Shown: piece by piece, positions 1 through 64,000 of the stretch
Position numbering within the stretch: position 1 is the first letter of the stretch
How the letters are laid out: each line of letters begins with the position of its first letter
Origin: Verrucomicrobiota bacterium
GTDB taxonomy: Bacteria > Verrucomicrobiota > Verrucomicrobiia > Opitutales > UBA953
DNA length: 64,000 bases
Assembly: GCA_026397955.1 (NCBI GenBank)
Contig: JAPLTV010000065.1
Coordinates: forward strand, 1 to 64,000
Direction of reading: 5' to 3'
Position numbers and translations under genes: made by a program
Notes under the pieces: generated by a model
Told to the model about the DNA's origin: nothing
Database searches by the model: none
The model's input: the letters and a program-made list of their open reading frames with translations, nothing else

Positions 1-1202
1 TGCTCTCCTTGCCGTTCACCTACCGCGACGAGCGCAGCTTCAAGTCCTACGAGTTGGCGATGCGCCGCTTCTCCCAGAAAGAGATCTTCGAAGGTACCGG
101 TATCGCCTCGATCTCAATCAACACACTCTACCAGCTTTTCGACGACGCCGAGAATCGCCCGGAGATGCTCCAGTTCGCGGATAAGTTCTTACTGATCGGC
201 GACTACATCACTTGGCTCCTGACCGGCAAGGCCCGCGCCGAGGAGACCCTGATCTCCGGCAGCCAGTGCTGGGATACCCGCAAGCGCAATTGGGCTTGGC
301 CGGTGCTTAAAAAACTCGGCATCCCGAAGCACATTTTTCCAAAGCCCGTCGCCCCGGGCGTGAAGCTCGGAAAAATGCTGCCTTATCTCGCCAAAGAAAC
401 CGGTTTAGCCAAGGCCGAGGTCGTCACCACCTGTGCGCATGATACCGCGGCCGCCGTCGCGGCGGTCCCCGCCACCAAGGGCGATGACTGGGCCTACCTT
501 TCCTCCGGAACTTGGTCGCTGATCGGCCTCGAGCTGCCCAAACCGCTCGTCAACGAGACCGTCCGCAAGGCCATGTACACGAACGAAGTCGGCTTCGGCG
601 GCACGTCGCGTTTCCTCAAAAACCTCGTCGGTCTCTGGGTCCTCCAGGAATGCCGCCGTGAATGGATGGAGAAAGGCGAGGTCTCTGATTACGGCGAAAT
701 CGTGAAGCTTGCGCTCAAAGCCCCTTCGCTCCGCTCTTTCATTCGCCCTGATGACGTCCGTTTCGCCAAGCGCGGCGACATGGTCGCGAAGGTCCAAGCC
801 TTCTGCCGCGAAACCAAACAACCCGTGCCGAAGACGCACGGCGAAATCGCGCGCTGCGTGCTCGAATCGCTTGCGCTGCTCTATCGCGTCGAGATGGACG
901 GCATGGAAAAACTCACTGGTCGTAAACTGAAGCGCCTGCACATCGTTGGCGGCGGCTGCCGCAACGCTCTACTCAACCAGGCCACGGCTGACGCCACGGG
1001 CCGCACGGTTATCGCTGGACCAGTCGAAGCGACGGCTGCCGGCAACATTCTCGTCCAAGCCATCGCCATGAAGGAGCTCAAGAACGTCGACGAACTCCGG
1101 AAGATTGTCCGAAACTCCTTTGAGGTAGTGACTTACACACCTAATTCGACGCCCGCCTGGGCGGCCGCCCAAGCCAAGTTTAATGGTTTAAAGAAGTCAT
1201 AA
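1..1202 (+). CDS. rhaB: Rhamnulokinase (FGGY family), 5' end truncated by window edge
   Basis: Frame is open to the window start (LSLPFTYRDERS...); rhamnulokinase-like PFTYRDxR, FKLLIGDYITWLLTG-type segment, C-terminal HIVGGGCRNALLNQATADATGR FGGY motif; followed by rhamnulose-1-P aldolase. Confidence 0.9.
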   Translation, partial: LSLPFTYRDERSFKSYELAMRRFSQKEIFEGTGIASISINTLYQLFDDAENRPEMLQFADKFLLIGDYITWLLTGKARAEETLISGSQCWDTRKRNWAWPVLKKLGIPKHIFPKPVAPGVKLGKMLPYLAKETGLAKAEVVTTCAHDTAAAVAAVPATKGDDWAYLSSGTWSLIGLELPKPLVNETVRKAMYTNEVGFGGTSRFLKNLVGLWVLQECRREWMEKGEVSDYGEIVKLALKAPSLRSFIRPDDVRFAKRGDMVAKVQAFCRETKQPVPKTHGEIARCVLESLALLYRVEMDGMEKLTGRKLKRLHIVGGGCRNALLNQATADATGRTVIAGPVEATAAGNILVQAIAMKELKNVDELRKIVRNSFEVVTYTPNSTPAWAAAQAKFNGLKKS

Positions 1203-1241
1203 AACCCCTTACTCAACACCCTCCCTTTCCACGTAACAAAC

Positions 1242-3434
1242 ATGTCCAACTACAAGTACGTCTCTCACCTCTGGAACGATGCCGAAGCCGCGAAGCTCGA
1301 TCCGGTCGGCCGTCTGGTCTATCGCTCCAATCAGCTCGGAGCAGACCAGCGCATCACGAACACCGGCGGCGGCAACACGTCCTCCAAGATCGTCGAGAAG
1401 GATCCGCTGACCGGCACCGACACCCAGGTCCTCTGGGTCAAGGGCTCTGGCGGCGACCTCCGCACCAGCAATCGCGAGAACTTCTCCTCCCTCTATCAGG
1501 ACAAGCTCGTCGGCCTCCAGAAGTCCTATGCAGCCCGCGCCGACAAGGGACTGAAGTCCCAGGCCGAAGACGACATGGTCGGCATGTACAATCACGCCAC
1601 CTTCAACCTGAACCCGCGCGCGTCTTCAATCGACACCCCCCTGCACAGCTTCCTGCCGGGCAAGCACGTCGACCACATGCACCCTAACGCGATCATCTCG
1701 ATCGCCGCTTCCAAGAATTGCGAAGCCCTCACCAAGGAAATCTTCGCAGGTAAGATGGCCTACGTAAAGTGGATGCGCCCAGGCTTCGAGCTCGGCCTCG
1801 CCATGCAGGAAATTTCCCGCAAGCAGCCAGACATCAAAGCCATCATGATGGGCCAGCACGGCTTCATCTCCTGGGCTGACGACGACAAGGCCTGCTATGA
1901 ACTGACCCTGGCCATGATCGAACAGGCCGGAGCCTATATCGATGCCAAGCATCAAGCCAAGGGCGGCGACGCCAAGGTCTTCGGTGGCGCCCTCTACCAG
2001 ACCCTTGACACCGAGAAGCGTCACGCGGCCTTTGCCTCCATCCTGCCTTGGCTCCGCGGCCAGGTTTCCAAGGAAAAGCGCTTCATCGGCACTGTTCAGG
2101 ACGACGAGAAGATTCTCCGTTTCGTTAACTCGAAGGACGCACCGCGTCTCGCCGAGCTCGGCACCTCCTGTCCTGACCACTTCCTCCGCACGAAAATCAA
2201 GCCCCTCTACGTGAACTGGAATCCCCAGACCGAAGACGCCGCCGCGCTGAAGACCAAGCTCGCCGCCGCCCTCGAGCAGTACCGCAAGGACTACGCCGCC
2301 TACTACAACGCCTGCAAGCGCCCGAACTCCCCGGCGATGCGCGATCCTAACCCGACGGTCGTCCTCATCCCTGGCCTCGGCATGATTGCTTGGGGTAAGG
2401 ATAAGTCCGAATCCCGCGTCACGGCTGAGTTCTATAACTGCGCCGTCGAAGTCATGCGTGGCGCCGAAGCCATCGACCAATACATCGCCCTGCCTCAGCA
2501 GGAAGCCTTCGACATCGAGTACTGGCTACTCGAAGAAGCGAAGTTAAAGCGCATGCCGGCCGAGAAGGAACTCGCTCGCCAGGTCATCATCGTCGTCGGT
2601 GCCGGCTCCGGTATCGGCAAGGAGACGGCCCATCGCCTCGTCAAGGAAGGCGCCCACATCGTCTGCGTCGACAAGAACGTCGAGGCGGCCCAGGGCACCG
2701 CCAAGGAGATCACCGACAAGCTCGGCTCTGGTATCGGCGTCGCCGGCACTGGCCTCTCCAACTGCGGACCCGCCATCGGTCTCTCGGGCGACATCATGGA
2801 TCGCTCCTCGATTCGCAAGATGCTCGACCAAGTCGCACTCGCCTACGGCGGCTTCGACTCCATCTGCGTCACCGCCGGCATCTTCGTCTCGCCTGACACC
2901 ACGGGCCACATCCCAGACGACAAGTGGGCCCTCACTTTCGCACTTAACGTTACCGGCAGCTACCTCGTTGCCGATGAAGCGTTCAAGACCTGGAAGGAAC
3001 AGGGTCTCCGCGGTAACCTCGTCCTGACCACCAGCGCCAACGCTGCCGTGGCCAAGAAGGGTTCCGTCGCCTACGACACCTCGAAGGCCGCCGCCAACCA
3101 CCTCGTCCGCGAGATGGCCATGGAGCTTTCGCCCCTCATCCGCGTCAACGGCGTGGCCCCGGCCACCGTCGTGCAGGGTTCGGCGATGTTCCCGCGCGAC
3201 CGAGTGATCGCCTCGCTTGCGAAGTACAACATTCCCTACACCGATGATGAGGCGACCGATTCGCTGACCACGAAGCTCTCCCGCTTCTACGCCGATCGCA
3301 CCCTGACGAAGAACCCCATCACCCCCGCCGACCAGGCCGAAGCCTACTTCCTTCTCGTGACTAATCGCCTCAGCAAGACGACCGGACAGGTCATCACCGT
3401 CGACGGCGGCCTCCACGAAGCGTTCCTGCGCTGA
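1242..3434 (+). CDS. rhaEW: Bifunctional rhamnulose-1-phosphate aldolase / short-chain dehydrogenase (L-lactaldehyde dehydrogenase type)
   Basis: 730 aa: N-terminal class II aldolase part (NTGGGNTSSK, HMHPNAIISIA), C-terminal SDR part (VVGAGSGIGKETAHRL, YDTSKAAANHLVREMA). Confidence 0.92.
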   Translation: MSNYKYVSHLWNDAEAAKLDPVGRLVYRSNQLGADQRITNTGGGNTSSKIVEKDPLTGTDTQVLWVKGSGGDLRTSNRENFSSLYQDKLVGLQKSYAARADKGLKSQAEDDMVGMYNHATFNLNPRASSIDTPLHSFLPGKHVDHMHPNAIISIAASKNCEALTKEIFAGKMAYVKWMRPGFELGLAMQEISRKQPDIKAIMMGQHGFISWADDDKACYELTLAMIEQAGAYIDAKHQAKGGDAKVFGGALYQTLDTEKRHAAFASILPWLRGQVSKEKRFIGTVQDDEKILRFVNSKDAPRLAELGTSCPDHFLRTKIKPLYVNWNPQTEDAAALKTKLAAALEQYRKDYAAYYNACKRPNSPAMRDPNPTVVLIPGLGMIAWGKDKSESRVTAEFYNCAVEVMRGAEAIDQYIALPQQEAFDIEYWLLEEAKLKRMPAEKELARQVIIVVGAGSGIGKETAHRLVKEGAHIVCVDKNVEAAQGTAKEITDKLGSGIGVAGTGLSNCGPAIGLSGDIMDRSSIRKMLDQVALAYGGFDSICVTAGIFVSPDTTGHIPDDKWALTFALNVTGSYLVADEAFKTWKEQGLRGNLVLTTSANAAVAKKGSVAYDTSKAAANHLVREMAMELSPLIRVNGVAPATVVQGSAMFPRDRVIASLAKYNIPYTDDEATDSLTTKLSRFYADRTLTKNPITPADQAEAYFLLVTNRLSKTTGQVITVDGGLHEAFLR

Positions 3435-3438
3435 TCCC

Positions 3439-3570
3439 GTGCGCGTCTCCCTCTTCGTCCCTTGCTTCGTCGACCAGCTGCCCCCCCAGGTAGGCTTGGC
3501 GACAGACAAGGTATTGAAGCGCATCGGTGCCCACGGACAAAAGGAACTCTATCTGGTGCTCATCGGTTAA
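3439..3570 (+). pseudogene. 43-codon remnant: N-terminus of LutA/LldE-type Fe-S oxidoreductase, possibly fused to LutC/LUD C-terminus
   Basis: GTG ORF VRVSLFVPCFVDQLPPQVGLATDKVLKRIGAHGQKELYLVLIG*; first ~30 aa match the LutA N-terminal pattern (xVSLFVPCxVDxxYPQVGxATxxVLxxLG); last ~12 aa resemble the HGPxELHxVL end of LUD proteins. Confidence 0.6.
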
Positions 3571-3574
3571 ATCG

Positions 3575-6500
3575 ATGCACCTCGCTCCCGCCTTCGCCTT
3601 GTTCGTCGCTTCATTCGTCGCACTCAGCGCCGAGGTGAAGCCGTTCAAGTGGTCTGGTGACCTTAACGTGCCGGACCCTACTTCGGTCACGGTGGATGAG
3701 GCCGGCAACGTCTACGTAGCCTCGACAACGCGACGAAAGGCCGCTGACCTAGATATCCGCGAACACTCCGTCTGGGTGCCGGACGACGTCGGCCTGACCT
3801 CCCCTGCCGAAAAGTTTGCCTTGTACCAACGCGATCTTGCGCCCGGAAAACTGAAATCTCCGCGCGGGGGCCTCAAGGACCACAACAAGGACGGCGCAAT
3901 CGACTGGAAGGATCTCACCTTCCACAAGGAGGCCATCTACAAGCTCAGCGACACGAATCATGACGGCGTCGCCGACAAGATGACGCTCTTCGCCGAGGGC
4001 TTCAACTCCCCGGTCTCGGGTATCGCCGCGGGTGTCCTCTATTTCGATGGCTGGGTCTACGTGACCGCCATCCCTGACGTCTGGCGCCTCAAGGACACCG
4101 ACGGAGATGGTGTCGCCGACGTGAAAGAACTCGTCGCAACTGGTTTCGGCTGCCACATCGCCTATGCCGGTCACGACATGCACGGCCTGCGCCTCGGCCC
4201 AGACGGCCGCATTTATTGGACCGTAGGAGACAAGGGTAGCAACGTCACCAGCAAGGAAGGCCGAAATTTCTACTTCCCTCATAGCGGAGCCGTATTGCGT
4301 TGCGAACCCGATGGGGCGAACTTCGAAGTCTACGCCCACGGCATCCGCAACACCCAGGAGATTGCCTTCGACGACTTCGGCAACGTCATCGGCGTAGATA
4401 ACGATGGCGACCAGCCGAAGGAACGCGAGCGCCTGACATACCTCCTCGAGGGTTCCGATTCCGGCTGGCGCAATCAGCATCAATACCAGAAGACCGAAAG
4501 CCGCTGGATGAAAGAGAACATGTGGTTGCCGAAAGGCGCCGCCGACCAACCTCTCTTCATCACCCCGCCAATCGCCAATTATTCGGACGGTCCCGCCGGC
4601 TTCCTGCACGAGCCTGGCCACGCCCTCGATGGCGACCTTCGCGGACGCTTCTTTCTCGATCAGTTCCCCAAGGGCAAGATGGACGCTTTCACCCTCGAGC
4701 CTGATCTCGACGGGTTCAAACAGACCAACCTCGCCGTCGTGAGCAGCGGTATCATGGGCATCGGCATGGCCTGGGGTACCGACGGAAAGGCCTACTTTGC
4801 CGACTGGATCGGTGGCTATCCGCTCGATGGCAAAGGCGCCATCTGGCGCTTCGATGTAGCACCGAACATCGACAAGACCTCGGAGCAGTTCCTCTCCAAG
4901 CCCTTCTCCGTCGCCATCCCGAAGGATGAGCTGCTCACCCTGCTCGGTCACCGTGACCAGCGCGTCCGCGTGAACGCCTCGATCCGATTGGATCGGCTTG
5001 GCGCCTGGAATGAGATGCTCGAACTCGCCCTGAAACCTTCGTCTCCCCGCTTCGCGCGCATCCATGCGATCTGGGGTTACGGCATGGGCGTCCGTCACGG
5101 CAAGGTTGCCGACGTGACCGCGTCATTAGCCTTGCTCGACGACGCCGATAGCGAGATCCGCGTGCAAGCGCTGAAGATATTGAGCGAAGCCAAGCCGTCG
5201 GCGGCGATCGCCAGCAAGGTCGCCGATCAGCTCCTAGAAGCCAATCTTCGTGTCCGCACCCAAGCCAGCATCACGCTCGGCAAGAACTGTTACCACGCAC
5301 TTATTGGCGCTTTTCTCCGCGACGCCGAGGCCGATCTCCGCATGCCTTGGCTACGCCATGGCCTCGTCAGCGGACTGGCCGGCACTCAATCCGCCGAGGA
5401 CCTGCTGTTCTTCGCCCAGAAGAAGACCGGCGCTGAGGCCGTCTTCGCCACGCTCGCGCTTGCCCGCCAAAAGTCACCCTTGCTCGGTAAACTCCTCCAG
5501 CATGCCAACCCAAACGTTGTCACCGAAGCCGCTCGCGTGATTCACGACGACGAAGGCATCCCTGCCGCCGCCGGTGCCCTGGCCGAATCCTTCGGAAAGG
5601 TTGACCTGCCGTTCCATGCGGCCCGCCGTGCCTTGAATGCCAATCTGCGTCAGGGAGACGAGCCTGCGCTCTCCCGACTCCTCACGTGGACGCTGACGCA
5701 ACCTGAAGGCACCTCTCTTCGCAGCGATGCCTTGAAGGCCATGCTGGCCTTCGACCAGCCTCCGGTCCTCGACCTCGTCGACGGTACCGCCAAGAAATAT
5801 CCGGCCCGCGACAAGGCCACGATCGCCCGCGTCCTGCGGACCCGTCAGGCGGACCTCCTGACAATCCAGAAACCCGACGAACGCGCCGCGGTGCTCGAAC
5901 TAATGGTGAAGTATGAATTGGACCTCCCCTTCCCGATCCTACTCGCGCTGGCGGAAGACCTTAAGGCGGCCCCCAGCGTCCGCCTGCAGACCTTACGCCT
6001 GCTTGGCCGTAAGACCGACGAGCCTCAGGCCGTCGTCCGTACTCTCCGCTCCGCGGCCGGCGAAGGTAACCCTTCTGAAGTCCGCATCGAAGCGGTCGGC
6101 CAGCTTTTCATCCGCGATACCAGCGTCGCCATGGAGATCGCCCGTCTCATCATCGACTCCAAGTCGGCTAAAATCCCTGAGAAGCAGGCCGTTGTCGCCG
6201 CGCTCCGCGGACGCACCGACGCCGTCTCGCTCAAGCTGCTCCAGGAACTTGTCGACCGTCTTGCGAGCCGCAAACTCGACGCCGGCCTCAAACTCGACGT
6301 CTTCGACCTAGCCAAGGAGTCGGGCGACGCCGGCGTCGCCGGCGCGCTGAAGAAGTACCTTAACCCGGGAACGAAGGCCGGCCTCAAGATGGCCAGTCCG
6401 GAAGTTCCGTATGAGCTGCTCACCGACGGCGGCGACGCCACGCGCGGCAAGGCCCTCATAAACGGCCATCTCGGCGCGAATTGCATCGCGTGCCATCGCG

Positions 6501-6880
6501 TCGACTCCGATGAGGGCAGCGAAGTCGGCCCCATCCTTCGTCAGATCGGAGGCCAACGCACCAAGGATGAAATCGCCGAGTCGCTCGTCGAGCCGTCCGC
6601 CAAGATCGTGCAAGGCTTCGGGATCGAGACCATCATCCTCAAAGATGGCACGACGATTGTGGGTAGTGTCATCAAAGATAGCGCCAAGACTCTTGATTTC
6701 AAACTCGCCGACGGGAAGAGCCGGAAGATTGCCGTAGCGGCCATCGACAAGCGCACCCCTCCGGTCTCCGTGATGCCGCCCATGCTGGGCATCCTCACCC
6801 CAGAGGAAATCCGCGACGTCGTAGCCTACCTGTCCGGATTGAAGCCGAAGGCGGCAAAGTCTACTAAAACAAAGAAATAG
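3575..6880 (+). CDS. PVC-type c-heme-binding, membrane-bound-dehydrogenase-like / HEAT repeat protein
   Basis: Signal peptide from ATG 3575 (MHLAPAFALFVASFVALSAE; ORF track start 3527 is too early); NHL/PQQ-like propeller region, HEAT-like helices, C-terminal CIACH heme c motif and GPxLRQIG. Confidence 0.85.
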   Translation: MHLAPAFALFVASFVALSAEVKPFKWSGDLNVPDPTSVTVDEAGNVYVASTTRRKAADLDIREHSVWVPDDVGLTSPAEKFALYQRDLAPGKLKSPRGGLKDHNKDGAIDWKDLTFHKEAIYKLSDTNHDGVADKMTLFAEGFNSPVSGIAAGVLYFDGWVYVTAIPDVWRLKDTDGDGVADVKELVATGFGCHIAYAGHDMHGLRLGPDGRIYWTVGDKGSNVTSKEGRNFYFPHSGAVLRCEPDGANFEVYAHGIRNTQEIAFDDFGNVIGVDNDGDQPKERERLTYLLEGSDSGWRNQHQYQKTESRWMKENMWLPKGAADQPLFITPPIANYSDGPAGFLHEPGHALDGDLRGRFFLDQFPKGKMDAFTLEPDLDGFKQTNLAVVSSGIMGIGMAWGTDGKAYFADWIGGYPLDGKGAIWRFDVAPNIDKTSEQFLSKPFSVAIPKDELLTLLGHRDQRVRVNASIRLDRLGAWNEMLELALKPSSPRFARIHAIWGYGMGVRHGKVADVTASLALLDDADSEIRVQALKILSEAKPSAAIASKVADQLLEANLRVRTQASITLGKNCYHALIGAFLRDAEADLRMPWLRHGLVSGLAGTQSAEDLLFFAQKKTGAEAVFATLALARQKSPLLGKLLQHANPNVVTEAARVIHDDEGIPAAAGALAESFGKVDLPFHAARRALNANLRQGDEPALSRLLTWTLTQPEGTSLRSDALKAMLAFDQPPVLDLVDGTAKKYPARDKATIARVLRTRQADLLTIQKPDERAAVLELMVKYELDLPFPILLALAEDLKAAPSVRLQTLRLLGRKTDEPQAVVRTLRSAAGEGNPSEVRIEAVGQLFIRDTSVAMEIARLIIDSKSAKIPEKQAVVAALRGRTDAVSLKLLQELVDRLASRKLDAGLKLDVFDLAKESGDAGVAGALKKYLNPGTKAGLKMASPEVPYELLTDGGDATRGKALINGHLGANCIACHRVDSDEGSEVGPILRQIGGQRTKDEIAESLVEPSAKIVQGFGIETIILKDGTTIVGSVIKDSAKTLDFKLADGKSRKIAVAAIDKRTPPVSVMPPMLGILTPEEIRDVVAYLSGLKPKAAKSTKTKK

Positions 6881-6925
6881 GGTCTGAGGGGTTGAGTCCA
6901 ACGGCGGTTGGCCTGAAATAGTCCC

Positions 6926-9139
6926 ATGCTGCTTCGCCTCCTGCTGCTCACCCCGCTGCTGGCTTTCGCCCAATCTTCCCCTATCGCGGATTGGCAGAAG
7001 CAGTATGACGCGTGGTACTGGCCGGCCCAGATGTCCCGGCCGGAGAACGTCCGCTGGTCTGATTCGGGTCGTTTGATGGTCTACTCGTGGAAAGAGAATG
7101 GGGGTCTAACCTGGAAACTGGTCGATTGCGTGACGGGCCAGATACGTCCGGCGTTCGATCACGAGAAAATGGCGACAGCCTTGACCGAACTCACTAAGAA
7201 CAAAGTGACAGCAAAGAAGTGGCCCTTCACCCGAGTCATTGCACTGGACGACGGACGCGTGCGTCTCGAATCCGACACCGAAGCCTGGGTCGTCGAAGCC
7301 AATCAAAGACTTACCCCATCGCAACCGGGCAAGAAGACCGACGCCGCGACGCCTGAGAAATCCAGCAAAGGTCCCGGCGAATCCAAGCGCCTGTCGTCGT
7401 CGAAGGTTCGCGCCGAATCTCCGACCGGCGAACACAAGGTGGAACTCCGCGGCGGTAACGTCGTCCTGATCGACCTGAAGAAAGCCAACACCGAGACCCG
7501 GCTCACCCAAGACGGCATCGAGGGCAAGGACGGCTGGGTCGGCCCGGTCAGCTGGTCGCCCGATGGTAGGCATTTCGCCCTCTGGCGCGAACGCACGGTG
7601 CCGGTTCGCCAATACCTTGTCACGGATTCGGTGAAGCAGACCAAGAAGCCGATGTCCTACGACAAGCCAGGAGACGATCGCACGGAACGCATTCCTTGGG
7701 TCTTCTCGGTCGACGGAAAATCTTCTGGCCGCCCATCGACGGACGTACTTCCGCTGTCACATACGACCGACCGTCTCGATTGGTCGGCCGACTCGAAGCG
7801 CCTGCTTTCCGAATTCATCAAGCGGGGCTTCACTGGACACGGCATCATCGAATTTGACATCGATCGTCGTTCTTGGCGCCGTCTGTACACCGAAGAAGAC
7901 CCCAAGTTTGTCCACTCCTACGCGACTCGCTATCGCTACGACCTCAACGAAGGTCGGACGCTCTGGCTTTCGGAACGCAGCGGCTGGCTGCACCTCTACT
8001 CGGTCGATCTGAAGTCAGGAAAGACCTTAGAAGCCGTCACCGCAGGCGCCTGGGTGATGAAGGAAGTCATCAAGGTGGACGATAAGGCCGGCTCCGTTAC
8101 TTTCTTCGCCCTCGGACGCGTCGCTGGCGAGAATCCTTATCACCAACATATCTGCAGGGTCGGCCCGGGCCGCAGCTTCGTCGACCTGACCCCTTCCGAC
8201 GGTCATCACGAAGCGACCTTCTCTCCCGATCGCCGCACGCTGATTGACGCTTCCTCTCGCGTCGACCAGGCCCCCACCTACGTACTCCGCAGCGGCCTCG
8301 ACGGTCGTTCCATCGCCACCTTGGGGTCAGGCGACCTTGCGCCGCTCAAGAAGGCTGGCTGGACGCCCGCCATACCCTTCGTTGCCAAGGACCGTGACGG
8401 TAAGACCGATATCTGGGGCGTCGTGACACGCCCTTACCCCTTCGACCCCAAGAAGAAGTATCCCGTCATCGAGAACATCTACGCCGGCCCGCACAGCTCC
8501 TTTGCCCCACATTCCTTTAACTGGTGGAATCGTAACCACCGTGAGCTATCCATGCTCGGGTTCTACGTCGTCCAGTTGGACGGACGTGGCACCAGCAACC
8601 GCGGTAAAGAATTCCATCAGGTCAGCTGGCGTAACCTCAAGGATGGTGGCTTCCCGGACCGCATCGCCTGGATGAAGGCCCTCGCCAAGACTGAGCCCAA
8701 CATGGACCTCTCGCGCGTCGGTATCTACGGCGGTTCCGCTGGAGGGCAGAACACCGCGCATGCCATGCTGCTGCACGGCGACTTCTACAAGGCCGGCGCC
8801 GCCGACTGCGGCTGTTATGATAATCGAATCGATAAGCTCTGGTGGAACGAACAGTGGCTGGGCTACCCCATCGGCCCTTGGTACGAAGAGAACTCCTGCG
8901 CCCATTACGCTGCTAACCTGAAGGGACGCCTCTTCCTTTCCGTCGGCGAATCGGATACGAACGTCGACGTGAAGTGCAGCTATGACTTCCGCGACGCGTT
9001 GATCGCTGCCGGCAAGAAGGACCAGTTCGAGTTCCACATCGTACCCGGAGCCAACCATGGGGCCGGAGAGTCGAACGAGATGCGCGAAAAGCGCGCCCGC
9101 TTCTTCGAATCCGCCCTCGGCAAGCCCCTCCCCCTCTGA
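6926..9139 (+). CDS. S9 family (DPP IV-type) prolyl peptidase
   Basis: 737 aa, signal peptide, beta-propeller then alpha/beta hydrolase with GIYGGSAGGQ nucleophile motif and C-terminal GANHGAGES. Confidence 0.88.
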   Translation: MLLRLLLLTPLLAFAQSSPIADWQKQYDAWYWPAQMSRPENVRWSDSGRLMVYSWKENGGLTWKLVDCVTGQIRPAFDHEKMATALTELTKNKVTAKKWPFTRVIALDDGRVRLESDTEAWVVEANQRLTPSQPGKKTDAATPEKSSKGPGESKRLSSSKVRAESPTGEHKVELRGGNVVLIDLKKANTETRLTQDGIEGKDGWVGPVSWSPDGRHFALWRERTVPVRQYLVTDSVKQTKKPMSYDKPGDDRTERIPWVFSVDGKSSGRPSTDVLPLSHTTDRLDWSADSKRLLSEFIKRGFTGHGIIEFDIDRRSWRRLYTEEDPKFVHSYATRYRYDLNEGRTLWLSERSGWLHLYSVDLKSGKTLEAVTAGAWVMKEVIKVDDKAGSVTFFALGRVAGENPYHQHICRVGPGRSFVDLTPSDGHHEATFSPDRRTLIDASSRVDQAPTYVLRSGLDGRSIATLGSGDLAPLKKAGWTPAIPFVAKDRDGKTDIWGVVTRPYPFDPKKKYPVIENIYAGPHSSFAPHSFNWWNRNHRELSMLGFYVVQLDGRGTSNRGKEFHQVSWRNLKDGGFPDRIAWMKALAKTEPNMDLSRVGIYGGSAGGQNTAHAMLLHGDFYKAGAADCGCYDNRIDKLWWNEQWLGYPIGPWYEENSCAHYAANLKGRLFLSVGESDTNVDVKCSYDFRDALIAAGKKDQFEFHIVPGANHGAGESNEMREKRARFFESALGKPLPL

Positions 9140-9141
9140 AT

Positions 9142-9672
9142 ATGACCACCTCTGCTCCTGGCCTGATCGAACTCAGGCTCAACAACGTTGGTCAGTTGTT
9201 CAACACCATGGACCCCTCGCCCTTCCATGAGCGTGATCTGGACCATGATGCCGAAGAATTCATCCTGAGCTGGGCGCGTGAACATGAAAGGGACTCAGAC
9301 CTCCGCATTCGGGTCGTACTTCGCCAGCCGGAAGACGCCGAAGCGGCCAAGCTGGTCAAAGAGTCGATCCAGCATTATTTCGAATACCGCGCCCGCATCG
9401 CTCGTCGTGACCTCGGCGATCTCTTCCGCGAAGGCCGGACCGCGATGCTCATAGGCCTACTCTTCTTGGCGGCCACCCTAGTCCTGCGCGACCTCATCGC
9501 CACGGGCCATCGCCTATCCGACTTCATCCGCGAAGGCCTGACCATCTGCGGGTGGGTCGGCCTCTGGAAGCCTATCGACATCCACCTCTACCGCTGGTGG
9601 CCGCTGCAGGCCCACGGGAGGCTCTTATCGAGGCTTTCCCGTTGTCCGGTAGAAGTGGTCTTTGAGGCCTAA
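9142..9672 (+). CDS. Hypothetical membrane protein
   Basis: 176 aa ORF starting 3 nt after the preceding stop; hydrophobic segment AMLIGLLFLAATLVL. Confidence 0.7.
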   Translation: MTTSAPGLIELRLNNVGQLFNTMDPSPFHERDLDHDAEEFILSWAREHERDSDLRIRVVLRQPEDAEAAKLVKESIQHYFEYRARIARRDLGDLFREGRTAMLIGLLFLAATLVLRDLIATGHRLSDFIREGLTICGWVGLWKPIDIHLYRWWPLQAHGRLLSRLSRCPVEVVFEA

Positions 9673-9782
9673 AGACGGGGCTTCCCTGCGCTTATGGCCG
9701 GGGTAAGTAACTGGGATATAACGAATTTTTTACGATGAGGCATTGACTGAGGCCCCCCCCGGCCCCAATCCAAACCTTTCGC

Positions 9783-11567
9783 ATGCAGAATTTCGCGAGC
9801 CAGTGCCTGGACCAGACCAAGGCCCTCCTCAAACTCAACTTCAATTCCCTTTCAGCCGATGGCACTGTCGTGCCGGTCGCCGGGGAAGTTTCACGCGCCG
9901 ATGAGCCCGGCCACGCCGCCCTCGCCTTCGGGGAATACTTCCGCGCCACCGGGGAACTGCACCTAGACCGCCAGAACATCGCCGAGATCGTCGCCCGAAC
10001 GATCACCGCTCAGGTCCGCATCAGCAAGGGATCTGACAACGGCATGGCCTTCGCCTGCCTCGGACTCCTCGCCTTCGGTCCGACCCGCGAGCGCAACCCG
10101 GTCTGGGAAATCCTCGATGAAGCCACGCGGGCCCTCATCGACGAACGCCTCGCCATCGAGAACGACCACCACGACCACGTCCAGGCCTTCGACATCGCCA
10201 AGGCCGTCTGCCGTTTCTCCTTCGGTCTGACCAAGAAAGACGAGACCGGTCCGCTGGTCGATCGCTTCATGGATCGCATCGCCGCCGCTTCCACGGGCGG
10301 ATTCCAGGACGAAGCCTCCAAGGCCGCGAACCCTGACAACTTCGGCGGAGCCTTCGACCTCTATGGCGTCGTCTCGCTGATCTTCATCCGTCAATCCCTC
10401 CAGCTGCACGCCAATATCCAGCTCCGCGATTCCAAGCTGCCGAAGCTGCGCGCGCTGGCCGAGAAATATATCCGCGTCATTATGGACACCGTCCGGGAAG
10501 ACGGCTTGGGCTGGTCTTACGGTCGCGGCATTGGCGCCTACGGCCAGATGCATTGCATCACCCTCCTCCTCCAGGCCCTGCGCGACCGCTGGGTGCCGGT
10601 CGACAAAGAGCAGCTTGCCCGCGACCTCGTCCGCCGTCTCTACGCCAACTTCTTCACGACGTTCTTCGACGCCGAACACGGCCTGATCATCGTCCGCGAC
10701 GCCGAACGTGACACCATCCCGGGCCACACGACCCGCATGGCCAACTTCGACGCCGCCCGCTACCTCTCGCAGTGGTCGCGCCTCGCCAAGACCATCGGCG
10801 GTACGATGGACGTCGTCAAACCTGCCAGCCGTCTCCCGGTCTGCCGCTTCTTCTCCTTCGACAAGTCTCCGCGCAAGGAACAAGGCCTGCTCTCCTATCA
10901 AGATCCCGCTTCCGGCCTGCACATCATCCTGCCGTTGGTTTCTTCCGGCACGCATCGCTTCTCCGACTCCCTAGCCTTCCCGCACATGCCGGGCGTCTTC
11001 GATTGGCCGTCGAACCAGCAGACCAGCCCGTTCATCCCTGAGTTCACCATCGCCGGCAAGGTCTACACACCTTCCTTCTACGGCAAGAACGCCCAGGTCG
11101 CCATGGGTACCAAGGCCGGCACCTACCACTTCCGCTACGACCAGCCTGACCTGATCGACCGCGACGAGAAGATTTCCACGAACGTCGCTTCTCTGAAGGT
11201 CGACTGGGAGTTCAACGGCGGCCGCATCGTCGCCCGCTACATCCTGACTGCCAAGTCTGCCGTCATGCTGGACGAATTCCGACTCGTCCTCCCGATTGCC
11301 ACGACGCATTCGCGCATGACTCCAGGTAACGCCCTGGTGCTCGGCGCAGAATCCCATCGCTGTGAAGTGATCAAGGACGACTTCCACTCCACCTGGGCTG
11401 AGACCAAGGTCGTGAGCGAAAACGCCAAGCACCGCACCTGCTGGGGCAAGGTCCACTTCTACCAGACCCTCCAGCGAGACAAGTCGATGCCCCTACGCGC
11501 CGGCATGACCTACGCCTTCGAAATCGCCTACCAGCCCCACGTCGTGCGGGCCGGGGACGCGGTCTGA
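9783..11567 (+). CDS. Conserved hypothetical protein, possibly alpha-helical barrel (heparinase-like architecture)
   Basis: 594 aa ORF with no antisense competitor of comparable quality; helical N-terminal half, beta-rich C-terminal half. Confidence 0.75.
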   Translation: MQNFASQCLDQTKALLKLNFNSLSADGTVVPVAGEVSRADEPGHAALAFGEYFRATGELHLDRQNIAEIVARTITAQVRISKGSDNGMAFACLGLLAFGPTRERNPVWEILDEATRALIDERLAIENDHHDHVQAFDIAKAVCRFSFGLTKKDETGPLVDRFMDRIAAASTGGFQDEASKAANPDNFGGAFDLYGVVSLIFIRQSLQLHANIQLRDSKLPKLRALAEKYIRVIMDTVREDGLGWSYGRGIGAYGQMHCITLLLQALRDRWVPVDKEQLARDLVRRLYANFFTTFFDAEHGLIIVRDAERDTIPGHTTRMANFDAARYLSQWSRLAKTIGGTMDVVKPASRLPVCRFFSFDKSPRKEQGLLSYQDPASGLHIILPLVSSGTHRFSDSLAFPHMPGVFDWPSNQQTSPFIPEFTIAGKVYTPSFYGKNAQVAMGTKAGTYHFRYDQPDLIDRDEKISTNVASLKVDWEFNGGRIVARYILTAKSAVMLDEFRLVLPIATTHSRMTPGNALVLGAESHRCEVIKDDFHSTWAETKVVSENAKHRTCWGKVHFYQTLQRDKSMPLRAGMTYAFEIAYQPHVVRAGDAV

Positions 11568-11643
11568 GGTCGGTTTCCACACCGGTCGAGCCTTCGGGGT
11601 TGTCCTAGGCCGTTTCCGTGCCCTATTCCTAGGGTACCTTTTC

Positions 11644-13185
11644 ATGCCTAGTTCGTTCTACATCACCACGGCCATCGACTACGCCAACGGCTCGCCGCAC
11701 CTCGGCCATGCCTATGAGAAAGTCCTCTCCGATGTGATCTCCCGCCACATGCGCATGAGCGGCCGTAAGGTGCACTTCCTCACCGGCCTGGATGAACATG
11801 GCCAGAAGGTCCAGCAGACCGCCCTCAAGCGCGGTGTTGAACCCCAGGTCCTCGTCGATGAAATCGCCGCGGTCTTCAAGGGCATGCTCGGCGACCTGAA
11901 CATCTCGCACGACGATTATATCCGCACGACCGAGCCGCGCCACAAGAAGGTCGTGCAGCAATTCCTGCAGCAGCTCTTCGACCAAGGCCTGATCTACAAG
12001 GGGCAAAAGACCGACTGGTATTCCACCCGCCAGGAGCAGTTCCTGACCGACAAGGATCGCGACCCCGACGGATCCTGGCCCGAGATTTACGGCGAAGTCA
12101 CCCAGACGACCGAAGAGAACTACTATTTCAAGCTTTCGCAGTTTCAGCCATGGCTCGTCGAACACATCAAGTCCCACCCCGACTTCATCACGCCGCGCTT
12201 CCGCCAGAACCAGGTCCTCGAGTTCCTCAAGGAGCCGATGAACGACCTCTGTATCTCGCGTCCGAAGTCCCGCCTCACCTGGGGCATCGAGCTCCCGTTC
12301 GACACTTCCTTCGTCACCTACGTCTGGTTCGATGCGCTGACCAATTACTACTCCGCCGTCGCCGATAAGGGACTTTGGCCCGCCGACGTGCATGTCATCG
12401 GTAAGGACATCCTGTCGCCGCCCCACGCCGTCTACTGGCCCTGCATGCTTCAGGCCCTCGGCATCGAGCCCCCGCGCCAGCTGCTCGTCCACGGTTGGTG
12501 GACGGTCAATAACCAGAAAGCTTCCAAGAGCTCCGGCAACGCGACCAACACCCTCGGTTTCGCCGCCTCGCATGGTGCCGATGCGTTCCGGTACTACCTC
12601 TGCCGAGAGATGGTCGTCGGACAGGACGCCGATTTCTCTACGACGACTTTCGAAAACCGCTATAAGGCCGACCTCGGCAATAATCTCGGCAACCTCGTCA
12701 ACCGACTCCTCAACATGGTCGGTCGTAATTATGCCGGACTGATCCCCGCCGCCGCGGCCGACGAAGATCTCGAAAAGAACCTCCGCCAGCTCTGGAGCGA
12801 TTCGATCAAGAAGTACGGCGAATCGTTCGCCGAATACCAGGTCAGCCACGCGCTCGAAGCCCTCTGGGTCTTCATCAGCGCCATGAACGCCTACATCGAA
12901 GCACGCGCGCCTTGGAAACTCGCCAAGTCCACCGATGCCGCGGACCGCGCCCGTCTGGACTCCTGCCTTGCGCACGTCGCCGAAGGATTGCGCCTCGTCG
13001 GCACGATCCTAACCCCGGTAATGCCCGCAACCTGCGACAAGCTACTGACGAACATCGGCCGCCCGGTCGCCACGCATTTCGATGGCCAGCTCAGCTGGTC
13101 CGCCGCTTGCACGGGCTCACAGGTCGCCGAAAAGTGCATCCTTTTCCCGCCGATCGAGGTTCCGACCGAAACTCCTTCGGCCTGA
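11644..13185 (+). CDS. metG: Methionine--tRNA ligase
   Basis: FYITTAIDYANGSPHLGHAYEKVLSD class I HIGH region and KASKSSGN KMSKS-like motif. Confidence 0.96.
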   Translation: MPSSFYITTAIDYANGSPHLGHAYEKVLSDVISRHMRMSGRKVHFLTGLDEHGQKVQQTALKRGVEPQVLVDEIAAVFKGMLGDLNISHDDYIRTTEPRHKKVVQQFLQQLFDQGLIYKGQKTDWYSTRQEQFLTDKDRDPDGSWPEIYGEVTQTTEENYYFKLSQFQPWLVEHIKSHPDFITPRFRQNQVLEFLKEPMNDLCISRPKSRLTWGIELPFDTSFVTYVWFDALTNYYSAVADKGLWPADVHVIGKDILSPPHAVYWPCMLQALGIEPPRQLLVHGWWTVNNQKASKSSGNATNTLGFAASHGADAFRYYLCREMVVGQDADFSTTTFENRYKADLGNNLGNLVNRLLNMVGRNYAGLIPAAAADEDLEKNLRQLWSDSIKKYGESFAEYQVSHALEALWVFISAMNAYIEARAPWKLAKSTDAADRARLDSCLAHVAEGLRLVGTILTPVMPATCDKLLTNIGRPVATHFDGQLSWSAACTGSQVAEKCILFPPIEVPTETPSA

Positions 13186-14562
13186 TTGGACAATTTCCGC
13201 GGAGACCTTACCTTCACCTCCGTGGATTCCGTCAAGACCATCGACGAGGCTGTCTTGCTGGCTGACGCTGAAAAGCGTGCCGCAGGCGAAGGCTTCGTCA
13301 GTTATACCTTCCCGGCGCCCGAACTCGATCCGCTCGCGGTCCTCGAGACTTTGGACGAACCCGCACCCCGTGGCTACTTTGAGAATCCGTCTCGCAAACG
13401 TTCGCACGCGGCTGGGTCGCCGTTGCGCCAATGGGCCGGTCGTGGCGATGAACGTTTCCTCAAGGCCGACCGCTGGCTGCGCGAGTTAGACGCCAGCCTG
13501 ACCTGCGTCGGACCACGTCCTCGTATCATCGCGACCTTCCCCTTCTACCCCGGTAATGTGACCGACGGGGCAGAGGCCAAACTCTTCCTCCCAGGCTGGC
13601 AGGTAGTCAGCGAAGAAGGCCTGACGACCGTCACCCTTTGCGAACCAGCCGGACCTGGCTGCGCCGCACGTCTAGGTATCCGGGCCGAAAGCTTCCGCAA
13701 GTTCAGCTACCGCTCCAATCCGCCACCTCCCCGGGCGCCGGTCCCAACCGTGCTTTCCGAAGTCGGCGGATCCTGGTTCCCGTCTGCGGTCGTCCGCGCG
13801 ACCGAACTCATCAAAGAAGGCTCTTTCGAGAAGATCGTGCTTTCGCGTGCCTTCGACTGGCGCCGAGCTGAACCCTTCAGTATCTACGCGACGTTGCACC
13901 GCTTGCGTCGCGGCAACCCGCCTTGCCACACGTTCCTCGTCGACGAGGCCGAAGGCGCCTTGGTCGGGGCCACGCCTGAGACGCTACTTTCCCTGTTCGA
14001 CGGTGCCGTCCGCTCGGAATCGGTGGCTGGCACGACCCGTCGTGGTGAATCCGCTTCCGAAGATGCCAGCCTGGCCGAAGCCTTGCTCACGAGCGAAAAA
14101 GATCTCCGCGAACACAGCGCCGTCACGGCCTCGATCCTTCGTCGCCTGCGCATGGTGGGCGTTCTTGCCGCGACCTCGCGTAACGCGGAACTGCTTCGCC
14201 TCGGCAATGTGATGCACCTGCGCACTCCGATTGAAGGCACCATGCCGGCCGACCGTCGCTTCCTGGAAGTTGCCGGCGAACTTCACCCCACTCCGGCCGT
14301 CGGCGGCAAGCCGCGCGCCCTGGCTCTCCCTTTCATCCCAGGATTCGAACCCCACCAGCGCGGCCTCTATACCGGAGCCGTCGGCTGGGTGTGTTCGGAT
14401 GGCTCCTCCGGCAAGCTCTTCGTGGCCCTGCGTTGCGCCCGTATCAAAGGCTCCGAAGCCCGTGCCTTCGCTGGCGCCGGCATCGTGGCCGGCTCGGATC
14501 CCGAGGCCGAGTCGACCGAAACCGAGATGAAGCTCCGCACGATCCTTGAGGCACTCATCTGA
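13186..14562 (+). CDS. menF: Isochorismate synthase (chorismate-binding family)
   Basis: Chorismate-binding C-terminal domain (SFEKIVLSRAFD, LVGATPETLLS, GTTRRGE, LHPTPAVGGKPR, RGLYTGAVGW, FAGAGIVAGSDPEAE); TTG start directly after metG stop. Confidence 0.88.
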   Translation: MDNFRGDLTFTSVDSVKTIDEAVLLADAEKRAAGEGFVSYTFPAPELDPLAVLETLDEPAPRGYFENPSRKRSHAAGSPLRQWAGRGDERFLKADRWLRELDASLTCVGPRPRIIATFPFYPGNVTDGAEAKLFLPGWQVVSEEGLTTVTLCEPAGPGCAARLGIRAESFRKFSYRSNPPPPRAPVPTVLSEVGGSWFPSAVVRATELIKEGSFEKIVLSRAFDWRRAEPFSIYATLHRLRRGNPPCHTFLVDEAEGALVGATPETLLSLFDGAVRSESVAGTTRRGESASEDASLAEALLTSEKDLREHSAVTASILRRLRMVGVLAATSRNAELLRLGNVMHLRTPIEGTMPADRRFLEVAGELHPTPAVGGKPRALALPFIPGFEPHQRGLYTGAVGWVCSDGSSGKLFVALRCARIKGSEARAFAGAGIVAGSDPEAESTETEMKLRTILEALI

Positions 14563-14564
14563 GG

Positions 14565-15002
14565 ATGAAGGTCGTCCTCCAGCGCGTGCTTTCGGCGTCC
14601 GTGTCCGTAGACGGAAACATCACGGGGACCATCGGGCCGGGCTATCTTCTGCTCGTCGGCCTTGCTGCAGGCGACGATGAAGCCACCGTCCGACGACTGG
14701 CTGCGGACGTCTCCAAGGCGCGCCTGATGTCTGACACCCATGGCAAGATGGGCGTCAACCTGCGTGACGCGAGCGGGCAGGCCTTGGCCGTGAGCCAATT
14801 CACTTTGCTGGCTGATTTCTCGAAAGGTAACCGGCCTTCCTTCAATGGCGCCGCCAAGCCAGAAATCGCCAAACCGCTCTTCGACCTCTTTGTCCAAGAA
14901 CTTTCCGCACTCCTCGGACAGCCCGTGCCCACGGGGGTCTTCGGTGCCGACATGCGGGTGGAACTGGTGAACGACGGCCCGGTGACGGTCGTGCTCGAAT
15001 AG
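14565..15002 (+). CDS. dtd: D-aminoacyl-tRNA deacylase
   Basis: MKVVLQRVLSASV, SQFTLLADFSKGNRPSF, PVPTGVFGADMRVELVNDGPVT. Confidence 0.96.
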   Translation: MKVVLQRVLSASVSVDGNITGTIGPGYLLLVGLAAGDDEATVRRLAADVSKARLMSDTHGKMGVNLRDASGQALAVSQFTLLADFSKGNRPSFNGAAKPEIAKPLFDLFVQELSALLGQPVPTGVFGADMRVELVNDGPVTVVLE

Positions 15003-15050
15003 TTTAGGCTTAACCTCCCGCCCAGCCATCCCTACCCCTGAGGTCCGCCC

Positions 15051-15809
15051 ATGCTTTCCGTCCGCATCATCCCTTGTCTCGACGTCCACGGCGGCCGCGT
15101 GGTCAAAGGCGTCAAGTTCGAGGAACTGCGCGACGCCGGCGACCCTGTCGCCGTGGCGGCAGCTTACGAGAAACAAGGCGCCGATGAGCTGGTCTTCCTT
15201 GATATCACCGCTTCCAGCGACGAGCGCCGTACCATGGTCGACGTCGTCGAACGTACGGCTGACCAGGTCTTCATGCCGCTGACGGTCGGCGGTGGTCTTC
15301 GTTCCGTCGAAGACATCCGCACGATGCTGAATGCCGGCGCAGACAAGGTCTCGCTCAATACTTCCGCAATCAAGGATCCTAACCTTGTACTCGAGGCTGC
15401 CCGCAAATTCGGTAGCCAGTGCATCGTCGTCGCCATCGACGCCAAGAATGTCGGCCCAGGCAAATGGGAAGTCTTTACCCATGGTGGCCGTAATGCCACC
15501 GGCCTCGATGCGATTGAATGGGCCCGTAAGGCACACTCCCTTGGCGCCGGCGAAATCCTCCTGACCAGCATGGATCGTGACGGCACCGCCGCCGGCTACG
15601 ATATCCCTCTCAATCTCGCTGTCTCCTCGGCCGTCGAAGTCCCCGTCATCGCCTCAGGCGGCGCCGGTAACCTCGACCATATGGCCGACGTCCTAAAGCA
15701 AGGCGGAGCCAGCGCGGTCCTCGCCGCCAGCATTTTTCACTTCGGTACCTATACCGTCCGCCAGGCCAAGGAGCACCTTCGTGCCGCCGGCCTGCCGGTC
15801 AGACTTTAA
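15051..15809 (+). CDS. hisF: Imidazole glycerol phosphate synthase subunit HisF
   Basis: [62 protein letters not shown]. Confidence 0.97.
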
Positions 15810-17158
15810 GCGACGGTCGGCGGGACAGCCTTCGGCATCACCAGGATCTTGTCCAGGCGATGTCCGTCCATGTCCACTACCTCAAAGATGTGACCGAGTG
15901 CCTCGACCCGGTCGCCTTCGGTCGGAATCCGGCCAAGGGTACGCATGATAAAGCCGGAGATTGCGGTGAAGCGGCCCGAACCTTCGCCCGGGAAACGACC
16001 GACGATGCCGGTAGCTTCGCGAAAATCATCCAACGATACGACCGCATCTACGATCCAGCTCCCGTCTTCGCGGCGCCGAATCGGCTTGGGCTGGGCGATG
16101 GGTGAACCTTCGTTCGGGAGCTCACCGACGACGGATTCAAGGACGTCATTCAGGGAGACGACACCGCGGACCCGGCCGAACTCGTCCGTGACCAAGGCGA
16201 TATGGATCTTATCCTTGCGGAACATCTCCAGTAGTTGCGTGCCGGTGCAGCTCGTCGGTATGGTCGGAGGTTCGGTGAGCAGGTCCTTGATCGAGGCGGT
16301 ACCGACGAGGGAAAGATTAGCCCAGAGACGCTTGACGGAGACGACGCCAAGGGGACGGTCGGGCGACCCGCGGTAAACGGGGAACCAAGTATGGCCGGAA
16401 GCCACGACTTTACGCCAATTGACCTCATCGGAGTCATCAAGGTTAAGCCAGACGACCCGATTGCTCGGCGTCATCAGACGCTCGGCGGTCACAAGATCCA
16501 AGGATAAGGCGCCGTGCACCATGCGATGTTCCGCCGCATGAAGCACGCCGGAAGCCATGCCTTGATCGACCATCATGCGCAGTTCGTCTTCGGACATCGT
16601 GTCTTCGGGCTTACGCTTACGGCCGAAGAGACGCAGGATGATATCGGCGAAGAAACCGAGCGTACTGACCAACGGCGAAGCCAGGAACGAGACCGCAATC
16701 ATCGGGCGGGACAGCATTACCGCCAAGCCTTCCGGGTTCGAGAGGCCGAGCCGCTTGGGCACGATTTCAGCCAAGACGATGGTCAACGAACCGATCACGA
16801 AAGAAACACCAGTGCGCGAGATGACGTCCGCGTTGTCATGCAGCCACGCCCACGAACTCGCCTCCAGGAGTGGCTTCAGCTTCACGGCGACCGGAGCCCC
16901 GCCGAAGGTCGCGGCAATAATGCTGCCGAAAGTCAGGCCGACCTGAACAGTCGAAAGGAACTTCGAGGGGTTGGCCAGGAGCTCCAAGGCGGCCTTCGCG
17001 CCCTTGCTACCATCTTCGGCCAGACGGGTCAGACGACGACGGTTGGAGGAGACCAAGGCCATTTCCGAAAGCTCGAAAATACCGATGGTGGCCCAGCAGG
17101 CTAATATCACGAACAATTCCACGAAAACAGGCCTAGGGTCGGCGGGACTAGCAGTCAA
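15806..17158 (-). CDS. CNNM/HlyC-CorC family membrane protein with CBS domains
   Basis: N-terminal CNNM transmembrane region ([16 protein letters not shown]), CBS pair, C-terminal CorC/HlyC domain. Confidence 0.9.
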
Positions 17159-17202
17159 ATCCGCTTGTTCACATCCTCCCTCCCCCTACGGTCTAACCCT
17201 GA

Positions 17203-18813
17203 ATGGCCACCCATTTCGAGGCAATCATCGTAGGTAGCGGCATTGGCGGACTGAGTTTCGCGCTCAACCTCGCTCAGCGCGGCCATTCCGTCGCCATCGT
17301 GACGAAGAAGACGAGCTCGGAATCGAACACGAACTGGGCCCAAGGTGGCATCGCCTGCGTCACCGATAAGACGGACGACTTCCAGAGCCACGTCAAAGAC
17401 ACCCTGACGGCCGGCGACGGTCTCTGCGATCTGGAGGCGGTGACGCACATCATCGAATCAGGACCTGCTCGTGTCGCCGAACTCATCGCCTGGGGCGTCG
17501 AATTCGAAAACGGTACCGACGGACGACCTGACCTCGGTCGCGAAGGCGGACATTCCAAGCGCCGTATCCTGCACGCCCGTGACATGACCGGACGCGCCAT
17601 CGAATCCGCCCTCCTCCGTGCTATCGCCCGTTCGCCCAAGGTCGTGATGCTCGAGCACCACCTCGCGATCGACCTCATCACTCGAGCCAAGCTCGGTACC
17701 TGCCCGATTGGTTCCCCCGCAGACCGTGTCCTCGGCCTCCACGTGCTCAACACGAAGGCTGGACGCGTTGAAACGCTTTCCGCTGATGCTGTCGTCCTCG
17801 CTACCGGCGGCACCGGTCAGGTCTACCAGTTCACGACGAATCCCGACATCGCCACCGGCGACGGTATCGCGATGGCTTACCGTGCCGGCGCCGAAGTGCG
17901 TGACATGGAGATGGTCCAGTTCCATCCGACGGCGCTTAAAGCTCCGGACGGCAGCCGAGCTCTCATCTCCGAAGCCGTGCGCGGCGAAGGCGCCATCCTG
18001 CGGGACCTTTCCCAGCGAGCGTTCATGAAGGACTTCCACCCCTTGGGCGACCTTGCTCCGCGAGACATCGTTGCCCGGGCGATTGATTCGGTGATGAAGC
18101 GCGATGGCGCCCCGCACGTCCTGCTCGACGCTACCCAGGTAGCCAAAGGCCACTTCGCCGAACGTTTCCCGCATATCTACGCCACCTGCCTCAAGGCCGG
18201 CTTCGACCTCACCAAGGAGCCCGCTCCAGTGGTTCCCGCCGCGCACTACCTGTGCGGCGGCGTCGCCACTGACCTGCGAGGCCAGACCTCCCTCCCTGGC
18301 CTTTTCGCTGTCGGCGAAGTCGCGTGCACTGGACTGCATGGTGCCAATCGTCTGGCCTCCAATTCCCTCCTCGAAGCGGTCGTGCTGGCCCACGATGGCG
18401 CCGCCGCGGCCCACGATGAGATCAGCGCCAAACGTGACACCTCGACTCCGCTACCCGCGTGGATCGACGGATCGGCCGGCGATCCGGACGAACGCGTGGT
18501 GCTTACCCACAATTGGGACGAGCTCCGCCGCACCATGTGGGACTATGTCGGCATCGTCCGCTCCACCAAGCGACTCCAACGCGCCCGCACGCGCATCGGC
18601 ACCCTATCCGACGAAGTCCGGGAATATTACTGGAACTTCCGCGTCGAGCCGCGCCTGCTGGAACTGCGCAATCTGATTCAGGTGGCAGAACTCATCATCG
18701 ACTGCGCGCTCCAACGTCGCGAAAGCCGCGGCCTGCACTTCACCCTCGATTACCCGTCGAAGCTCGCCGAAGCGCGTCACACGTCGGTTCGTCGCCCCCA
18801 AGGCCGCCCATGA
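17203..18813 (+). CDS. nadB: L-aspartate oxidase
   Basis: GSGIGGLSFALNLAQ, NTNWAQGGIACV, HPTAL, GGVATDLRGQTSLPGLFAVGEVACTGLHGANRLASNSLLEAVV. Confidence 0.95.
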   Translation: MATHFEAIIVGSGIGGLSFALNLAQRGHSVAIVTKKTSSESNTNWAQGGIACVTDKTDDFQSHVKDTLTAGDGLCDLEAVTHIIESGPARVAELIAWGVEFENGTDGRPDLGREGGHSKRRILHARDMTGRAIESALLRAIARSPKVVMLEHHLAIDLITRAKLGTCPIGSPADRVLGLHVLNTKAGRVETLSADAVVLATGGTGQVYQFTTNPDIATGDGIAMAYRAGAEVRDMEMVQFHPTALKAPDGSRALISEAVRGEGAILRDLSQRAFMKDFHPLGDLAPRDIVARAIDSVMKRDGAPHVLLDATQVAKGHFAERFPHIYATCLKAGFDLTKEPAPVVPAAHYLCGGVATDLRGQTSLPGLFAVGEVACTGLHGANRLASNSLLEAVVLAHDGAAAAHDEISAKRDTSTPLPAWIDGSAGDPDERVVLTHNWDELRRTMWDYVGIVRSTKRLQRARTRIGTLSDEVREYYWNFRVEPRLLELRNLIQVAELIIDCALQRRESRGLHFTLDYPSKLAEARHTSVRRPQGRP

Positions 18814-19724
18814 AGATCGCCATCGTCGGCACCGGTGCCATCGGAGGTTGGTATGCCGGCTTGCTCGCTGAAGCCGGACATGAAGTCCATTGCCTCGCCC
18901 GTAGTGATTTTGAAGTTATCCAATCGCACGGACTCACCATCCGGAACAAAGGCTCGGAACGCTTGGTCCGCGTCGCCTCGGCCACACGCGACGCCACGAC
19001 CATCGGCCCGTGCGACCTCGTCGTCGTCACGATTAAATCCACCTCTAACAAGGCGCTCCCGGCGCTCGTCACCCCGCTGCTCGGCCCGTCCACGGTCGTC
19101 GTGACCCTTCAAAACGGCATGGGCAACGTTGAGGCGCTCGCCCAGCTGCTTCCTGTTGAGCGCGTCGTCGCCGGACTGTGCTTCGTCTGTATCAATCGTC
19201 TCGCCCCGGCCGTGATCGATACGACGCTCGCAGGCTATGTGCGGATGGCCGCCGCCACCGGCCCCATCAACCCGGCCGTCGAAACCGCCGTGGCTACTTT
19301 TGCGGGAGCCGGCGTGGATTGTCAGGCGGAGGCCTCCCTGGAATCAGTCCTCTGGAAGAAGCTCTGCTGGAACATCCCCTTCAACGGCCTCTCCATCGCC
19401 GGGGGAAGCATCACGACCGACCTTATCCTCGCCGACCCAGCGCTCAACGAGCGCGCCTTCCTGCTGATGAAAGAAGTGCAGGCTGCTGCCGTCGCACGTG
19501 GCCATGGCTTCGAAGACACTCACATCAAACGTCAGTTCGTAGTCACGGTCGGCATGGGTCCCTATCGTCCCTCTAGCCTCATCGATTTCGTCGAAGGACG
19601 CGACGTCGAGGTGGAAGGAATCTGGGGCGAACCGCTCCGACGTGGCCTCGCCGCCGGCGTAAAGATGCCCGAGACCGAGAAGCTGGTCGCCGAGATCAAA
19701 GCCCGCCTCGCGGCCCGCGGTTAA
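18810..19724 (+). CDS. panE: 2-dehydropantoate 2-reductase family protein
   Basis: MKIAIVGTGAIGGWYAGLLAEAGHEV; ATG at 18810 overlaps nadB stop (ATGA); ORF track start 18459 lies inside nadB in another frame. Confidence 0.88.
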   Translation: MKIAIVGTGAIGGWYAGLLAEAGHEVHCLARSDFEVIQSHGLTIRNKGSERLVRVASATRDATTIGPCDLVVVTIKSTSNKALPALVTPLLGPSTVVVTLQNGMGNVEALAQLLPVERVVAGLCFVCINRLAPAVIDTTLAGYVRMAAATGPINPAVETAVATFAGAGVDCQAEASLESVLWKKLCWNIPFNGLSIAGGSITTDLILADPALNERAFLLMKEVQAAAVARGHGFEDTHIKRQFVVTVGMGPYRPSSLIDFVEGRDVEVEGIWGEPLRRGLAAGVKMPETEKLVAEIKARLAARG

Positions 19725-19731
19725 TCTCGGC

Positions 19732-20169
19732 TCAACGCGTGATCGCTCCAAGCTTCGTACGGACGAGGTCGGCGATCCCCTCGTTGGACAGGAATCCAGC
19801 CGTCATATCGGCAACGACATCGGCGGAGAGAAGTAACGTACCGTCGCGGCCTACCAAAATCATGCGAAGCGACACCCTGCCGTCTGGCGTCCCAGCGGAC
19901 GAGGGTCGGGCGCTCCAGGTCGCACGCAAAAAGGCGTCGGCGGCGGATGGCTCCATGGCGACGACAAAGCCGCGGTTTGTCAGGACCCGCACGGAAGTGT
20001 CGTGAATGATGGCAGAGTATTGGGCCAAAACAGGCATAGGGGCACCGACAGCCTCCTCAACATAGATGCTTCGGACGCGCCGCGCCCCCGGGGGGTCGAC
20101 GGCACAACCGCCGAGACCCAGCAAAAGGCAGCCCAGGAAGCTTAGGATGGCCAGCCGCGGACGGTGCAT
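19732..20169 (-). CDS. Putative lipoprotein of unknown function
   Basis: From ATG at 20169: MHRPRLAILSFLGCLLLGLGGCAVDPP with lipobox LGGC. Confidence 0.7.
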   Translation of the reverse strand: MHRPRLAILSFLGCLLLGLGGCAVDPPGARRVRSIYVEEAVGAPMPVLAQYSAIIHDTSVRVLTNRGFVVAMEPSAADAFLRATWSARPSSAGTPDGRVSLRMILVGRDGTLLLSADVVADMTAGFLSNEGIADLVRTKLGAITR

Positions 20170-20260
20170 AACTTGTTTATTAACCGTTCTCGCTCCGGGA
20201 CAAGCGGGGATATGATGGGACCTGTTGACCTTTGAGGTTAGCACCTCTCCCCTTCACGCA

Positions 20261-21316
20261 ATGGCCCGAGTCCAAGCCGTCACCTTCGACCTAGCAGGCA
20301 CCCTGCTCTTCCCGCATCCATCGGTCGGCGCCGTGTATGCGGCTTGCGCGAAACGACATGGGGTCGACGTCGAAGCCGCCGTCCTTGAAGCCTCTTTCCC
20401 GCTGGCTTTCAAAGGCGGCCCGAAGAACGCCAAGCCGGAAGTCTTCTGGAAGGAAGTCGTGCAACGTTGTTTCGGCCCGGCCCTCCCGTCCTCCAAGATC
20501 GACCTCGTCTTCCGGGAATGCTGGCAAGCCTTTGAGCGTCCGGAATCGTGGCGTCTCGCCCCTGGTTCACTGCAGGCAATCTCCGCCATCCGCTTCCTCG
20601 GCGTGAAGGTCGGCGTGCTATCCAATGCCGACGCCCGCATGCGCAAGGTCCTCGATGGTCATGGCCTGACGCGACACCTCGACGGCATCTTCCTATCCGA
20701 AGAAACCGGCAATTCAAAGCCCGACGCCAAAGCCTTTGCTCAGGCCGCGCGTGCCTTAGGCGGATCGGTCTCTGGCCTGGTGCATTTCGGAGACAGCCCG
20801 ACGGAAGACGGCGAAGGCGCACGCGATGCCGGCGCCACCGGCGTGGTCGTCGGCGGTGCGCATGCACCTGACCGCTGCCTCCGTAACGAGAAGATCTCCG
20901 AGGCCCCTTACGCGATCCGCGCCCTGCTCACTGAAGGTAAACTCAAGGGGAAGTTCTCGCGGACCGTCCAGAACCTCCTAGCCAACCTCCGCGGCCTACC
21001 CGAAGACCGTGGCCGCTCCACCGACCGCGCGATGAAGACAATCGACGATGCCGTGCAGGACGCCTTTAAGAAACTCCGCCTCGATAAACCCGTACCAGAG
21101 ACCGCCATCGTGGCGCACTGGCTCGAGCTACTTCCGCTCAAGCTGGCCAAACGTTCGGCTCCGCTCCGAGTCCTCGAAGGCGGGAAGCTCGTCGTCCAGT
21201 GCGAGAACTCCGTCATTAAGTCGGAGATCCGCTTCCACGAACGGGCGATGCTGGCCAAGATTCGGCTCCTACGTGGCTGCCAGGAAGTCCGTTCGATCAG
21301 CTTCGTGAACGCCTGA
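20261..21316 (+). CDS. HAD-family hydrolase fused to C-terminal DciA/DUF721-like domain
   Basis: HAD motif I-like FDLAGTLLF, motif II-like VGVLSNAD, KPDAKAF, HFGDSPTEDGEGARDAGATGV; C-terminal IVAHWLELLPLKLAKRSAPLRVLEGGKLVVQCENSVIKSEIRFHERAMLAKI...VRSISFVNA resembles DciA (W-I/L-G...L..HS.P...G.L.V....W..EL......L). Confidence 0.78.
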   Translation: MARVQAVTFDLAGTLLFPHPSVGAVYAACAKRHGVDVEAAVLEASFPLAFKGGPKNAKPEVFWKEVVQRCFGPALPSSKIDLVFRECWQAFERPESWRLAPGSLQAISAIRFLGVKVGVLSNADARMRKVLDGHGLTRHLDGIFLSEETGNSKPDAKAFAQAARALGGSVSGLVHFGDSPTEDGEGARDAGATGVVVGGAHAPDRCLRNEKISEAPYAIRALLTEGKLKGKFSRTVQNLLANLRGLPEDRGRSTDRAMKTIDDAVQDAFKKLRLDKPVPETAIVAHWLELLPLKLAKRSAPLRVLEGGKLVVQCENSVIKSEIRFHERAMLAKIRLLRGCQEVRSISFVNA

Positions 21317-21709
21317 TCAGTTCGACTTCGGCTCGTAGGGCTTCTGGAACACGTCCTTGAAGTCATAGACGTCCTTGAAGTCCTCAAGGTTGTCTTCCGG
21401 CGAACGGCCGAAGAGGCCAGTGTCGATAATGTTGAAGACGATGTTGCCGACGTCGGCCGACTTCCGGAGGCCCCAGTTGTGCAGCAAGGGATACGACATG
21501 GGACCGTAGGTCTCGATTACGTGCTGACGAAAGCCTTCGAGTAGCTGCGGACCACTGACGTGCCGGTTTGTAGTGCTCTTGCCTTTCTTCGGCTCGCCGT
21601 GCGTGAGCTTCTGCGCGAGGTCAAGCCCGAGGCGGACCACGTCATAAGCCTGCGGCTGGTAACGGGGGTCCTTCAGACGGATAATGCGGACAGCTTCGTC
21701 GAAATCCAT
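21317..21709 (-). CDS. Minf_1886-like conserved protein
   Basis: 130 aa, MDFDEAVRIIRLKDPRYQPQAYDVVRLGLD...RHVSGPQLLEGFRQHVIETYGPMSYPLLHNWGLRKSADVGNIVFNII. Confidence 0.8.
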   Translation of the reverse strand: MDFDEAVRIIRLKDPRYQPQAYDVVRLGLDLAQKLTHGEPKKGKSTTNRHVSGPQLLEGFRQHVIETYGPMSYPLLHNWGLRKSADVGNIVFNIIDTGLFGRSPEDNLEDFKDVYDFKDVFQKPYEPKSN

Positions 21710-21711
21710 AA

Positions 21712-22800
21712 TCAGAGTTTGGCGAGTTCGGAGAGCAGACGGGCGTTCTGGGCTTCGGTCCCAACGGTCAGGCGGAGCCAGCCCATCATGCCATAACCGC
21801 GGAGAGGCCGCACGATGACGCCAGCCTTCTGCAGGGTAGTGAAAGCCTCTTCGGCCTTCGGAATCTGCGCGGCAAGGAAGTTGGCTTTCCCGTCGATGTA
21901 AGGGAAGCCGAGCTTCTTCAGGCCGGCGGAAAGCTGGGCGACACCGGCGGCATTCACCTCACGCGTGCGGCGGACGAACGCCTCGTCATCGAGGGCAGCT
22001 TCAGCGGCAGCGAGCGCGGGGAGATTCACGTTGAACGGCTGACGGACGCGATTGAGGAGGCCGCAGACCTCGGTCGACCCCATCAGGTAACCGACCCGCA
22101 AGCCGGCAAGGCCGTAAGCCTTCGAGAAGGTGCGGGAAAGCACGACCTTCCGTCCGGACTTCATCAGCGGACGGAGATCCGCTGAGGCTTCGAGGTATTC
22201 GGTGTAAGCTTCGTCGAGGCAGAAGATCACGTCGTCCGGCAGAGAGGCGGCAAAGGCTAGGATGTCGGCAGGATCATCCGTGCCACCGGTAGGATTGTTA
22301 GGGCTGGCCAGGAAGACGATGCGAGTCTTCGGAGTGACCGCGGCGCGCATCGCCTTAAGGTCATGGCGATAACCCGGCATCGGCACTTCGACCGCCGTCG
22401 CGCCAAAGAGCATGGTCGCAAGTTTGTAGACGATGAACGCTTGGGAGCCGAAGACCACCTCGTCGCCGGGACGAAGGAAGGCCTGCGCGAGCAAGATCAT
22501 CACCTCGTTTGATCCGTTACCGATGACGAAGTTACCCGGCTCAAGGGACCATTTCTTAGCGAGCTTCTCACGGAGGAAGGTGCAACCGCCGTCTGGGTAA
22601 AGATGGCAGATGTCGAGGGCCTTGCGGGCGGCGGCCAGGCCGAGGGGCGAAGGACCCAGCGGATTCTCGTTCGAAGCCAGCTTGATCACGGCCGCGGGAT
22701 CGAGGCCGAACTCACGAGCGACTACCTCAATGGGGCGGCCAGCCTCGTAGACGGGCTGGGTGAGAACGGGCCGATTGGCTAGGTCTGAATAGGAAGCCAT
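21712..22800 (-). CDS. hisC: Histidinol-phosphate aminotransferase
   Basis: IKLASNENPLGPSP, LYPDGGCTFLREKLA, RTFSKAYGLAGLRVGY; ATG at 22800 preferred over ORF track start. Confidence 0.93.
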   Translation of the reverse strand: MASYSDLANRPVLTQPVYEAGRPIEVVAREFGLDPAAVIKLASNENPLGPSPLGLAAARKALDICHLYPDGGCTFLREKLAKKWSLEPGNFVIGNGSNEVMILLAQAFLRPGDEVVFGSQAFIVYKLATMLFGATAVEVPMPGYRHDLKAMRAAVTPKTRIVFLASPNNPTGGTDDPADILAFAASLPDDVIFCLDEAYTEYLEASADLRPLMKSGRKVVLSRTFSKAYGLAGLRVGYLMGSTEVCGLLNRVRQPFNVNLPALAAAEAALDDEAFVRRTREVNAAGVAQLSAGLKKLGFPYIDGKANFLAAQIPKAEEAFTTLQKAGVIVRPLRGYGMMGWLRLTVGTEAQNARLLSELAKL

Positions 22801-22833
22801 GAATGAGTCAATCAATGCGACTATTAGCACGTT

Positions 22834-22868
22834 TGGCAAGCGTGAGCGACCACCCTCCCCGCTTGCCA
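22834..22868. promoter_or_regulatory. Perfect 9-bp inverted repeat (17-nt spacer) between divergent hisC and RmlD-like genes
   Basis: tggcaagcg-tgagcgaccaccctccc-cgcttgcca. Confidence 0.5.
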
Positions 22869-22897
22869 CTGACACCGCCGAGGCTTAAGCGTGCACC

Positions 22898-23863
22898 ATG
22901 AAACTCGTCGTCACCGGCGCCTCCGGATTCCTTGGTCGCGAGGTCTGCCTCGCAGCCCTGCGACGCGGACACGAAGTCCTCGCGCTGGGCGGGTCCCGCG
23001 CACCGACGATTCCGGGCGTGGCGCAGGCGCGGGCGTTCGACCTTTGCTCCGAGGCAGCCCTCGAAGCCCTTCTGCTCGAGGAGTTCCCCCAGGCCGTGGT
23101 GCATTGCGCCGCCCTCCCCACGATCGAAACCTGCTTGGCCGACCCCGCACGTGCCAAAGCGCTCAACTCGGAGGTCCCGAAGAAGCTCGCCCAACTATGC
23201 TTCCACCTCGGCGCCAAGCTCGTGCACCTCTCGACCGACACCGTCTTCGACGGAGTCGCTGGCAACTACCAGCCTACCGATCAACCCTCGCCGTTGAATC
23301 TCTACGGCGAAACCAAGGCTGCCGCCGAAATCGAAGTCCTTCGCTTTGGCCGTGAGCATGCCGCCGTCCTACGCACGTCACCCATCATCGGCAATTCAGC
23401 CGGGGGTGATCGAGGATTACATGAACGACTGTTCGCCTCTTGGAAGGAAGGTAAGCCGACCGTTTTGTTTACCGATGAGATTCGTCAGCCTGTCGAGGTA
23501 TCCAATCTCGCGGACGTGACCATCGAGCTGTGCGAGCGCAGCAATCTCTCGGGACTCTTCCACTGGGCAGGCACCGAAGCCATGAGCCGACATGAGATCG
23601 GCGTCCGGATCGCCCGACATTTCGGACTCAATCCCGACGCCCTTGTACGACCGATCAGCCGAACTGAAGTCCCCTCGGCGGCCGCCCGTCCACGCGACCT
23701 CAGCCTGCGCCTGCATCCGTTGGCCGGAAAGCTGCGCACCCAGGCCCAATCCTTCGAGGATCAACTCGCGCAACTACGCGTTCCGCGAGGCTGTGAAGAC
23801 TGGTACGAGAAAGAGACCGGCCGAAAGGTCGTGCGTCGTCTGGAAAAAGGCATAGACTTCTGA
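22898..23863 (+). CDS. NAD-dependent epimerase/dehydratase, dTDP-4-dehydrorhamnose reductase (RmlD)-like
   Basis: MKLVVTGASGFLGREV, VHLSTDTVFDG, PLNLYGETKAAAE. Confidence 0.85.
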   Translation: MKLVVTGASGFLGREVCLAALRRGHEVLALGGSRAPTIPGVAQARAFDLCSEAALEALLLEEFPQAVVHCAALPTIETCLADPARAKALNSEVPKKLAQLCFHLGAKLVHLSTDTVFDGVAGNYQPTDQPSPLNLYGETKAAAEIEVLRFGREHAAVLRTSPIIGNSAGGDRGLHERLFASWKEGKPTVLFTDEIRQPVEVSNLADVTIELCERSNLSGLFHWAGTEAMSRHEIGVRIARHFGLNPDALVRPISRTEVPSAAARPRDLSLRLHPLAGKLRTQAQSFEDQLAQLRVPRGCEDWYEKETGRKVVRRLEKGIDF

Positions 23864-23865
23864 GC

Positions 23866-24561
23866 ATGGACGTTCTTCCGCGCCAAGCCGCCGACGCCGT
23901 TGCCAACATGGCGACGGATCTCCTGCTCTTGGAGTCCTACCCTTCGCCCAAGAACGTCCGCTTCCGCGCTTATGCCTGGTCGGAGCCCGCGTTTACTTTT
24001 GGCGTGTCGCAGTCCTGGGCTAAATACCGTGAAATCGTCCCAGCCCGCTACCCACTCGTCCGGCGCAGTACTGGCGGTGGCCTGGTTTCGCACTTAGATG
24101 ACTGGACCTTCGCCTTGGTCATTCCGGACGGGCACCCTCTCTTCAAGGCCGATGCGATGGCCAGCTATGCCGCCGTGCATGAAGCCCTGCTCCAGGCACT
24201 CTTGCTTCAAGGCCAGCCGGTAAAGCTCTCCCCGATGCCTGCGGGTACCCGTGACTTCCAGTCGCCCGACGATTGTGCCCGGCGCGCCGAACCCAACGAC
24301 CTCGTCCGCAGCGATGACGGCCGCAAAGTGGCCGGTGCGGCCCAGAAGCGCACCCGGAGCGGACTGCTGATTGAAGGCTACATCTGGCGACCCTTCCTAC
24401 CCGACTGCGATTGGGGTCGTTTTGAGAAGGACTTCATCCAGACGCTTAGCGTCGTCCTGCAGAGCCCGGCAGTTTCCGTGCCTGAACCGACCTATCATCA
24501 GTTCGACCACGAAGGAACCTGGGCGAAGTTCGCCTCCCGGGACTGGAACGAGCGGATCTAA
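23866..24561 (+). CDS. Lipoate--protein ligase / octanoyltransferase family (BPL/LPL catalytic domain)
   Basis: VRRSTGGGLVSH, GRKVAGAAQKRTRSGLLIEGYI motifs. Confidence 0.85.
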   Translation: MDVLPRQAADAVANMATDLLLLESYPSPKNVRFRAYAWSEPAFTFGVSQSWAKYREIVPARYPLVRRSTGGGLVSHLDDWTFALVIPDGHPLFKADAMASYAAVHEALLQALLLQGQPVKLSPMPAGTRDFQSPDDCARRAEPNDLVRSDDGRKVAGAAQKRTRSGLLIEGYIWRPFLPDCDWGRFEKDFIQTLSVVLQSPAVSVPEPTYHQFDHEGTWAKFASRDWNERI

Positions 24562-27101
24562 GCGAAGAGATCGAGTTCTGGACCTGCTTCCTTAGCCTTA
24601 GGCTTGGGCGCTACGACCTTCTTGGGCTCCGGAATGGGCGTAGGCACCCCTGCCATCGGTAAGGCCTTGGCGGGCAAGCCTGAGCCAGCCTCGAGCCCAC
24701 CTAGGATTTCACGGGCACGTTGCACGACCGCCGGAGGCATGCCGGCCAAGCGGGCGACCTGAATCCCATAGGAGCGGTCAGCGGCGCCAGGCACCACGCG
24801 ACGCACGAAAACAATCTCGTCCTTCCACTCCTTGACGGCGACGGACCAGTTGCGCAGGCGCTGCATGGAGTCGGCCAACTTCGTCAGTTCATGATAATGG
24901 GTGGCGAAAAGCGTGCGCGGTCCGGCCTCGGCTCCGCCATGCAGGTGTTCGGCAACCGCCCAAGCGATGCTGATGCCATCGTAGGTGCTCGTACCGCGAC
25001 CAATCTCGTCCAGCACCACCAAGGAACGAGTCGTAGCGTTGTTAAGGATATTGGCGGTCTCGTTCATCTCGACCATGAAGGTAGAGTTGCCGCGCGAAAG
25101 CTCGTCGGACGCGCCGACCCGACAGAAAATACGATCGACGAGACCAATGCGGGCCGATGCGGCCGGGACCCAGCAACCGAGATGGGCGAGCATGGCGATG
25201 AGCGCGACCTGGCGGATGTAGGTCGACTTACCGGCCATATTTGGTCCGGTGAGTAAGGCGATCTGCTCGCCGGTGCTACTGAGACGCGTGTCGTTAGGCA
25301 CGAACGAACCGGCGCCGGGACGGGCCTGTAACATGCGCTCCACGACGGGATGGCGGCCTTGCTCGATCTCCAGCACATCAGTGTCGTCGACGACTGGCTT
25401 GGTCCAGTTCGCCTCACGAGCGAGTTCGGCCCAACCACGGACGATGTCTACTTCGGCGACGGCCTGGGCCGTGGCCAATAAGGATTCCGTCCGGGCGATG
25501 ACCTCGGCAAGGAGGGCCTGGAAAAGTTCGGTTTCGCGGGCGAGCGCCTGCTCGTCGGCACGGAGCACTTCGCGTTCTTTGGTCCTCAGTTCTTCGGTGG
25601 TGAAGCGCTCGGCGTTCACCATCGTCTGCTTCCGGATATAATCGGCCGGCACTGCCGCGAGATTGGCTTTGGTAATCTCGATGGCATAGCCAAAAGCGCC
25701 GTTATAACGGACCTTCAGCGACTTGATACCGGTGCGACTCTGCTCATTGCGTTCGAACTCGGCGATCCAGCCCTTGCTATCGGAGGCGAGCGAACGAAGT
25801 CGGTCGAGTTCAGCGTCGAAACCCGTGCGTAGCGCTCCGCCCTCGCTCAGGTCCACAGGCAGTTCGTCGCCCAAGGCGGATTCAAGTCGTGCAAGGAGCT
25901 CCGGCTCGGGATTGATGCGGGCGGCCTGTTCGGCGAGTGCGCCGCCCGGAAGAGCCTGCAGCTCCTCGCGGATTGGAGGGAGGGAGCGCAACGTGTCGCG
26001 CACGCCACCGAGTTCGCGCGGATTCCGGAGGCGGTTCTGGAGGCGGGCGAGGATGCGCGCGATATCGCGGACACCACGCAGCGACTCGCCCACGCGGGAA
26101 GATGCGCCAGGGTGCTTGAAGAATTCACCGACGGCGTTCTGTCGCTGGGCAATCGTGGCGAGGTCCGTCGAGGGCTCAGCTAGCCAGAGAGCCAGCAGAC
26201 GGGCGCCCGAAGGAGTCTCCGTCCGGTCGATGGTCTCAAGCAACGAACCTTCGCGCGAACCGTTGGACGAAGCGAAGAGTTCGAGGTTACGGGAGGAGGC
26301 CGCATCCAGCAGCACCGAGGAACCAAGCTTGGTCTCGATGAGACGGAAAAGGTTCTTCGGACGGTCGCAGAGCGAATCAGTGACATAACCCAGGACGGCA
26401 CCGGCGACGCCTAAGGCAGGATGCTCCTCCGTCAGGCCGAAACCGGCGAGGCCGTGGACCGAAAGCGTCTGGGCCACGAGCCGGGCGCCCGCGGCGCCAT
26501 CGAAGTTCCAGCCAGGCAGACGGGAGGTCGCCCGGCCCTGCAGAAAGACCTCGAGGGCTTCGCGGTGCTCGGCGGGAGGTTCAAGGCCTTCGGGCAGGAT
26601 GACCTCACGGGGCGAGACCGAGTGTAGCAAGGGTAGCAGGCGAGCCGGGGAGGTGTCGGTCGCCAGACGAAAATCCGCCGTTGAGACATCGAGCCAAGAC
26701 GCATGCCAGCCCTGTTTGTCCCAAGAGATTGCCGCCAAGTAGTTGCCGCGACGCGAATCGAGCTGCGAATCTTCAAGCGCCGTACCGGGAGTCAGGATGC
26801 GGGTCAGGCCGCGGCGGACCAGTTTACCAGCGACCGGGGCTTCGAGCTGGTCGCAGATCGCGACCTTCCAGCCGGCGGCGAGCAGACGGTTCACGTAAGC
26901 CGGAGCGGCATGATGCGGCAGACCGGCCATCGGGGTCTCGTGGCGCTTCGTGAGCGTCAGACCGAGGACCTTGGCGGCGACGACGGCATCTTCGCCAAAG
27001 ACCTCATAGAAGTCGCCGAGGCGAAAAAGCAGGATCGTCCCCGCGGCGAGCTTCTCACGAAACTCGCGGTACTGCCGCTGCATCGGGGTCTCTTTTTCCA
27101 C
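24558..27101 (-). CDS. mutS: DNA mismatch repair protein MutS (start approximate)
   Basis: TPMQRQYREFREKLAAGTILLFRLGDFYEVFGEDA, LTGPNMAGKSTYIRQVALI, STFMVEMNETANILNNAT, LDEIGRGTSTYDGISIAWA; GTG at 27101 more plausible than the TTG at 27137. Confidence 0.96.
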   Translation of the reverse strand: MEKETPMQRQYREFREKLAAGTILLFRLGDFYEVFGEDAVVAAKVLGLTLTKRHETPMAGLPHHAAPAYVNRLLAAGWKVAICDQLEAPVAGKLVRRGLTRILTPGTALEDSQLDSRRGNYLAAISWDKQGWHASWLDVSTADFRLATDTSPARLLPLLHSVSPREVILPEGLEPPAEHREALEVFLQGRATSRLPGWNFDGAAGARLVAQTLSVHGLAGFGLTEEHPALGVAGAVLGYVTDSLCDRPKNLFRLIETKLGSSVLLDAASSRNLELFASSNGSREGSLLETIDRTETPSGARLLALWLAEPSTDLATIAQRQNAVGEFFKHPGASSRVGESLRGVRDIARILARLQNRLRNPRELGGVRDTLRSLPPIREELQALPGGALAEQAARINPEPELLARLESALGDELPVDLSEGGALRTGFDAELDRLRSLASDSKGWIAEFERNEQSRTGIKSLKVRYNGAFGYAIEITKANLAAVPADYIRKQTMVNAERFTTEELRTKEREVLRADEQALARETELFQALLAEVIARTESLLATAQAVAEVDIVRGWAELAREANWTKPVVDDTDVLEIEQGRHPVVERMLQARPGAGSFVPNDTRLSSTGEQIALLTGPNMAGKSTYIRQVALIAMLAHLGCWVPAASARIGLVDRIFCRVGASDELSRGNSTFMVEMNETANILNNATTRSLVVLDEIGRGTSTYDGISIAWAVAEHLHGGAEAGPRTLFATHYHELTKLADSMQRLRNWSVAVKEWKDEIVFVRRVVPGAADRSYGIQVARLAGMPPAVVQRAREILGGLEAGSGLPAKALPMAGVPTPIPEPKKVVAPKPKAKEAGPELDLFA

Positions 27102-27153
27102 TGCGTGGAGGGAAACTCCCCGCAAACGCGTGCGCAAGAACGGACTACCCTAC

Positions 27154-27172
27154 CCCACCCCTGCGGGGTGGG
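27154..27172. repeat. Perfect 8-bp GC-only hairpin cccacccc-tgc-ggggtggg between phoH 3' end and mutS 5' end
   Basis: Read directly; 8 nt downstream of phoH stop on the minus strand, no clear U-tract. Confidence 0.7.
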
Positions 27173-27179
27173 AAGTTGC

Positions 27180-28715
27180 TCACATCAGCTGGGCGGCGAG
27201 CTCGGATAGGGCGCTACGGACACCACTGATCAGGCGCACATTGGCGGTGATGGCATGGCCTTTCATGCGCTCATGGGTGTGGATGAGGCCGTTGGACTTG
27301 CCGTCGAGGTAAGGGGTATCGACTTGGTCTAAGTCGCCGATGAGGACGACCTTGGAGCCTTCGCCGATACGCGTGATGACCGTCTTGGCTTCGTGCGGGG
27401 TCATGTTCTGTGCCTCGTCGACGATCATGAAGGCATGGCCGATTGAGCGGCCGCGGATGAAGGTCATCGCCTCGATCTCGATGAGACCGGAATCGATGAG
27501 CCACTGGTAGGGTTTACGCGGTTGGTTGACGGCCTGGAACTGGGAACCGAAGATTGGCTGCGGGGCCTTCATCGCCTGAGCCTTCTTCTGGCGGCGTTGG
27601 GAATCAGTGGCCACGGTCTCCTTGGCGGTCGGCATCGGAGCCGCGTTGCCGTTCTTCGAGAACAAGACCTCGAGATTATCGAAGTAAGGCTGGATGTAGG
27701 GAGAGAGCTTTTCCTCTTTGGAGCCAGGGAGCGCACCGATGTCCTTGCCGATCTGCACGACCGGACGGGAGACGTAGAGCTTCTTATAGGGGGAGAAATC
27801 GCTGAGCACCTGCGAGAGAGCGGCGGCGATGGAAAGGAAGGTCTTGCCGGTACCCGCGCGACCGAAGCAGGTCACAAGACGAATTTCCGGATTAAGAAGC
27901 GCGTCCAGGAAGATCCACTGCTCGAAGTTCTTCGGGATGACGCGCATGCCGCGGGGCATCTGGAGTCCCTTGCGGGCGCCGCTGTCGGAGGACATGAATT
28001 CGCGATAGAGTCCAAGGGGGACGAAAGCGCCTTCGCCGACATGTCGGGCCGGCTCGGTCCACGAATCGGACGTGAACATCACGTACTCGTTCATGATGAG
28101 CGGGGGCTCTTCCTTCACCTTCACCTGTACCTGGCCCAGCTCACGGAAATCCCGCATCGCGGCGGCGGTGACCTTGATTGTCCGATATTCGCCCTCATCG
28201 CTGGTCTCGACGCGGTCATTGCGGTAATCCTGGACATCCACACCGAGAGCCTGGGCCTTGAGGGCCATACACGCATCCTTGGTGACGAGCACCACAGGCC
28301 CCTTCGAGGTGTCACGCAGGTAGATTGCAGAGGCGATGATGCGATGGTCAGGGGCATCGACCTGCATGAACACGGCGCGGACTCGCTCGGCTTTAGCTCC
28401 ATTGAAGTGATCGCGGATCAGGGACTCGTTGATGACGATGCGGAGTTCGCCGCCATCGCGGAGCTTCGCATGAAGGGCGCCGGGCTTCGTGGGATCGCCT
28501 TCGGCGATCTCCTTAAGCGGACGGTTCTCGAAAAGACTCCGGATGGAGCGGTTAACGCGGCGCGCGCTGGCGCCGAGCTGACCTTGTTGCGTCTTGAGAC
28601 GATCGAGTTCGGACAAGACCTCGACAGGCACAGCCACGATGTGCTCATCGAACTTGAACAGGGACTCGGGATCGTGAATCAGTACGTTGGTGTCCAGGAC
28701 GTAAGTCTTCTTCAC
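27180..28715 (-). CDS. PhoH family protein with N-terminal PIN domain
   Basis: KKTYVLDTNVLIHDPESLFKF PIN start; GRAGTGKTFLSIAAAL Walker A; FMIVDEAQNMTPHEAKTVITRIGEGSKVVLIGD; GTG 28715 preferred over TTG 28778. Confidence 0.93.
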   Translation of the reverse strand: MKKTYVLDTNVLIHDPESLFKFDEHIVAVPVEVLSELDRLKTQQGQLGASARRVNRSIRSLFENRPLKEIAEGDPTKPGALHAKLRDGGELRIVINESLIRDHFNGAKAERVRAVFMQVDAPDHRIIASAIYLRDTSKGPVVLVTKDACMALKAQALGVDVQDYRNDRVETSDEGEYRTIKVTAAAMRDFRELGQVQVKVKEEPPLIMNEYVMFTSDSWTEPARHVGEGAFVPLGLYREFMSSDSGARKGLQMPRGMRVIPKNFEQWIFLDALLNPEIRLVTCFGRAGTGKTFLSIAAALSQVLSDFSPYKKLYVSRPVVQIGKDIGALPGSKEEKLSPYIQPYFDNLEVLFSKNGNAAPMPTAKETVATDSQRRQKKAQAMKAPQPIFGSQFQAVNQPRKPYQWLIDSGLIEIEAMTFIRGRSIGHAFMIVDEAQNMTPHEAKTVITRIGEGSKVVLIGDLDQVDTPYLDGKSNGLIHTHERMKGHAITANVRLISGVRSALSELAAQLM

Positions 28716-28761
28716 ATCACTAATTGTGACCGTAATCGGGGAGTCGGCAATCCGTAAAAAA

Positions 28762-29064
28762 TTATTTCGTCTCTTCAATCGCGCTCAGGTATTCCCAACT
28801 ATAGATACCGGTCCGATGACCGTCGCTGAACTCGAAGGTGACGGCATAGTTGCCGACGCGGCTCATTCCGGTGACGGTCACCCCAGGAAAGCGGCGAGGT
28901 CCATCACCGCCCCATCGCTGTCCGAGGATATCGACCTCGCCCATGTTCTCGGCGCTCGGTGAAACCTCTCGGAGGAGTTCGGCACGCAGGCATTGCTCAC
29001 GGCCGTCTTCCCAAGTGATGGCGACGAAATCGCCGATAATCTGAAGGTCTCGCGGCGGCCGCAT
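28762..29064 (-). CDS. DUF971 domain protein
   Basis: IIGDFVAITWEDGREQCLRAELLRE...VGNYAVTFEFSDGHRTGIYSWEYL. Confidence 0.85.
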   Translation of the reverse strand: MRPPRDLQIIGDFVAITWEDGREQCLRAELLREVSPSAENMGEVDILGQRWGGDGPRRFPGVTVTGMSRVGNYAVTFEFSDGHRTGIYSWEYLSAIEETK

Positions 29065-29160
29065 GGCCCCAACCTGTATCCTGCTGACCCGGTGGCAAGC
29101 AGGGAGCGAACGGCGGGACGACCTTGACTCCCCCGCCTAGCTCGGGAGTCTGGACGGACT

Positions 29161-29466
29161 ATGGCAGGCGTAGGCAAACTCCTCAAACAGGCACAGAAGA
29201 TGCAGCGCGGCATCGCTGAAGCTCAACAGCAGCTCACCACGGAGAGACTTGAGATCTCCCATGGCGGTGGTGCGATCAAGATCACGGTGAACGGCCATGG
29301 ACTGGTCCTCGCCCTGACAATCGACCCCGAGTTCATCAAAGAGGACAAGACGATGGTCGAGCAGGCCCTCGTCGCCGCCCTGCAGGAGGCATCGGCCAAG
29401 GCCCGCGAGCTCCACGAGGCCACGATGTCGAAGGCCACGGCCGGTTTCTCCCTGCCCGGGATGTGA
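29161..29466 (+). CDS. ybaB: YbaB/EbfC nucleoid-associated protein
   Basis: MAGVGKLLKQAQKMQRGIAEAQQQL; directly precedes recR. Confidence 0.92.
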   Translation: MAGVGKLLKQAQKMQRGIAEAQQQLTTERLEISHGGGAIKITVNGHGLVLALTIDPEFIKEDKTMVEQALVAALQEASAKARELHEATMSKATAGFSLPGM

Positions 29467-29472
29467 TCGCTC

Positions 29473-30075
29473 GTGACTCCCTCTTTCGACAAGGTCCGCC
29501 AACTCCTCAAGATGCTTCCGGGCATGGGGCATCGCTCGGCCGAACGCATTGCTTTACATCTACTGGTCGAGCGCCCGGGCAAGCTAGAGCCGCTGCTTGA
29601 ATCCCTGCAGGCCGCTGCCGCCGCGGTCCGTCGCTGCGGTCGCTGCGGAAGCCTCGCCGAGGCCGAACTCTGCCCCATCTGCCTAGACGTCAAGCGGGAG
29701 CCCGCCTCGATCTGCGTCGTCGAACAAGTGCCCGACCTGATGGCGATTGAGCGCTCCGCCGCCTATCGTGGTACATATCACGTCCTCCATGGTCGGCTCT
29801 CGCCCATCAACGGCGTCGGCCCCGACCAGCTCAATCTCGCCAGCTTCGAACAGCGCTTGAAGGACGAACCCATCACGGAAGTCGTCCTGGCCCTCGGCAA
29901 CGATATCGAAGGTGAAGCGACCTGCCACTATATCAGCGAAGCCATCCAAGCCGTGCGTCCGTCCATCAAGATCTCGCGCATCGGTTTCGGCCTGCCCAGC
30001 GGTAGCGGACTGACCTTCGCCGATCCGGCCACGCTGCGCAGCGCGCTGGAGGGACGTCGAGATGTCGCCAACTGA
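29473..30075 (+). CDS. recR: Recombination protein RecR
   Basis: LLKMLPGMGHRSAERIALHLL, CGRCGSLAEAELCPIC zinc finger, Toprim VVEQVPDLMAIERS, YHVLHGRLSPINGVGP. Confidence 0.96.
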   Translation: MTPSFDKVRQLLKMLPGMGHRSAERIALHLLVERPGKLEPLLESLQAAAAAVRRCGRCGSLAEAELCPICLDVKREPASICVVEQVPDLMAIERSAAYRGTYHVLHGRLSPINGVGPDQLNLASFEQRLKDEPITEVVLALGNDIEGEATCHYISEAIQAVRPSIKISRIGFGLPSGSGLTFADPATLRSALEGRRDVAN

Positions 30076-31231
30076 TTCGTCCCTCGCCTACCCGGCCGAA
30101 GCAGAGGCATTCTGGGTGGGTCAGGCTGAGCTGGCTTCCGAGAAGATCGGCGACGAAGCCCTTGAGCGAATGACTCCGGCCGTGGCGCACCTTTCGGACC
30201 TCTTTACGACCGAGCGCCCCGGCAAGAAATTCCCTGATTATTTCGCCGACCCACGCCTACTGGCCGGCTACGGCGTCTTCTTCCTGCCCCAAAGCTTTAC
30301 GCGAACATCCATGGCCTTGGCCCAAACCTGCGGCTTACGCGGATGGAAGCCTTCGAGTGCGGTGCCTGCGATCCTCGACCTGGGTTCTGGTCCTGGCTCC
30401 TGCGGTGTCGCCGCGGCCTTTCGTTTACGCCAAGCTGGTTTCGGTAAGCTCTCACTGCATGGCGTGGACAAGTCGCCGAGCGCCTTGGCCTCGATGGAAT
30501 CCTTCGCTCATGCCGTCTTAGGCGATGACGTCGACACGATGACGCGCATCGGAGATGCATCGCGACCGGAAACCTGGCCAGAAGGCCCGTTCGACCTCAT
30601 CGTCGCCGGCTTCGTGATGAACGAGATGCCCCAGCTCGATCACGACGCCCTGCTCCGCTGGTTCGGTGAACTCAAGGCCAAGCTCGCTCCGGGCGGCCTC
30701 ATTCTGATTCTTGAACCGGCATTGAAGATCACCGCGGAGCGCCTGCAGCGGCTCAGCGACGCAGTGGCCTTGGGAGAGATGACTCGCATCGCCCCCGAAC
30801 TCGACGCCTTGCCCGACCCCCAACTGGGACCGAGCGAACACTGGAGTCACGAGACCCGCGCCTGGGAAGCTCCCGCATCGACTGAATTCGTCAACCGCCA
30901 CCTCCATCGCGATCTACGCGAAGTCCGCTTCTCGTTCGCCGCGTTTTCTGATGCATCCTTGGCTCCGCTTCCCGCCGGATTGAGCCGGCTTATTTCAGAC
31001 GTCCAGATTATCAAGGGGCTCCTCCGCTTCATCACGATCCGCGATGGCTGCATCGAATCGGTCGAAGTCCCGACCCGCGGCCTCTCCAAACATGAGGTCA
31101 AGAAACTGGCGGCGACCTTTGGACGCGGAGACATCGTCCGGCACCCCCATCCCGCCGCAGCGAAGCTCCGCTTGGCCAATCACGAGGAATTAGAGGTGTT
31201 TTGGACTCCCGAGGCCTCCCGGGCACCATAA
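30062..31231 (+). CDS. Rsm22-like methyltransferase (mitoribosome small subunit Rsm22 family)
   Basis: ILDLGSGPGSCGVAAAFRLR SAM motif, FDLIVAGFVMNEMP, LILILEPALKITAERLQRL. Confidence 0.75.
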   Translation: MSPTDSSLAYPAEAEAFWVGQAELASEKIGDEALERMTPAVAHLSDLFTTERPGKKFPDYFADPRLLAGYGVFFLPQSFTRTSMALAQTCGLRGWKPSSAVPAILDLGSGPGSCGVAAAFRLRQAGFGKLSLHGVDKSPSALASMESFAHAVLGDDVDTMTRIGDASRPETWPEGPFDLIVAGFVMNEMPQLDHDALLRWFGELKAKLAPGGLILILEPALKITAERLQRLSDAVALGEMTRIAPELDALPDPQLGPSEHWSHETRAWEAPASTEFVNRHLHRDLREVRFSFAAFSDASLAPLPAGLSRLISDVQIIKGLLRFITIRDGCIESVEVPTRGLSKHEVKKLAATFGRGDIVRHPHPAAAKLRLANHEELEVFWTPEASRAP

Positions 31232-31336
31232 TGTAACAAAGTCGGCCGGGCATTTGTTTGCCTGCCGGGCTTACAAGGAGTTTAATGAGCGGAGTCCCCT
31301 GTTCCTTCATGGCACGGCGGGCAACCTTACATCTCC

Positions 31337-33409
31337 ATGTTCAATCGCGAACTCAGTTGGCTTAGTTTCGACCGTCGAGTCCTCGAACTCGCCGAAGACG
31401 ACTCCGTCCCGTTGCTCGAGCGCGTCCGCTTCCTTTCTATCGCCAGCTCCAACCTGGACGAATTCTTTGAGATCCGCGTGGCCGGCGTCATGCAGCAGGA
31501 AGAATCCGGCAGCCACCCGGCGACCCGGGAGTTCCTGACCGATGTCTTGGGCAAAGCCCGTAAGCTCGTCGAAGCCGAGCAGGCTTGCTGGAAAGACCAG
31601 CTGCTGCCCGCCCTCGCCGCCCAAGGCATCAATTTTAAGTCTCGCGAGCAGCTGAATGAGGCCGACCGCACCGAACTTTCACCGCGCTTCGATACGGATG
31701 TTTTTTCCGCCCTGACGCCCTTGGCAATCGACCCTTCGCACCCCTTCCCGGTGCTGACCAACAAAGGCCTATACCTTCTCGTCCTCCTGCGTGACCCAAC
31801 CGACGGAGAAATCCGCCGCGCCGTCGTCCCGATCCCCCGCGTCCTGCCCCGCGTTCTCACCGTAGGCCAAGGCTCGGCTCAGTCCTTCACGCTGCTCAGC
31901 CACGTGATTCAGCTTTTCATCCACCGTCTCTTTCCGGGACTTGAGCTACAGGGCTCCTGGGCATTCCGCATCACGCGTAATAGCGACCTTTACGTCGACG
32001 AAGAAGAAGCCGGCAACCTGCTCGAGGCCATCGAGGAAGAAATCCGTAACCTGCGTAAAGGCGCACCCGTACGACTCGAAATCGAAGGCGACGTGCCCGA
32101 AGGCGAGATGCTTTGGCTGCTCAAGTCGATCGGTCTCACTTCAGACAATGCTTTCCGCGTTGCCGGACCGGTCAACCTCCTGCGCCTGGGCAGCCTGGTC
32201 GACCTGATTCACCGGCCTGACCTCCTTTATCCGACCTTCGTGCCGGCCTTGCCCGCCGAATTCGTTGACCCATCGAAGCTTTTTGCGCGCATCGCCCAGC
32301 AGGACCTTCTCCTGCACCATCCGTACGAATCCTTCACTCCGGTAGTAGACTTCATCCGTCAGGCCTCCCGCGATGATTCCGTGGTCGCAATCAAACTCAC
32401 GCTCTACCGTACCAGCGGCGATTCGCCCGTGGTCGAAGCCCTCAAGGAAGCGGCCCGCAACGGCAAGCAGGTCACCGCGCTGGTCGAACTCCGCGCCCGC
32501 TTCGACGAACTGAACAACATTGAATGGGCCCGCCAGCTGGAGGAAGCCGGCGCCCACGTCGTCTATGGCCTCGGCGGACTAAAGACGCACTGCAAAGCCT
32601 GCCTCGTCATCCGCCAGGAAAAGGGTGGCCTGCGTCGCTACGCGCACCTCGGCACCGGCAATTACAACCCGAAGACCGCGCGCATCTACACCGACTTCTC
32701 GATGTTCACGGCGGACTCCGAGATCACCGCCGACGTCGGCCTGCTCTTCAACGTGCTGACGGGTAACCTCGGTCGTCCGAAATTCAAACACCTCCTCATC
32801 GCACCGTTCGACCTTTCCCGTCGCATCGTCGACCTGATTGACGCCGAGACATCCGCCGCCGCCGCTGGACGCAAGGCTGGTATCTTCGCCAAGGTCAACA
32901 GCCTCGTCGACCCTGACGTCATTAACGCCCTCTACCGCGCCTCTTCCGCCGGCGTGAAGGTCGAACTAGTCGTCCGCGGCATCTGTTGCCTCAAGCCCGG
33001 GGTGCCGGGTCGCAGCGATAATATCCGCGTGCGCAGCTTCCTCGGACGCTTCTTGGAACATAGCCGACTCTTCCGCTTCGAAAACGCGGGTGGTGATCCC
33101 ATCATCCTGCTCGGTAGCGCCGACTGGATGCCGCGCAACTTCCTACGTCGTGTCGAATGCGTGTTCCCAGTCCGCAACAAGGCCCTGCGCAAGCGCATCG
33201 AGGGCGAGGTCATCGCTACCTACCTGGAACGCTCAGGCGACGCTAAGACGTTGCAGCCAGATGGCTCCTACGTGAGTACCGCCGCGGAGGGCCGAAGGTC
33301 CCCTTGCGCCCAGGACGCCTTCCTGACGATTGCCCAGAAACTTCTGCCGGAACCAGTCAGCGTCCCGAAGAAGAAGGCCCGAGGCAGATCCGTTCGACGG
33401 CCGAATTAA
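31337..33409 (+). CDS. ppk1: Polyphosphate kinase 1
   Basis: FNRELSWLSFDRRVLELAEDDSVPLLERVRFLSIASSNLDEFFEIRVAG, LKTHCKACLVIRQEKGGLRRYAHLGTGNYNPKTARIYTD. Confidence 0.97.
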   Translation: MFNRELSWLSFDRRVLELAEDDSVPLLERVRFLSIASSNLDEFFEIRVAGVMQQEESGSHPATREFLTDVLGKARKLVEAEQACWKDQLLPALAAQGINFKSREQLNEADRTELSPRFDTDVFSALTPLAIDPSHPFPVLTNKGLYLLVLLRDPTDGEIRRAVVPIPRVLPRVLTVGQGSAQSFTLLSHVIQLFIHRLFPGLELQGSWAFRITRNSDLYVDEEEAGNLLEAIEEEIRNLRKGAPVRLEIEGDVPEGEMLWLLKSIGLTSDNAFRVAGPVNLLRLGSLVDLIHRPDLLYPTFVPALPAEFVDPSKLFARIAQQDLLLHHPYESFTPVVDFIRQASRDDSVVAIKLTLYRTSGDSPVVEALKEAARNGKQVTALVELRARFDELNNIEWARQLEEAGAHVVYGLGGLKTHCKACLVIRQEKGGLRRYAHLGTGNYNPKTARIYTDFSMFTADSEITADVGLLFNVLTGNLGRPKFKHLLIAPFDLSRRIVDLIDAETSAAAAGRKAGIFAKVNSLVDPDVINALYRASSAGVKVELVVRGICCLKPGVPGRSDNIRVRSFLGRFLEHSRLFRFENAGGDPIILLGSADWMPRNFLRRVECVFPVRNKALRKRIEGEVIATYLERSGDAKTLQPDGSYVSTAAEGRRSPCAQDAFLTIAQKLLPEPVSVPKKKARGRSVRRPN

Positions 33410-34601
33410 AACCTTCCGCATCGCCGAGGATCTCCACCTCGAGGCGGACAAACATCAGCGGGATTGGCGGGCGGAAACGTGCCTGGAGTCGCACCGCGTC
33501 CTTCTCGGTCGTGATGATCATCTCAGCCTTGGCCTGCATGGCCTGATCGAGCACCTCGTCGAGATCTTCGTCCGCGAAGGCGTGGTGATCGAGGAAGCGG
33601 CGGTTGGCGACAATCTTGGCGCCCTGATTCGTCAGGATCTCCTCGAAGCGCTCCGGGGTCGCGATACCAGAGAAAGCGGCGACACGTCGTCCCTTGAGGT
33701 CCGACATCGGTAAGCGCTTCGGGCCATCGACCTCGACGAGTTCGCGGGCGCTGTGCGAGCAGGCGATGATCTCGGCCTTGGCGTTATGTCGGCGGATGAG
33801 ACTGACGAGCGCCGGATCGGGCGGGCCGACGGACTTCGTTACGAAGACATAGGAAGCTCGGCTTAGATTGGAAATCGGTTCACGCAGGACGCCACGTGGC
33901 AGCAGCGAACCATTACCGAAAGGATCACGGCTATCGACGAGGAGCAGGTTGATCTGACCGCGCAGCGGCAGATATTGGAGTCCGTCGTCGAGCAGGATTG
34001 TGTCCACGCCGAAGCGTCGCAGCGCGAAGCGCCCTCCCTCAACGCGATCACGGTCGACGATGACAATGACGCCTTCGCCGCAGAGATTCTGGGCGAGCAT
34101 GTAAGGCTCGTCGCCCGCTTCATCCGGACCGACTAGGACCGACTTGCCGTCGGAAACCACGAGCGGATCAGGGCGGCTACCTTGCGTCAGCCAGCGCCAG
34201 AAACGCTTCAACATCGAATCGGAAGCTCCCTTATAACCGCGAGAAAGGATGGCCACCTTGCGGCCGCGGGCTGTCAGCACGCGCGCCATCTTCAGCACGA
34301 TGGGGGTCTTCCCCGTGCCACCGACGGTGAGATTACCTACGACCACGACCTTACAGCCGAGCGGTGTGTCGCGAAACAGACGATTGCGATACAGCCAGAG
34401 GCGAAGGCGGACCAAGACCTCGAAAATCCACGAAAGGACCTTCAGGAAGGCCCCGAGTAAGGTCGCCCCAGGCCCTTTCCGACGCTCGTAGACTACGTCT
34501 ACGGCATAACCGGCCACAGCCTCTCCAAGGGAGGAAAAGAACCCTCGATGCTTGGCGGCCATGGACGAATTGATGCAAAGTTGTTTGACGAAGGCAACCA
34601 T
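33357..34601 (-). CDS. lpxK: Tetraacyldisaccharide 4'-kinase
   Basis: [89 protein letters not shown] track extension beyond ~34601 overlaps panD and is rejected. Confidence 0.93.
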
Positions 34602-34628
34602 CCCGATTGAGAAGGACGACATAGCGCC

Positions 34629-35030
34629 ATGCTCGTACACCTGTTGCGCACCAAACTTCTCCGAGCCGAGGTCACCGCGGCCCGTCTCGATTACGAGGGC
34701 TCCTTGGCCATCGATCGGGAGCTCATGGCCCTCGTCGGCATGCTGCCTTATGAGAAGATCCTCATCGGTAACCTGGCCAACGGGGAGCGCTTTGAGACCT
34801 ACGCCATCCCCGCCCCTGCCGGCACCCGCGAGATCTGCCTGAACGGCGCCACGGCCCACCTGGGCAAGCCCGGCGACCTGCTGGTCATCATGTCCTTCAC
34901 CCAGGTCGAAGAATCTGCCGCCTCGACCTGGAAACCCCGGACCGCCACCCTCGCCGAGGGTAACCGCCGTATCGTCCGCCTCGAGAACCCCGAAGTCCCC
35001 ACCTCCCTCCTGACCACCTTCCAACGATGA
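34629..35030 (+). CDS. panD: Aspartate 1-decarboxylase (pyruvoyl enzyme)
   Basis: [29 protein letters not shown] with Gly24-Ser25 autoprocessing site, [21 protein letters not shown]. Confidence 0.93.
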
Positions 35031-36106
35031 GCTATCGTCTATATATACCCGGACCCCTGACCGTCTCCGATTCGATCGTCCAAGCCATGGGCAAACCCAT
35101 GGTCGGGCACCGCTCGGGCGACTTCGTCAAACTGTACAATGACATGCAGCCTCGCCTTCAGGCCATGTTCTACACCCAGGACCCGGTCTACCTCGCTACG
35201 AGCTCGGCTTGGGGCGTGATGGAAGGCGCCCTCCGCAACGTCTGCCGCAAGGGCGTACTCAACTGCATGAATGGTGCGTTCTCCGACAAGTGGAACGACG
35301 TCGCCAAGCGCTGCGGCAAATACGCCGAAGCCCTGCAGTTCGACTGGGGCAAGCCCGTCGACCCCGAAGCCGTCCGCAAGGCCCTCGCCACCGGCAAGTT
35401 CGACTGCATCACCTTCATCCACTCCGAGACCTCCACCGGCACCCTCTCCCCCATCGCCGACATCATGGCCGTGGTCCGCGAGTTCCCTGACGTGATCTCG
35501 ATCGCCGACACCGTCAGCTCCTTCTCGACCATCCCGATCAAGAAGGACGAACTGGGCATCGACATCTTCCTCACCGGTTCGCAGAAGGCCCTCGCCCTGC
35601 CTCCCGGCCTGGCGATCTTCGCCGTCAGCGAGCGCGCCCGGGAACGCGCCAAGCAGTCGCCTGACCGCGGCTACTACTTCGACCTGATCGAGTTCCACGA
35701 CAACCACGTCAAGGGCATGACCCCGTCGACTCCCTGCATCTCCCTCTTCTACGGACTCCAGCAGCGCCTGCTCGAAGTCGAAGCCGAAGGCCTCGACAAC
35801 CGTCACGCCCGCCACATCCGCCTCAACGATCGCATGCGCGCGTGGGGCCTCGCCAAGGGTTTCTCGCTCCTCCCAGAAGTCCAGTTCGGCACCCGCGGCC
35901 TCAACTGCTTCAAGAATGACCGGAACGCTGACCTTGAGCGCCTCAACAAGACCCTCAAGTCGCGCCACAAGCTCGTCATCGACGGCGGCTACGGCAAGCT
36001 GAAGGGCAAGACCTTCCGTATCTCCAACATGGGAGACGAGACCGACGCCACGATTGCCACACTGATTGCCGCCCTTGACGATTCCTTCGCCGAGCAGGGA
36101 ATGTAA
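35027..36106 (+). CDS. Class V aminotransferase (alanine-glyoxylate aminotransferase-like)
   Basis: [58 protein letters not shown] (PLP Lys). Confidence 0.9.
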
Positions 36107-36137
36107 CCGGATTTGACCATCGGTTATCATCCTACGC

Positions 36138-38888
36138 ATGCGCAAGAAATCATCCAAGTCGTCCGACGAAGTTTCCGCCCCCGCCGGTTCCAAGATCCTA
36201 GTCATTGCCGAGAAGCCCTCGGTGGCGACCGACCTGGCGAAGGTCCTCAAGGTACCTAAGGCCAACAGCGATTACTTTGAGAACGACAAGTGGGTGATCA
36301 GTTCTTCCATCGGCCACGTGGTACGCCTCGTGGATCCGGATGACATCGACCCGAAGTTCAAGCGCTGGACCCTCAAAGATCTCCCGATCGATCCGGTCAA
36401 GTTCGACGGGACCGCCAGCCCCGGCATTCTCAAGGCAGTCATCAGCGAGCGTAATAACGGCGACCGTTATAAGCTGCTGAAGAAGCTCCTCAACCGTCCG
36501 GACGTCGGTACGGTCGTCAACGCCTGCGACGCCGGCCGCGAAGGCGAACTCATCTTCCACTACGTCTACCAGCTCGCGAAGTGCAAACTACCCTGCCAGC
36601 GCCTCTGGCTGGCGAGCATGACGAACACGGCCATCGCCGAAGCTTTCGACCACTTGCTGCCCGCTTCCGCCAAGCAAGGCCTGCTCGACGCGGCGATCTG
36701 CCGCTCCCAAGCCGACTGGCTCGTGGGCATGACGGCAAGCCGCTTCTCGACCATCATCATCGGTGGCGCGAAACGCGAAGTCTTCTCAGTCGGCCGCGTC
36801 CAGACCCCGACGCTCATGCTCATCGTGAAGCGCGAGCTGGAGATCCGTAATTTCGTCCCGAAGACCTTCTGGAAGATCGAAGGCGACTTTGGCATCTCCA
36901 ATGGCGGGTACCGCGGCGCCGCCCAGGTCCCCGGCGTCACCGACCGCAAGGAAGCCGAACGCTTCTACGACGAAGCCCAGGCCCGCAAGGTAGCCGAAGA
37001 GTCGATCAAGATCGGTACCGGCATCGTCACCGACGAACGAAAGCCGAAGAAGGAAAGCGCCCCCCGTCTCTTCGATCTCACGACCCTCCAGCGCGAAGGC
37101 AACCGTCGCTTTGGCTTCTCGGCCAAGACCACCTTAGGCGTCGCCCAGGCCCTCTACGAAAAGCACAAGGCGCTCACCTATCCTCGTACCGATTCCCAGT
37201 ACCTGCCCGAGGATTACCTCCCGAACGCCAAGGCCGCTCTCCAGTCCCTCGAAGGCGCCCATCCGGCCGGAGTCTTCGCCAAGCAAGCACTCCGCAGTGG
37301 CTGGGTCGATTCCGCTGGCCGCCGCGTCTTCGACAACAAGAAGGTCAGCGACCACTTCGCCATCATCCCGACCGGCACCGTCCCCCACGGCCTGACCGAC
37401 GTAGAACAGAAAATCTACGACCTCGTCGTCCGTCGCTTCGTCGCCGTCTTCTTCCCGATGGCCGAGTTCGAAGAGACCGTCCGCACGACCCTCGTCGGTG
37501 AACATAATTTCCGCACGACGGGCAAGGTGCTCGTCGTCGCTGGCTGGCGCGCCGTCTGGGGCCAGGAAGCCGAAGCCGAAGCCGAAGAAGACAAGGACAA
37601 GGAAGGCTCCGCGAGCCTCCCCGCCCTCGCTTCCGGTGACGGTTCTCCCGCCAAGGCCAAGGTCAACGGCGTTGACGTCAAGGAAGACGCGACCAAGCCG
37701 CCGGCCCGCTACAACGAAGCCTCGCTCCTCGGCGCGATGGAAAATGCCGGCAAGCTCGTCGACGACGAAGCCCTCGCCGAAGCGATGAAGGAACGCGGTC
37801 TCGGCACGCCCGCGACCCGCGCTGCCACGATCGAAGAACTCCTCTCGAAGACCTACATCGAACGTCAGGGCAAGGAACTCGTCCCCCTCGCCAAGGCCTT
37901 CCAGCTCCACCAGTTCCTCCACGCCAAGGAAATGGGCGTCTTCACGGAACCGCAAATGACCGGCGAGTGGGAATACAAGCTCAAGCAGATTGAGCACGGC
38001 AAGATGGGGCCGCGCGAATTCATGATGGAGATCAAGGCGCTCCTTGAGATCATCGTGAAGAAGGGCGCCGTGAAGCCGCCTTCGCTCGAACTGGCCCCGC
38101 AGGTCCTCTCCCCGACCGACGGCAAGCCGCTGCAGACTGACGGAGAGAAATACTTCTCCCAGGACATGGTCGGTACGACCGATCGCCCAAAGCTGACAAT
38201 ATATGTCGGCATGAACGGCCACACCATTACACCGACTGAAGTAGCCGAACTGATCGAGAAGCGTCGCATCGGCCCCTTCTCCGACTTCCGCTCGATGAAG
38301 TCGGGCAAGAACTTCACGGGCTACATCGACCTCGTCGACCCGGACACAATCAAGCCTCGCGGCACCGAAGAGAAGACCGAGACCACCCCAGCCCCAGCTC
38401 CTGCCGCCGAAGGCGAAGAAGCCAAGCCGGTCAAAGCCCCTCGCAAGACCAAGCCCAAGGCCCCGAGCGGTAAACTCAAGGCAGTGCTTTACTTCCCGCC
38501 TCGCGAAGGCGCCGACGGTAATCCTGACGCCTTTGACGCCGAGTGGCCGGTCCTCGGCCCCTGCCCCGTCAGCGGCCTCGCCGTCCAGCATACCCCGACC
38601 GCGGGTTACCGAGTCTGCCCACACAAGGCCCAGGAGGCCGGTGCGAAGAAGACTTTCAGCCTCAACTCCGAGATGCTCAAGTCGCCGATCTCGGCTGACG
38701 ACGTCCGCCGACTCCTCAACGAGGGCAAGACCGGGCTCAAGAAGTTCGTCTCCAATCGCACCAAGCGCACTTTCGAAGCCTTCCTTGTCGCCGACAAGCA
38801 GAAGGGTTGGTGGTTCGAATTCCCTCCCCGCAAACCTCGCGCCCCCAAGGGTGCACCTGCGGAGAAGAAGTCGGACGAGCCGTTCTGA
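36138..38888 (+). CDS. Type IA DNA topoisomerase (topoisomerase III-like) with C-terminal topo repeat region
   Basis: ILVIAEKPSVATDLAKVL Toprim, VNACDAGREGELIFHY, LTYPRTDSQYLPEDY active-site Tyr region, SLLGAMENAGK, GLGTPATRAATIEEL. Confidence 0.95.
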   Translation: MRKKSSKSSDEVSAPAGSKILVIAEKPSVATDLAKVLKVPKANSDYFENDKWVISSSIGHVVRLVDPDDIDPKFKRWTLKDLPIDPVKFDGTASPGILKAVISERNNGDRYKLLKKLLNRPDVGTVVNACDAGREGELIFHYVYQLAKCKLPCQRLWLASMTNTAIAEAFDHLLPASAKQGLLDAAICRSQADWLVGMTASRFSTIIIGGAKREVFSVGRVQTPTLMLIVKRELEIRNFVPKTFWKIEGDFGISNGGYRGAAQVPGVTDRKEAERFYDEAQARKVAEESIKIGTGIVTDERKPKKESAPRLFDLTTLQREGNRRFGFSAKTTLGVAQALYEKHKALTYPRTDSQYLPEDYLPNAKAALQSLEGAHPAGVFAKQALRSGWVDSAGRRVFDNKKVSDHFAIIPTGTVPHGLTDVEQKIYDLVVRRFVAVFFPMAEFEETVRTTLVGEHNFRTTGKVLVVAGWRAVWGQEAEAEAEEDKDKEGSASLPALASGDGSPAKAKVNGVDVKEDATKPPARYNEASLLGAMENAGKLVDDEALAEAMKERGLGTPATRAATIEELLSKTYIERQGKELVPLAKAFQLHQFLHAKEMGVFTEPQMTGEWEYKLKQIEHGKMGPREFMMEIKALLEIIVKKGAVKPPSLELAPQVLSPTDGKPLQTDGEKYFSQDMVGTTDRPKLTIYVGMNGHTITPTEVAELIEKRRIGPFSDFRSMKSGKNFTGYIDLVDPDTIKPRGTEEKTETTPAPAPAAEGEEAKPVKAPRKTKPKAPSGKLKAVLYFPPREGADGNPDAFDAEWPVLGPCPVSGLAVQHTPTAGYRVCPHKAQEAGAKKTFSLNSEMLKSPISADDVRRLLNEGKTGLKKFVSNRTKRTFEAFLVADKQKGWWFEFPPRKPRAPKGAPAEKKSDEPF

Positions 38889-39659
38889 TCAGCGCTCCCA
38901 AGACTGTCTGGGAATCCGCTGTAGAATGCCAAGGCGCAGTTCATTCTCCATCGTACGCAGCCTGATCAGGTCCTCCGGAAAGCCGTCATCCTTGGAACGC
39001 ATCCGCGTCTCCCAATAATTCCGATACCACCGATAGGCTTCGGCCTTCCGGCCGGCACCCCAGTCGAAGTCCGCGCTGATTCGGGCCGCATACCACGGAG
39101 CATCTGTCACTTCCGCGGCCTGACGGTAGTAATCGGCGGCGAGCCGGAGGTCTTTCAGTTTACCTTCCGCAAGGAAGCCTGCCGCCAGGAGCAAGGAGGT
39201 GCGATTACGAGCATGCCCCAAGCCTTCTTCCAGGACATCCAGCCCAAGGCGGCCGTATTGACGAAAAAGCCGCTCCTGGGTCTCGGCAGGTACCTTAGCA
39301 TAGCCGCCGCGACGGCGGATCTCCCAGTGCGCCATATCCAGACCGATGCGCAGACCGGCGTTCTCCCAGAAATAACGGGCGTGCGGATCAAGTGTACAGG
39401 CTGTGCGCATGAGGGCTTCGCAGCCGGGACGATCGCGCCTTTCCCAGAAGACGTAGCTGCGGATCCAGGCAATATCCGCGACGACCGTACGCAATCCGCC
39501 CAGCACGCCAAGGAGCACGCCTTGCCCCAGCGTAGGCTCGAGCTCTTTGCGGCCGATCTCAGGGATGCTCGGACGGACGCGCCGCCAGGAGGATTCAGCC
39601 AAGGATCCGGCTCCGAGGATAAGCACGCCGACCACGAGCCAGGGAGCGAATCGGCGCAT
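38889..39659 (-). CDS. Conserved hypothetical, signal-anchored helical (TPR-like) protein coupled to ABC transporter genes
   Basis: 256 aa; MRRFAPWLVVGVLILGAGSLAESSWRR; LAADYYRQAAEV.. helical repeats; start abuts permease stop. Confidence 0.75.
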   Translation of the reverse strand: MRRFAPWLVVGVLILGAGSLAESSWRRVRPSIPEIGRKELEPTLGQGVLLGVLGGLRTVVADIAWIRSYVFWERRDRPGCEALMRTACTLDPHARYFWENAGLRIGLDMAHWEIRRRGGYAKVPAETQERLFRQYGRLGLDVLEEGLGHARNRTSLLLAAGFLAEGKLKDLRLAADYYRQAAEVTDAPWYAARISADFDWGAGRKAEAYRWYRNYWETRMRSKDDGFPEDLIRLRTMENELRLGILQRIPRQSWER

Positions 39660-40492
39660 CAGATTTCCCTCCGACGGAAGATCAGGGACCCGAGGGTCAG
39701 ATAGGCTGCCAGATAGGCCACACCGGAGACACCGACGGCGATCAAGGCGCCCTCCTCGACGGCGGAGGACCCGAGGACCAGGGCGTCCGCGAGGTTGAAT
39801 TGCTGAAGGTTAGGAATCAGACGTGTGCTGACCCAAAGGAAGAACGCATAGACCGGCGAGTCCGTCGGACGCAGGAGCGCGTCCTGCGCAATCCACTGGA
39901 GCTGACCGGCGACGACGGCCAGCGAGCCCACCACGACGGCAAAAAGAAAGGTCCGCGCCAAAGCGGAGATCGCGAGGACGATGGAGATCACCACGCCCAG
40001 ACGGAGCCATTGCAGCAGCACCAGCTCGCACAAGCCGACGATGCTGAACGTGGCCGGAATCTTGCCGGCCTGCTCGGCGGCGGCGATCAGTTCCTGCTCG
40101 CGCGCCCACAGGACGACGCCCTGAAGACCCGCCAAGACCAAGACGAAGACGCCCAGCACCGCCCAGGCGCCAAAGAACTTGCCGAGCAAGAATTCGGCCC
40201 GGCTCAGTGGCTTGGCTAGCAACGTGAGCGCGGTTTTGTTGTCGATCTCGCTGAAGAACAGCTGCGCGGTCATGACCACCGCGAGGACGGAGCCGAAGAA
40301 GAACATGCCGCCGAAGCCGAAATCGGCGATAAACTTGAGCTCCCCATGGCCGAAGTCGAAGACACGGAAGGAGACGGAGGACAGCACCATCGCGGCGCTG
40401 AGCACGAGCAGGAAGGCGAAGAAACGCTGGCGGACAGCTTCGAGGAAGGTGACCCGGGAAATCCAGAGCGTGCGGCGGAGGGAGTCTTTCAT
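39659..40492 (-). CDS. ABC-2 type transporter permease
   Basis: Six hydrophobic segments, FFSEIDNKTALTLLAKPLSRAEFLLGKFFGA typical of NosY/ABC-2 permeases. Confidence 0.88.
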   Translation of the reverse strand: MKDSLRRTLWISRVTFLEAVRQRFFAFLLVLSAAMVLSSVSFRVFDFGHGELKFIADFGFGGMFFFGSVLAVVMTAQLFFSEIDNKTALTLLAKPLSRAEFLLGKFFGAWAVLGVFVLVLAGLQGVVLWAREQELIAAAEQAGKIPATFSIVGLCELVLLQWLRLGVVISIVLAISALARTFLFAVVVGSLAVVAGQLQWIAQDALLRPTDSPVYAFFLWVSTRLIPNLQQFNLADALVLGSSAVEEGALIAVGVSGVAYLAAYLTLGSLIFRRREI

Positions 40493-40493
40493 G

Positions 40494-41345
40494 TCAGGCG
40501 TCTCGGCTTCCGGTCACGAGTTCACGGAAGAGGTCTTCCAGGGAGCGGCGAGGATGGGTGATGGAGGTGACCTTGGCGCCATGCGCCTCGAGCGCCGCCT
40601 CGGCGGCGGCCCGCGCGGCGGGTGTCATCGCTTCGATCGTCATCACGTGGCGGTCGCGACGGGAAAGGACGTCCTCCACGGCGCCTTCGAGCACGAGTTT
40701 GCCGCGATCCATGATGGCGACGCGGTCGCAGACCTGCTCGACCTGTCCGAGCAGGTGGGAACAGAGGACAATGGTCTTACCCTTATCGCGCATCGCATGA
40801 ATCATCCGTCCGATTGAGGCAGAGCCGACCGGATCGACGCCGGCGGTGGGTTCGTCAAGGATGACGAGTTCGGGATCATGTACCACGGCCTGGGCGAAAC
40901 CGATGCGCTGGAGCATCCCCTTCGAATAGGTCCCGATCGGACGACCGGCGGCTTCGTTCATCGCAGCCAAACCCAACGCATCCTCAACGGCGGCATCGAG
41001 ATCGGCGGAGGCGACGCCGCTGAGCTGCGCGCAGTAGCGCACGAGTTCGCGGCCGGTAAGGAACTTATGAAAATAGGGAGCCTCCGGCAGGAAGCCCGTG
41101 CGGCGGCGAGCGGCGCTCGTGGCGGAAGGTTCGCCAAGGATACTGATCTCGCCGGCGGTCGCGGAGACAAGGCCGAGCACGATCTTCAACGTGGTGCTCT
41201 TGCCGCAGCCATTGGGACCGAGCAGGCCGTAGACCTGTCCGCGCGGGATCTCCAGCGAGAGATCGTCGACGGCCCGTAGCTTGAGTCCGCGGATACCGAT
41301 ACGGAAATCCTTGGTCAGGTGGCGGACGGAAATGGCGGAACTCAT
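40494..41345 (-). CDS. ABC transporter ATP-binding protein
   Basis: GLLGPNGCGKSTTLKIVLGL Walker A, GTYSKGMLQRIGFAQAVVHDPELVILDEPTAGVDPVG signature/Walker B. Confidence 0.95.
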   Translation of the reverse strand: MSSAISVRHLTKDFRIGIRGLKLRAVDDLSLEIPRGQVYGLLGPNGCGKSTTLKIVLGLVSATAGEISILGEPSATSAARRRTGFLPEAPYFHKFLTGRELVRYCAQLSGVASADLDAAVEDALGLAAMNEAAGRPIGTYSKGMLQRIGFAQAVVHDPELVILDEPTAGVDPVGSASIGRMIHAMRDKGKTIVLCSHLLGQVEQVCDRVAIMDRGKLVLEGAVEDVLSRRDRHVMTIEAMTPAARAAAEAALEAHGAKVTSITHPRRSLEDLFRELVTGSRDA

Positions 41346-41623
41346 CGGCGGAGGGCGAACTCGCGACACGTGCGCAAGCCGGTGAAAGTCTTGATCTCCT
41401 CGCCCCGGATATGGCCGTCGAGGGACTTCGCGATCTGGTCGGTGAAGGCTTCCACTTCGCCTTCGTCGCCCTCGGCATGCAGATAGACCCTGCCGTCGGC
41501 CAAGTTCTGGACGTATCCCGTCACGTCATATCCACGGGCCAAACCGAGGACTTGGGCTCGAAAACCGACCCCTTGGACGTGCCCGACATACCAGACATCA
41601 CGATGGGAGACATGGGTTGACAT
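41342..41623 (-). CDS. acyP: Acylphosphatase
   Basis: VWYVGHVQGVGFRAQVLGLARGYDVTGYVQNLADGRVYLHAEGDEGEV. Confidence 0.95.
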   Translation of the reverse strand: MSTHVSHRDVWYVGHVQGVGFRAQVLGLARGYDVTGYVQNLADGRVYLHAEGDEGEVEAFTDQIAKSLDGHIRGEEIKTFTGLRTCREFALRR

Positions 41624-41699
41624 AACCTGAACCTCGGGGGATAGTTACAACTCAGCCAATCACAGCAACCGCAATCCGACTATGTCTCTCCACCTCGCC

Positions 41700-41978
41700 A
41701 TGCTCGACGGCCCCGTTATCTGGGTTGTCCTCTTCGTTGTCCTGCTCCTCTTCGGAGGTTCCAAGCTGCCCGAGTTAGCCCGCGGCCTGGGCAAGGCGAA
41801 GAAAGAATTCAAGAAGGCTTCCGAGGAAGTCGAAGACGAAGTCCGTAGCGCCGTCGAAGAAGACGAACGCAAGAAGCTCCGCATGAAGCAGATCGAAGAA
41901 GAAGAACGCGCCGCGGTCCGCGCCAAGCTCGAAGCCGAAGAGCGCGCCAAGCGAGCCCAAGACGGCAAGCAGAACTAA
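41700..41978 (+). CDS. tatA: Twin-arginine translocase TatA/TatE family protein
   Basis: From ATG 41700: MLDGPVIWVVLFVVLLLFGGSKLPELARGLGKAKKEFKKASEE, TM + FGxxKLPE amphipathic helix, charged tail. Confidence 0.93.
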   Translation: MLDGPVIWVVLFVVLLLFGGSKLPELARGLGKAKKEFKKASEEVEDEVRSAVEEDERKKLRMKQIEEEERAAVRAKLEAEERAKRAQDGKQN

Positions 41979-41985
41979 GACCTCC

Positions 41986-42008
41986 GGGGCCTACCAAGGC
42001 CCCTTTTT
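41986..42008 (+). terminator. Rho-independent terminator after tatA
   Basis: ggggcct-acca-aggcccc followed by ttttt. Confidence 0.85.
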
Positions 42009-42016
42009 ATTTCCCG

Positions 42017-42607
42017 ATGTTCACAGGGTTAGTCCAGGGAGCCGCCAAGGTTGTCGCCATTGCCCCCCGCGAGAAGGACGGTGCCCGCCTGACCCTCGCC
42101 CACCCCCTGCTCTCTTCCGCCAAGCCGGGGGACAGCATCTCCACCAACGGGTGCTGCTTGACGGTCGTCGACCCTCAGGGGCAACAAGCCAGCTTCGACC
42201 TCCTCGCCGAGACCCTTCGCCTGACCAATCTCGGCGACCTTCGCCCGGGCTCGGTCGTCAACATCGAGCCCAGCCTCCTGCCGACCGATCGGATGGGAGG
42301 ACATTTCGTCACCGGACATATCGATGGTTGCGGCGAGGTCGTTTTCCTCGAACGGGATGGCGCCGACTGGCGCCTGGACATCAAGGCTTCCGACGCCTTC
42401 CTCCGCCACATCGTCCGCAAGGGCTGTGTCGCGGTAGACGGCATGTCCCTGACGGTGGCGGACGTGATTCCCGGCGGCTTCCGTATCTGGGTCATCCCGC
42501 ACACGCTGGAAGTGACCAACCTCGCCAGCCGTAAAGCCGGAGACCGGGTCAACCTGGAGTCCGACCTGCTGGCCAAGTACGCCGAGAAGCTCCTGGGCAA
42601 GGCCTAG
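42017..42607 (+). CDS. ribE: Riboflavin synthase (alpha subunit)
   Basis: MFTGLVQGAAKV, duplicated lumazine-binding domains, GGHFVTGHIDGCGEV, CVAVDGMSLTV. Confidence 0.96.
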   Translation: MFTGLVQGAAKVVAIAPREKDGARLTLAHPLLSSAKPGDSISTNGCCLTVVDPQGQQASFDLLAETLRLTNLGDLRPGSVVNIEPSLLPTDRMGGHFVTGHIDGCGEVVFLERDGADWRLDIKASDAFLRHIVRKGCVAVDGMSLTVADVIPGGFRIWVIPHTLEVTNLASRKAGDRVNLESDLLAKYAEKLLGKA

Positions 42608-42611
42608 AGGC

Positions 42612-43271
42612 TCAAGCGGGGCCGGTCGAAGTCTCGTCCAGACGTGCCTTTAAACGAGCGGCGACGACCTCATCGGCTTCGCCTTCCGCCGGCATGGGCT
42701 CGCGGAGCAAGGTGACTTCCACCTTGGAGAACGGAATCGGCATCGCAAACCGATCCCAGCTACGCATCCGCCAGCAGGCGTGGTAGCGGATACCCATCAC
42801 GACGAAAGGACTGCGCGTCAGGCGGGCCAGAGATACCGCGCCGGACTTGAACTCAAGGGCGGGGCCCTTCGGGCCATCAGGGGTGATGCCAGTATGATTA
42901 CCAGCGCGCATCAAACGAGTCAGGGTCATCAGGGCGGCGGCGCCGCGACGATTGGAGGAACCCCGCACCGCGGTGATGCCCATGAACCGGAAGAAAGCGA
43001 CCAGCCAGGCGCCGTCCTTGCTCGTGCTGATGAGCGCCGTCACCGGACGCGTGAAATAGCGGTTCGCAATCCACGACGAGACGAAAAGCTTGTCGTGCCA
43101 GAGCAGCAGGACGGTAGGACCCTCGGAGTCGTCGATGCGGTCAACGTTACAACGGAATCTCAAGGTGGCCAGCCACAGTCGCAGGAACAGCGCCATCGGC
43201 ACGACCCAGACCCAATGATACCACGGCACCACCGCCGGGGCATCGGTTAGTTCTCTAGGGGCATCGGACAC
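42612..43271 (-). CDS. DUF374 lysophospholipid acyltransferase family protein
   Basis: LLWHDKLFVSSWIA, ISTSKDGAWLVAFFRFMGITAVRGSSNRRGAAAL, GNHTGITPDGPKGPALEFKSGAVSLA. Confidence 0.9.
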   Translation of the reverse strand: MSDAPRELTDAPAVVPWYHWVWVVPMALFLRLWLATLRFRCNVDRIDDSEGPTVLLLWHDKLFVSSWIANRYFTRPVTALISTSKDGAWLVAFFRFMGITAVRGSSNRRGAAALMTLTRLMRAGNHTGITPDGPKGPALEFKSGAVSLARLTRSPFVVMGIRYHACWRMRSWDRFAMPIPFSKVEVTLLREPMPAEGEADEVVAARLKARLDETSTGPA

Positions 43272-43309
43272 ACCCCTCTATCTCACCTCCCTGCGGGTAG
43301 TTCAAACAA

Positions 43310-43858
43310 TTACGCCGACAGCCCCAAGGCACGACGGACGCCCGGCCTACGTAATAGATGGGACAACGGGGTGGCGAACACCTCGGGGTCCAACCCAGCC
43401 CAGACCTCGGTCTCCGCAGGAGTACGCCACAGGATTGAGTCCACTTCAAAGGCCGCCAAAGAGGTCGGATAGTCTCCGCGTAGCACATAAGAACGGACGA
43501 ACTCGTTGCCGAGCTCGGCGTGCCATGGGGCGTAGTCGACCTCGAGTAATGCCTGCGGCAATACATCTAACCCAAGCTCCTCGCGCAGCTCACGAACTGC
43601 CGCCGTGAGATAATCCTCCCCGGAATCGACATGGCCAGCGCACGAGGAGCTGAGCAACCCGGGGCAGTTGTCCTTGGCGTAAGAACGGCGCTGCAGGCAG
43701 AGTTGCCCGTCACCACGCAGCCAGAAGATATGGATCGCTCGATGGAGCAAGCCGCGCCGATGGATCTCCCGGCGGAACTCCCGTCCGACGACGGCATCCC
43801 GCTCGTCGACGACATCAAACACCTCATCTGGCGATTGGCCGACTTCGCGCTGGCTCAT
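43310..43858 (-). CDS. NUDIX hydrolase
   Basis: GHVDSGEDYLTAAVRELREELGL Nudix box; ATG 43858 overlaps upstream stop. Confidence 0.92.
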   Translation of the reverse strand: MSQREVGQSPDEVFDVVDERDAVVGREFRREIHRRGLLHRAIHIFWLRGDGQLCLQRRSYAKDNCPGLLSSSCAGHVDSGEDYLTAAVRELREELGLDVLPQALLEVDYAPWHAELGNEFVRSYVLRGDYPTSLAAFEVDSILWRTPAETEVWAGLDPEVFATPLSHLLRRPGVRRALGLSA

Positions 43859-44580
43859 CGTCCGAGATCCATGATGACGTTCCACCGCTTGGTCAGCTCG
43901 CGGTCGTGTTTCTTCCAATCCGGATCCCACGCGGCCAACTGATTCCAGAAACGATCGGAATGATCCATGTGACGGCGATGGGAAAGTTCATGCAGGATGA
44001 CGTGGTCGTGCAGCATCGGCGGGAGCAGGATCAACCTCCAGTTCAGCGAAAGAGTCCCGGTCGAGGAACATGAACCCCAACGGGTGGTCTGGTCGCGCAC
44101 GCTGACCTGCTCGACCGTGACGCCGACCTTGCAGCTCAGACGGTCTACGGCCAGCCCTAGACCAGTCTCGGCCAGGCGACGGATGACCCGGACCGCTCCG
44201 GCCTCCGGATCAGCCGACGGCATGACGAGATCCACCTTATCCTCCGTCTTCGAGATACGAATGGATCCACGCGTGCCCGACTCCATCTCGATCGCCAGCA
44301 GGCGGTCATCTAGGGTCACCCAAGGAAACTTACGCAGATGCGAGGTGAGCGAAGGCTGGACAGTGCGGGACTTGGCCAGCACGCGTTCCAACCAAGGAAG
44401 ATTATCGCGGAGGAAAGCCAGCGCGGAGGCATGAGTGGCGTGCGGAGGATAAGTGAGGATGACCTTCGGCCCCGGCTTAACCGACAGCCGAACGCGGGTG
44501 GTACGGGCGGAGACACGTGGCCACACCAGCACGGGGCGGCCGCCGACGTGCACGGTGAGTGGCTGGTCGTCCTGCTCCAT
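43855..44580 (-). CDS. YgjP-like metallopeptidase (M48-like)
   Basis: HVILHELSHRRHMDHSDRFW HExxH motif, QTTRWGSCSSTGTLSLNWRLIL. Confidence 0.92.
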   Translation of the reverse strand: MEQDDQPLTVHVGGRPVLVWPRVSARTTRVRLSVKPGPKVILTYPPHATHASALAFLRDNLPWLERVLAKSRTVQPSLTSHLRKFPWVTLDDRLLAIEMESGTRGSIRISKTEDKVDLVMPSADPEAGAVRVIRRLAETGLGLAVDRLSCKVGVTVEQVSVRDQTTRWGSCSSTGTLSLNWRLILLPPMLHDHVILHELSHRRHMDHSDRFWNQLAAWDPDWKKHDRELTKRWNVIMDLGR

Positions 44581-44582
44581 GC

Positions 44583-45242
44583 TCAGCCTTGAGGGGCGCG
44601 AAGTTCGGCTTCGGCGACGACCTTGGACGTCTGCCGGCGTAGGGCGGAATCAGGGTCGATGCCGGCATCACGGCAGGCGGCGATCAGCTCGAACAACTTC
44701 CGCCCGGCGGCTTCTTCGGTCAGTCCTTTGGCCTGGGCATCGACCTGAGGGACATCGACGGTCGCTCCGGCGTCGAGCTGCTTCTTGCGGACCTGCTTCC
44801 AGACTTCACGGGCGGTCAGGATCGCATTCAGCGAAGGCGGGAGCGCCTTGAAGACGGTGGGCTTCTTGGCGCCCTTCTCCTTCAGCTTGATCTGCTCCCA
44901 CTGCGTCACGACCGCATCGGAGGTTCCGAGTTTGGCGCCGTCGCCGAAGACATGCGGATGACGACGGACCATCTTCTCGTTCACCTCGCGAGCGATGTCG
45001 TCGAAGTTGAACTTGCCGACCTCGGACGCCATCTGTGCGTGCATGGCGATATGGAAGAGAAGGTCACCCAGTTCCTCCCGGAGATTGGCGTCATCATTCA
45101 GGTCGATCGCTTGGACCAGCTCGGCGACTTCTTCGACCAAGCAGTCGCAGATTGTGCGATGCGTCTGTTCACGGTCCCAGGGGCAACCGTCGGGAGCGCG
45201 GAGTCGGGCGGTGGTCGCAAGCAGAAGGTCGATGCCGGGCAT
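44583..45242 (-). CDS. mazG: Nucleoside triphosphate pyrophosphohydrolase MazG
   Basis: LRAPDGCPWDREQTHRTICDCLVEEVAELVQAI, LREELGDLLFHIAMHAQMA, RRHPHVFGD; start trimmed to 45242. Confidence 0.94.
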   Translation of the reverse strand: MPGIDLLLATTARLRAPDGCPWDREQTHRTICDCLVEEVAELVQAIDLNDDANLREELGDLLFHIAMHAQMASEVGKFNFDDIAREVNEKMVRRHPHVFGDGAKLGTSDAVVTQWEQIKLKEKGAKKPTVFKALPPSLNAILTAREVWKQVRKKQLDAGATVDVPQVDAQAKGLTEEAAGRKLFELIAACRDAGIDPDSALRRQTSKVVAEAELRAPQG

Positions 45243-45318
45243 GTCCCGATGCAGGAGGCAGGAAGGAAGGGAGTCAAAACGATTGCCAGAAGCCCCGGGA
45301 ACGCTTGCTTTAGGGCCA

Positions 45319-46110
45319 GTGGACAAGCTGACCGAAATCATGGACGCCAAGCGTCGGGAAATCGCCCCGTTCGCCCGTGCGGTTACGGACGCCGAACTGG
45401 CGGCCTTCGCCGGCAAGCATGCGACGCCGGGGTTCCGCCAGTCCTTGCAGGTCCAAGGACGGCTGAGTGTCATCGCAGAAGTCAAACGGGCCTCGCCCAG
45501 CGTCGGCCAGATCCGCGAAGGCGTCGACGCCGTCACCCAAGCCCGCTCCTATGCCACCGCCGGCGCCGACTGCCTCTCGGTCCTCACCGAGACAACCTAC
45601 TTCAAAGGCGAGCTGAAGGACCTTATCCAGGTAGTCCAAGACCAACCATCCTGGGCCCGCCCTCTGCCCTGCATCCGCAAGGACTTCATGGTGCACCCCT
45701 ACCAGGTGCTCGAAGCAGCCCAAGCCGGCGCCCGCTGCATCCTGATCATCGTCCGCGGCCTCACCGACGAAGAGATCATCCCGATCCATCGTTCGGCCAA
45801 GCTCGCCGGACTGGACACGCTCTTCGAAGTCCATGACGAAGCCGAGCTCGAACGCGCCCTGCGCCACGACCCCGACATGGTCGGCGTGAACAACCGCAAC
45901 CTGTCCACCTTCCAGATCGACCTGTCTTTCGCCGAACGCGTCATCCCGCACATGCCGAAGTCCGTCCTGAAGGTCGCTGAGAGCGGTATCAAGACGGCGG
46001 AAGACGCCGCCCGGATGCGTGCCGCCGGCGCGCATGCCCTGCTCGTCGGCGAGTCCCTCATGCGTGAGCAGAATCCGTCCGCGCTCATGAAGGCCTTACA
46101 ATTCGCATGA
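45319..46110 (+). CDS. trpC: Indole-3-glycerol-phosphate synthase
   Basis: LSVIAEVKRASPSVGQIR, PCIRKDFMVHPYQVLEAAQAGARCILII, VGVNNRNLSTFQID, VAESGI; GTG 45319 start. Confidence 0.95.
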   Translation: MDKLTEIMDAKRREIAPFARAVTDAELAAFAGKHATPGFRQSLQVQGRLSVIAEVKRASPSVGQIREGVDAVTQARSYATAGADCLSVLTETTYFKGELKDLIQVVQDQPSWARPLPCIRKDFMVHPYQVLEAAQAGARCILIIVRGLTDEEIIPIHRSAKLAGLDTLFEVHDEAELERALRHDPDMVGVNNRNLSTFQIDLSFAERVIPHMPKSVLKVAESGIKTAEDAARMRAAGAHALLVGESLMREQNPSALMKALQFA

Positions 46111-46940
46111 ACGACGGACCGCTTTCGCCGAACGAGACCAGGGACCTGCTGGCCCGCCTCTCCCACATGCCCAAGAAGTGGCTCGGCCAGAACTTCCTGA
46201 TCGACGGCAACATCGTCCGCAAGTCGCTCGAACTCGGAGAAGTCACGGCCGGCGACACGGTTGTCGAAGTCGGCCCTGGATTAGGCACGCTTACCCGCAC
46301 CCTACTCTGCGCCGGCACCAACCTCTTCGCGATCGAGGCTGACCGTACGATGCACTTCCACTTGACGGAGTCGTTGCTACCGCGCTTTCCGAAGACCTTC
46401 CACCTCAAGGAAGGCGATGCCGTCGATTTCCCTCGCGCCGGACTCGTCGGTCCGGCCGACGGCTCCTACAAGGTCATCGCCAATCTCCCCTACGCGATCT
46501 CCACCCCATGGATGGATGCAATCTGCGCCGGACCGCATCCCTCGATGATGGTGCTGATGCTCCAGCGCGAAGCCGCCGAACGCCTCACCGCCGACGTCGG
46601 CACGGGTCATTGGTCCGCGGTGACCGCTCAGGTCCACCTCGCGTTCGAGAAGGTCAAGGTGCACCCGGTACCAGCCCAGTCGTTCAACCCGCCGCCCAAG
46701 GTAGACTCCTGCCTGCTCGTGCTCCGTCGGCGTCCCGACGCCAAGCGCCTCAGCCCCCGCGCCCGCGAAGTCGCCCGCATGCTTTTCACCCAGCGCCGTA
46801 AGCAGGTCGGCTCCGCCGCCAAGAAACTTTTCCCTGGTGCCGCGGATGTCGCCGCCTGGTTGGCAGACCTACCTCGCTACGGATTGACCAGTTTGGCCCG
46901 TCCGGAGGCGATTCCGGCTGAAGCCTGGCTTACTCTCTGA
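46107..46940 (+). CDS. rsmA: 16S rRNA (adenine1518/1519-N6) dimethyltransferase
   Basis: KKWLGQNFLIDGNIVRKSLE, VVEVGPGLGTLTRTLL, VIANLPYAISTP, PPPKVDSCLLVL. Confidence 0.95.
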   Translation: MNDGPLSPNETRDLLARLSHMPKKWLGQNFLIDGNIVRKSLELGEVTAGDTVVEVGPGLGTLTRTLLCAGTNLFAIEADRTMHFHLTESLLPRFPKTFHLKEGDAVDFPRAGLVGPADGSYKVIANLPYAISTPWMDAICAGPHPSMMVLMLQREAAERLTADVGTGHWSAVTAQVHLAFEKVKVHPVPAQSFNPPPKVDSCLLVLRRRPDAKRLSPRAREVARMLFTQRRKQVGSAAKKLFPGAADVAAWLADLPRYGLTSLARPEAIPAEAWLTL

Positions 46941-46984
46941 CGCCTGGGGTTGCTTTCCGCCCCTTCTCTGCTCCTTATCCCGCC

Positions 46985-48364
46985 ATGTCCGTAAAAGTAG
47001 GCCTCGTCTCCCTTGGCTGCGCCAAGAACCTGATCGATTCCGAGATCATGATTGGTCACCTCGCCAAGGCCGGTATGTCCATGACCGCCGACGCTTCGGA
47101 AGCTGACGTCGTCATCGTCAATACCTGCTCCTTCATCGACGCCTCGAAGCACGAAGCCCTCGAAGCCATCTACGAGATGAGCGACGGCAAGGCCACCGCC
47201 CGCAAGAAAGGCCAGAAGCTCATCGTCGCCGGCTGCATGTCCCAGCGCTACCAAGGCACCCTGCCCGTCGTCGAAGGCGCCAAGGGTCGCGTCGAACTGC
47301 CTAAGGTCGACGCCTTTATCGGCCTCGACCAGGTCACCAACATTGTCCCGGTCATCCATAAAGTCATGGGCGGCGAAGCCGGCATGACCGAGTTCCTCGC
47401 CAAGACGACCACCTTCATCCCTGACTTCGACACCCCTCGCTTCCGTCTGACGCCGCGCCATTCGGCCTACATCAAGATCGCCGAAGGCTGCAACCACCCC
47501 TGCACGTTCTGCATCATCCCGCGTATCCGCGGACGCCATCGCAGCCGCACGGTCGAATCCGTCGTTAAGGAAGCCCGTCAACTCGTCGCCGAAGGCGTGA
47601 AGGAGATCAACCTGATCTCCCAGGACACGACCTACTTCGGCATGGACCGCTGGACCGATGCCCGCCCGAACCCGCGCAGCAAGGTTGACTCCACGAAGGG
47701 CGAATCGCTCGCCTCCCTCCTCCGCGAACTCGACCAGATCGAAGGCGATTTCTGGATCCGCCTGCTCTACACCCACCCGGCCCACTGGAGCGACGAGCTC
47801 ATCGAGACCATCGGCCAGTCCAAGCACGTGGTCCGCTACGTCGACATCCCGCTCCAGCACGTGTCCGACAAGATGCTCGGCGCGATGCAGCGCGAGACCG
47901 ACGGCGCCTACATCCGCGATCTGATTGCGCGTATGCGCGCAGGCATCCCCGAACTGGTTATTCGCACGACCTTCATCGTCGGCTTCCCTGGCGAGACCGA
48001 AGAAGATTTCACTGAACTCCTCGCCTTCCTCGAACAGACCAAGTTCGACCGCGTCGGCGTGTTCAAGTACTCGAAGGAAGAAGGAACCAAGGGCGCCAAG
48101 ATGGAAGGCCATCTCACCGATGAGGTGAAGGCCGATCGCTATGCCCGTGCCATGCTCCTCCTCCAACGTCTTTCCAAGCAACGCGGTGAAGCCTTTGTGG
48201 GCCGCAAGCTCCGTGTCCTTGTCGAAAGTCCGGGCATTGCCCGCAGCGTCGGTGACGCCATGGAAATCGACGGTGTCGTTAAGGTGCCTAAGAAACTCCC
48301 CATCGGCGAATTCGCCGAGGTGACCGTGACCGGCGCCGAGGAATACGACCTAATCGCGAAGTAA
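46985..48364 (+). CDS. rimO: Ribosomal protein S12 methylthiotransferase
   Basis: VGLVSLGCAKNLIDSEIMIGHL, IAEGCNHPCTFCIIPRIRGRHRSR, radical SAM + TRAM. Confidence 0.95.
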   Translation: MSVKVGLVSLGCAKNLIDSEIMIGHLAKAGMSMTADASEADVVIVNTCSFIDASKHEALEAIYEMSDGKATARKKGQKLIVAGCMSQRYQGTLPVVEGAKGRVELPKVDAFIGLDQVTNIVPVIHKVMGGEAGMTEFLAKTTTFIPDFDTPRFRLTPRHSAYIKIAEGCNHPCTFCIIPRIRGRHRSRTVESVVKEARQLVAEGVKEINLISQDTTYFGMDRWTDARPNPRSKVDSTKGESLASLLRELDQIEGDFWIRLLYTHPAHWSDELIETIGQSKHVVRYVDIPLQHVSDKMLGAMQRETDGAYIRDLIARMRAGIPELVIRTTFIVGFPGETEEDFTELLAFLEQTKFDRVGVFKYSKEEGTKGAKMEGHLTDEVKADRYARAMLLLQRLSKQRGEAFVGRKLRVLVESPGIARSVGDAMEIDGVVKVPKKLPIGEFAEVTVTGAEEYDLIAK

Positions 48365-50884
48365 TCAGCCTTCGGCGTCGCGTTCCGGCGCCACTTCTGC
48401 CGAAGCCGCCGCGGCCGGAGAGTCGCTGAGACGAATAAGCGCATCCAAAGACGTGAAGTGGCGCGTCCAATCGGTCATGTCCGGGATATCGCCGACGACG
48501 GTCGAGAACAGCTCTCGCTTCTCCTGCTTGAGCTCTTCGATGCGTTCTTCGACCGTGCCGGGGGCGATCATGCGATAGATGAGTACGGGGTTCTTCTGCC
48601 CGATACGGTGGACGCGATCGACGGCCTGGGCTTCGACGGCGGGATTCCACCAAGGGTCCATCAAGAAGACATATTCGGCGGTGTTAAGCGTGATCCCTGT
48701 GCCGCCAGCCTTGAGCGACGCCAGGAACAAGGCGGGACCCTTGGTCTCCTTGAACTGCTCGACCGGTGCGGAGCGGTCCTTGGTCTCGCCGGTGAGCTCA
48801 TAAATCGGCAACGACGGCAGGTCGCGGGCGAGCGCGGACTTCACGCGCTCGATGAGCGAGACGAATTGCGAGAAGACGACCGCCTTCGAGCCGTTGGCCG
48901 CGATCTCGGAAAGTTTGGAGACCAGCAGCGTGACCTTACCCGAATGGGCCGAGGGGCAATGCGAATTCTCCGGTAGCAGACCCGGATCGCAACAGACCTG
49001 CCGAAGACGCATGAGGAGCGTGAGCACCGAAGTGGCGTCTTTCGAGAGCAACGAAGCGAGCTCGCCCGACAAGCCGCTGCCCTGCGTGAGATGCTGATAG
49101 AGTGCGCGCTGTTCGTGGGTGAGCGGGCAAGGCAACACGACTTCCATCTTCGGCGGGATATCCGCCGCGACATGGCGCTTGAGACGACGCAGAATGAAAG
49201 GTGAAACCTGACGGCGAACCTTGCCGAGGGCGATCGAGGGATCGCGCAGCATCATGCGCTCGAAGTTGGCGCGCTTACCGAGTAGGCCCGGCATCAAGAA
49301 ACGGAAGATCGTCCAGAGGTCAGTCGGACGGTTTTCCAGCGGCGTACCGGTGATCGCGATGCGGTGATCGGCCTGCAAGGAGACGCAGGTCTGCGTCGTC
49401 TTGGATTCGGGGTTCTTGATCGCCTGAGCTTCGTCCAGTACCGCGTAACCGAAGCGGGTCTTGGCGAGCAGGTCGGCATGGCGACGCAACTGGGTGTAGC
49501 TGGAGATCCAGAGCTTGGCTGAGGGATTCGTGACGAAGTCCTCGTCTGCCGTGAGTACGGCCACGCCAGCGCTCATCTCGGGATGGAAGCGCTTGATCTC
49601 GCCAATCCAGACGGGGATGACGCTGGCCGGGCAGACGATGATGGACCTTTCACCGATGGGGCGCGAAGCGAGCAAGGCGAGAACCTGGACGGTCTTACCG
49701 AGTCCCATCTCGTCGGCTAGCAACGGATGCGAGCCCAGCTCGCAGAGACGACCCAGCCAAGCGACGCCCTTGGCTTGATAAGGACGCAGGTGGGCCGGGA
49801 GATTATCGGGCGGCATCGGCTCCTGGAGCAGCTTATCTTTCCAGGCCTTGAGGTCGTCGTTGAGCTTGAGCGCACCGACCGCGGCATGATCGAACAATGA
49901 AAGCAGCAGGTAGCGCGGCACTTCGCCGTCCTTGGCGCGCCAATCTTCAGAGAAATCAGCGACCGCGGCATTGTAAGCCACGACTCCCTTGCCGGGTAGG
50001 ATGACCGGACGGCCGCCGGCCTTGAGCAGCAGCTTCTGTTCGTCCGCCAGGAGGCGATGCCCGCCGGCCTTGAGGCGCCAGTTCAGTTTGAAGGATCTCC
50101 CGTCCGCGGCGGATTCGGCCTCAGCGTCGACGGCGACCTGCAGCTGTTCGTTGCGGAAGATATTAAGGGCGTCCTCGCCGATAAGCTTGAAGCGCTTGCG
50201 CCAGTCATTGAGCTCTTCGCGCACGAAGCGTTCGATCCGGCCGATGTTATCGATGGCCCAGGCGCCGGTGGCCTTGCTGTACACGAAGCCGGCGCGGTGC
50301 GCGACGGTGTTGAAGCGGAAAAGGGTCTGACGCTGCTCGTCGGAAAGCTCGTCTCCGGGGATCGCCCCGGGGCCGAAGCAGTTCCAGGCGTGCCCACCCC
50401 GCCCCGTCCAAGCGGCGGAAATCTTCAGCCCATCGGACGACAGATCGAAGGACACCTGTAGCTTCAGCGAGGTACGGGCATTGGCATCCTTGCGCTCGGG
50501 TTCCTTGGGCGCCTCAGGCGCGGCCGCGGCCGCCGACTCGTCGATGGCCGGGATCTCGTCGGCGATCAGCTCTTCGATCTCATAGATGGAAGCCACGGCG
50601 AAAGGCGCGCCGTTCTCCTCTTCGGGCAACGAGGTCCGCCATTCCAATTTGGCCCCATTGATCTCGATCACCGCCCGGACGGTCTGTGTCTCGGTGCGTG
50701 TGACGGCTTCGGCATTCTCGGGCTTAAGTTCAATCTGTCTGACCAATCCTTCGGTATAAAGCCGGCGGCCTTCGACAAGATCGGCCTCCTTGAAGGCGGA
50801 CTCCCACTCTTCTGGAATCGACACAAACCACCTCTCCAGGGCTTCCGTGGAGTAGGAGCGATTGGCCGGACGTGGGGACGACAT
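48365..50884 (-). CDS. SNF2-family DNA/RNA helicase
   Basis: LRPYQAKGVAWLGRL, LADEMGLGKTVQVLALLA, VLDEAQAIKNP, ITGTPLENRPTDLW, LASLKAGGTGITLNTAEYVFLMDPWWNPAVEAQAVDRVHRIGQ; ATG 50884. Confidence 0.93.
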   Translation of the reverse strand: MSSPRPANRSYSTEALERWFVSIPEEWESAFKEADLVEGRRLYTEGLVRQIELKPENAEAVTRTETQTVRAVIEINGAKLEWRTSLPEEENGAPFAVASIYEIEELIADEIPAIDESAAAAAPEAPKEPERKDANARTSLKLQVSFDLSSDGLKISAAWTGRGGHAWNCFGPGAIPGDELSDEQRQTLFRFNTVAHRAGFVYSKATGAWAIDNIGRIERFVREELNDWRKRFKLIGEDALNIFRNEQLQVAVDAEAESAADGRSFKLNWRLKAGGHRLLADEQKLLLKAGGRPVILPGKGVVAYNAAVADFSEDWRAKDGEVPRYLLLSLFDHAAVGALKLNDDLKAWKDKLLQEPMPPDNLPAHLRPYQAKGVAWLGRLCELGSHPLLADEMGLGKTVQVLALLASRPIGERSIIVCPASVIPVWIGEIKRFHPEMSAGVAVLTADEDFVTNPSAKLWISSYTQLRRHADLLAKTRFGYAVLDEAQAIKNPESKTTQTCVSLQADHRIAITGTPLENRPTDLWTIFRFLMPGLLGKRANFERMMLRDPSIALGKVRRQVSPFILRRLKRHVAADIPPKMEVVLPCPLTHEQRALYQHLTQGSGLSGELASLLSKDATSVLTLLMRLRQVCCDPGLLPENSHCPSAHSGKVTLLVSKLSEIAANGSKAVVFSQFVSLIERVKSALARDLPSLPIYELTGETKDRSAPVEQFKETKGPALFLASLKAGGTGITLNTAEYVFLMDPWWNPAVEAQAVDRVHRIGQKNPVLIYRMIAPGTVEERIEELKQEKRELFSTVVGDIPDMTDWTRHFTSLDALIRLSDSPAAAASAEVAPERDAEG

Positions 50885-51037
50885 CGACGGACCCGAATTA
50901 AACTTGCCCCATTTTGCTGTTACAACCCCCAAACTCTGCCAATTTTAAGCAGGGTCCGGTCTGGCTTCGACTGGGTCTGGGCTTGTTATGCACGGGTTCC
51001 AGCGTCTAGGATTTACGTCCCTTTTACAGGCAAAGAA

Positions 51038-53761
51038 ATGAAACATCTTAGCGTCGGAACCCGCTGGAATGCGGACCTTGTATCCTCTTATCACGAACAG
51101 TGGTCCCGGGACCCCTCCTCCGTGGACGCCGAATGGCGTGCCTTCTTCGAGGGCTTCGAGCTCGGCATGAGCCTTCCGCCCAAGCCAGCCAAAGGCGCCG
51201 CTCCCGCCGCCGGTGGCGTTGACGCCGCCGCCCAGTGGAAGGTCCTCGCCGCCATCAACGCCTACCGGACGCTCGGCCACCAGCAGGCCCGCATCAACCC
51301 TCTCGCCGAACCGACGCCCCACTTCGAGCTCTCCGACAAGGCCCTCGGCCTCGACGGCATCCCGGCCGATCGCCTCTTCCACACTGGCGATTTCCTCGGC
51401 GGCAAGATGCTCCCCCTGAGCGAAATCCTCGCCAAACTAAAGTCCACCTACTGCTCTCCGATCGGCGTCGAGTTCACCCACATCCAGGATGGCGAGCGTC
51501 GCCGCTGGCTGCAGGAGCGCATCGAGTCCTCCGGGCTCCGTCCGGCCTATGACGCCGACGCGCGTCGTCGCTTTCTCCGCTCCATCGTTCAGGCCGAGCA
51601 GTTTGAACGTTTCCTTCACAAGACCTTCGTCGGCGCCAAGCGCTTCTCCGTCGAAGGCGGCGAAGTGATGCTGTCCGCGATCGACCAAGTCATCCACCGC
51701 GCCCCTGGCTTCGGCGTGACGGATCTCGTCATCGGCATGGCCCACCGCGGCCGCCTCAACGTCCTCGTCAATATCTGCGGCAAGAAGGCCGAAGCCCTTT
51801 TCGGTGCTTTCTCCGAAAATCACATCCCAGACACTACGCACGGTGACGGGGACGTGAAGTATCACCTCGGCTACGCCGGCGCCCGCGTCGTCGACGGCAA
51901 GGAAGTCAGCATCACCCTCGCCTACAACCCCAGCCACCTCGAAGCCGTCAATCCAGTCGTACTCGGCCGCACCCGTGCCCTCATCGACGTCCAAGGCGGC
52001 AGCGACCGTTCGAAAGCCCTGCCCATCCTCCTGCACGGAGATTCTGCTTTCGCTGGCCAAGGCGTCGTGATGGAGACCCTCAACCTGGCCGAGCTCAAAG
52101 GCTACCAGGTCGGCGGCACGCTGCACATCGTCACCAACAATCAGGTCGGCTTCACGACCAACCCCGACGAGTCCCGTACTGGCCGTCATTGCACCGAGAT
52201 CGCAAAGTTCACCGAATCCCCGATTCTCCATGCCAACGGTGACGACCCTGACGCCGTCGTCCTCGCGACCGAAATCGCCTTGGAATACCGCCAGAAGTTC
52301 GGCGCCGATGCCGTCGTCGATATCGTCTGCTACCGCCGTTACGGCCACAACGAGACCGATGAGCCCGCCTTCACCCAGCCGGTGCTCTATCGCGAGATCT
52401 CGGCCCACTCTTCCGTCGCCGACCTCTACGCTTCGCGCCTGACCGAATCCGGTTCCGCTCCGGACGGCGAACTGATCGCCCTGCGTACGGAGTTCGACAT
52501 CATGCTCAACGCCGCTCAGGAACGCGCCCAAGCCGCCCTCGCCGTCGAAATCGAGGAACGCAAAAAGAATCCGGTCGGCGTCCGTCCGTTCCGCTCACCC
52601 TACGAACACAACGTCGACACGTCCGCCCCGCAGGAGCTGCTCGATAAGGTCGCGCCGGTCCTCTGGCAGATGCCGCCCGACTTCTCGCCCAACCCGAAGA
52701 TCAAGCGCCTGCTCGATATCAAGGCCGACGCCTATAAGTCCGGCCTCAACTTCGACTGGAGCCTCGGCGAAGGCCTCGCTTTTGCTTCCTTACTTGCCGA
52801 AGGCTACCCCGTCCGCATCTCCGGCCAGGATTGCGAACGCGGCACGTTCTCGCATCGCCACGCCGTCCTGCACGATCCGTCGAACGATGCCGAATACTGC
52901 CCGCTCGGTTCCATCGCCGGAGCCGAAGTCGAACTGGTCAATTCCTCGCTCTCCGAATACGCCGTCCTCGGTTTCGACTATGGCTACTCGCTCGAAGCCC
53001 CCGATTCGCTCGTGATCTGGGAAGCCCAGTTCGGTGACTTCGCCAACGGTGCGCAGATCATGATCGATCAGTTCATCGCCTCCGCCGAATCGAAGTGGGG
53101 TCAGACGAGCGGTCTCGTCATGCTCCTCCCCCACGGCTACGAAGGCCAAGGCCCAGAACACTCTTCCGCCCGTCTCGAACGCTTCCTGCAGCTCTGCGCC
53201 GAAAATAATCTGCAGGTCATCCAGCCTTCGACCCCAGCTCAGCTCTTCCACGCCCTGCGACGTCAGGTGAAGTCCGAACATCGCAAGCCGCTCGTGGTCA
53301 TGACGCCGAAGAGCCTGCTTCGCCACAAGGCCTGCGTCAGCACGCTCAATGACCTGACCAAAGGGCGCTTCCAGGCCGTCCTCGCTGACGCCACGCCGCC
53401 CGCGACGACCGAACGCCTCATCCTTTGCTCCGGTAAGGTCTTCTACGAACTCGACGCGGAACGTGCCGCCCGCAAGGACACCACCACGAGCATCGTACGC
53501 CTCGAGCAGTTCTATCCTTTCGACGGCGAAGCGCTCGCCAAGGTCCACGCCTCGCTGGGTTCGCCCAAGAAGGTCGTCTGGGTCCAGGATGAACCGAAGA
53601 ACATGGGCGGCTGGTCCTTTGTCGCCGATCTCATCGAGTCCACCCTTGGAATCCGACCTGCTTACGCTGGGCGCGATGCGGCCGCCTCCCCGGCGGTGGG
53701 TTCACTGGCGGTCCACAAGATCGAGCAGGCGGACATGGTGAAGCAGGCCTTTACGGCCTAA
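51038..53761 (+). CDS. sucA: 2-oxoglutarate dehydrogenase E1 component
   Basis: AFRTLGHQ-like AYRTLGHQQARINPL, AHRGRLNVLVNI, VCYRRYGHNETDEPAFTQP, LPHGYEGQGPEHSSARLERFLQL. Confidence 0.97.
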   Translation: MKHLSVGTRWNADLVSSYHEQWSRDPSSVDAEWRAFFEGFELGMSLPPKPAKGAAPAAGGVDAAAQWKVLAAINAYRTLGHQQARINPLAEPTPHFELSDKALGLDGIPADRLFHTGDFLGGKMLPLSEILAKLKSTYCSPIGVEFTHIQDGERRRWLQERIESSGLRPAYDADARRRFLRSIVQAEQFERFLHKTFVGAKRFSVEGGEVMLSAIDQVIHRAPGFGVTDLVIGMAHRGRLNVLVNICGKKAEALFGAFSENHIPDTTHGDGDVKYHLGYAGARVVDGKEVSITLAYNPSHLEAVNPVVLGRTRALIDVQGGSDRSKALPILLHGDSAFAGQGVVMETLNLAELKGYQVGGTLHIVTNNQVGFTTNPDESRTGRHCTEIAKFTESPILHANGDDPDAVVLATEIALEYRQKFGADAVVDIVCYRRYGHNETDEPAFTQPVLYREISAHSSVADLYASRLTESGSAPDGELIALRTEFDIMLNAAQERAQAALAVEIEERKKNPVGVRPFRSPYEHNVDTSAPQELLDKVAPVLWQMPPDFSPNPKIKRLLDIKADAYKSGLNFDWSLGEGLAFASLLAEGYPVRISGQDCERGTFSHRHAVLHDPSNDAEYCPLGSIAGAEVELVNSSLSEYAVLGFDYGYSLEAPDSLVIWEAQFGDFANGAQIMIDQFIASAESKWGQTSGLVMLLPHGYEGQGPEHSSARLERFLQLCAENNLQVIQPSTPAQLFHALRRQVKSEHRKPLVVMTPKSLLRHKACVSTLNDLTKGRFQAVLADATPPATTERLILCSGKVFYELDAERAARKDTTTSIVRLEQFYPFDGEALAKVHASLGSPKKVVWVQDEPKNMGGWSFVADLIESTLGIRPAYAGRDAAASPAVGSLAVHKIEQADMVKQAFTA

Positions 53762-53809
53762 TAGGGTTAAGAAGCAGGCTTTCTTCGCTCGGGAATCCCT
53801 CCTACTACT

Positions 53810-53840
53810 CCTTAAACGGTCATCGTAGGTCGTTTAAAGG
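53810..53840. repeat. Near-perfect inverted repeat in sucA-sucB intergenic region
   Basis: ccttaaacg-gtcatcgtaggt-cgtttaaagg. Confidence 0.55.
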
Positions 53841-53899
53841 GTCATTTCCCCGTTGAAACGAGCAGGAATGGGTTCCAAGGTTGAACCTACCTAATTTTC

Positions 53900-55177
53900 A
53901 TGGCCGTCGAAGTCAAAATCCCTCCCATGGGCGAATCCATCACCGGGGGCCTCCTGGCCGCCTGGCTGGTCAAAAGCGGTGACGCTGTCCGCAAGGGCCA
54001 AGCCCTCTTTTCCTACGAAACCGACAAGGTGACCTCCGAAGGCACCGCTGAAGTCGACGGCAAGATCACCATCGCCGTCGAAGCGGGCACCGAAGTGCTC
54101 GTCAATCAGGTCGTCGCCACCATCGAAGCAGGTGCCGCCGGCAACGCTCCTTCCGCTCCGGCCGCCGCTGCTCCAGCCGCCGCCAAAACTGCTTCTGCCG
54201 CTCCGACTCCTGCGCCGAAAGCTGCGCCGGTTGCCGCCAAGTCCGGCGCCGCCGCCGAAGTCTCTCCCGCGGTCCGTCGTCTCTCTGCTGAAACCGGTCT
54301 CGATCCCGCCGGCGTCGAAGGATCGGGCAAGGCTGGTCGCGTGACCAAGGGCGACATGCTCGCCGCCCTCGCAGGCCAGACTCCGATCCGCGCCGTCGCC
54401 CCGGCCGCTGCCGCCGCTCCTTCCGCCTCCGCCGCTCCGGCCGCGCCGGCCGCCCCGGTTTCGATCCCTTCGCGCGATGGTCGCACGACGCGCAAGCGCA
54501 TGTCCCCGCTGCGTCGTAAGATCGCCGAACGCCTCGTCCAGGCGAAGACGGAGACCGCGATGCTCACGACCTTCAACGAGGTCAACATGGCTCCGGTCAT
54601 GGAACTGCGCAAACGCCACGGCGATGAATTCCTTAAGAAATACGGGGTTAAACTCGGCTTCATGTCCTTCTTCGTCAAGGCCGCTGTCCAAGCGATGAAG
54701 GAAGTCCCCGCGATCAACGCGCAGCTCGACGGCGAAGATATCGTCGAGAACAACTTCTTCGACATCGGCGTGGCCGTCGGCACCGACAAGGGCCTGATGG
54801 TCCCGGTCGTCCGCGATTGCGATCAGCTGAATTTCGCCGGCATCGAGAAAGCGATCGGCGACTTCGGCAAGCGTGCTCGCGACGGCAAGATTCAGCTGGC
54901 TGAACTCCAAGGCGGTATCTTCACGATTTCGAACGGTGGCATCTACGGCTCGATGCTCTCGACGCCGATCCTCAATCACCCGCAGGCGGCCATCATGGGC
55001 CTCCACAACATCGTCGAACGCCCCGTCGCCGAGAACGGCCAGGTCGTGATCCGTCCGATCATGTACCTAGCCCTCTCGTACGACCACCGCATCATCGACG
55101 GCAAGGAAGCCGTGACCTTCCTCGTCAAGGTGCGCCAGTTCATCGAGGACCCGCAGCGCTTGCTGTTCGGCGTCTAA
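53900..55177 (+). CDS. sucB: Dihydrolipoamide succinyltransferase (E2)
   Basis: Lipoyl domain with YETDKVTSE, Ala/Pro linker, E3-binding [31 protein letters not shown], catalytic [16 protein letters not shown]. Confidence 0.97.
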
Positions 55178-55201
55178 TCCTACTCTCATAATCCTACCTC
55201 A

Positions 55202-56602
55202 ATGTCTCAATTCGATCTCGTTGTAATCGGCTCCGGCCCCGGTGGCTATGTCGCCGCCATCAAGGCCGGCCAGCTCGGCCTCAAGGTGGCCCTCGTGGAA
55301 AAGGACAATTCCCTAGGCGGCACCTGCCTCAATGTCGGCTGCATCCCTTCTAAGGCCCTCCTGCACTCCACCGAGGTCTACCAGCACGCCTTGCACGGCA
55401 AGAAGCACGGCCTCGTCGGCGCCGAGAAGATCACCTTCGACGTCGCCGCGATGCTCGCGAATAAGGACAAGGTCGTCGCTCAGCTCAACATGGGCGTCGG
55501 CGCCCTGCTCAAGAAGCGCAACGTCGAGATCGTCCGTGGCCTCGGTCGCCTCGTGAAGTCCGGCCAGGTCCTCGTCCGCTCCACGGCCGGCGACCGCACG
55601 CTCGAGACGAAGAACATCCTCATCGCCACGGGCTCCGTCCCGATCGAACTGCCTTTCATGAAGTTCGACGGTGAAACCGTCATCTCCTCCGACCACGGCA
55701 TCTCGCTGAAGTCCGTCCCGGAAAAGATGGTCGTCGTCGGTGCCGGCGCCATCGGCCTCGAGCTCGGTTCCGTCTGGGCCCGTCTCGGCTCCCAAGTCAC
55801 CGTTGTCGAGATGCTGCCCTCCATCGGCGGCCCCGCTTACGATGCCGACGTCGCCAAGGCCGCGCAGAGCGCTTTCGAGAAACAGGGCATCAAGTTCGAG
55901 ATGGGGGCCAAGGTCACCGGCGTGAAGAAGAGCGCCGCCGGCTCCGCCCTCACCGCCGAACGCGATGGCAAGGCCCTCGAATTCGCAGCCGATAAGATCC
56001 TCGTCGCCGTGGGCCGCAAGGCCAACACTTCCGGTCTCGGCGCCCAGGAAGCCGGCCTTAAACTCGACGAACGCGGTCGTATCGTCATCGACGCCCACTT
56101 CTTGACCAACCTTCCCGGCGTCTACGCCATCGGTGACGTCGTCGCCGGACCGATGCTCGCGCACAAGGCCGAAGAAGAAGGCGTCGCGGTCGCCGAGAAC
56201 CTCGCCGGCAAGCATGGCCACGTGAACTACGCCATCATCCCCGGCGTCATTTACACCGACCCTGAAGTCGCCTGCGTCGGTCTCTCCGAAGCCGAAGCGA
56301 AGGCCAAGAACATCGAAGTCGCTATCGGCAAGTTCCAGCTCGCCGGCAACGGCCGTGCGATCGCCTCCGACTGCACCTCAGGTTTCGTCAAGGTCATCGC
56401 CTGCGCCAAGACCGACAAGCTCTTGGGCGTCCAGATGGTCGCCAAGGGAGCTTCGGAAATGATCGCCGCCGCCTGCGCCCACATGGAATACGGCGGCAGC
56501 GCCGAAGATGTCGCCCGTACCTGCTTCGCCCACCCGACCGTCAGCGAATCCTTCAAGGAAGCCGCGATGGCCGTCAGCAAGTCGAGCATCCACTCGCTCT
56601 GA
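55202..56602 (+). CDS. lpdA: Dihydrolipoyl dehydrogenase (E3)
   Basis: GGTCLNVGCIPSKALLHSTE redox disulfide, VVGAGAIGLELGSVW, HAHPTxSE-like FAHPTVSESFKEA. Confidence 0.97.
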   Translation: MSQFDLVVIGSGPGGYVAAIKAGQLGLKVALVEKDNSLGGTCLNVGCIPSKALLHSTEVYQHALHGKKHGLVGAEKITFDVAAMLANKDKVVAQLNMGVGALLKKRNVEIVRGLGRLVKSGQVLVRSTAGDRTLETKNILIATGSVPIELPFMKFDGETVISSDHGISLKSVPEKMVVVGAGAIGLELGSVWARLGSQVTVVEMLPSIGGPAYDADVAKAAQSAFEKQGIKFEMGAKVTGVKKSAAGSALTAERDGKALEFAADKILVAVGRKANTSGLGAQEAGLKLDERGRIVIDAHFLTNLPGVYAIGDVVAGPMLAHKAEEEGVAVAENLAGKHGHVNYAIIPGVIYTDPEVACVGLSEAEAKAKNIEVAIGKFQLAGNGRAIASDCTSGFVKVIACAKTDKLLGVQMVAKGASEMIAAACAHMEYGGSAEDVARTCFAHPTVSESFKEAAMAVSKSSIHSL

Positions 56603-56623
56603 GCGAGGGTCGGACTTTTGAAC

Positions 56624-56653
56624 GAAAGGGTGCGAATAGCACCCTTTCTTATT
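56624..56653 (+). terminator. Rho-independent terminator after lpdA
   Basis: gaaagggtgc-gaata-gcaccctttc followed by ttatttt. Confidence 0.85.
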
Positions 56654-56668
56654 TTACGCCCAAACAAG

Positions 56669-56697
56669 GACGCCCTCCCAAATGAAGGGAAGGCGTC
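56669..56697 (-). terminator. Probable terminator hairpin for SRP RNA on minus strand
   Basis: Inverted repeat gacgccctccc...gggaaggcgtc downstream of the minus-strand SRP RNA; weak U-tract. Confidence 0.5.
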
Positions 56698-56710
56698 GAA
56701 TGAAAAGTAA

Positions 56711-56810
56711 AGGGCCAGGCTTACCACGGCACACGGGTGGACTGACTGCCGTTGCTTCCTTCCGGACCTGGCGGGGTTCGTCTGCCACCCGTTGCATGGG
56801 GCCTGACTTG
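56711..56810 (-). ncRNA. ffs: Small bacterial signal recognition particle RNA (4.5S-type); ends approximate
   Basis: Minus strand contains ccgccaggtccggaaggaagcaacggc (conserved AGGUCCGGAAGGAAGCA SRP loop) flanked by pairing arms. Confidence 0.92.
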
Positions 56811-56879
56811 CTAATCTTAATGCCCGCCTAGTCCGTTCTTTTCAATCCCCAACTTAACCCCTAATCATTCCCCTTTCCG

Positions 56880-59603
56880 ATGGCCGAAATCCCCAAATCT
56901 TATGAGCCGCAAGGCGTCGAACAGCAGTGGTATGACCGCTGGGTCGCGGCCGGTTGCTTCAAGGGCAAGGTAGACCACACCCGCGAGTCCTTCGCGGTGA
57001 TGATCCCGCCGCCGAACGTCACGGGCGTCCTGCACATGGGGCACCTGCTGAATAACACGCTGCAGGACATCATGGTCCGCCGCGCCCGCCAAGAAGGCAA
57101 ATCCGCGCTCTGGCTTCCAGGCACCGACCATGCCGGCATCGCCACACAGTCGCGCGTTGAAAAGGAACTCCGCCAAAAGGAAGGCAAGACCCGCCACGAC
57201 CTCGGTCGCGAGAAATTTATCCAGGTCGCGTCCGAGTGGCGCGACAAGCACGGCGGCATCATCCTCGGCCAGCTCCGTAAACTCGGTGCCTCTTGCGATT
57301 GGGATCGCACGGTGCACACGCTCGACGCCGGCTACTCGCAGGCAGTCCTCCAGACCTTCGTCACGCTCTACGAACGCGGTTACGTCTACCGCGGCAAGCG
57401 CATGGTCAACTGGTGCCCGGTCTCACAGACCGGCCTATCCGACGAAGAGGTGATCATGAAGCCCTCCAAGGGCTCGCTCTACCGCATGCGTTATGAGGTC
57501 GCCGAGATTCCTGGCACCTACCTCGAGATCTCCACCACGCGCCCCGAGACCATTCCGGGCGACGCCGCCGTCGCGGTCCACCCGGACGACGAACGCTACA
57601 AGCACCTCATCGGTAAGCACGTCTGGCGCCCCTTCCCTCGCGCGCAGATCCCGATCGTCGGCGACACCGCCGTCGAGAAGGATTTCGGCACAGGCGTCCT
57701 GAAGGTCACGCCGGCCCACGACCGCACTGACTTCGATATCGGTAAGCGCCATAACCTTCCGGTCGTCGATGTGATGAACCCGGATGGCACGATGAACGCC
57801 GACGCGGGTCCGCTCGCCGGCGTAGAACGCTTCAAGGCCCGCGGCTTGGCCGAGAAACTCCTCGAAGAACTCGGTGCGCTGGTGAAGACCGAACCTTACG
57901 AGAACACGGTCGGCTATTCGGAACGTGCCGACGTCCCGATTGAGCCTCGCCTCAGCGAACAGTGGTTCATCCGCTACCCGAAGATCGACGAAGCCAAACG
58001 CGCCGTCACCTCAGGCATCATCAAGTTCCACCCAGAACGCTGGACGAAGACCTATCTCCACTGGCTCGAGAACATCCAGGACTGGTGCGTCAGCCGCCAG
58101 CTCTGGTGGGGCCACCGTATCCCGGTCTGGTACCGCAAGGGCGCCGACCGCAACGACCCGAAGAACCTGCACGTCTCCCTCACCGCCCCCGCCGACGCCA
58201 CCAACTGGGAACAGGATCCCGACGTGCTCGACACGTGGGCTTCCTCGTGGCTCTGGTGCCTTGCGACCATCGGCTGGCGCAAGCCGGGCGAGACGACCGA
58301 AGAATTGAAGCACTGGTATCCGACCGGTGCCCTCGCGACCGGACCCGACATCATTTTCCTCTGGGTCGCCCGCATGATCATCGCCGGCCTCGAACTGCAC
58401 GGCCCCGAGAAGAAGACGCTCACCGATGACGAGATCCGCCAACGGATCCCGTTCAAGCGTGTCTATTTCAACGGTATTATCCGCGACAAGCTCGGCCGCA
58501 AGATGTCTAAATCGCTCGGTAATTCGCCCGAGCCCCTCGACCTCATCGCGAAGTTTGGCGCCGACGGCCTCCGCTTCGGCCTCTTGTCCATCGCCCCCAA
58601 GGGCCAAGACATCCTCTTCGACGAAGATCGCGTCAGCCAAGGACGCAACTTCTGCAACAAGCTCTGGAATGCTGCCCGCTTCCGCCAGATGTCCGGCCCG
58701 ATGGCCGATAACTCGACGCTCGCCGCCGTGGTCAGCCGCATCAAGGCAGCCCAGCTCGATGACGATGACTTCGCCATCCTCCAAGGCCTCGCCGAACTGA
58801 CCGACAGCACGACCAAGAACCTGGATGAGCACGAGTTCACCGCCTACGCGCAGGGACTATACTCCTTCTTCTGGGGCGACTTCTGCGACTGGTACGTCGA
58901 AGCCTCGAAAGCTCGCCTCAAGGACCCAGCCCTGGTCGACAACTGCCTCGCGGTGCAGGATCTCGTCCTGCGCCAGTTCCTCCTGTTGCTCCACCCGGTC
59001 GCTCCGTTCATCTCCGAAGAACTCTGGCACCTGCTTGGCTACGGCACGGAGAAGGACTTCATCCAGAACCACCACACCGGCTCCGGCGGCGACCTCCTCC
59101 GCGTTCTCCGCGAAAACGGTATCAAGATGAGCGCCGCCAAGGTCGCCGATGTCGCCCTCCTCAGGGAATTCGTCGCCTCAGTTCGTGGCCTCAAGTCGCA
59201 GGCTAACCAGGCGACCCGCCGCGATTCGGTCATCACGATCATCGCCAAGGACGCCACGGCGAAGACCCTCCTCCAGGCGAACCGCGAAAAGCTCAGTAGC
59301 ATGGCTGGCCTAGCCGAAATCACCTTCGCCGACGATGCCGGCGATCGCACTGGCTCGCTCAACTCACTCGGCACCGTCTTGCTCGAACTCTCCGGTACGG
59401 TCGACGTCGCTGCGGAAAAAATCCGCCTCGCCAAGGAACTGACTAAGCTCGAACAGGCCGTCGCTGCCGGCGAAGCCAAGCTGACCAACGAAGTTTTCGT
59501 GTCGAAGGCTCCCCCGAAGATTCTCGAAGGCGCCCGCAAACAACTCGACGAAGCCAAGGCCAAGCGCGATGAAATCGCGCGCATGCTCGCCACACTCGGC
59601 TAA
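56880..59603 (+). CDS. valS: Valine--tRNA ligase
   Basis: MIPPPNVTGVLHMGHLLNNTLQD, LWLPGTDHAGIATQ, GRKMSKSLGNSPEPLDLI. Confidence 0.97.
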   Translation: MAEIPKSYEPQGVEQQWYDRWVAAGCFKGKVDHTRESFAVMIPPPNVTGVLHMGHLLNNTLQDIMVRRARQEGKSALWLPGTDHAGIATQSRVEKELRQKEGKTRHDLGREKFIQVASEWRDKHGGIILGQLRKLGASCDWDRTVHTLDAGYSQAVLQTFVTLYERGYVYRGKRMVNWCPVSQTGLSDEEVIMKPSKGSLYRMRYEVAEIPGTYLEISTTRPETIPGDAAVAVHPDDERYKHLIGKHVWRPFPRAQIPIVGDTAVEKDFGTGVLKVTPAHDRTDFDIGKRHNLPVVDVMNPDGTMNADAGPLAGVERFKARGLAEKLLEELGALVKTEPYENTVGYSERADVPIEPRLSEQWFIRYPKIDEAKRAVTSGIIKFHPERWTKTYLHWLENIQDWCVSRQLWWGHRIPVWYRKGADRNDPKNLHVSLTAPADATNWEQDPDVLDTWASSWLWCLATIGWRKPGETTEELKHWYPTGALATGPDIIFLWVARMIIAGLELHGPEKKTLTDDEIRQRIPFKRVYFNGIIRDKLGRKMSKSLGNSPEPLDLIAKFGADGLRFGLLSIAPKGQDILFDEDRVSQGRNFCNKLWNAARFRQMSGPMADNSTLAAVVSRIKAAQLDDDDFAILQGLAELTDSTTKNLDEHEFTAYAQGLYSFFWGDFCDWYVEASKARLKDPALVDNCLAVQDLVLRQFLLLLHPVAPFISEELWHLLGYGTEKDFIQNHHTGSGGDLLRVLRENGIKMSAAKVADVALLREFVASVRGLKSQANQATRRDSVITIIAKDATAKTLLQANREKLSSMAGLAEITFADDAGDRTGSLNSLGTVLLELSGTVDVAAEKIRLAKELTKLEQAVAAGEAKLTNEVFVSKAPPKILEGARKQLDEAKAKRDEIARMLATLG

Positions 59604-59604
59604 G

Positions 59605-60345
59605 ATGATCTCGACCAGGCTTCATCCCGACAAACAAACCGCCGCACAGGCGATCGCCGGGGAGATAGCCGACCTCATCGAGATACGCTCGAAATCGGGC
59701 AAGACGACGGTGCTTGGCCTGGCGACCGGTTCCACGCCGCTCCCGCTTTACGCCGAGCTGATCCGCCTGCACCGCGCTGAGAAGCTGAGTTTCCGCTCGG
59801 TCATCACCTTCAACCTGGACGAATACGCAGGCCTTGGCCCGTCGCATCCGCAGTCGTATCGATTCTTCATGGAGGAAAACCTTTTCCGCCATCTCGATAT
59901 TCCCGCGGGCAATATCCACATTCCCGACGGTCTTTCGAAAGATGCGGCCAAGAATTGCGCCGACTATGAAGCGGCCATCCGCGCAGTCGGCGGGATTGAC
60001 CTCCAAATCCTTGGCATCGGCCGCACCGGCCACATCGGTTTCAACGAACCGCCCTCTGCGGCCGACACCCGTACCCGCTGGGTCCACCTCGATGAGGTGA
60101 CTCGTCGCGACAACTCGGTCTTCTTCGGCGACCTCGCTCAGGTCCCGCAGGGCGCCCTGACGATGGGCGTCGCCACGATTCTCGAGGCTCGCCGGGTCGA
60201 GCTGATCGCCTTCGGCGAAGCCAAGGCCGACATCGTACATCGCGCGATGAAGGAAGCCCCTTCCGCCGCCTGTCCGGCGACCTGGCTGCAACAGCACCCT
60301 CGCTGCACATTCCACCTCGACGCGGCCGCCGCCAAGGCGCTTTGA
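59605..60345 (+). CDS. Glucosamine-6-phosphate deaminase-like (NagB family, Bacteroidetes-like subfamily)
   Basis: TVLGLATGSTPLPLYAELI, SVITFNLDEYAGLGPSHPQSYRFFM, ILGIGRTGHIGFNEPPS; ATG at 59605. Confidence 0.88.
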   Translation: MISTRLHPDKQTAAQAIAGEIADLIEIRSKSGKTTVLGLATGSTPLPLYAELIRLHRAEKLSFRSVITFNLDEYAGLGPSHPQSYRFFMEENLFRHLDIPAGNIHIPDGLSKDAAKNCADYEAAIRAVGGIDLQILGIGRTGHIGFNEPPSAADTRTRWVHLDEVTRRDNSVFFGDLAQVPQGALTMGVATILEARRVELIAFGEAKADIVHRAMKEAPSAACPATWLQQHPRCTFHLDAAAAKAL

Positions 60346-61739
60346 CCAGTCAGATGGACGTCGCCCCCCTCCATCGCTCCGTCATCGACCCAGGCCTCGT
60401 TCCGGCCGCCCTCTGGACCCGTGCGTACCTGGGCCGTTGCGCGACTACAGCCGGTTCCTCTGAACTCACCATCGCTCTCCGCCGGGACGATAACACCGCC
60501 TCACTGTTCCGCACGCAAGTGCTCGCAGGCGGAGTCGACGACGAATCGACCTATCTTCACGTCGAACGCACGGTAAAGTTCCTGCTCTGGTCGCGTGGTG
60601 CGCCTGACATCCTGCTCTGCGGCCCAGAAGCTGCGCCCCTCGCCCGTCGGCTGCAGGCGGATTACTCCCCCGCAGGGGATCGCGCCTTCGACGCCGACTT
60701 CCACCGTAAGGTCTTTGAACGCCCCCTTTCATTCCGCGCCGTCACGTCCACCGAGTTGCCCACCGCCGTCTCCGCCCACCTGCCGCTTGGACGCAACCTA
60801 GACGGGTGTCGCATCGGTTTCGATCTCGGCGGCTCCGATCGCAAGTGCGCCGCGCTCATCGACGGCAAGGTCGTCTTCTCCGAGGAAGTGAAATGGGATC
60901 CCTATTTCCAGTCCGACCCGGCCTACCATCTCGCCGGAATCCGTCATTCGTTAGACCTCGCTGCCAGCCATCTGCCCCGCGTCGACGCCATCGGCGGTTC
61001 TTCCGCCGGCGTCTACGTGAACAACAAGGTTCGGATTGCGTCGCTCTTCCGCGGGATTACGGACGCCACTCTTTTCGATGCCCAGGTAAGAAATATCTTC
61101 CTAGACCTCGCCAAATCCTACGCCGTGCCATTCGAGGTCCTTAACGATGGCGACGTCACCGCATTGGCAGGTTCGATGTCCCTCGGCCGCAACGCCGTCC
61201 TCGGCGTAGCCATGGGTACCAGCGTGGCCGCTGGCTACGTCGATACGGCAGGCAACCTCACCAACTGGCTCAGCGAACTGGCCTTCGTGCCCGTGGATTA
61301 TCGCCTGGAAGGTCCGGCAGACGAATGGTCCGGCGACCGCGGCTGTGCGGTACAATATTTCAGCCAGCAGGGCGTCGGGCGACTGCTACCCCTTGCCGGT
61401 ATCGCCCTGCCCGCCTCGATGCGCCTGCCCGAGCAGCTCGAAGAACTTCAGAAGCTGCAGCTCGCCGGCGATCCAAGGGCCCAGCAAGTGTACGAGGCCA
61501 TCGGTATCGCCTTCGGCTACGCCATCGCCCATTTCGCCAGCTTCTACGAGATGAGCTGCCTGCTGATCATGGGCCGGGTCACCTCCGGCCAAGGCGGCAC
61601 AATCATCATCGAGAAGGCTCGGATGGTCTTGCGCGACGAATTCCCCGAACTTCGCATCGACCTCGTCGTGCCGGACGAGAAAGATAAGCGCCACGGCCAA
61701 GCCATCGCGGCCGCCTCCCTTCCCGCCCTCCGCCGATGA
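60342..61739 (+). CDS. ROK-family sugar kinase-like protein with ~150 aa N-terminal extension
   Basis: IGFDLGGSDRKCAALIDGKVV, VEVLNDGDVTAL-like FEVLNDGDVTALAG, VLGVAMGTSVAAGYVD; overlaps nagB-like stop. Confidence 0.8.
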   Translation: MTSQMDVAPLHRSVIDPGLVPAALWTRAYLGRCATTAGSSELTIALRRDDNTASLFRTQVLAGGVDDESTYLHVERTVKFLLWSRGAPDILLCGPEAAPLARRLQADYSPAGDRAFDADFHRKVFERPLSFRAVTSTELPTAVSAHLPLGRNLDGCRIGFDLGGSDRKCAALIDGKVVFSEEVKWDPYFQSDPAYHLAGIRHSLDLAASHLPRVDAIGGSSAGVYVNNKVRIASLFRGITDATLFDAQVRNIFLDLAKSYAVPFEVLNDGDVTALAGSMSLGRNAVLGVAMGTSVAAGYVDTAGNLTNWLSELAFVPVDYRLEGPADEWSGDRGCAVQYFSQQGVGRLLPLAGIALPASMRLPEQLEELQKLQLAGDPRAQQVYEAIGIAFGYAIAHFASFYEMSCLLIMGRVTSGQGGTIIIEKARMVLRDEFPELRIDLVVPDEKDKRHGQAIAAASLPALRR

Positions 61740-62584
61740 TCTCCCTCAACCCTCTCGCGCGGCTCGTGACCCCTGACGGCAAGACCGGTCCGGACGCCCT
61801 GAGCCGCACCACACACCTCGGCATCGGCGCCCACCAGGACGACCTAGAGTTCATGGCCTTCCATGGCATCCTCTCCTGCTATGACCGTACCGATCGCTGG
61901 TTTGGCGGCGTGACCATCACCGACGGCCGCGGCTCTTCGCGCACCGGACCGTTCAAGGACTGGACCGACGACCAAATCGCCGCTGAACGCGTCCGCGAGC
62001 AGGACGCCGCGGCCGTCATCGGCCAATATTCTTTCATGGCCCAGTTGGGCTTCGGCAGCGCCGCCGTCCGCGACGCCCAGCAGACCGCTGTCCGCGACGA
62101 CCTCCGCCGCATCCTCGAAGCCAGCCGTCCCGAGGTCGTCTACCTGCATAACCTCGCCGATAAGCACGACACCCACGTCGGCTGTGCACTCCGTTGCATC
62201 GAAGCGATGCGCCAGATGCCCAAGGTGGATCGCCCGAAGATGATCTACGGTTGCGAAGTATGGCGCGACCTTGACTGGCTCGTCGACAGCGAGAAAACCC
62301 CGATGCCGATCTCGGCTCGACCAGAACTGGCCCGCGCCCTCAATGAGGTCTTCGCCACCCAGATCGCCGGGGGTAAACGCTACGACCTCGCCGTCCTCGG
62401 CCGCCGCACGGCCAACGCGACCTTCAGCAACGCCCATGCCACCGACCACGAATCGGCCATGCAGTGGGCGATGGACCTGACTCCGCTCGTCCACGACGAC
62501 AGCCTCGACCCAATTGCCTACACGGTTGGCTTCATCGACCGCCTGAAGTCCGACGTCACCGCCCGCCTTCACAAATCCCTCTGA
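61736..62584 (+). CDS. PIG-L/LmbE-family deacetylase
   Basis: LGIGAHQDDLEFMAFHGI (AHxDDxE motif), VVYLHNLADKHDTHVGCALRCIEAM. Confidence 0.88.
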   Translation: MISLNPLARLVTPDGKTGPDALSRTTHLGIGAHQDDLEFMAFHGILSCYDRTDRWFGGVTITDGRGSSRTGPFKDWTDDQIAAERVREQDAAAVIGQYSFMAQLGFGSAAVRDAQQTAVRDDLRRILEASRPEVVYLHNLADKHDTHVGCALRCIEAMRQMPKVDRPKMIYGCEVWRDLDWLVDSEKTPMPISARPELARALNEVFATQIAGGKRYDLAVLGRRTANATFSNAHATDHESAMQWAMDLTPLVHDDSLDPIAYTVGFIDRLKSDVTARLHKSL

Positions 62585-62585
62585 C

Positions 62586-63491
62586 ATGAAGCCCACCCTC
62601 CTCGTCCTCGCCGCCGGCATGGGCAGTCGCTACGGCGGCCTGAAGCAGATCGACCCGATGGGTCCGTCAGGGGAGACCATCCTAGATTACTCCGTTTTCG
62701 ATGCCCTCCGCGCCGGCTTCGGCAAGGTGGTGTTCATCATCCGTCCTGACTTCGAGCAGGATTTCCGCGAACGCATCGCCGCGAAGTTCGCCGGCCGGAT
62801 CGACGTCGGCTTCGCTTTCCAGACGATCGACCAATTGCCCGCCGGCTTCACGGTACCGGCTGGTCGCGAGAAACCCTGGGGAACCACTCACGCCATCCTC
62901 TGCGCCCGTGACGCCGTCCATACGCCCTTCGCGGTCATCAACGCCGACGACTTCTACGGCCGCGACTCCTACGCTTCGCTCGGACGCTACCTCTCCGTAC
63001 TCACCAACGATTCCACGGCCTACGCGATGGTGGGCTTCACCCTCAAGAACACTCTCTCCGAGCATGGCACCGTCGCCCGCGGCGTCTGCCAGACCGACGC
63101 CGCCGGAAAGCTGACCGACATCCAAGAGCTGACGAAGATTGCCAAGCTCGCCCAAGGCGCGGAACACCGAGGAGACGACGGCAAGGTCGTGACTCTCACC
63201 GGGGAGGAACCTGTTTCGATGAATATGTGGGGCTTCACGCCAGCGATTTTCCCTCAGCTCGAAGCCGACTTCCGTGCCTTCCTGACCGTCAAAGGCGCCG
63301 AGATGAAGAGCGAATCCTACATCCCGATGTCTGTCGGCAGCCTCATTCGCGCCGGACAGGCTAGCTGCCAGGTGCTGCGTTCCGATTCTGCGTGGTTCGG
63401 CGTGACCTACCGTGAAGACAAGCCAGTGGTCCAGGCCAGCATCGCTCAGCAGGTCAGCAGCGGCGCCTACCCACCCTCCCTCTGGGCCTGA
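62586..63491 (+). CDS. NDP-sugar nucleotidyltransferase family protein
   Basis: LLVLAAGMGSRYGGLKQIDPMGPSGETILDYSVFDA, FAVINADDFYGRDSY. Confidence 0.88.
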   Translation: MKPTLLVLAAGMGSRYGGLKQIDPMGPSGETILDYSVFDALRAGFGKVVFIIRPDFEQDFRERIAAKFAGRIDVGFAFQTIDQLPAGFTVPAGREKPWGTTHAILCARDAVHTPFAVINADDFYGRDSYASLGRYLSVLTNDSTAYAMVGFTLKNTLSEHGTVARGVCQTDAAGKLTDIQELTKIAKLAQGAEHRGDDGKVVTLTGEEPVSMNMWGFTPAIFPQLEADFRAFLTVKGAEMKSESYIPMSVGSLIRAGQASCQVLRSDSAWFGVTYREDKPVVQASIAQQVSSGAYPPSLWA

Positions 63492-64000
63492 TGATGACCG
63501 ACCCCGCAGGATATGACGCCGTCGCGATTGCCCGAGAATTCTCCCTCTCCGGCGAAATCGTCTCGGCCTCTCCCTACGGCAGCGGCCATATCAACGATAC
63601 TTTCAAGGTCGATGTGAAGGCCGAAGGCGGACCATGCCGCTACGTGCTCCAACGCATTAACCACAACGTCTTCCGCCGACCGGACGAACTGATGGCCAAC
63701 GTGGAACGCGTCTGCGCCCACACCTACGCCAAACTTAAACAATCCGGCGCGCCTGATGCCGACCGACGCACGCTCCGGCTCATCCCGACCCTCGCCAGCA
63801 AGGCTTGGCACATCGACGCAGCCGGCAATCGCTGGCGCTGCTACCATTTTATCGAAGACGCCACCGGACACGACGTCGTCCGCTCGCCCGAACAGGCCTA
63901 CGCGGCGGCCAAATCATTTGGCGCCTTCCAAGCCCTACTCGCTGACCTTCCGGGCGACCGCCTCCACGAGACGATCCCGGATTTCCATCATACTCCGTCC
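63491..64000 (+). CDS. Phosphotransferase / N-acetylhexosamine 1-kinase (NahK)-like, truncated by window end
   Basis: Translation MMTDPAGYDAVAIAREFSLSGEIVSASPYGSGHINDTFKVDV...YVLQRINHNVFRRPDELMANVERV; open to window end. Confidence 0.85.
   Translation, partial: MMTDPAGYDAVAIAREFSLSGEIVSASPYGSGHINDTFKVDVKAEGGPCRYVLQRINHNVFRRPDELMANVERVCAHTYAKLKQSGAPDADRRTLRLIPTLASKAWHIDAAGNRWRCYHFIEDATGHDVVRSPEQAYAAAKSFGAFQALLADLPGDRLHETIPDFHHTPS

Follow-up and report, generated by a model that had tools for sequence, protein, structure and literature searches.

The window, a 64,000-nucleotide stretch of Verrucomicrobiota DNA, contains a gene that places a HAD phosphatase-like domain and a DciA/DUF721 domain on one polypeptide. 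This raises the question of how an enzyme came to be attached to a helicase loader, and whether its activity matters for loading. The first-pass annotation suggested either a coupling of phosphatase activity to loading or a lineage-specific domain accretion, and suspected from motif I that the HAD part was altered and might serve as a binding or scaffold domain. A literature search, with the DciA-architecture survey of Blaine et al. (2022, J. Bacteriol.) outside its scope, found no paper on a HAD-DciA fusion, and an earlier notice of one is possible.

One reading frame and its two domains

The gene (20261..21316, + strand, as for all features below unless noted) is a single unbroken frame from ATG 20261 to TGA 21316. 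The uninterrupted ORF and the motif strings reported in the first-pass annotation were borne out, and its length of about 352 aa is corrected to 351 aa plus a stop. We favored ATG 20261 over an upstream TTG at 20225 because the Met encoded at 20261 was aligned in 33/33 distinct relatives. The window genome is a draft of 2.45 Mb in 126 contigs, 93.6% complete. A search of all 2.45 Mb found one DciA, the fusion gene, and no second DciA, so the fusion stands in place of a stand-alone protein. The genome has one DnaB, and a family search of the same draft found no clear DnaC/DnaI. The single match above the DnaC-type cut-off was a 512-aa frame that we infer from its size to be DnaA, accompanied by one weak match below the cut-off. 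The fusion protein is the only candidate DnaB loader of its genome, with loading itself predicted from sequence. Convergent with the fusion gene is a gene for a 130-aa protein (21317-21709, - strand), which had no match in a Pfam search and is conserved within the window's genus, with 72% identity in G019.

Both Pfam families, PF00702 and PF05258, were matched above their cut-offs, and each half was also recognized when scanned separately, confirming the proposed HAD-DciA fusion. An AlphaFold2 model built from an alignment with 67 relatives had a mean pLDDT of 88 and a pTM of 0.64. Values were high in the HAD domain (~1-224; mostly above 90) and the DciA domain (~277-350) and about 50-70 in the joint (residues 225-276), and the model had no confident packing of one half against the other.

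The HAD domain occupies residues 1-224 (20261..20932) and is REG-2/HDHD3-like by profiles and model, with a helical cap between motifs I and II. Residues 5-191 matched PF00702 (Hydrolase) at 74 bits (cut-off 26.4). The best NCBIfam match was TIGR02252 (DREG-2) over residues 5-195, where both the whole protein (136.8 bits) and the domain (138.7 bits) scored below the curated cut-off of 155.2 bits; several stand-alone HADs in the order likewise fell below it. On sequence grounds we classify the domain as REG-2-like and not as a formal TIGR02252 member. Human HDHD3 (3k1z) was the nearest solved structure by sequence and ranked first in Foldseek with the whole model (TM-score 0.77 by target length).

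Motif I, DLAGT (20288..20302), contains the nucleophile D10 and T14, with A12 replacing the second Asp. Motif II is SNAD (S121-D124, 20621..20632; S, N, and D invariant), motif III is KPD (K153, 20717..20725; K and P invariant), and motif IV is HFGDSPTED (20783..20809; H175, G177, D178, and D183 invariant). D10, T14, S121, N122, D124, K153, D178, and D183 were invariant in 33/33 fused proteins from genera g1-g3. DLAGT had been taken as a sign of an altered HAD, a reading that does not hold: the second Asp was absent from 48/48 REG-2-type HADs sampled in the order, fused and unfused, so its absence was not caused by the fusion, and the aligned motif I of human HDHD3 (DVKDT) also lacks it. The window protein thus has the motifs of REG-2/HDHD3 HADs, and differs from them in its attachment to DciA, its TIGR02252 score, and the dead, cap-less HADs of one subclade of genus g201. 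In the window's genus the conserved catalytic residues suggest that the HAD half is probably still an enzyme. Among intact fused proteins the median dN/dS was 0.096 for the HAD and 0.030 for the DciA domain, both rough values because synonymous sites are partly saturated. In family f8, the stand-alone HADs (L100-L103, L107) had GN in place of GD in motif IV (GNSxxND) with the gene kept near dciA, and may have lost metal binding.

The DciA/DUF721 KH-like domain spans residues 261-348 (21041..21304) by profile and fold, with 49.2 bits to PF05258 (cut-off 24). When the DciA half was modeled alone, the best Foldseek matches were solved DciA structures, 7ykm from D. radiodurans (E 3e-4) and then 8a3v from V. 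cholerae (E 8e-4), and a profile search also matched 7ykm (E 2e-6), which bears out the expected KH-like fold. Upstream is a conserved N-terminal motif, KFSRTVQNLLANLRGLPEDR (residues 231-250, 20951..21010; helix 234-243), with which the stand-alone DciA proteins of the order begin and in which R234, L239, A241, G245, and P247 are invariant among the fused proteins. The protein terminates 3 residues past the DciA domain with no C-terminal helicase-binding tail, and stand-alone relatives in the order also stop right after the domain. DciA of V. cholerae and C. crescentus bind the helicase via C-terminal helices (PMC9912922, PMC12547741), which form a hairpin in VcDciA (PMC9912922, PMC9865707), and the N-terminal extension of C. 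crescentus DciA binds ssDNA and aids translocation (PMC12547741). Some DciA consist of the KH-like fold only (PMC9912922), and we therefore did not use the missing helices against DciA membership. The fusion shares its KH-like domain with the DciA of V. cholerae, D. radiodurans, and C. crescentus, and is likewise the sole loader candidate in a genome with one DnaB. Unlike these proteins it has a folded HAD at the N-terminus instead of a disordered extension, and unlike VcDciA it ends without the C-terminal hairpin.

Distribution and origin of the fusion

HAD and DciA shared one frame in 10/10 genomes sampled from the window's GTDB family. Across the 79 family genomes examined, from 5 genera, a fused-protein profile matched 78, a few of these being weak matches to other HADs only. 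PF05258 matched in 67, and the frame was at least 300 aa in 64 of those 67, the remaining 3 being cut by contig ends; the fusion is thus conserved in related genomes. It was found in all genera of the family, and the fused HADs formed one clade (support 99/94). The genes flanking it in the window (nadB, hisC, and others) were common to the nearest relatives only, and elsewhere the fusion sits in varied surroundings. At the level of the order, 123/132 sampled genomes had a DciA match, nearly always single and in a small frame. With fusion across the window's family and separate genes elsewhere in the order, the suggestion of lineage-specific domain accretion stands.

Two assemblies each had two distinct full-length fused copies, G417 (C29, C10) and BS8 (L036, L055). 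The BS8 copies had 95% and 65% identity to the window's protein and represent paralogues or a mixed bin. We rejected a candidate second fusion, a 394-aa frame of G056 in family f22, because its N-terminal 300 residues matched no family and look like a reading frame left open by chance in GC-rich sequence. Other long DciA frames from the phylum search (e.g. G271, G275, G314, G373) had no REG-2 HAD match. Genus g104 in family f45 had no DciA match in the fairly complete genomes G146, G154, G168, G171, G186, G200, and G265, and may have a strongly diverged DciA or use a different loader.

Outside the window's family, dciA was immediately preceded by a REG-2 HAD gene of the same strand in families f5, f8, f15, f18, f20, and f21, and by one at a distance of 1.3 kb in f3. 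The dciA start overlapped the HAD stop by 4 nt at four loci (L092, L094, L097, and L099; read directly from sequence for L099 and L092), and the gap was 14-18 nt in L090, L091, and L096. Surroundings of the pair vary between families while the pair stays linked. In many families of the order the HAD was elsewhere in the genome or there was no clear HAD, and a search across the phylum found no HAD-dciA linkage outside the order. In eight of the order's families (L098, L099, L111, L117, L119-L121, and others), dciA was followed at a distance of 1-4 kb by a pnp-like (polyribonucleotide nucleotidyltransferase) gene, which was not found adjoining the fused gene.

The stand-alone pairs and the fusion have related parts in the same order and on the same strand, and the paired genes often overlap, but those genes make two proteins while the window's family has lost the intervening stop. 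By alignment, the inferred fusion point is G230 (GGG, 20948..20950), which is aligned to the Met with which stand-alone DciA starts (M-K-FSR...). The stand-alone N-terminus, M-x-FSRxxxNLIANLRGLPED, corresponds to fusion residues 230-249, which places the junction with the HAD almost exactly on the former dciA start codon. No internal start codon at the junction was conserved across the family, and purifying selection acts across it. Because the separate genes are often adjacent, with 4-nt overlaps at four loci, the fusion appears to be a coupled pair minus a stop codon. The simplest account would be a single fusion at the family's root, when a translationally coupled gene pair became one chain by losing the stop codon of the HAD gene.

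Loss of the HAD active site in genus g201

Within genus g201 of the same family, G398, G399, and G401 retain nearly all catalytic residues. Four other species (G393, G394, G397, and G400; loci L125-L128) have lost the active site: D10 is replaced by R/N/N/G, K153 is lost, and the metal Asp, D178, is G/T/V/A. Their cap is also gone, motifs I and II being separated by 39-63 residues instead of 111-126. These four form one derived group inside g201 (88/86 in a tree of the remaining parts). We found no other close REG-2 HAD in their genomes, and their DciA halves were still recognized by the family's own profile. The HAD active site is therefore not needed for the required role of the fusion. For the same reason a coupling of phosphatase activity to loading, as the first-pass annotation had proposed, cannot be a general requirement, and could operate in most of the family.

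Decay of these remnants was uneven. Residues 173-224 (20777..20932), the C-terminal part of the HAD core, were strongly conserved even where the HAD is dead, with 65% identity among the four proteins, equal to the level among intact species, vs 35% for the rest of the HAD core and 43% for the DciA domain. In the dead group, pN/pS was 0.32 in residues 173-224, compared with 0.70 in the remaining core and 0.54 in the DciA domain. With four draft MAGs (75-94% complete) and a pS of about 0.7, near saturation of synonymous sites, the case for co-option is suggestive. These patterns suggest that selection maintains the DciA-adjacent core segment for a reason other than catalysis. Alternatively, the segment could be conserved because the remnant must fold, with no part in loading. 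A binding or scaffold role had been argued from motif I, an argument that fails, and now draws support from the conserved dead remnant.

Explanations for a loader made with a HAD

We consider it fairly probable that the sole DciA-type DnaB loader is produced as the C-terminal half of a fusion with a HAD whose core has been partly co-opted. In the window's genus, the HAD with its full subfamily catalytic set would probably remain an active phosphohydrolase of small molecules, working independently of helicase loading. DnaB loading would fall to the DciA half, acting as other DciA proteins do. It would use the KH-like domain and the N-terminal FSRxxxNLLAxLRGLP helix, as the C-terminal helicase-binding tail is absent. 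With the protein ending so soon after the domain, it must contact the helicase through another region, and the foremost candidate is the invariant N-terminal motif together with the HAD segment that abuts it. This HAD segment, the C-terminal part of the core, may now serve the loader as a structural extension, which would explain its survival after loss of the active site and cap. More tentatively, the 4-nt overlap, the obligate fusion, the loss of cap and active site, and the kept core segment may be steps by which a metabolic HAD is turning into a non-catalytic part of the loader, a history that we regard as possible and somewhat short of even.

An unlikely but still plausible alternative is that a neutral operon fusion placed two unrelated housekeeping proteins on one chain with no functional link. 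The 4-nt overlaps would require just a small change, and intact species constrain the HAD less than DciA. The HAD could then decay and not easily be removed, because dciA would depend on the promoter and start site of the HAD gene, and the derived g201 subclade did lose the enzyme without replacement while retaining the fusion. Neutrality fits poorly with the uneven decay of the remnants (65% identity in residues 173-224 vs 35% in the rest of the core) and with the maintenance of the HAD-dciA pair in several families despite differing surroundings. We think it improbable that the HAD gates loading metabolically, by binding or hydrolyzing a (nucleotide-like) phosphate metabolite and so coupling helicase loading to cell state. 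The catalytic set is invariant through genera g1, g2, and g3 and the two genes are adjacent in several families of the order, which speaks for such gating, but the four g201 species keep the fusion with active site and cap lost, and in many families of the order the HAD is elsewhere or not clearly present. An assembly or annotation artefact merging two genes might be suspected in a draft of 126 contigs; it is refuted by the recurrence of the fusion in dozens of independent assemblies from five genera, in different gene surroundings, and by the purifying selection that spans the junction, and we give it virtually no weight.

DciA forms with only the KH-like fold have been proposed to require an as yet unidentified partner (PMC9912922). 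In the case described here, a folded enzyme is attached to an essential-type loader throughout one family. If partial co-option is correct, the retained HAD segment may replace the helicase- or DNA-binding extension absent from this DciA, and the REG-2 HAD is a candidate partner for stand-alone DciA in the order. Separate overlapping genes, intact fusions, and dead fusions are all extant today, which makes the record of this fusion's origin unusually complete and provides a comparative set for defining which part of the extension DciA needs.
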